Shown here: piece by piece, positions 1-22,778 of the stretch
Position numbering within the stretch: position 1 is the stretch's first letter
Layout: every line of letters begins with the position of its first letter
Origin: a virus
IMG/VR virus record: IMGVR_UViG_3300044627_000906
Span: 1-22,778 of that record
Length of the DNA stretch: 22,778 nucleotides
Reading direction: 5' to 3' (one strand)
Position numbers and translations under genes: made by a program
The notes under the pieces: model-generated
Told to the model about the DNA's origin: nothing
The model's input: the letters and a program-made list of their open reading frames with translations, nothing else
Databases searched by the model: none

Positions 1-1
1 A

Positions 2-154
2 TTATTGTTTACCTTTTCTTTGATTGATTATATCCCCAGTTTTGGGGTCTCTTTGAACCTTGACAGTTCCATCCTTACGCAAGGTAAGGATGAGACCATC
101 CCTCATAATAGTTTTATTAAAACCATCGTGTCTTTTAAATTGACCCGATGACAT
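2..154 (-). CDS. Small basic protein, unknown (50 aa)
   Basis: This 50-residue reading frame was found by reading the minus strand directly. It starts at ATG 154-152 and ends in TAA at 4-2, so it is complete at the very edge of the window. It shares its start with the stop of the upstream 40-residue gene (TAATG), which suggests translational coupling. The protein is rich in Lys/Arg and has a strand-turn-strand look in the middle (LILTLRKDGTVKVQRD, roughly residues 21-36). I do not recognise a family. Its position at the end of the capsid cluster suggests a virion or head-completion accessory role, but that is context only. What lies beyond cannot be seen. Confidence 0.6.
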   Translation of the reverse strand: MSSGQFKRHDGFNKTIMRDGLILTLRKDGTVKVQRDPKTGDIINQRKGKQ

Positions 155-276
155 TACTTCTTCTTACCCATTTTCTTCATAACCATCTTCTTTGCAGCAG
201 CCTTCTTTGCTGCCTTCTTGGCCATAGCCTTACCTTTTGGAGTGTAAGGGAATTCCATTTTTCCTACTTTTGGCAT
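154..276 (-). CDS. Lys/Ala-rich small basic protein (40 aa)
   Basis: A 40-residue frame running from ATG 276-274 to TAA 156-154. It overlaps both neighbours by the TAATG arrangement. The N-terminus reads MPKVGKMEFPYTPKGKAMAK and the rest is almost only Lys, Ala, Met and Gly, ending GKKK. Short proteins starting MPKVxxxxFPYTxxGK with a Lys/Ala-rich helix recur beside structural genes in environmental phages, so this is likely a real conserved gene despite its length. The strong positive charge would suit binding to DNA or to an acidic protein surface in the head. That role is inference; no function is established from the sequence. Confidence 0.7.
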   Translation of the reverse strand: MPKVGKMEFPYTPKGKAMAKKAAKKAAAKKMVMKKMGKKK

Positions 277-587
277 TATACTTGTCCTATCTCTTTCATT
301 ACGGCTGCGGATTTTTGGGTTATATCTTTCGTCTTAGGCATAGTGTCCGCATTATACGCTTTGCCTAAAATCTCTGATGCTTTATGCGCTTCTTCTACAT
401 GACGCATAGTTGTACCTGCTGGTTGAATACCCTGTGCTCTTGCATCTCGATAAGCCTGCAATTCTGCATTCCATTTTTTATCTGGAATATCTCTTTTAGC
501 ATCTCCTGCATTTACTTGAAGATTCATTACCTTACATCCGAAACATCCTTCGACTTCTATAGGATGGTCTTGCCAGTGATACGCCAT
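276..587 (-). CDS. Conserved small phage protein with GCFGCK motif (103 aa)
   Basis: This 103-residue protein has an N-terminal His/Cys patch (HWQDHP at 4-9, then EGCFGCK at 13-19). One CxxC pair with nearby His residues could hold a metal, but there is no second CxxC pair. The remainder is predicted helical and charged (WNAELQAYRDARAQGIQP; MRHVEEAHKASEILGKAY). The start ATG 587-585 is preceded by AAGGGA at suitable spacing. The stop overlaps the start of the Lys/Ala-rich gene. I recall similar proteins in phage structural modules annotated only as hypothetical. A head-tail or head-associated role is suggested by position alone. Confidence 0.75.
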   Translation of the reverse strand: MAYHWQDHPIEVEGCFGCKVMNLQVNAGDAKRDIPDKKWNAELQAYRDARAQGIQPAGTTMRHVEEAHKASEILGKAYNADTMPKTKDITQKSAAVMKEIGQV

Positions 588-596
588 ATTCGTCCC

Positions 597-866
597 TTAT
601 GCTAGTGTAAAATTAGCCTCTGTTATTCCTAATCCAGATGCAATAAGTGCTGCTTTTGTAACGTCATCTACTATATGTTTATGCCCACCTAGATAGAACT
701 CATCATACTCAGCAATGGATTCATCTAATGGAAATCTTACTTTAGAGTAAGTTCCACCATTCTTTGCTATGCTTATGCCTCTATCCATTTTATAAAAATA
801 AAACAGACGATGTTTACCTATAGGTCCTTCTTCAACAACTGGTGTTGTGAAAATGTAATCTGTCAT
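597..866 (-). CDS. Hypothetical protein downstream of capsid gene (89 aa)
   Basis: The open frame extends upstream to 902, but I place the start at ATG 866-864 because AAGGAG lies directly before it at good spacing. The extra 12 codons would also run through the 3' arm of the hairpin at 889-930. The protein begins MTDYIFTTPVVEEGPIGKHR and is beta-rich (RLFYFYKMDRGISIAKNGG), with a C-terminal helix (DVTKAALIASGLGITEANF). This N-terminal form recalls small proteins found next to capsid genes in related phages. I do not recognise a domain. It lies 74 bases after the capsid stop, so it could be a capsid-decorating or head-completion protein, which is unproven. Confidence 0.7.
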   Translation of the reverse strand: MTDYIFTTPVVEEGPIGKHRLFYFYKMDRGISIAKNGGTYSKVRFPLDESIAEYDEFYLGGHKHIVDDVTKAALIASGLGITEANFTLA

Positions 867-888
867 TATTCTCCTTAATGAACTTACT

Positions 889-930
889 GTAAGACACTGC
901 AACGTATTCGCCGTATAAACAGTGTCTTAC
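889..930. repeat. 11-bp perfect inverted repeat after capsid gene
   Basis: An 11-bp perfect inverted repeat (GTAAGACACTG at 889-899, CAGTGTCTTAC at 920-930) has a 20-base loop. It lies in the 74-base gap between the capsid stop and the next gene. In the minus-strand transcript it forms an RNA hairpin just after the capsid stop. There is no U-run after it, so it is not a canonical intrinsic terminator. It may be an mRNA 3'-end stabiliser, a processing site, or a leaky terminator that raises capsid expression relative to downstream genes. Confidence 0.6.
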
Positions 931-940
931 CGTCAATCAA

Positions 941-1888
941 CTAAGCGATTGAAGAACCTGATTCGATTCTGTATAGTGCCTCTTCGCGGTAGCGAGCAAA
1001 GCCCAGTACGCCATACCAACCCATTGGGCGGTGACGCATCAAGCGGTCAACTACTGGTCCGATAACTACATGTGGCTCTTCTGCCACTGCCTCAGCAAGT
1101 GCTTGCTGTCCTGCGATGATTGTGCGGTACACCTTTGCAGATGAAGAACCGTCAGTTGCAGAGTAAAGGCGTGGAGACTCTACGAAGTATGCACCTTCGT
1201 ATGTTCCGATTTCTCCTGCCCAGATACGGTCTTGTGCAGAACCATATTGGTTAGGAAGTAACCATCCTGCTGAACCTGTCTCAGCACGTAGGTCATGGGA
1301 TACCTCTGGGTGGATACCAGCCCAGTATAGTGAACCCTTACGACCATTAGCCTTGTTAGCACGTAACTTAGCAACTGCCTTACGTAGGTTTGCTGAAGAT
1401 AGTGTTGCGGCTGCTGTGATAGTTGCAGTTGATGTTGCAGTTGAACCTGAGTAGATTACGTTTGAACCGCCACGCAATGTTGTCATTGCTACGGAGTCAA
1501 TAGAATCTGCTAGGTTGAACGCGATAATATTTGCGATTGCAGGGTCAACATCTGCAAGAGAGAATAACTCTAATGCACGTGTTACCAACACTGAGTTACC
1601 GTACTCGTTAAGAGTAATGGTTACTGATGTTGGTGTTGACATTGCTACTGCATCTGGGTCAGTTGTCTCTGTCAGAGCAGTTGTTGCTACTGATAGGTCA
1701 ACATAACGTTGTAGAACAACGGTTGAGCCAGGGATTGCTTGACGTGCTGGACGCTTATCTGCGACTGAACGAATTAGTGGTTCAGAGCGGAGAGCGAATT
1801 CTAGAAGACGGTCATACGCCTTCTGTACTAGACCAGCACCACCAGCGGTTCCACCTAAGGAACCTGAGTCTGTTGATACATATGCCAT
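941..1888 (-). CDS. Major capsid protein, N4-gp56 family
   Basis: A 315-residue head shell protein. Segments match the N4-gp56-type major capsid pattern: RYVDLSVATTALTETTDPDA at about 61-80, then VTITLNEYGNSVLVTRALEL at about 89-108, then an aspartate/alanine helix, GSNVIYSG near 140, and a long C-terminal beta-rich region. This family has an HK97-like fold and appears in phages with several tail types, so family membership does not decide morphology. The start is fixed by an excellent GGAGGTGA ribosome site three bases before ATG 1888, the strongest in the structural module, as expected for the most abundant protein. The scaffold gene lies just upstream and an RNA hairpin follows the stop. 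Confidence 0.9.
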   Translation of the reverse strand: MAYVSTDSGSLGGTAGGAGLVQKAYDRLLEFALRSEPLIRSVADKRPARQAIPGSTVVLQRYVDLSVATTALTETTDPDAVAMSTPTSVTITLNEYGNSVLVTRALELFSLADVDPAIANIIAFNLADSIDSVAMTTLRGGSNVIYSGSTATSTATITAAATLSSANLRKAVAKLRANKANGRKGSLYWAGIHPEVSHDLRAETGSAGWLLPNQYGSAQDRIWAGEIGTYEGAYFVESPRLYSATDGSSSAKVYRTIIAGQQALAEAVAEEPHVVIGPVVDRLMRHRPMGWYGVLGFARYREEALYRIESGSSIA

Positions 1889-1920
1889 TCGTCACCTCCA
1901 GTGACTAGAAACTATGATTA

Positions 1921-2400
1921 TTATTGTTGTGAACGGAGGACATCTAGCAATGCATCCATAGAATCTGCATTGTCTATTCTTGAATTGATTTCTTCCATTC
2001 GGTCTGGGGTGAACGCGCCCTGTGTTAGAACATCCTGCTGTCTTAGAGCAGCACGGTCTTGTTCCGCCATCTTAGGTTCATCTTTCTGCACTTGTATTCC
2101 AAACAAATCTGCGTTATCATCGAGCCAGTTAGAAACTGAATCTTCGTTAACGTCTTCAATGTCCTTAAGAATCAAGCGTGCAGCCTTAGCGTTTACGCCC
2201 TTCTTTTCTAGGACTTCTTTGACAGTTCGCTCACGCTGCACTTTGGATAAACCCTCAAGTTGCTCAGTGAGTTCCTTAATACGTTTCTCGTCGGCTCTCT
2301 TGGCTTTACGTAGTTTCTTAATTAAGTCACTACCATCACCAGAAAATCCTTGGTCGGTATCTAGGTCTTCGTCTTCGTCTTCCCAGTAGTTGTTGCTCAT
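1921..2400 (-). CDS. Scaffolding protein
   Basis: A 159-residue, strongly charged, helical protein directly upstream of the capsid gene, the usual place of a phage scaffold. Residues 1-25 are very acidic (EDEDEDLDTD at about 7-16). Residues 25-60 form a likely coiled coil (LIKKLRKAKRADEKRIKELT at about 26-45). The middle and C-terminus are helical with an acidic/glutamine tail. Scaffolds typically polymerise inside the procapsid, contact the capsid protein and leave or are cleaved at maturation; the Ntn hydrolase at 10735-11304 is a candidate protease for that. A ribosome site AAGGGTGG lies about 11 bases before ATG 2400. No cleavage motif can be proven by eye. Confidence 0.8.
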   Translation of the reverse strand: MSNNYWEDEDEDLDTDQGFSGDGSDLIKKLRKAKRADEKRIKELTEQLEGLSKVQRERTVKEVLEKKGVNAKAARLILKDIEDVNEDSVSNWLDDNADLFGIQVQKDEPKMAEQDRAALRQQDVLTQGAFTPDRMEEINSRIDNADSMDALLDVLRSQQ

Positions 2401-2521
2401 AGCAACTATCCACCCTTCTATTCGTTGTTAGTCGCAAGCCTCAATTCAATTCGGGGAAATTGGTTGGCTCTTGCTTTCGGTCTTATACGCTGCATGGGGC
2501 CGATAGGTCCATGTCAGGATT
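2401..2521 (-). other. 121-base structured gap before scaffold gene
   Basis: This is the longest gap inside the otherwise compact structural module. It contains two imperfect stem-loops: arms GCAAGCC (about 2433-2439) and GGCTCTTGC (about 2467-2475), and arms CATGG and CCATG at about 2493-2513. I see no confident sigma70 promoter; TATAAG occurs on the minus strand without a good -35 at the right distance. It may carry a promoter of unrecognised type or an RNA element separating ejection-protein from scaffold/capsid expression. Confidence 0.35.
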
Positions 2522-4000
2522 CTATATTTGTCCGCCTAGTCCAGTTGAAAGTGATGCTCTGGATGTTCCAGCCCTACCACCAAATGCACTAGTCTCTCTT
2601 TCAATAAGCGCTTTACGCTTACGTTGAGCAGATGCTAAAGTATTAAATACTTCTTGTTCTGCTTCTCCTTGGCCGTATCTATCTAATTGATTTCCGTAGA
2701 TAGAACTTAACCTCTCTGCAGTAGGTAGGATATCTGCGATAGTTGCGTATCCCTTTTGTGCCTCTGCCTGAGTAATACCTTGTGCTGCAAGTTGTTCTGA
2801 TACAGATACGCCAGCCTCAAGACCTTGTAGTCTTGCTGCTGCACCAATCTCTGCTGCTGCAACTTGACGTTGAATCTTAGGTAATTGCTCATTAGGGTCA
2901 AGAACATAGGCAACCATATCAGCGCTACCAATACCATAGTAATCACGTAGTGTTCTAGCAATTGCTGGGTCAGCATTCTGAACTCTCTGAACTGCTGTAA
3001 TTACACGAGTAGATAACTCTGATGGAGACACATCGTTAGAAATGAATTGACGAACATATGTATCGTTATCAAATTGCTTTAATCCATAGGCTCTAAGTGT
3101 TTGACGATATGCATCTTCTACGCTTAGGTATTCTGCTGGACTTAAAACTGATAAACCTTTTTTCTGTCTCTCAGCATTGGCAGCAAACCTAGCCTTATAC
3201 TCATCAGTATTCTGTAACTCTAAAGTAATAGTTGCTTCAGTATATCCTTTACGAGCAAGGTCTAATACTTTAGTTCCAAGTGATGATAATCCATATTGAG
3301 CAAATCTATCTGCTATAATCTTACCAACAGACTCACGTTGCGCTGCAACTCTTTCTGCTTCTGCTGCAGCATTTGCTGCTGCTATTACTGCTGCATCTTG
3401 AGATGTAGTTTGCGCTGTCTGTGTTGTTGCTGCTGAGTTTGCTGCCGCTTGTGCTGCTGCTAGCGCTGCTTGCGCTGCTGCTAATGCATTTGCATCATTG
3501 GCTGCCGCTGCTGCGGCTGCTGCTAATCTTGCTCTTTCTAATTCTTCTAGTGCGAGTCTTAGTTTTTCTTCTGCTTCTCGGCGCAGTCTTTCTTCTTCTG
3601 CTAGTCTTCTTAATCTTTCGGCCTCTAATAATGCTGCCGCATCGTCAGTAACTGGGGGAGTAGGTGTAATTACTCCGCCAGTTGCAGGCTTGATTGGAGT
3701 AATACCTGCTGCATTGGAAATTGTTGCAAGTTTATCCGCGCTAACTTTAGAACCAGATGCAAAAGGATTTGCCCCACCAGTTACTCCACCAGCATAGGTA
3801 GAACCAGAAGTCTTAACCTCTTTATTAACAACTGGAATCTTAACTGTTTGTCCAACATTAATTTTATTTAGGTTTGTAATCTGTGGGTTAGCGGCTGCGA
3901 TAGCAGCAACGCTTACTCCTGCTTTAGCAGCAATACCAGATATTGTTTGACCTGATTTAACCTTAGTTGTACTAGCAATAGGAACTTTAGGTGTTGCCAT
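2522..4000 (-). CDS. LysM-domain virion protein with Ala-rich helix
   Basis: A 492-residue protein in three parts. Residues 13-57 form a LysM module (VKSGQTISGIAAKAGVSVAA, then a second helix and NVGQTVKIPV), a fold that binds N-acetylglucosamine polymers such as peptidoglycan. Residues 60-120 are a Gly/Pro/Thr linker. Residues 121-221 are a long charged, then almost pure Ala/Gln helix, probably coiled coil. The C-terminal half is helical and contains TDEYKARFAANAERQKKGL (about 266-284) followed by LSPAEYLSVEDAYRQTLRAY; I recall this type of motif in phage internal virion proteins. No signal peptide is visible, so it should reach peptidoglycan from the virion. A role in DNA ejection through the wall is my best inference. 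GGAG precedes ATG 4000. Confidence 0.7.
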   Translation of the reverse strand: MATPKVPIASTTKVKSGQTISGIAAKAGVSVAAIAAANPQITNLNKINVGQTVKIPVVNKEVKTSGSTYAGGVTGGANPFASGSKVSADKLATISNAAGITPIKPATGGVITPTPPVTDDAAALLEAERLRRLAEEERLRREAEEKLRLALEELERARLAAAAAAAANDANALAAAQAALAAAQAAANSAATTQTAQTTSQDAAVIAAANAAAEAERVAAQRESVGKIIADRFAQYGLSSLGTKVLDLARKGYTEATITLELQNTDEYKARFAANAERQKKGLSVLSPAEYLSVEDAYRQTLRAYGLKQFDNDTYVRQFISNDVSPSELSTRVITAVQRVQNADPAIARTLRDYYGIGSADMVAYVLDPNEQLPKIQRQVAAAEIGAAARLQGLEAGVSVSEQLAAQGITQAEAQKGYATIADILPTAERLSSIYGNQLDRYGQGEAEQEVFNTLASAQRKRKALIERETSAFGGRAGTSRASLSTGLGGQI

Positions 4001-4001
4001 A

Positions 4002-4835
4002 TTATGCTACTCCATAATCACGAAGGACTTTTAATGATAGCGAATCAACAGTAGCCCTAGCATTGTCTGTTAAATCCCAACGAGGGTCTTGGCGTAACTC
4101 TGCTTCAAATTGCCATATAGGTTTAACTGCAGGCTTACCATCTGGACCTATATACTGTAATGCTCTACGGAATGTAGGGTCATTGTAAGATATAGTATCT
4201 GCATCTATCTCTAATATAGTAGCCATAGAGTTTTTATATGCGGATGCAAGTGCATCTACGCTAGTTCCCTTATTAATGTCGTCTGCAAATACAGGGTATG
4301 CACTGGCTGAATCTCTACGAATCTTTTCTTGTATATCAAATATAGTATTTGTTCCAGAAACTAGACCTTGAGACCAGGAGTTTAACGTGGTCGGTGAGTA
4401 AGACATGCCAAATGATTTGGCATACTCTTCTAGGGTTTGGACTCTACCTAGAGTTTCTCCACCAACAGTACCCTTAAACTTGCTTAATGCCTGTAGGTCT
4501 ATCTGATTATCATCAAGACCTTTATCGTAGGCATCCTGCATAATAGAGTTAAAGGTAGCCTCATCTAGATTAATACCTTTAGTAATTAAACGTCTACGCT
4601 GTTCTAACTTAAATGTATTTATCCCCTGATTATAAACGCCAGGTTGTGAGGCTTTTTGCTGTGCTCTATTCTTAGATGTTGTAGTAAGGTTTCTATAATA
4701 ACTAGTCTTATAGTACTCTAATTCAGCCTGAGTAGTATCTCCTGCTTTGTATAGGTCATAAACCTTTTGAAGTTCTGGGAATGCTCTAATTAAATCGGCA
4801 GTAATACCGTATGCCGTTGCTACTGACTCTGCCAT
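4002..4835 (-). CDS. Probable internal virion protein (277 aa)
   Basis: A 277-residue, mostly helical protein without signal peptide or membrane segment. The N-terminus (ADLIRAFPELQKVYDLYKAG at about 13-32, then a Tyr-rich helix) resembles short helical motifs that recur in phage ejection or internal head proteins. A charged middle (KLEQRRRLITKGINLDEATF) and a C-terminal aromatic segment (WQFEAELRQDPRWDLTDNAR) follow. The gene sits between two similar-looking helical proteins, with a one-base gap on each side, so the three probably make one particle component. GAAGGG precedes ATG 4835. No enzymatic motif is apparent; the assignment rests on composition and position. Confidence 0.55.
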   Translation of the reverse strand: MAESVATAYGITADLIRAFPELQKVYDLYKAGDTTQAELEYYKTSYYRNLTTTSKNRAQQKASQPGVYNQGINTFKLEQRRRLITKGINLDEATFNSIMQDAYDKGLDDNQIDLQALSKFKGTVGGETLGRVQTLEEYAKSFGMSYSPTTLNSWSQGLVSGTNTIFDIQEKIRRDSASAYPVFADDINKGTSVDALASAYKNSMATILEIDADTISYNDPTFRRALQYIGPDGKPAVKPIWQFEAELRQDPRWDLTDNARATVDSLSLKVLRDYGVA

Positions 4836-4836
4836 A

Positions 4837-5556
4837 TTAGCCCTTCAACTTTCCTAAAAAGTCAGCAAAGCCTAAACTTTGTGCTTCTTCATAGTCTTGT
4901 GGTGACTGGGCTTTAACTCTTTCAGTAATCAGAGCCTCTGCTTTTTCCTTACTATAACCAGGTTTGATTTCAGTAATAGTTTTACCGCCTACCTTCTTGG
5001 TTGTAGTAACGGTTCCCTTATCAATCATATCCTGAATAGCGGTGTAGAACTCTTTGCTCTCAGCCTGTGTAGCCTTACGTCCTAATACTCCTTTAAGAGT
5101 ACCATCAATTAAAGACTGTATTTCTTCTGGTTGGAATAGATACTTCTGTACTGATACAGATGGACCACCACCACCGAGTACTCCTTGGTCTTTAGCATAC
5201 CATTGTAAGTATTGTTCAGGTGTTATCTTCTGAGTACCGCCAGATTGTGAGTAGAATTTACTAGCACCCTCTACAGCCATCTCATATAATACCTGTCCCT
5301 TTGCAGGAGACACATCACCAAATCCATTTTTACTTAGGGTAAACAACCATCCTGACTGTACAGTAGGGTCTTCAAAGTATCTCTTCTTTGCATCTGTTAT
5401 AGTTACAGCCCCTGCACCTTCAATTGGAGAAATTATTTTCTTACCACTTCTTTTCAATGTGATAGTCTTGGTTCCACCTGGAGTACCTAAGAATACCTTA
5501 CCGCTAGCACTAGTAGTACTTCCACTACCAGATTTTAAGTTATCTAAAGCACCCAC
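4837..5556 (-). CDS. Probable internal virion protein, GTG start (239 aa)
   Basis: A 239-residue protein starting at GTG 5556-5554, which overlaps the upstream TAG stop as TAGTG. GGAGGG stands eight bases before it and makes this the natural start. Residues 1-55 are Gly/Ser/Thr/Lys-rich and likely flexible, with a beta-like FLGTPGGTKTITLKRSGKKI at about 22-41. The rest is helical (FTLSKNGFGDVSPAKGQVLY; a 130-180 helix pair with FYTAIQDMIDKG) and ends GFADFLGKLKG. I do not recognise a domain. With its neighbours it forms the probable ejection-protein set between portal and scaffold. Confidence 0.55.
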   Translation of the reverse strand: MGALDNLKSGSGSTTSASGKVFLGTPGGTKTITLKRSGKKIISPIEGAGAVTITDAKKRYFEDPTVQSGWLFTLSKNGFGDVSPAKGQVLYEMAVEGASKFYSQSGGTQKITPEQYLQWYAKDQGVLGGGGPSVSVQKYLFQPEEIQSLIDGTLKGVLGRKATQAESKEFYTAIQDMIDKGTVTTTKKVGGKTITEIKPGYSKEKAEALITERVKAQSPQDYEEAQSLGFADFLGKLKG

Positions 5557-8500
5557 TATAAGCCCTCCGTAAGGTTATCTTTTTCAAGTATTCTTGTATA
5601 TACTCTACTGAATGAAATGTATTCATCTAGTAATCCACTAGTAAATGTATCCCACATTTCTTTAAGGTCAGCATTACCAACAGCATCGATAGACTTACTG
5701 TCTCTTTCTGCTAACATTTGGCGAAGATATTCTCTACCCTCTAGGTAGTCTGCCATGCCTTGCATGTCACTACGACCTTTAGTTCTAGGGTCATTAACAA
5801 CTTCATTTGCAAACTTTAAAAAGTTAATTACTCTTTTGGTATTAATCTCTCCACGAACCTTAGCCCATGCAGGATTCTCATCTTCTAATTCTTCTATAAA
5901 TCTTTGCTTACGTTCCTTTAAATCCGCTGCATCAATACCATTTAGATTAGGTAAGCCTCGTCCTATACGCTCAGCCTCAATGATATCCATACCTTTGTTG
6001 TAGGTAATCCATCCTTTTTCAGCCTGAGTTGCAGCAACTGCCTCATATGGGTCCTGTGATTCACGGAACTTCTTTGTGCTTCCTGGTGCAACTGGTGTAT
6101 CTCTTTGGCTTTGATAAACACTAGGAGAGAATTCTCCAGCATTAACATCTCCAACAACAAACCATCCATACTCAGGATTCTTTGCAATCAAATCAGACAG
6201 TTCTCTTGAACGCTTTTCCGCATCAATAGTTGCAGCAATACCTGTATTATTCTTAGATAGGCTAGTAGTAAACTGGAAGTATTCCTCACCATATGTATCA
6301 TAGAATTTTTCAGACGCAGTCTGTGGGTCTTCTTCACGTAATCTTTGGAACTCATCAATGTAGAATTGATAAGGAGAACGTAAGTTTGTAGCAAAAGGAA
6401 GTACTGCTCTTGCGACAACTTCTAGTCCAAGAATATTTTTAACTCTATCGTCAATCTCTTTAGCACTTGGCATAGAACTTCTAAGTCCATTATCGTACTT
6501 ATGGTTTTCTTCCATTGCAATGAGAACCGTTAGATTGCGACGAGTCGGGTCACTTTCACTAAATATAGCCCATGCTTTACGTGCTGCCTGGTTTTGAATT
6601 AATAAATCCTTGAAGAATTCTCCACCACTTGTACCAGTTGGACCATAAGGTAATATTGTTTTAACTATCTTATTACGTTCCCAATCAGGAATAGCCTTGA
6701 TTACTTGGGATGCACCAATCTGAACGAACCACCCAGCACCTGGATTCCACCAAGCATTACCTTGAAATAGTAAGTCAAGGCTTGTTTTAGGAATAGCCAA
6801 AGGTCTATCTAATAGGCCGAATGAACCACGTTTTACCCACTCGCCAGGAACATTGATGTATGTCTTACCATCTCGTTCCTCTGTTAATCCCATACGGTCT
6901 GGAGAATTATATACAGTTTGTATCTTACCAAATGCTGATGGGTCATTTACTACAATGCGACCCCATTTTTCAATAACATCTGTAAACGCTCCAAAGAATG
7001 GAAATGCATATCTCATCGTATACGCTGCATCTACTCTTTCAGATGTGTCATATAAAGAGCGACGTAGTTCTGCCCTGGCCCATTGACGTGCACTAAACTC
7101 TAGTTTGCGAATATATTCTGGTGGAATTGTATCTCCAGGATATGTATCAATTGCGTTTCTAATAGTAGCATCCATGCGTTTACGGTACAAATCAACAAAC
7201 ATAGGATGACGTACAAGACTAGATTCTGGCATTTCACCAAATGCTTTATAAAATTTATCTCTTGCAGTTGAGAATAATCTGATTGCTGGGTGAGTACCAT
7301 TAGCGGCGCCAACCTGAGCGGCGTTAACCGCTGGGTAGTTTAGCGTATCTGTACCAAAAGACTTCTTAATATCATCTGCTGTAATCTTACGAGTCTTAGC
7401 AATCTCTTTTAAACCAGTAGCAAATGCTGGGAATAACTCATCAATGTTATCCATATTTGCTTCAACAATTTCACGTGCATTTCTACCCATACCAAGAACT
7501 CTTAAAATGTCCTTACCCTCTTTTGTTCTAAGAAGGAAGTATTCTGCCTCATCAATTAGTTGTTCTCTTGGTTTATCTTGCAATAGAATTTGAGTAATCT
7601 TAGAGTTTCTAACCTGACGGTTTACCACTCTTTCATATGCTTGAGCCCAATTAGGGTCTTCGCCTTTAATTACTACGAAATCTCCAGTGGTTTCAAATGT
7701 GTTATTTATTTTATTTCTACTGTTTGATAAGTGGGCATCAACAATCTTTGCGGATTCACGAATAAATTTATTTTTAATAAACTCGGCCTGTTCTGGTCCA
7801 CTACCCAAAGCATCGGTATAGGTTATACCATCTACCTCACGCAATCCTAAGCCAAACTTATCTTTCATTTCTGTTTTACCAGAAAGCATATTGTCTATAT
7901 CAGAAATTTGAGCATCAATTAAATCTGGGTCATCGGCAACATCACGCATAGCGTATAGTTCGTCTCGGTATGTCTGCAATTTAACTTCATCTGACCAATT
8001 ATATATATCATCTAATGATGCGCCAGAAAATCTATTTGTAATTAATTTTCTGCCCGACTCTTTCATGCCCGCCATAATTGCCATAGGACCAGTTGTGGTA
8101 AGGATACGTAGGATTCCTTCTGATACGTTACGTACAGGGTAGCCAAGACGAGCAAGAACCTCAAACTTAATCAAAGAATCTAAACCATCAATAAGGTCTG
8201 TTGCTCCAGCCTTACCTTTATAGTATACACCAACAGCCTCTGAGCGTCGTGCCCTAGTTAATCTGTTTAAGGCATTGTACATTGTGTCAATATCAAGAAC
8301 TGGCAACTGCTTTACTAAATGAGTCTCGTTCAATGGTAAAGGAATAATGTATTTTAAGTCTTCAGAACCAAGAATAGGTGTAGCCTTTGAACCTACTGGT
8401 ACAACTCGTCCATCTGGTAGAGTTTTTGTAGCACCAGTGTATGCTCTTTCACGAATAATGTTGTGTGCTTTAGCGCGGCCACCTGAAAATAGGGACCAGG

Positions 8501-10274
8501 CTTGACGTATATCGCTCTCATCAAATCCAAATTGCTTAGCAACTGTATCAAATAGTTCTTGTTCAATCTTTTGGAAAGCATTGGCACGTTCTGCTGCATT
8601 TGTAGCAGCAACATACTCGTTAAACAATGTATCTTTACGCTGAACCGTAAACGAAGCCTTCTTTAAATCATCTTCAAGACTTTTAATTTGAGTCTTAAGT
8701 GATTTAACTTCTGTGGGAGCAAGGGTTTGTGTATTAAGTTTATTTTTAAGAGATGTAATCTGTGTAGTATATGCTCGTTCCTGTCTATCTGCTAAACCAC
8801 GAACACGACTTAACAAGTTATCTACAGTCTGAACTGATTGATTATCTGTAAAATCTACCCATCCCCTAGGACGTTTGTAGAAAAATCCAGTAAGAACACG
8901 AATTGGAGCACTTGCTGCACCCGCTCTTATGTCAGAAAACTTTAAACTACCACTAAGTAGTTGACCTCTTTGGTCAATTAAGTTTTGACTTCCAGAAAAA
9001 TACTGTCTAACCTTAGAAATATTATCAAATTGTGGAACTCTTGTAGGGTCTAGGATAGCCTCAGCATTTAATTTTTGTGTTAACTCTGCCAACTCATCAG
9101 AATAAAGTGCTGCATTCTCTACAGCCTTTTCTAGGTCGGCACCTTTGTTTACTAAATCAAATGTAAGTTGTCCAGTTGCCTTGTCTAGTCCAGCACCAAA
9201 ATACTTTGCATCAGTAATTTCATCTTCAAGATTAGCAATCTTTGTAGCAAGAGTGCGATTGGTATCCATTAATCTTTTTGCTGCACCAGCATCGCCCATA
9301 GCCATCTTAACAATGTCTGCCTTAGCAGCATGACGAAGTGCTGTATCTTCAATCTTGTTTGCATCTGCCATGATATCAGCAAATGATGCAGGGTTTGCAG
9401 ATTCACGGATAGCCTTTACTCTGAATAAATCAGCAGCATCCATACCATCTGTTTTAGTAATAAAATCATTAAAGGTTGCTTTTACCTTCTTGGCTCTAAA
9501 TCCAGTCTTTTCTCCAGCCAATATAGTATTAAGTTCTTGTAGACCTTTAACACCGTAGGTAATACCTTTGTAAACCTTAACTGCTTTACCAACTACAATT
9601 GTTGGGTCTAGAACAAATCGGGCTACTACATCTGTGCCAAATGATGTAAAGCGTCCAACGTTTTGTTCACGGAATGCTTCTTCTCTTTGCTTCTTATTAA
9701 ATATATCAAAGTCATTAGCAGCAAATAATACGTGGTCTTGTAAGAACTTATCTGCCCCAGATAGTTTTCCAAAACTTACAGTCTTTACTATACCACTGAA
9801 GACATCTTCGAAAGCATCGAGTGGTCTTCCAATCATGGTACGCATAATGGAACGACCAGCAGAAATATCTCTTGATTGGTCCCAAGCAGACTTAACATCA
9901 CCTAGTGAAAAGTCACCATCCCAAATAGGATTATTCTTTTCTGGTAATGTCAGACCAAATGATACGGCTTGTGTTGTAAAGTTATAAGCCTTCTCAACTT
10001 TTTCAAATGCTCTAGAAAAAAATCCTTTTTCTTCAGGCGGTGTTACAGCAGCAGGTGTACCTGGTTTATTTAGATACCTATTAAAGGCGTTAATAGCCTC
10101 TGCTCTATCTTTTGCTGGTATAGATTTACCCATATCCATTGGCAAAGAGTTAGCCATGTTAACATTCCAGCCAGCATAGTAACTGTTGAATGAACCCATT
10201 GCATCAAAGGCAGAAGGATTTTTTGACTTCTGCATATCTTGATATGCTTTTTGTGCCGCTTCTCTATCACTCAT
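5556..10274 (-). CDS. Giant virion protein, probable internal/ejection protein (1572 aa)
   Basis: At 4.7 kb this gene takes a fifth of the window. It starts at ATG 10274, overlapping the previous stop as ATGA. The protein is largely helical. Residues 1-330 are a charged N-terminal region; a coiled-coil segment follows at about 490-550 (ITSLKNKLNTQTLAPTEVKS). There is a hydrophobic stretch near 690-720 (ARLGYPVRNVSEGILRILTT, then PMAIMAGM) and an aromatic segment near 1100 (YAFPFFGAFTDVIEKWG). No polymerase, protease or lysozyme motif is evident. The last 300 residues are charged and helical. Its size and location fit large head-internal proteins ejected with DNA, or a multi-domain polyvalent protein. 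I see no sign of frameshift or mosaic breakpoints. Confidence 0.6.
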   Translation of the reverse strand: MSDREAAQKAYQDMQKSKNPSAFDAMGSFNSYYAGWNVNMANSLPMDMGKSIPAKDRAEAINAFNRYLNKPGTPAAVTPPEEKGFFSRAFEKVEKAYNFTTQAVSFGLTLPEKNNPIWDGDFSLGDVKSAWDQSRDISAGRSIMRTMIGRPLDAFEDVFSGIVKTVSFGKLSGADKFLQDHVLFAANDFDIFNKKQREEAFREQNVGRFTSFGTDVVARFVLDPTIVVGKAVKVYKGITYGVKGLQELNTILAGEKTGFRAKKVKATFNDFITKTDGMDAADLFRVKAIRESANPASFADIMADANKIEDTALRHAAKADIVKMAMGDAGAAKRLMDTNRTLATKIANLEDEITDAKYFGAGLDKATGQLTFDLVNKGADLEKAVENAALYSDELAELTQKLNAEAILDPTRVPQFDNISKVRQYFSGSQNLIDQRGQLLSGSLKFSDIRAGAASAPIRVLTGFFYKRPRGWVDFTDNQSVQTVDNLLSRVRGLADRQERAYTTQITSLKNKLNTQTLAPTEVKSLKTQIKSLEDDLKKASFTVQRKDTLFNEYVAATNAAERANAFQKIEQELFDTVAKQFGFDESDIRQAWSLFSGGRAKAHNIIRERAYTGATKTLPDGRVVPVGSKATPILGSEDLKYIIPLPLNETHLVKQLPVLDIDTMYNALNRLTRARRSEAVGVYYKGKAGATDLIDGLDSLIKFEVLARLGYPVRNVSEGILRILTTTGPMAIMAGMKESGRKLITNRFSGASLDDIYNWSDEVKLQTYRDELYAMRDVADDPDLIDAQISDIDNMLSGKTEMKDKFGLGLREVDGITYTDALGSGPEQAEFIKNKFIRESAKIVDAHLSNSRNKINNTFETTGDFVVIKGEDPNWAQAYERVVNRQVRNSKITQILLQDKPREQLIDEAEYFLLRTKEGKDILRVLGMGRNAREIVEANMDNIDELFPAFATGLKEIAKTRKITADDIKKSFGTDTLNYPAVNAAQVGAANGTHPAIRLFSTARDKFYKAFGEMPESSLVRHPMFVDLYRKRMDATIRNAIDTYPGDTIPPEYIRKLEFSARQWARAELRRSLYDTSERVDAAYTMRYAFPFFGAFTDVIEKWGRIVVNDPSAFGKIQTVYNSPDRMGLTEERDGKTYINVPGEWVKRGSFGLLDRPLAIPKTSLDLLFQGNAWWNPGAGWFVQIGASQVIKAIPDWERNKIVKTILPYGPTGTSGGEFFKDLLIQNQAARKAWAIFSESDPTRRNLTVLIAMEENHKYDNGLRSSMPSAKEIDDRVKNILGLEVVARAVLPFATNLRSPYQFYIDEFQRLREEDPQTASEKFYDTYGEEYFQFTTSLSKNNTGIAATIDAEKRSRELSDLIAKNPEYGWFVVGDVNAGEFSPSVYQSQRDTPVAPGSTKKFRESQDPYEAVAATQAEKGWITYNKGMDIIEAERIGRGLPNLNGIDAADLKERKQRFIEELEDENPAWAKVRGEINTKRVINFLKFANEVVNDPRTKGRSDMQGMADYLEGREYLRQMLAERDSKSIDAVGNADLKEMWDTFTSGLLDEYISFSRVYTRILEKDNLTEGL

Positions 10275-10726
10275 AGAAGATTAGCCCTTAGAATTCTCAC
10301 ATAATTACGGAATGCTTGTGATGAATTTGGGCTTTGTGCGGCTGCCTCCAGTGCTGGTAGATATGATAATAGTCTTTGTTTTTCAACATCGTTGTCTTGT
10401 ACACCTGGCATTGTCAAAGCCTCCATGCCTGCACCAGCGCCCAATGCTGCTCCATCAGTTACTGGAACATCTGGCATTGATGATGCTTCGGATAGTGGCA
10501 TAGGGGCAGGAAAAGAATCAATAGGGTTCATAATTGGCGCTGGTCTACCTGCAGCCATAGGTGCTGCCTTCTGTTGCTCCATCATAGCCTGTCCTTGCCC
10601 ATAAGGTAAACCTGAATAATATTTAGCACCTTGTGTACCAGATTGTCCTGCGCCACCTGTTGCAGAAACATTGGCAGGATTATTTTGTGGTGCTGTTGGA
10701 CGAGGTCCTCCGCGATTTTCAGCCAT
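10271..10726 (-). CDS. Pro/Gly/Ala-rich small virion-module protein (151 aa)
   Basis: A 151-residue protein that starts with MAENRGGPRPTAPQNNPANV and stays low-complexity (Gly, Ala, Pro, Gln, Met) to about residue 110. It ends in a compact helix pair (VEKQRLLSYLPALEAAAQSP, then FRNYVRILRANLL). The disordered N-terminus plus short C-terminal helix is typical of small adaptor or scaffold-like partners. GGAGG stands before ATG 10726. It overlaps the giant gene by ATGA and follows the Ntn hydrolase by eight bases. I recall similar MAENRGG-type proteins in related phages without known function. Confidence 0.65.
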   Translation of the reverse strand: MAENRGGPRPTAPQNNPANVSATGGAGQSGTQGAKYYSGLPYGQGQAMMEQQKAAPMAAGRPAPIMNPIDSFPAPMPLSEASSMPDVPVTDGAALGAGAGMEALTMPGVQDNDVEKQRLLSYLPALEAAAQSPNSSQAFRNYVRILRANLL

Positions 10727-10734
10727 TGTTCCTC

Positions 10735-11304
10735 CTACTTAGAATATTGTATTTTAGTTATAATGGGACCACTTGAATAGATATCCCACTTACTTGCTAT
10801 TTCGATTGACTTCCTAATAATTTTTTCTGCTTTATCAGCGTTGCTAACGTTGCGTACTCCAAGAGCCTCCATAGCACCAAGGGCAACATCGCTGCCAGAG
10901 CCAGAATAATAAACGCCACGAACATCACGGTCCCAACTGTAATCCTCAAAAATAGGATAAAGTATACCGCGAATGCCAATAATGAATTGCGAATCGTGCG
11001 AAGCATGGTCCCCATCTTCTTTCATATCATAACCTGCATCTATGAATAATTTTCTCATAGATGGTATAAATCTTTTAGTCATAAAGACATCTAGGTCTTC
11101 ACTTAGTTTAGGTTTAGGTGGTTTCCATCCAAACTGTAATAAGTTTGAACCTCTACCAGAACCAGAACCTGCAATCAACACTCCATTGTTTTCAATTACT
11201 TTGTGTGTTGCCATTTCAATTGGACGACCAGATTCATCAGATGAACGTGAATCGCTTCCGATAACACACCATCCGTCGCCTTGTATAGCAGCAAGTGTTG
11301 TCAT
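10735..11304 (-). CDS. Proteasome-like Ntn hydrolase, candidate head-maturation protease
   Basis: A 189-residue protein of the proteasome beta-subunit/HslV fold. It begins MTTLAAIQGDGWCVIGSDSR. Removing Met exposes Thr2 as the N-terminal nucleophile. With Thr2 counted as 1, Asp18 falls at 17 and Lys35 at 34, matching Asp17 and Lys33 of proteasome subunits. The Gly-rich GVLIAGSGSGRGSN (about 41-54) and GVYYSGSGSDVALGAMEALG (about 129-148) match the conserved inner strands and helix start. No propeptide or partner ATPase is seen. Sitting between portal and the head genes, where many phages encode a prohead protease, it may trim scaffold or capsid. That role is inference; it could instead act on host proteins. 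GAGGGGGA precedes the ATG. Confidence 0.8.
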   Translation of the reverse strand: MTTLAAIQGDGWCVIGSDSRSSDESGRPIEMATHKVIENNGVLIAGSGSGRGSNLLQFGWKPPKPKLSEDLDVFMTKRFIPSMRKLFIDAGYDMKEDGDHASHDSQFIIGIRGILYPIFEDYSWDRDVRGVYYSGSGSDVALGAMEALGVRNVSNADKAEKIIRKSIEIASKWDIYSSGPIITKIQYSK

Positions 11305-11321
11305 GATGTCCCCCTCTGCTG

Positions 11322-13079
11322 CTATCGTCTACGAATTGTTCTTACGCTTGCGTTTGCTGCTCCACCTGAAGTTAAACTAGATAGTAAACTTTGAACGTCT
11401 GGTACTCCTTGTTCTTCCATTGGAGGTAGACCTCCTACTGGCGCAGCGGGAGCAGGGGACGGTTGCTCAACCATTGGAGCACCAGCAGGAGGAACTTGTT
11501 CTTTAGGCGCAAAGGTTTGTTCTATTGCGTCTTCGATGCTCTGTCCCTTTTGTCGTGACTTAATAACGTTAGCAATCTTTGTAACAATCTCAGAAGGGTC
11601 TTGTCCTTGAGTGGCCATTTGCGGAATGGCTTGGGTGTATGCTTGAAGTGAAGAGATAAGAGCATTACGCATATCTTCAATTTCAATTTTCTCTTGCTCT
11701 TGGCTAACATTAACATTGAATGGTAACTCTCTCATCGCCATATCCTTGGAGATTAACTTGCCTCCAAGAGCCTGTAACATAAATATTAATCCTTGTGCTG
11801 GATTCAAACCAGCAAGCATACCGTAACGAACATCAGCGGAGTAATCTCCCTTGATATCTTTACTTGGCTTGTACTCTAATGCGTAAGGTGAACCAGCATC
11901 TACACCACGAATAGTCTTTTGAATGTCAAATATAGATTCATCAACTTCAAAGCAAAGACCAATTACATCTCTAAGTGCTGACGCAAATATTGCTTGGGCT
12001 GACTTAACTTGAGTATCGAATGCTCCCATGAGAGCCTGGACGCCTTGGCCTGTGACAATAGACGCATTGACGTTACCTGTTCGTCCCTCTGGATAACGAG
12101 CACCAATTCTAAGTTCTTGATTGAGCAAGTTTTGTTCCGTGAACGCACCTTGCGGAATATTGAGTTCGACTCTTCTAACTCCACCTGGAGTATTTGTTCT
12201 GATAACTGAGTCTCCGCCGAGTTGTAGTTCCTGAACATCCATTGGAACGACGATAGGAGATTGTACAGATTTTTCTGCAGCCTCCATAGCAAGCATAGCG
12301 AAACGATTGCGGAGCAACTGAATACCAATAACATCATCAAACTGTCCTCGCATCTCCCCATCAATAGTAGGACGCTTGGCTACTACAACCATCATCTTGC
12401 CTATTGGATTCTTGGCACGGGATAAAACTAAATTTTCACGGCTAGGTACATAGACCACAGATTGGTCTTTATCGTAATAACGTACGATATCTGTTAGAGT
12501 GTTAGTGTCTTGTTTGAAACCTGAACGACCAAGTAATTGTACTTCGTATTCGGGGAATTGAGCAACTAACTCTCCAAGAGTTAATGAGTATACCTTAGCA
12601 AAGGAGATGCATCGTCCGTAGCGGTCAAACTCAGGATAAGCCATCCGAGGGTTTTCTACGCGTATACGAGGCAACTTCGCTTCATCGTCCAGTTCAATAA
12701 TGAATGGGACGAAACCATATGTTACATAGTAATCTGCTCCAGTATACATAGATACCTGAAGGTCAGAGTTGTTAAAATAATTTGAGGCAATGCGTGTTCT
12801 ATTGTCAGCAAAGCGACGAGCACGGTCATTGGTTTGTGATGCACTAGAGCAGTTAACTGCAGGTAGTGGTGCCATAACCTCAGATAGGTCACGGGCTACG
12901 ATATCGATAAAGTTTGCAACTACGTTTGCGTCTACACCTTCAGGGAAGAAATCTGGATAGACTTCGGCAATTTTACCCTGACGCACAGATAGCACATCGC
13001 CTGCACGAGCATCACGCTCTGATGCACGGTACTTAAGGGATTCAACCCGTGCTGCAATTTGTTCAATGGTAAGAGCCAT
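11322..13079 (-). CDS. Portal protein
   Basis: A 585-residue protein directly downstream of the terminase and eight bases from it. It shows the alpha-beta pattern of phage portals: an N-terminal helix with LKYRASERDARAGDVLSVRQ, the segment ANVVANFIDIVARDLSEVMA near 50-70, a beta-rich clip-like middle (ADYYVTYGFVPFIIELDDEA, VENPRMAYPEFDRYGRCISF), and a helical stem around residues 255-300 (VIGIQLLRNRFAMLAMEAAE). The C-terminal 70 residues are Pro/Ala-rich and end in basic RTIRRR. Twelve copies would form the DNA-entry vertex that docks the terminase. AAGGAAACTA precedes ATG 13079. Identity rests on length, pattern and place. Confidence 0.8.
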   Translation of the reverse strand: MALTIEQIAARVESLKYRASERDARAGDVLSVRQGKIAEVYPDFFPEGVDANVVANFIDIVARDLSEVMAPLPAVNCSSASQTNDRARRFADNRTRIASNYFNNSDLQVSMYTGADYYVTYGFVPFIIELDDEAKLPRIRVENPRMAYPEFDRYGRCISFAKVYSLTLGELVAQFPEYEVQLLGRSGFKQDTNTLTDIVRYYDKDQSVVYVPSRENLVLSRAKNPIGKMMVVVAKRPTIDGEMRGQFDDVIGIQLLRNRFAMLAMEAAEKSVQSPIVVPMDVQELQLGGDSVIRTNTPGGVRRVELNIPQGAFTEQNLLNQELRIGARYPEGRTGNVNASIVTGQGVQALMGAFDTQVKSAQAIFASALRDVIGLCFEVDESIFDIQKTIRGVDAGSPYALEYKPSKDIKGDYSADVRYGMLAGLNPAQGLIFMLQALGGKLISKDMAMRELPFNVNVSQEQEKIEIEDMRNALISSLQAYTQAIPQMATQGQDPSEIVTKIANVIKSRQKGQSIEDAIEQTFAPKEQVPPAGAPMVEQPSPAPAAPVGGLPPMEEQGVPDVQSLLSSLTSGGAANASVRTIRRR

Positions 13080-13087
13080 TAGTTTCC

Positions 13088-14956
13088 TTATCCGTAAGTT
13101 TCAGCCCATTGCTCAGCAAAGGCATCATCTAAATTGATTGAGTGTCGCATATCCTTTTGACGTCTAGTTGCCCACCTGTTGTTGGCATACTTAGTGGCAA
13201 AGGATGTTTGTTGCATTAGTTCACGTACTCGAATGATAGCAAACCATAGGGCCATCACGCAGTCGGTTGGGTTTTTAGTATCTGGCTTCCAAGTAATTAA
13301 TTGTTGTACCAGAGATTTTAAACCTTCAGAACCTTCATTAGATGGAAGTTCTATTAGGTTGTTATCTTGAAATCTGCCGTCCCGCAGACCGCCAAATAAG
13401 GCGGACATAGAGGCCACACCAAATGATGTGTCCCATTTATTCTTACCAGTAAAGTGTGGATTTAACTTACAACCATACTGGGCTAAATACTGAACTAAGT
13501 CAGTGTCCATCTGATACGCCTTTTGATGGGCGTTGATTTCAACTCGAAACTCTTGAGGGGAGTATCTTTCTACCCACTCTTCAATTAGAGCACGCTCTTT
13601 TTGGGGAGTAGGGTCAACCATGTTTACGCAATCTAAAACATAAACTTTGCCATCACCTCGGTTAAATGTAACCGCTACGAAAGCAGACCTGCCTGATACG
13701 GCAGGGTCAAAACCTATAACTGTGTAAGTACCTTCAACGCGACTTGGATGGCCTGGTGTTCCAGCCTTGAGAGGTCCGCGCTTTCGCATTCCATTGACAC
13801 ATCCTGCGACGACTGTTGGTGGGAAGATTGCGTCTTCGACAACATCTTCTTGTTGGTAGACCATTGCCCATACTGACGGAGCAACCTCAGACCTTCTAGT
13901 AAAGAGTGAGGGTCCATCCCACTTTGGATATAATCCTTCTTCATTTGCTTCATCCTGTTCTCCCTCAGCCCTATCCGTCCAGGGCCATAATGTTTTCCAG
14001 TTGGCTGGTTTCTCGTCAAACTCCAGAACCGCTGGTTGGGAGAAGTAAGTGAAGGGAGACTTGCCACCTGTCCATTGGTCGCCATCTCTTATCATCTTAT
14101 ATAAATCTATAGGGGCGACACGGGTTCCTACGATAAGTAGTTTTCCGTGCCGTCCCAGACGGGTGATGACTTCTTTCTGAAGCCATTCAATTTGCTTTTC
14201 CCACTCATGTGAGTTTGAGTTCATCACCACATCGTCTAGGATAATCAGGTCGGCGCGAGCACCGTAAATCTGAGACCCGAATCCTAATGCTTGAACCGTA
14301 GGGTCCTTTTCGCCAGAGTCGCGTCCAGTACCTAGGTAAATCATATCTGCTGACCAAGTAGGTGAGTCAGCCTTGTATCCGCCGTTAGGTCCAAAGGACA
14401 TCTGTAACTTAGTCCAGTTTGGATGGGACATACGGGTCTTGATTGCACTTAAAAATTTTCTAGCCATACCTTGAGTCTTAGAGACGATAATAATTCTGAC
14501 GTTAGGGTCTACGGCTATGCGATAGGTCACATAGTTGATTGTGATGACTGTAGACTTGGCGTGCTCAGGTGGTACGTTAATTAGAACTCGGTTGCTGGCC
14601 GCAGGCTCGTAGGTCATAGACGGATGTAGCCAACGGGGTTCCCGACCTTCAATAAGGTCCACCCAGTCTTTATGGTGGTCGAACAACTTGGTGTCTAGGA
14701 ATTGCTCGGAGAAATCCTCAAACGAGATATCCTTCAGATTGGCAAGGTCAGCCTTAACACCTTTACCAGCAAGTCTTGATTTATCGGCCTCAGCCTTAAA
14801 CTCAGGGTCAGACATCGACCACTGGCGGAAGGTAACATCATTACGACCAACAGCCTTCATGGCGTCAGTGATGGTGCTACCCTGGGTCAAGAGTTCCAGG
14901 ACCTGCTTCTTAGCAGTCTCCTTGGGAATGTCTTGTTTGCCAGGCTTTCGTCCCAT
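13088..14956 (-). CDS. Terminase large subunit with N-terminal HTH segment
   Basis: A 622-residue packaging motor and nuclease. Residues 15-60 form a helix-turn-helix-like segment (KKQVLELLTQGSTITDAMKA then RQWSMSDPEFKAEAD) like those in small terminase subunits. The ATPase follows: a deviant Walker A, NVPPEHAKST, at about 127-136; Walker B LIILDDV at about 237-243; coupling motif VGTR at 276-279. The nuclease has acidic residues in GFDPAVSG (D417), VEIN (E473) and NPTDCVMALW (D565), as expected for the RNase H-like fold. The usual TerL length is 450-600, so the HTH is extra, and no separate small terminase gene is visible upstream. AGGAGG stands before ATG 14956. It is the first gene of the leftward module. 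Confidence 0.92.
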   Translation of the reverse strand: MGRKPGKQDIPKETAKKQVLELLTQGSTITDAMKAVGRNDVTFRQWSMSDPEFKAEADKSRLAGKGVKADLANLKDISFEDFSEQFLDTKLFDHHKDWVDLIEGREPRWLHPSMTYEPAASNRVLINVPPEHAKSTVITINYVTYRIAVDPNVRIIIVSKTQGMARKFLSAIKTRMSHPNWTKLQMSFGPNGGYKADSPTWSADMIYLGTGRDSGEKDPTVQALGFGSQIYGARADLIILDDVVMNSNSHEWEKQIEWLQKEVITRLGRHGKLLIVGTRVAPIDLYKMIRDGDQWTGGKSPFTYFSQPAVLEFDEKPANWKTLWPWTDRAEGEQDEANEEGLYPKWDGPSLFTRRSEVAPSVWAMVYQQEDVVEDAIFPPTVVAGCVNGMRKRGPLKAGTPGHPSRVEGTYTVIGFDPAVSGRSAFVAVTFNRGDGKVYVLDCVNMVDPTPQKERALIEEWVERYSPQEFRVEINAHQKAYQMDTDLVQYLAQYGCKLNPHFTGKNKWDTSFGVASMSALFGGLRDGRFQDNNLIELPSNEGSEGLKSLVQQLITWKPDTKNPTDCVMALWFAIIRVRELMQQTSFATKYANNRWATRRQKDMRHSINLDDAFAEQWAETYG

Positions 14957-15038
14957 GAAGCCTCCTAGTAAAACGGTTATTTAACGGTAAGTCTAAACGG
15001 GCAGAACTCTCCCATTATATATATTATATATACTATAA

Positions 15039-15065
15039 GAGTTGGCGGATAAAGGGAGCCAACTC
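15039..15065. repeat. 8-bp inverted repeat near terminase promoter zone
   Basis: GAGTTGGC (15039-15046) and GCCAACTC (15058-15065) form a perfect 8-bp stem with an 11-base loop. On the minus strand it sits just upstream of an alternating AT stretch (15014-15037) that contains TATAAT- and TATAGT-like words. It lies about 83 bases before the terminase start. It could be an operator or the 5' end of the leftward transcript. No T-run follows on either strand, so it is not a terminator. Confidence 0.45.
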
Positions 15066-15088
15066 CCTATATATGGAATTACTATTAC

Positions 15089-15169
15089 ATATATAGATAA
15101 CCTGTTCAAATACAGAAACCGAACAAAGTTCGGTAAAATACTTATAATATGTCCGATTTATCTATATAT
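15089..15169. repeat. 12-bp inverted repeats flanking a 7-bp dyad
   Basis: ATATATAGATAA (15089-15100) recurs inverted as TTATCTATATAT (15158-15169). Between them lies the perfect dyad ACCGAAC-AAA-GTTCGGT (15118-15134). Its GAAC/GTTC halves recall SOS boxes, but the three-base centre puts them one base too close, so I do not call it a LexA site. The nested symmetry suggests a protein-binding site or a DNA-unwinding element. Confidence 0.5.
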
Positions 15170-15170
15170 A

Positions 15171-15224
15171 CGGGGGGCTATTATATAACAGAAATATTTT
15201 ATGGGATACTATACATGCCCCCCG
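15171..15224. repeat. G6/C6 inverted repeat with AT-rich loop
   Basis: CGGGGGGC (15171-15178) and GCCCCCCG (15217-15224) are perfect inverted copies separated by a 38-base AT-rich loop. A GC-only stem in such AT-rich surroundings stands out. No T-run follows on either strand. It might extrude as a cruciform or mark an origin; no function can be assigned from sequence. Confidence 0.5.
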
Positions 15225-15253
15225 CACCCTAGTTTAATAACCCTACCCTCAAA

Positions 15254-15285
15254 ATATCGACATATAGACATATAGATTTATCGAC
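15254..15285. repeat. Four 8-bp tandem iteron-like units
   Basis: Four consecutive octamers, ATATCGAC, ATATAGAC, ATATAGAT and TTATCGAC, run without gap. Each differs from its neighbours by one to three bases. Short tandem AT-rich repeats are typical of initiator-binding iterons or unwinding elements in phage origins, but four degenerate units are weak evidence. No replication initiator gene is in this window. Confidence 0.45.
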
Positions 15286-15297
15286 AATTTAACGCTA

Positions 15298-15309
15298 GAA
15301 CATATGTTC
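15298..15309. promoter_or_regulatory. SOS-box-like dyad 1 (LexA site candidate)
   Basis: GAACATATGTTC is a perfect 12-bp palindrome. Against the mycobacterial-type SOS box TCGAAC-N4-GTTCGA, the flanked site (TAGAAC-ATAT-GTTCGG) matches 10 of 12 defined positions. It lies 143 bases upstream of the -35 of the first rightward promoter. Confidence 0.45.
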
Positions 15310-15410
15310 GGGGCTTGACTATCTCCCGACACTATGAGTTCTTAGGGGGGGGTAGTTCTTAATAATTATTTTCTAGGGGTATCACCCTATATTATATTAC
15401 TCACCAGTAA

Positions 15411-15426
15411 TCGAACATCTGTTCGT
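15411..15426. promoter_or_regulatory. SOS-box-like dyad 2 (LexA site candidate)
   Basis: TCGAAC-ATCT-GTTCGT matches 11 of the 12 defined positions of the actinobacterial LexA box TCGAAC-N4-GTTCGA, with perfect CGAAC/GTTCG arms and the correct four-base centre. It ends 25 bases before the -35 of the promoter at 15452, so LexA bound here could block or modulate polymerase. Confidence 0.55.
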
Positions 15427-15451
15427 GTGATAGACACCACACTATTACCTA

Positions 15452-15480
15452 TTGACTATTAGGGGTAGTCGTGGTAAGAT
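15452..15480 (+). promoter_or_regulatory. Rightward sigma70-type promoter P1
   Basis: The -35 is TTGACT (15452-15457), the spacer is 17 bases and the -10 is TAAGAT (15475-15480). The -10 runs into the dyad GATAC-GCA-GTATC (15478-15490), so the start-site region is itself a potential operator. It reads toward the operon that starts at 15744, through promoter P2 and the leader hairpin. Confidence 0.65.
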
Positions 15481-15629
15481 ACGCAGTATCACAATTAAAT
15501 AAGGTTAAGCAGTATCGGATAGGTCGCTTAGATAGTGTGAACCAAATCACATTAAACTTAGGGCGTGTCGAGTTGCTAAACTAGATTAAGCGTGATATAC
15601 TTACGCAGTAATACAATTAAATAAGGTTA
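15480..15629 (+). repeat. 28-bp direct repeat at the two promoter start sites
   Basis: Positions 15480-15507 and 15602-15629 are two copies of a 28-base element that differ at only two bases, with a period of 122 bases. Both begin at the end of a -10 box and contain a small dyad around GCA followed by ACAATTAAATAAGGTTA. The element therefore occupies the initially transcribed region of both promoters. It is a good candidate for a regulator operator or a shared leader RNA motif. Confidence 0.75.
15573..15601 (+). promoter_or_regulatory. Rightward sigma70-type promoter P2
   Basis: The -35 is TTGCTA (15573-15578), weaker than in P1, the spacer is 17 bases and the -10 is TATACT (15596-15601). 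The dyad TTAC-GCA-GTAA (15601-15611) overlaps the last -10 base, as at P1. The same downstream element follows. The transcript would start just before the large hairpin at 15625-15721. Confidence 0.55.
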
Positions 15630-15721
15630 GGTAGTCAAGTAGTAGTTAGGCTTGATTAGATATTAGTAGCAGTAGGTCGCCTATGGTATCACGACCCTAA
15701 TTACTACTTGATTACCTAACC
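15625..15721 (+). repeat. 26-bp leader hairpin upstream of the rightward operon
   Basis: Positions 15625-15650 pair with 15696-15721 over 26 bp. Only two DNA mismatches occur and both are G-U pairs in RNA. The loop is 45 bases and has its own GGTCG/CGACC stem (15675-15679, 15692-15696) that competes by one base. It lies between P2 and the ribosome site of the first gene and ends 22 bases before its ATG. No U-run follows, so a simple terminator is unlikely. It could be an RNase III processing site, an attenuator or an origin structure. Confidence 0.7.
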
Positions 15722-15743
15722 CCTAGTGAGAGGATAACTAGTA

Positions 15744-16073
15744 ATGCCATATAACCCCTTCGGGGTTAGTGGTAGTATTATTACACCGCCTAGAGATGTA
15801 AGAGCCAGTAAAGCGTGGAAGGGTTCACGCTCACGCAGGTTCTCTAATCTAGTCGTGCGTGATAAGTCGGGCAATATAATCGTGGCTATCGAGGATAGCC
15901 CTGCGGTTAAATTGGCTAAGCGTAGCCGTAAGGTCGCGCAAGTCGCAAGCCCTACTACCCCTAAGCCACTAACTAATGATGAGTTGCGTGCCATTGCTTT
16001 AGATGAGCGTAGGCGACAATTCGAGCAAGAGCAAGCGCAGAATTATCGCAAGTTGGTCGGTGAGTATAACTAG
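15744..16073 (+). CDS. Basic hypothetical protein, first gene of rightward operon (109 aa)
   Basis: A 109-residue basic protein. The N-terminal third is Arg/Lys/Ser-rich (VRASKAWKGSRSRRFSNLVV at about 19-38). A beta hairpin follows (VVRDKSGNIIVAIED), then a Lys/Arg helix and a Pro-containing linker. A charged C-terminal helix (ELRAIALDERRRQFEQEQAQ) closes it. The composition suggests nucleic acid binding. GAGAGGAT precedes ATG 15744 at a spacing of about ten, a ribosome site copied before several genes of this arm. It is the first product expressed from P1/P2 and so a candidate early regulator or takeover factor, though I recognise no family. A tRNA-like fold follows its stop. Confidence 0.7.
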   Translation: MPYNPFGVSGSIITPPRDVRASKAWKGSRSRRFSNLVVRDKSGNIIVAIEDSPAVKLAKRSRKVAQVASPTTPKPLTNDELRAIALDERRRQFEQEQAQNYRKLVGEYN

Positions 16074-16082
16074 ACACCGATA

Positions 16083-16133
16083 GTCGTAGCCGATAGGTTC
16101 GGGTTCTCTAGGGTTCGATACCCTACTACGACA
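16083..16133 (+). ncRNA. Compact tRNA-like fold, 51 bases
   Basis: The ends GTCGTAG (16083-16089) and CTACGAC (16126-16132) make a perfect 7-bp acceptor-like stem, followed by A at 16133. Immediately inside the 3' strand is a perfect 5-bp T-arm (TAGGG/CCCTA) with the seven-base loop TTCGATA, close to the tRNA TTCRANY rule. A 4-bp hairpin CCGA-TAGGT-TCGG with GG in its loop takes the D-arm place. Only six bases remain where the anticodon arm should be, so it cannot decode. CCA is not encoded directly after the discriminator. It may be a tRNA remnant, a small tRNA mimic or a processing signal between the first gene and P3. Confidence 0.45.
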
Positions 16134-16152
16134 CGCCATAAGTCGAGGGTAC

Positions 16153-16182
16153 TTGACTTATATGCCCTAAGTATGCTATACT
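16153..16182 (+). promoter_or_regulatory. Internal promoter P3 with 21-bp operator-like palindrome
   Basis: The -35 is TTGACT (16153-16158), the spacer is 18 bases and the -10 is TATACT (16177-16182). A perfect inverted repeat, CCTAAGTAT-GCT-ATACTTAGG (16166-16186), covers the spacer end and the whole -10, the classic place for a repressor operator. The first gene after it starts at 16208 with AGAGAGGA as ribosome site. Confidence 0.7.
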
Positions 16183-16207
16183 TAGGTATAAATAGAGAGG
16201 ATAAGAT

Positions 16208-16309
16208 ATGTTGCTAGAGATACTAGTAGCGGTTCAGACCTTAGCGATTATAGCACTAGTGGCTAGAGTTAATCGACTACAAGGTCGCCTAGAGTATAGG
16301 GGTCGCTAA
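16208..16309 (+). CDS. 33-residue single-span membrane peptide
   Basis: A short frame from ATG 16208 to TAA 16309 with an excellent AGAGAGGA ribosome site. The peptide has one hydrophobic span (LLEILVAVQTLAIIALVA, residues 2-19) and then a basic, Arg-rich tail (RVNRLQGRLEYRGR). This is the layout of a small inner-membrane peptide with its tail in the cytoplasm. It overlaps the next gene as TAATG and is first after promoter P3, so it should be well expressed. A holin-like, antiholin or membrane-anchor role is possible. It is also a conceivable partner or substrate of the modification genes that follow; neither can be told from sequence. Confidence 0.65.
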   Translation: MLLEILVAVQTLAIIALVARVNRLQGRLEYRGR

Positions 16310-16488
16310 TGTCGGACAATGTAGTAATTGAGATTACTAAGGACGACTTAGAACTTATACGCAAGTCCTTGCGAACTCAGGAGAATTGGTACACTAAGTC
16401 AGACTTTAAGAGTATGGCTATGGCTACCAATTTGCTAAGAAGCAAGGTCAATGATATAATGATAGAATTAGAACTACCAATAAAGTAA
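16309..16488 (+). CDS. 59-residue hypothetical helical protein
   Basis: A frame from ATG 16309 (overlapping the previous stop) to TAA 16488. It reads MSDNVVIEITKDDLELIRKS then LRTQENWYTKSDFKSMAMAT and ends LELPIK. It is a soluble, mixed-charge, probably two-helix protein. Nine bases separate its stop from the ATG of the amidoligase. No family is recognised. Its position immediately before the amidoligase/amidotransferase pair makes it a possible substrate or accessory of that system, by context only. Confidence 0.65.
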   Translation: MSDNVVIEITKDDLELIRKSLRTQENWYTKSDFKSMAMATNLLRSKVNDIMIELELPIK

Positions 16489-16497
16489 GGAGTTGAT

Positions 16498-17709
16498 ATG
16501 CCGATAGATGATGACGAACCTACCGAGTATGGTTGCGGTACATGTAGTTATACATCTACTAGCGAGGACGACTTCATGCTGGTAGGTGATGACCTACTAT
16601 GCGAGAGTTGCCGAGCATGGTGTAATTATTGTGAGGAGTATTGCCACAATGATAATACCCACTATGTCGAGGGTGTAGGCGATTATTGCGAGAGTTGTTG
16701 GGAGAACCACACTAACTATTGCGAGAGATGTAGTTGTACATATTCCGAGAACGAGAGTATGTACAATATCGAGGATAGGGGTGAGTATTGGTGCGAGGGT
16801 TGCTATGAGGACAATGGTTCTTATTGTGATGACTGCGACCAATACTACGCGAGAGAGTGTGATAGTTGCGGTGGTGGTGGTAGGACTAACCTTATCCACG
16901 ACTACTCATACAAGCCCGACCCTAAGTTTATAGGTCAAGATAAGAATAACCTATACTTTGGGATAGAATTGGAAATGGAGATTAGGTCAGGCGACCTAGC
17001 GAGTAGTGCTAGATATGTAGCAGAAAATATAGGCGAGTGGTTCTATATGAAGCAGGATAGCAGTATCGGTCAAGGTGGCTATCGTGGCTTCGAGTTAGTA
17101 TCTCACCCTATATCCTTTGCTAAGTGGTCGGATATGCCAGACTTTGATAGAACCTTAGACTATCTAAGAGAAAATCAAGAGGCAAGGGCATGGGACGCTA
17201 AGAGTTGCGGACTACATATACATGTAAGTCGAGAAGGATTTAAGAGTGGCGCACATGTACATAGGTGGTTGGCACTAGTGTACAAGAACGCACCCGATAT
17301 GATGAGATTTGCTGGTCGTAAGTCAGACTACGCAAAGTTCAATGATGTGTACAAGTATGATGAGTACGATAGACCATACTTTACACTAGCCGACAAGGTG
17401 GCTGACCCTAGAGGGGTGAACACCGAGAGGCACTCTGCTATAAATACACGCAACGACCACACGCTAGAACTTAGGTTCTTTAGGGGAACTACTAAGCCTA
17501 GTGGTGTTCGTAGTGCTATACAATTAGCACACGCTAGTATAGAATATACTCGCAACCTAAATCTATCAGATGTAAAGATAGGTATGCTAGGTTGGGAGTG
17601 GTTCTATGATTATGTAGAAGCCAACAATGGCTACTACCCAGACTTATATGAGCGTATGTCCAAAGTACGCTCATTAAGTATCAACAGTAATGAGTTAGTC
17701 AATGCGTAA
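16498..17709 (+). CDS. Zinc-ribbon/amidoligase fusion protein
   Basis: A 403-residue two-part protein. Residues 13-124 hold about 20 Cys in repeated CxxC pairs (C13/C16, C35/C38, C42/C45, C64/C67, C75/C78, C99/C102, C110/C113, C121/C124), a string of LIM- or treble-clef-like zinc ribbons. From about 152 the protein follows the amidoligase_2 pattern, related to glutamate-cysteine ligase/glutamine synthetase-like folds: FGIELEME (E157, E159), GFELVSHPI at 197-205, SCGLHIHVSR at 236-245, and LELRFFRGT near 325. These enzymes join carboxyl and amino groups with ATP. AAGGAG precedes ATG 16498. The glutamine amidotransferase 12 bases downstream is a natural ammonia source. The zinc ribbons likely choose the target, which is unknown. 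Confidence 0.85.
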   Translation: MPIDDDEPTEYGCGTCSYTSTSEDDFMLVGDDLLCESCRAWCNYCEEYCHNDNTHYVEGVGDYCESCWENHTNYCERCSCTYSENESMYNIEDRGEYWCEGCYEDNGSYCDDCDQYYARECDSCGGGGRTNLIHDYSYKPDPKFIGQDKNNLYFGIELEMEIRSGDLASSARYVAENIGEWFYMKQDSSIGQGGYRGFELVSHPISFAKWSDMPDFDRTLDYLRENQEARAWDAKSCGLHIHVSREGFKSGAHVHRWLALVYKNAPDMMRFAGRKSDYAKFNDVYKYDEYDRPYFTLADKVADPRGVNTERHSAINTRNDHTLELRFFRGTTKPSGVRSAIQLAHASIEYTRNLNLSDVKIGMLGWEWFYDYVEANNGYYPDLYERMSKVRSLSINSNELVNA

Positions 17710-17721
17710 GAGAGGAGATGT

Positions 17722-18594
17722 ATGTGTCTATTAGTAGTGTGTAATCCTAATTCCACACCCAGTAAAGATGAACTTACTACTGGTGCGTGTAAGAACCCAC
17801 ATGGCTTTGGCTTTGCGATAGATACTGGTGCTGGTATTATATCAGAACGCAGTATGTCCGCTAAGAAGTCTATCGCTAGGTTCTTAGAATTGCGCGAGCA
17901 ATATCCTAATGGCTATGCTATGTGGCACGCTAGGTATGCTACTCATGGAGTAAAGAACGAACTTAATTGCCACCCCTTCAAGGTAGTGGGTGAGCATGAT
18001 ACTTACTTAGCGCACAATGGTGTGTTAGATATTCATATACCTAAAGGTGATAAGCGTAGCGACACTAGGATTATGGCAGAGGAGTTATTGCCTAGACTAG
18101 GTGGTGTGTCTGCCTTAGACGACGACTATGTATATGATATGATTAGTTCATGGGCTAGTGGTAATAAGGTAGCAGTAATGACTAATGACCCTAGCGCACA
18201 ATACAAGATTTATATTATCAACGAGAACTTAGGTAGTTGGGACGACAATGGTGTATGGTGGAGTAATAACTCTCACAAACCTATCGTATCCACGCCACGC
18301 ACTACTACCTATAATCACACCTATGGTGAGCCTAGTGTGTATGATATTGTAGCAATAGACGACCACTTCAACCCTTCTCTATATGAGGAGAACAAGTTCG
18401 AGTGTCCTAGTTGCGAGTCAATAGTAGACTTATGGGAGAACGAATATTATTGTCAGATGTGTGAGGCTTGCTTCGACTGTGAAGTGAACTTCTTAGACTG
18501 CTTATGCTATCACCCTAATCATAAGAAGGAGATAGGTGAGGAGTATGGATACCTAAGCAACAAGTGGTACACGAAAGAGCCACTTGACTTCTAG
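17722..18594 (+). CDS. Class II glutamine amidotransferase with Cys-rich tail
   Basis: A 290-residue protein beginning MCLLVVC, so Met removal leaves Cys2 as the N-terminal nucleophile. Signature segments of the Ntn glutaminase follow: GFGFAID, MWHARYATHG near 73-82, NCHPF, YLAHNGVL near 94-101 and SDTRIMAEE. It should release ammonia from glutamine. From about residue 227, CPSCES, YCQMCEACFDC and CLC make a zinc-ribbon-like tail, absent from ordinary enzymes of this class but echoing the N-terminal ribbons of the amidoligase just upstream. No synthetase domain is attached, so the neighbour probably uses the ammonia. The start at 17722 is set by GAGAGGAG. A promoter for the next genes overlaps its 3' end. 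Confidence 0.88.
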   Translation: MCLLVVCNPNSTPSKDELTTGACKNPHGFGFAIDTGAGIISERSMSAKKSIARFLELREQYPNGYAMWHARYATHGVKNELNCHPFKVVGEHDTYLAHNGVLDIHIPKGDKRSDTRIMAEELLPRLGGVSALDDDYVYDMISSWASGNKVAVMTNDPSAQYKIYIINENLGSWDDNGVWWSNNSHKPIVSTPRTTTYNHTYGEPSVYDIVAIDDHFNPSLYEENKFECPSCESIVDLWENEYYCQMCEACFDCEVNFLDCLCYHPNHKKEIGEEYGYLSNKWYTKEPLDF

Positions 18595-18619
18595 AATTGG
18601 TAGTGATATAATTACTACC
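18584..18619 (+). promoter_or_regulatory. Internal promoter P4 with dyad over the -10
   Basis: The -35 is TTGACT (18584-18589, inside the last codons of the amidotransferase gene), the spacer is 17 bases and the -10 is a consensus TATAAT (18607-18612). GGTAGT (18599-18604) and ACTACC (18614-18619) form an inverted repeat centred on the -10, as at P3. It would drive the WhiB/transglycosylase group. Confidence 0.7.
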
Positions 18620-18663
18620 GATACCGACAGACACCACTTGGTAAATTGCCAAGAGGATAACTA

Positions 18664-18681
18664 ATGAAAGGTAAAGTATGA
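18664..18681 (+). CDS. Five-codon leader minigene (MKGKV)
   Basis: ATG AAA GGT AAA GTA TGA follows the same AGAGGATAACTA ribosome-site context used by the gene at 15744. Its stop overlaps the ATG of the next gene (ATGA). A ribosome starting here would end exactly at the downstream start, so it may be a coupling or control leader. It could also be chance. Confidence 0.3.
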   Translation: MKGKV

Positions 18682-18968
18682 CAACCACGACAGCAGAACA
18701 AATAGAGAACTACTTGGCTAGCATATCGCTAACACTAGCAGACCTATCAGATGAGTTGGCAACAATTCAGTTTGACTTAGAGGACGCTAATGGATATGAA
18801 CCAAGAGGCACAGTACTTAAAGCACTACCTAATCAGACTAGGTTCAAGCCTAAGTCAGTATGGGTATCGCTAGGTAATGGCAAGTATCAACATTTGACTG
18901 GTGAGAAAGGCTTAATTGCTAAGCACTCACGACTTGACGGATACACTTCAGTAGTATTCCGTCCATAA
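18678..18968 (+). CDS. Hypothetical protein (96 aa)
   Basis: A 96-residue protein with an acidic, helical N-terminal half (TTAEQIENYLASISLTLADL, then a second acidic helix) and a beta-rich, basic C-terminal half (KPKSVWVSLGNGKYQHLTGE, then LDGYTSVVFRP). The start at 18678 has AAAGG before it, and it may also be reached by reinitiation from the five-codon frame. It is the first full gene after P4. I recognise no family; a small two-part adaptor is compatible with the pattern. Confidence 0.7.
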   Translation: MTTTTAEQIENYLASISLTLADLSDELATIQFDLEDANGYEPRGTVLKALPNQTRFKPKSVWVSLGNGKYQHLTGEKGLIAKHSRLDGYTSVVFRP

Positions 18969-18983
18969 TATAGAGAGGATACC

Positions 18984-19127
18984 ATGTTAGAGAACGATTA
19001 CATATGGACTTGCTTCATACGAAAGGCTGACGCTAAACATCTTTCAGATGAAGAGTTGAAAGAGATGAAGTCAGAACTACAAATGGCAGTTCAGGCTATC
19101 TGCTTTACTCATGGGATACATAACTAA
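18984..19127 (+). CDS. 47-residue hypothetical protein
   Basis: A frame from ATG 18984 to TAA 19127 with an AGAGAGGAT ribosome site. It begins MLENDYIWTCFIRKADAKHL, contains an amphipathic charged helix (SDEELKEMKSELQMAVQAIC), and ends FTHGIHN. There are two Cys and three His, but no clear metal motif. Its stop overlaps the whiB start as TAATG, so the two are translated together. Function is unknown. Confidence 0.65.
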   Translation: MLENDYIWTCFIRKADAKHLSDEELKEMKSELQMAVQAICFTHGIHN

Positions 19128-19555
19128 TGGCAGGTGCGTTTGGTACTGGTCTAAAGAATAGCGTGTTTGGCTATATATTTAATGACCTAGACCTTGATGT
19201 TAGCGATGGGTTATGTGTTAATCATGATGACCCTGACCTATGGTTCGCTGGTGAAGCGGAGAAAGAGGAAGGCGAGAAGTGGACATTCAATAGAGAACAG
19301 AGAGAGCGAGTAGCACTAGAAGTAGATAGGGCTACTCAGGCTCTCGCAATATGTAAGAATTGTCCAGCCAAAGTTAATTGCTTAGAACTTGGTATGCGTG
19401 GTACACAGATATACTATGGTATATATGGTGGCACTATGCCAGGTGAGAGGTTACTTAAACTTGGTAAGAGTATGAAGAAAGCAGAGTACGCTAACAAGGT
19501 TAACTTCGCAAATAAAGTTAGGAGAACTATGAAAGAAAGGGGAATAAGTGGATAG
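19127..19555 (+). CDS. whiB: WhiB-family Fe-S transcription factor
   Basis: A 142-residue WhiB-like protein. The four cluster ligands are present: C30 (DGLCVNHDDPDLWFA), then C76, C79 and C85 (CKNCPAKVNC), the canonical C-Xn-C-X2-C-X5-C pattern that holds a 4Fe-4S cluster. The turn that contacts the host sigma factor reads GIYGG (98-102) rather than the usual G(V/I)WGG. A Lys/Arg-rich C-terminal tail (MKKAEYANKV... VRRTMKERG) can bind DNA. Family members work with actinobacterial sigma-A to redirect transcription, and phage copies can repress host whiB genes. It is the clearest host marker in the window. The start overlaps the previous stop. Confidence 0.92.
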   Translation: MAGAFGTGLKNSVFGYIFNDLDLDVSDGLCVNHDDPDLWFAGEAEKEEGEKWTFNREQRERVALEVDRATQALAICKNCPAKVNCLELGMRGTQIYYGIYGGTMPGERLLKLGKSMKKAEYANKVNFANKVRRTMKERGISG

Positions 19556-19724
19556 TGATATAGTCTGGCAAGGGGTAATCACTAATGATATGGTAGCAGG
19601 TTGGTCTACTGATAAAGTAAGTACGCTTATCAGAGAACTAGACGACTTGGTATTCATTACATACGAGGAATTATCTAGCGACAGAGAAAACTTAGAAGGT
19701 CTATTCGATAATGAATACGAATAG
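19548..19724 (+). CDS. 58-residue acidic hypothetical protein, GTG start
   Basis: A frame from GTG 19548 to TAG 19724. It overlaps the end of whiB by eight bases and has AAAGGGG before it. The product is acidic (MDSDIVWQGVITNDMVAGWS, then KVSTLIRELDDLVFITYEEL and a Glu/Asp-rich end). Its helical core and charge suit a small protein-binding partner, possibly of WhiB. No family is recognised. Confidence 0.6.
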   Translation: MDSDIVWQGVITNDMVAGWSTDKVSTLIRELDDLVFITYEELSSDRENLEGLFDNEYE

Positions 19725-19746
19725 ACGAAAGAAGAAAAGGTTTGAT

Positions 19747-20151
19747 ATGAGAAAAGTATTTATATTTCTATTCGGTATGGGGATATCACTCATGCTGGGC
19801 GTTGTGCTTGCTGCCAAAACTGGCGAGCCTACTCCAACTAACGGAGATGTATCCAAAAGTTGGACAGTTATGGACAGCAAGGCTTATGCTCAGGATAAGT
19901 TATACGAGTGGAAATATAAACAATGGTCATGCCTTAATAAGTTGTGGACTAGAGAAAGCAATTGGAGACCCAACGCATACAATAAAGTTAAAGTAATGGG
20001 CAAGAATGCTGGAGGTATTCCACAACTATTAGGGCTTGACCCCAAAACTCCTGCGCCAAAGCAGATAGATAGAGGCTTGTCTTATATCTATCACAGGTAT
20101 CACACCCCTTGTGAGGCGTGGAAGTTCTTTACTAAGAATGGATACTACTAA
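19747..20151 (+). CDS. Membrane-anchored or secreted lytic transglycosylase-like protein
   Basis: The frame is open from ATG 19711, but I favour ATG 19747 because AAAAGG stands six bases before it while 19711 lacks a good ribosome site. The 134-residue product has a signal/anchor segment (MRKVFIFLFGMGISLMLGVV) and then a compact transglycosylase-like domain: WSCLNKLWTRESNWRPNAYN (about 60-79, catalytic Glu70), GGIPQLLG, RGLSYIYHRYHTPCEAW and GYY. This is the short actinobacterial pattern with two Cys (62, 122) that probably pair. It should cut or remodel peptidoglycan outside the membrane. It may help lysis or block a second infection; no holin of a known family is nearby. Confidence 0.75.
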   Translation: MRKVFIFLFGMGISLMLGVVLAAKTGEPTPTNGDVSKSWTVMDSKAYAQDKLYEWKYKQWSCLNKLWTRESNWRPNAYNKVKVMGKNAGGIPQLLGLDPKTPAPKQIDRGLSYIYHRYHTPCEAWKFFTKNGYY

Positions 20152-20198
20152 TTAAACCTAAACATATTACAGAACTTAAGCCCGATTACAAATCCGCT

Positions 20199-20372
20199 AT
20201 GGACATTAGGGGTAGAGCCACTACCATATGTCCATGTGGTTGTAATGTGTGGAACTTAAAGACTATCTTCGAAGAAGAAACAGGCGAGATAGATATGTAC
20301 TTTCTAGATATGGAGTGTGCTTTATGTGGCACTCTTGCAACAGCACCAACACCAGAGGATAGGGAGATGTAA
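20199..20372 (+). CDS. Small Zn-ribbon protein, start uncertain (57 aa or longer)
   Basis: Two CxC/CxxC clusters (CPCGC at 11-15, CALC about residue 40-43) form a single zinc ribbon. The first ATG, 20199, has no ribosome site. The frame is open further upstream from 20136 and reads IKPKHITELKPDYKSAMDIR before the ribbon, which looks like genuine protein and resembles N-termini I recall in relatives. No ATG, GTG or TTG exists there, so an ATT start (20151) overlapping the transglycosylase stop is possible. The end ATAPTPEDREM also looks conserved. The next gene overlaps as TAATG. The role is unknown. Confidence 0.6.
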   Translation: MDIRGRATTICPCGCNVWNLKTIFEEETGEIDMYFLDMECALCGTLATAPTPEDREM

Positions 20373-20548
20373 TGCCTACATATTCATATAGATGTAATGA
20401 TGACAAGGCACTCTTAGAATTAAGTCGTAGTGTTGACGACAGAGATGACTTAGTTGAGTGTCCACAATGTAATAGAGAAATGGTAAGAGAGTATCAAGCA
20501 AACCCTGTTATCTTTAAAGGTACTGGGTTCTATTCAACAGGAGGATGA
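20372..20548 (+). CDS. FmdB-like zinc-ribbon protein, degenerate first CxxC
   Basis: A 58-residue protein beginning MPTYSYRCNDD and continuing to VECPQCNREMVREYQANPVI, then FKGTGFYSTGG. This order (PTYxYxC, CPxC, then VxFKGxGFYxT) is the FmdB/CxxC_CxxC_SSSS family pattern. The first pair is incomplete (C8 but Asp11 instead of Cys), so zinc binding would be by three Cys or weak. Family members are small putative regulators with poorly known roles. It overlaps the preceding zinc-ribbon gene and is followed by GGAGG for the next start. Confidence 0.75.
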   Translation: MPTYSYRCNDDKALLELSRSVDDRDDLVECPQCNREMVREYQANPVIFKGTGFYSTGG

Positions 20549-20549
20549 C

Positions 20550-20636
20550 ATGGAAGATGTAGTTGAGATATTAAAAGAAGCGAATAAAGTATTTGCTGAT
20601 ATGTTTGGTATCGAAGAAGGTGATGAAGATGAGTGA
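20550..20636 (+). CDS. 28-residue acidic peptide
   Basis: A frame from ATG 20550 to TGA 20636 directly after a strong GGAGG. The peptide MEDVVEILKEANKVFADMFG is an amphipathic helix, followed by a very acidic tail (IEEGDEDE). Its stop lies inside the next gene. It is probably translated, given the ribosome site, but there is nothing to name it by. Confidence 0.5.
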   Translation: MEDVVEILKEANKVFADMFGIEEGDEDE

Positions 20637-20754
20637 ACCTATGTACCTAATGGGTGATGATGTAGCACTTGGTATCAACCAGACATGTGATGACTGTGAT
20701 GAGATTGATTGCGTGTGCTTTGAACCTGACAGAATGTGGGGAGATGATGACTGA
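20629..20754 (+). CDS. 41-residue Cys/Asp-rich microprotein
   Basis: A frame from ATG 20629 to TGA 20754 overlapping both neighbours. The C-terminal half carries TCDDCDEIDCVCFEP, four Cys as CxxC-x4-CxC, enough for one metal site. The rest is acidic. It continues the run of small zinc-binding-like proteins in this arm. No family is recognised. Confidence 0.5.
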   Translation: MSEPMYLMGDDVALGINQTCDDCDEIDCVCFEPDRMWGDDD

Positions 20755-20875
20755 TATTACAGAACAAGATGAGCAAGATGAAATGCTAGCAAAGTTCTGG
20801 GCTGACTATGGCGAGAGTCTATGGGTAGACCCAGCAGAACAGGAAGAGTTATGGGATGAGAAGAACTTTATTTAA
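20747..20875 (+). CDS. 42-residue acidic protein ending the rightward operon
   Basis: The frame is open further upstream, but GGGGAG just before the paired ATGs at 20744/20747 marks the start and the upstream part lies in other genes. The product MTDITEQDEQDEMLAKFWAD continues acidic and Trp-rich (three Trp in 42 residues) and ends WDEKNFI. Such acidic, aromatic peptides are often protein mimics or inhibitors, but this is conjecture. It stops four bases from the convergent sigma-like gene. Confidence 0.5.
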   Translation: MTDITEQDEQDEMLAKFWADYGESLWVDPAEQEELWDEKNFI

Positions 20876-20879
20876 AGTA

Positions 20880-21593
20880 TTATTCTTCGTTGCTCCCGTG
20901 CTCATCCCTGCTCTCGCTATCGCTTCGTATGTCTTTATATTCTATGGTCTCTTCTTCCTCATCATCTTCCTTACTTGAGAAGTCATTATCTTTATAAGGC
21001 TTGAAGCCACCCATTTTATTTATTAATCTTTTAATAGCACGCTTATGTCTCATGCGTACTGTATCCTCGCTAAATAACTCAAGGAGATTCGCTATCTCTT
21101 TGAAGTCAAGGGACTCTGCGTGTCGGAAGAAGAGTATTTTCTTGTCGTCTTTACTCAACTTCCAATACGCAGCGTCCACCTCTAACATAATTATTGTAAG
21201 ATTACCACCCTCACTAGGTGCAGATGGACGACCTGGACGACCTAGATTTAACTTGTGAGTTACACCATAGTCACCACGCAATACTGCTGGAAGGATTGCT
21301 TCCACCATATCAGGTTCATAGTAATACAAATCACCAGTATCATAGCCAATAGACTTGGCTTTCCATTTCTGACAATAATCTAATGCTTGATTGCGTAGGC
21401 TACGATAGATTAAATTCTTTGCATCTTTCTCACCTATCGCTTCCCATTCATTTAATTTATTAGGATGTTCTACGAACCATTGATAGAGTGATTGCTTTAT
21501 ATCGTCTAGTTCAACCATAGAAAATTTCTTATGGTATTCAGAAGATACAGCGACTACTATATAGTCCCACTTTTCAATGCGTTCAAAATCCAT
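20880..21593 (-). CDS. Sigma-like HTH protein with acidic tail (237 aa)
   Basis: The open frame extends to 21650 inside the phosphoesterase gene. I start at ATG 21593 because GGAAG precedes it and because the sequence from there (MDFERIEKWDYIVVAVSSEY) looks like a natural N-terminus. Residues 25-80 (ELDDIKQSLYQWFVEHP; NLIYRSLRNQALDYCQKWKA) resemble a sigma region 2-like helix bundle. Residues about 148-198 (LSKDDKKILFFRHAESLDFK, EIANLL, then EDTVRMRHKRAIKRL) resemble a region 4-type HTH. The last 28 residues are strongly acidic and probably disordered. It may act as a phage sigma or anti-host factor. The gene ends four bases from the convergent operon with no visible terminator. Confidence 0.65.
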   Translation of the reverse strand: MDFERIEKWDYIVVAVSSEYHKKFSMVELDDIKQSLYQWFVEHPNKLNEWEAIGEKDAKNLIYRSLRNQALDYCQKWKAKSIGYDTGDLYYYEPDMVEAILPAVLRGDYGVTHKLNLGRPGRPSAPSEGGNLTIIMLEVDAAYWKLSKDDKKILFFRHAESLDFKEIANLLELFSEDTVRMRHKRAIKRLINKMGGFKPYKDNDFSSKEDDEEEETIEYKDIRSDSESRDEHGSNEE

Positions 21594-21594
21594 A

Positions 21595-22335
21595 CTACTT
21601 CCAAACCTTCCCATCAAACACGAAGGAACCATCCATATTAACTGGAACAAGATGGGGTATAACTTTATTTCCGTCTACATATAAGACACCAAAGCCTTTA
21701 TGCCATGTGAATAATCCACCCTTAATATATCTAGCAAACTTAAAGTCCATTAGACAACCTACTTCTAGACCCCACAATGTTTTAGGGTGACCACCAAAGT
21801 ATGACTGAGTGTAATGTGTCAAGCCCATTCTGTGCGTGTGTCCACACACGACTGACATGCCTGCTCTTTTTGCTAATCCAAGTGCGGTAGCACCAGCGGT
21901 AGGTTGAACGTTACCCTCATCACCATGCAAGAGCAACCAATTAGGTGCTAGTTCGTATGGTTTTTCATGGTAAGTAATACCTAAGTTATCTAGTTTAAGA
22001 AAGTTCTTTAACTCTAATTCAGGTAGACCTGCTAGTCCAGGTGCTCTTGTTTTAATTGTATTAAATAATCTATCTGTATGATTACTACGAATCATATGCT
22101 TAACCTTTAATGATTCAAGTACTCGGTAGGTTTCATCTCTGTCCTTAGCAATAGACTTCTCATGCTCTAGGTCAGTACCCCTACTCCATTTTGAAATAGT
22201 CTGCATATCCATTTCATCCCCAACCGATACCACCTCGTCAGGTTTGTATTGTTTTATAAACTTAGACAGTACAGAGACTGCCTTCCTATCGTGATAAGGT
22301 ACCTGTAAATCAGATACGCAGACTATAACCTTCAT
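21595..22335 (-). CDS. Calcineurin-like metallophosphoesterase
   Basis: A 246-residue enzyme starting at ATG 22335, which overlaps the upstream stop as ATGA; a GTG three codons earlier has weaker support. Metal-binding motifs appear in order: SDLQVPYHD (D9, H15), VGDEMD (D40), RSNHTDR (Asn-His pair), LLHGDEG and CGHTHRMG. These form the two-metal site that hydrolyses phosphoesters; the target may be a nucleotide, DNA 3' phosphate or protein. It lies between a nucleotide-modification-associated protein and a sigma-like protein and is co-transcribed with both. Length and motifs are ordinary for phage members. Confidence 0.85.
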   Translation of the reverse strand: MKVIVCVSDLQVPYHDRKAVSVLSKFIKQYKPDEVVSVGDEMDMQTISKWSRGTDLEHEKSIAKDRDETYRVLESLKVKHMIRSNHTDRLFNTIKTRAPGLAGLPELELKNFLKLDNLGITYHEKPYELAPNWLLLHGDEGNVQPTAGATALGLAKRAGMSVVCGHTHRMGLTHYTQSYFGGHPKTLWGLEVGCLMDFKFARYIKGGLFTWHKGFGVLYVDGNKVIPHLVPVNMDGSFVFDGKVWK

Positions 22336-22661
22336 CTGTCCCACTTTCCTCTAAGAACTAACAACCCTATGATTGCATAGTTCGCCATGTCCTTGAAGGA
22401 ATCTTCAATGGATTCGTGCTGAGGCTGAAAGCCTCCCGTATCTTCCATATATTCGTATAGATTATTGATACGTGCTAACTTGTCGTGCATACGAACTCTT
22501 AATCCATTGATAGCACCACCTGGTGCTTCAGATATATTCTTAGGTCCATAATCTTTATGCTTAGATAAAAGTAAATCTAATAGTTCTTGGAATGTATGTG
22601 CTACTGATACCTCAAATGAATCAGCACTTGGTGGTTGTCTAAGTTCCCACTCTTTATTCAC
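22332..22661 (-). CDS. DUF1599 / nucleotide-modification-associated protein
   Basis: A 109-residue protein starting at GTG 22661 with AGAAGGG before it. It reads FQELLDLLLSKHKDYGPKNI (about 24-43), then APGGAINGLRVRMHDKLARI and ESIEDSFKDMANYAIIGLLV, ending RGKW. This is the pattern I associate with DUF1599 (nucleotide modification associated domain 1), an all-helical family common in phages and linked by context to nucleotide metabolism or base modification. The biochemical role is not settled. It overlaps both neighbours and shares an operon with the phosphoesterase, which could act on the same nucleotides. Confidence 0.75.
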   Translation of the reverse strand: MNKEWELRQPPSADSFEVSVAHTFQELLDLLLSKHKDYGPKNISEAPGGAINGLRVRMHDKLARINNLYEYMEDTGGFQPQHESIEDSFKDMANYAIIGLLVLRGKWDR

Positions 22662-22776
22662 TGTTGTTCCCTTCTTCAGGTATTGAACTTATTACTTTGT
22701 TTACTGATTGTTGTAGTCGTTCATAATACCAAGCGTCCCACCGCTCTTGTCTTTCAAGTTCTTCTATTCTTGTCAT
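22654..22776 (-). CDS. Small charged protein, possibly truncated by window edge
   Basis: A frame ending TAA at 22656-22654. The first visible ATG, 22776, gives 40 residues (MTRIEELERQERWDAWYYER, then LQQSVNKVISSIPEEGNNSE), a charged aromatic helix. Only two bases precede that ATG, so the gene may start further upstream. It overlaps the DUF1599 start by eight bases, as expected for a co-translated pair. Confidence 0.5.
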   Translation of the reverse strand: MTRIEELERQERWDAWYYERLQQSVNKVISSIPEEGNNSE

Positions 22777-22778
22777 TG

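Follow-up and report, generated by a model that had tools for sequence, protein, structure and literature searches.

The window, which is the whole stretch of DNA analyzed here (22,778 nucleotides), is a 22.8-kb freshwater virus record of IMG/VR (IMGVR_UViG_3300044627_000906). Besides its terminase gene, it carries two adjacent genes that encode a carboxylate-amine ligase and a glutaminase, with the following features.

13088-14956: terminase gene
16498-17709, plus strand: ligase of the Amidoligase_2 family (Pfam PF12224), 403 aa
16534-16869, plus strand: N-terminal ribbon string of the ligase with eight CxxC motifs, residues 13-124
16945-17682, plus strand: ligase catalytic domain, approximately residues 150-395
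17710-17721, plus strand: intergenic gap of 12 nt with a purine-rich ribosome-binding stretch, GAGAGGAGATGT
17722-18594, plus strand: class-II (Ntn) glutamine amidotransferase (GATase_4), 290 aa, with Cys2 as nucleophile
17722-18285, plus strand: glutaminase catalytic domain, residues 1-188
18403-18507, plus strand: Cys-rich C-terminal ribbon of the glutaminase, C228 to C262, eight Cys
19127-19555: WhiB-like gene

The two reading frames share a strand, and their positions and 12-nt spacing agree with those given in a preliminary description of this DNA; the corresponding gap measures 8-15 nt in 90/93 related pairs. The strand opposite the terminase carries a series of small genes, the WhiB-like gene among them. 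Around the pair lie small ORFs of no assigned identity, the WhiB-like gene, a transglycosylase-like protein and a sigma factor, and no ATP-grasp, GS-like or cyclotransferase gene was found among the neighboring genes inspected. The WhiB-like gene, which we take to be a pointer to an actinobacterial host, is syntenic with the pair in 161/174 loci (a tally in which some contigs are counted repeatedly), and the host of the window virus is probably an actinobacterium. Upstream of the small-gene operon, two 34-nt direct repeats (15480-15513 and 15602-15635; 88% identical) are possible promoter or operator elements, and the same intergenic region holds a 26-nt inverted repeat (15625-15650 and 15696-15721; 92% complementary, arms 45 nt apart). 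A T-arm-like sequence at 16083-16132, GGGTTCGATACCC, resembles the 3' half of a tRNA. We rejected it as a tRNA, as its Rfam E-value is 0.55, under the gathering score, and ARAGORN calls none.

The window ligase matches PF12224 with an E-value of 2.3e-5 and a score of 24.8 bits, exceeding the curated cut-off of 22, and all 53 members of the ligase alignment match the same family (E ≤ 0.05). Its AlphaFold (AF2) model has a mean pLDDT of 87.5; the input alignments for AlphaFold held no rows from annotated phage records. Foldseek searches with this model recover YbdK, GmaS (gamma-glutamylmethylamide synthetase), plant GCL, PafA and Dop, and the predicted fold is that of the GS/GCS/PafA superfamily. 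Thus, the profile match and the GS/GCS-type fold match both uphold the Amidoligase_2 identity proposed in the preliminary description. Among solved structures, the folds closest to the ligase domain are those of PafA/Dop, GCS and YbdK (PDB 4bjr, 4b0r, 2gwc and 1r8g), which match it with E-values of 4e-5 to 2e-3 at 9-14% identity and differ from it in having neither ribbons nor a partner glutaminase. Fourteen catalytic residues (G155, E157, E159, D187, S189, E199, H240, H242, R245, R274, N316, T322, E324 and R326) are invariant in 72/72 phage pairs and in 35/35 wider pairs that include Nocardia and plasmid copies. By analogy, E157, E159, D187, E199 and E324 would be the acidic ATP/metal residues, and domain identity predicts that the window ligase forms amide bonds in an ATP-dependent manner.

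The glutaminase is equally well placed in its family. The window protein matches Pfam GATase_4 over the curated cut-off (E = 8.8e-7), and all 43 members of the glutaminase alignment match the same family. Cys2, directly after Met1, is kept in 72/72 phage pairs and 35/35 wider pairs, and C2, R71, T74, H75, G76, N82, H84, P85, H98, N99, G100 and D114 are invariant in the 72. The motif HxRxATHG...N.HP...HNG aligns with the GlmS glutaminase (1xff), and Foldseek matches the AlphaFold model (mean pLDDT 79.6) to the GlmS glutaminase (E = 2e-7), PurF and EgtC. The claim of a Cys2 class-II glutaminase is therefore sound at the level of profile, fold and motif, and both active sites are intact: E157, E159 and Cys2, whose loss in relatives would have spoken against the original proposal, are kept throughout the 72 pairs.

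Both proteins carry cysteine-rich ribbons, as first described. In the ligase, the CxxC motifs fall at C13/16, 35/38, 42/45, 64/67, 75/78, 99/102, 110/113 and 121/124, and their 16 Cys are kept in 68-71 of the 72 distinct pairs while the remaining ribbon sequence falls to about 30-40% identity. The tail of the glutaminase has Cys at 228, 231, 244, 247, 250, 253, 260 and 262, kept in 70-71 of the 72. A Pfam search gave no zinc-ribbon match for the window ligase ribbon itself; single members of the ligase alignment match DZR-type models, and the ribbon weakly resembles a LIM domain (profile E = 0.019; Foldseek match to the LMO2 fold, E = 0.05). Going by these Cys patterns and weak LIM-like matches, the ribbons may bind zinc.

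How tightly the genes are linked is clear from searches of viral contigs made with each window protein alone, which gave 18 loci for the ligase and 80 for the glutaminase. Of the 80 loci recovered with the glutaminase, 79 have the ligase immediately upstream, and the remaining contig begins inside the glutaminase gene. Residue conservation was scored over 72 distinct pairs from related contigs, and terminase and sigma-factor anchors were used to avoid recovering only the pair searched for. Of the contigs of sufficient length, 24/24 anchored on the terminase and 27/28 anchored on the sigma factor have the pair, which is thus nearly fixed at this site in a large freshwater phage group. Estimates of dN/dS are about 0.05-0.32 for those ribbon, ligase, glutaminase and tail segments in which synonymous sites are unsaturated, pointing to purifying selection on the ligase and glutaminase subdomains for which the ratio can be computed. 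One close relative (L318) has the same flanking genes and lacks the pair, so the pair is dispensable rather than essential; it is a conserved yet dispensable module of these phages. In that relative, a SprT-like metallopeptidase and small ORFs replace the pair in the WhiB-to-terminase interval (L318:10286-14516).

The preliminary description also suggested that the shared ribbons dock on a common target, in which case the two ribbon sequences would be expected to diverge in step. Distances of ribbon and tail do correlate when the catalytic domains are controlled (partial r = 0.37), but the partial correlation drops to 0.12 when five neighboring genes (ORF96, WhiB, the transglycosylase-like gene, the sigma factor and DUF1599) are added as controls, no larger than the value of 0.15 between the ribbon and the sigma factor. 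We therefore treat shared docking of both ribbons as an unsupported, if conceivable, suggestion. Covariation of ligase and glutaminase within the phages is real, but does not exceed that of other adjacent genes, and we do not count it as evidence of partnership beyond what adjacency gives.

Beyond the relatives of the window, a neighborhood survey finds the pair in other phages, plasmids and Nocardia, and the co-occurrence on which the original proposal depended is borne out. The nearest annotated phage relatives are the Marvin-group mycobacteriophages, in which gp105 and gp106 form the pair and both have ribbons. Methylophilales phages, a Manatee Spring podovirus and an Acinetobacter phage carry remoter pairs, whose ligases have a few CxxC motifs and whose glutaminases have no Cys-rich tail, a tail that is present in the Marvin, mycobacterial plasmid and Nocardia copies. 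Because the remoter pairs are without the tail, a ribbon on each partner distinguishes an actinobacteria-associated clade. On sequence grounds, this double-ribbon clade comprises freshwater actinophages, Marvin-type phages, mycobacterial plasmids and loci of Nocardia and Pseudonocardiaceae, and double ribbons, called unusual in the preliminary description, are its hallmark. Some distant amidoligases have no glutaminase neighbor; for example, Clostridioides difficile phage AR1086-1 was considered as a carrier of the pair and rejected, as the gene downstream failed to align with glutaminases.

In collections of bacterial genomes, most members of the clade come from Nocardia and others from Amycolatopsis, Actinokineospora and Virgisporangium, and the double-ribbon pair is carried on large mycobacterial plasmids. 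Its distribution in Nocardia is patchy: 28/78 genomes have strong matches (E < 1e-70), sometimes at two separate sites, and the others show GlmS-level background only. Among 297 genomes sampled across the class, the sole strong match was in the Nocardia genome from which the search started. Neighbors at these bacterial and plasmid loci include Prim-Pol, ParB-like, DUF4192, DUF2786 and ArdC genes, in keeping with mobile elements. On a Mycobacterium intracellulare plasmid (L210:613-9726), the pair has a 1580-aa methyltransferase/SNF2-helicase protein on one side and an HSP90-like ATPase on the other, and in Actinokineospora an ArdC-like anti-restriction gene follows it (L120:8886-9809). On a Mycobacterium paragordonae plasmid (L211:5773-7427), the ligase gene is annotated too short, with loss of the ribbon, and the glutaminase beside it is missing from the gene-table annotation. 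A freshwater fragment (L213:181-2164) has a glutaminase upstream of a Marvin-type ligase and is possibly another tandem array.

Most Nocardia loci contain two alternating ligase-glutaminase pairs, and two loci contain three, in the order LIG-GAT-LIG-GAT(-LIG-GAT) (for example, L108:1822-8892 and L112:4900-8907 among Nocardia loci L108-L127). In most of these copies the end of the ligase gene overlaps the start of the glutaminase gene by about 6-13 nt. Maximum-likelihood trees of the ligases and the glutaminases (35 each), with modest support at some deep forks, place first copies in one clade and second and third copies in another, and this division matches in both gene trees. Because the same copies separate in both, the pair must have been duplicated as a unit, with cognate partners kept together. 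At the level of gene phylogeny, this unit duplication is the strongest evidence here that the two proteins belong together as cognate components of a single machine, and together with fixation of the pair in related phages it lends good support to the original suggestion that the two genes act jointly. All catalytic residues tested are present in each ligase copy, with a single Gly column gapped in the alignment. In the glutaminase, Cys2, Arg71, Thr74, the HNG motif and Asp114 are retained by all copies. Some Nocardia copies among the 35 wider pairs differ at one His and at two flanking glutaminase positions; several first copies have Arg or Lys in place of His75.

Phage amidoligase/GATase cassettes, typified by phiEco32, LUZ24, tf and PSA-HP1, were reportedly predicted by Iyer et al. 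in 2009. As outlined in PMC3890496 and PMC5498523, these cassettes resemble the window in placing an amidoligase and a class-II glutaminase in one early operon; they differ, as the phiEco32/LUZ24-type multi-ligase cassette does, in carrying extra ATP-grasp, GS-like or cyclotransferase genes, none of which lies beside the window pair. Published accounts describe phage amidoligase/GATase genes in UFV-P2 (PMC3890496), tf (PMC3517423), PSA-HP1 (PMC5498523), OM43 phages (PMC10580990) and Phage-ZRK32 (PMC10945688), and PMC10580990 refers to Iyer 2009 on phiEco32 and to Mageeney 2012 on Marvin. The roles predicted there are cell-wall change against superinfection and metabolite synthesis (PMC5498523 and PMC10580990) and nitrogen metabolism (PMC10945688), and the portions of these five papers drawn on here report no tested enzyme substrate. 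In Methylophilales phages MEP401/402, the two genes overlap (PMC10580990). These phages share with the window a zinc-ribbon-like stretch before the ligase (one, and small), whereas their ligase has only two CxxC motifs and their glutaminase no Cys tail.

Marvin (cluster S; JF704100) is closer. Like the window genes, its gp105 (amidoligase) and gp106 (class-II glutaminase) are adjacent; they share 35% and 32% identity, respectively, with the window proteins and have an N-terminal ribbon on the ligase and a Cys-rich tail on the glutaminase. Marvin differs in having four CxxC motifs in the ligase rather than eight, a long extra C-terminal part of the ligase and a 79-nt gap between the genes. Both gp105 (L001:3920-5281) and gp106 are annotated as 'glutamine amidotransferase domain protein', which misnames the former: gp105 of Marvin and its cluster is the amidoligase, and the real glutaminase is gp106. 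Thus, the amidoligase-glutaminase pair as such is already known from Marvin and published phages, with roles that are predicted only. The ribbons on both partners as the mark of one clade, and the alternating Nocardia arrays, are apparently new, as we found no report of either in the open-licence literature.

We lean toward a model in which the pair is a two-subunit, glutamine-dependent amide synthetase with substrate-selecting ribbons, deployed as an accessory host-modifying phage module. In this model, Cys2 of the glutaminase would hydrolyze glutamine and supply ammonia, the ligase, with its glutamine-synthetase/GCS/PafA fold, would use ATP to activate a carboxylate, and reaction of the two would yield a primary amide. 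The Cys-rich ribbons of both subunits would hold or select the substrate, a free amino acid being a less likely candidate than a macromolecule such as a protein or an envelope peptide, and the phage pair would thereby alter a host component during infection. The ammonia-transfer step is predicted from the glutaminase family, and the linked glutaminase could instead serve as a separate deamidase; the amide product and the role of the ribbons are similarly projected from domain architecture, and the open-licence literature yielded no biochemistry for any relative of the pair. MurT is a Mur ligase and GatD a class-I glutaminase. Together they amidate peptidoglycan (PMC3267633) as a two-gene, two-subunit glutamine-dependent amide synthetase of the kind we propose, and the parallel is one of analogy and not membership, the folds being unrelated.

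Several other functions deserve consideration. Amidation of D-Glu and DAP is a feature of actinobacterial cell walls, which would suit a pair that amidates or crosslinks peptidoglycan stem peptides and so blocks other phages. Such remodeling has been proposed for PSA-HP1, phiEco32 and relatives in PMC5498523 and PMC10580990, but the larger cassette of ATP-grasp, GS-like ligase and gamma-glutamyl cyclotransferase genes, which we see in StenR_269 and which is of the type noted in PMC3890496 for UFV-P2, is not adjacent to the window pair. Moreover, ribbons suit a protein or nucleic-acid target more than a free lipid-linked peptide, and carriage on plasmids and integrated elements needs no wall-based superinfection exclusion; we regard cell-wall remodeling as conceivable, if unlikely. 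The preliminary description proposed tagging. As a peptide or amino-acid tagging system, the ligase, like PafA or GCS, would add a peptide or amino acid to a protein or peptide, and the glutaminase would trim, deamidate or prepare the donor instead of feeding ammonia. The Foldseek neighbors PafA, Dop, GCL and GmaS do join amino-acid amines to glutamates, and ribbons do suggest a macromolecular target. However, a class-II glutaminase, the constant partner here, is the usual ammonia supplier, its GlmS-matching active-site residues are retained, and no candidate tag-peptide gene was recognized beside the pair at the loci inspected. A class-II glutaminase next to an amidoligase points more to ammonia-dependent amide formation, and we consider tagging unlikely.

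The occurrence of the pair in phages, mycobacterial plasmids and patchy Nocardia elements, near genes for ArdC anti-restriction, a large methyltransferase-helicase protein, Prim-Pol and ParB-like proteins, could instead reflect a counter-defense or establishment factor of mobile elements that amidates a host defense or surveillance component. Such neighbors are common on any mobile element, though, and a handful of inspected loci makes neighborhood weak evidence, leaving this function improbable in our estimation. Membership of the pair in a defense system is a separate matter, and was ruled against by the absence of any match among PADLOC defense models. An auxiliary role in nitrogen metabolism, as suggested in PMC10945688 for Phage-ZRK32, which has amidoligase and GATase genes, seems most improbable of all: a small-molecule role would call neither for conserved multi-Cys ribbons in each subunit nor for arrays of two or three cognate pairs that have diverged.

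More speculatively, the amide synthetase we favor could belong to a hitherto unrecognized protein amidation system of actinobacterial mobile elements, in which every cognate ligase-glutaminase complex would convert one defined acidic residue of a host protein to an amide, with Nocardia elements stacking two or three pairs of differing specificity. We hold this extension to be a long shot; if true, the target would be a host protein of defense, transcription or proteolysis.

Phage amidoligases have long been predicted to make unusual amide linkages, and we found no published substrate for them in the open-licence literature. The double-ribbon clade is a better entry point to this question than most, being a minimal pair of two genes with no further enzymes. 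Its Marvin relative is genetically tractable on M. smegmatis, and the paralogous cognate pairs of Nocardia permit partner-swap tests. The interest of the pair is moderate at present and would be greater if its substrate were a host protein. Once known, the target would reveal whether phages and plasmids amidate the proteins or the cell wall of their hosts.
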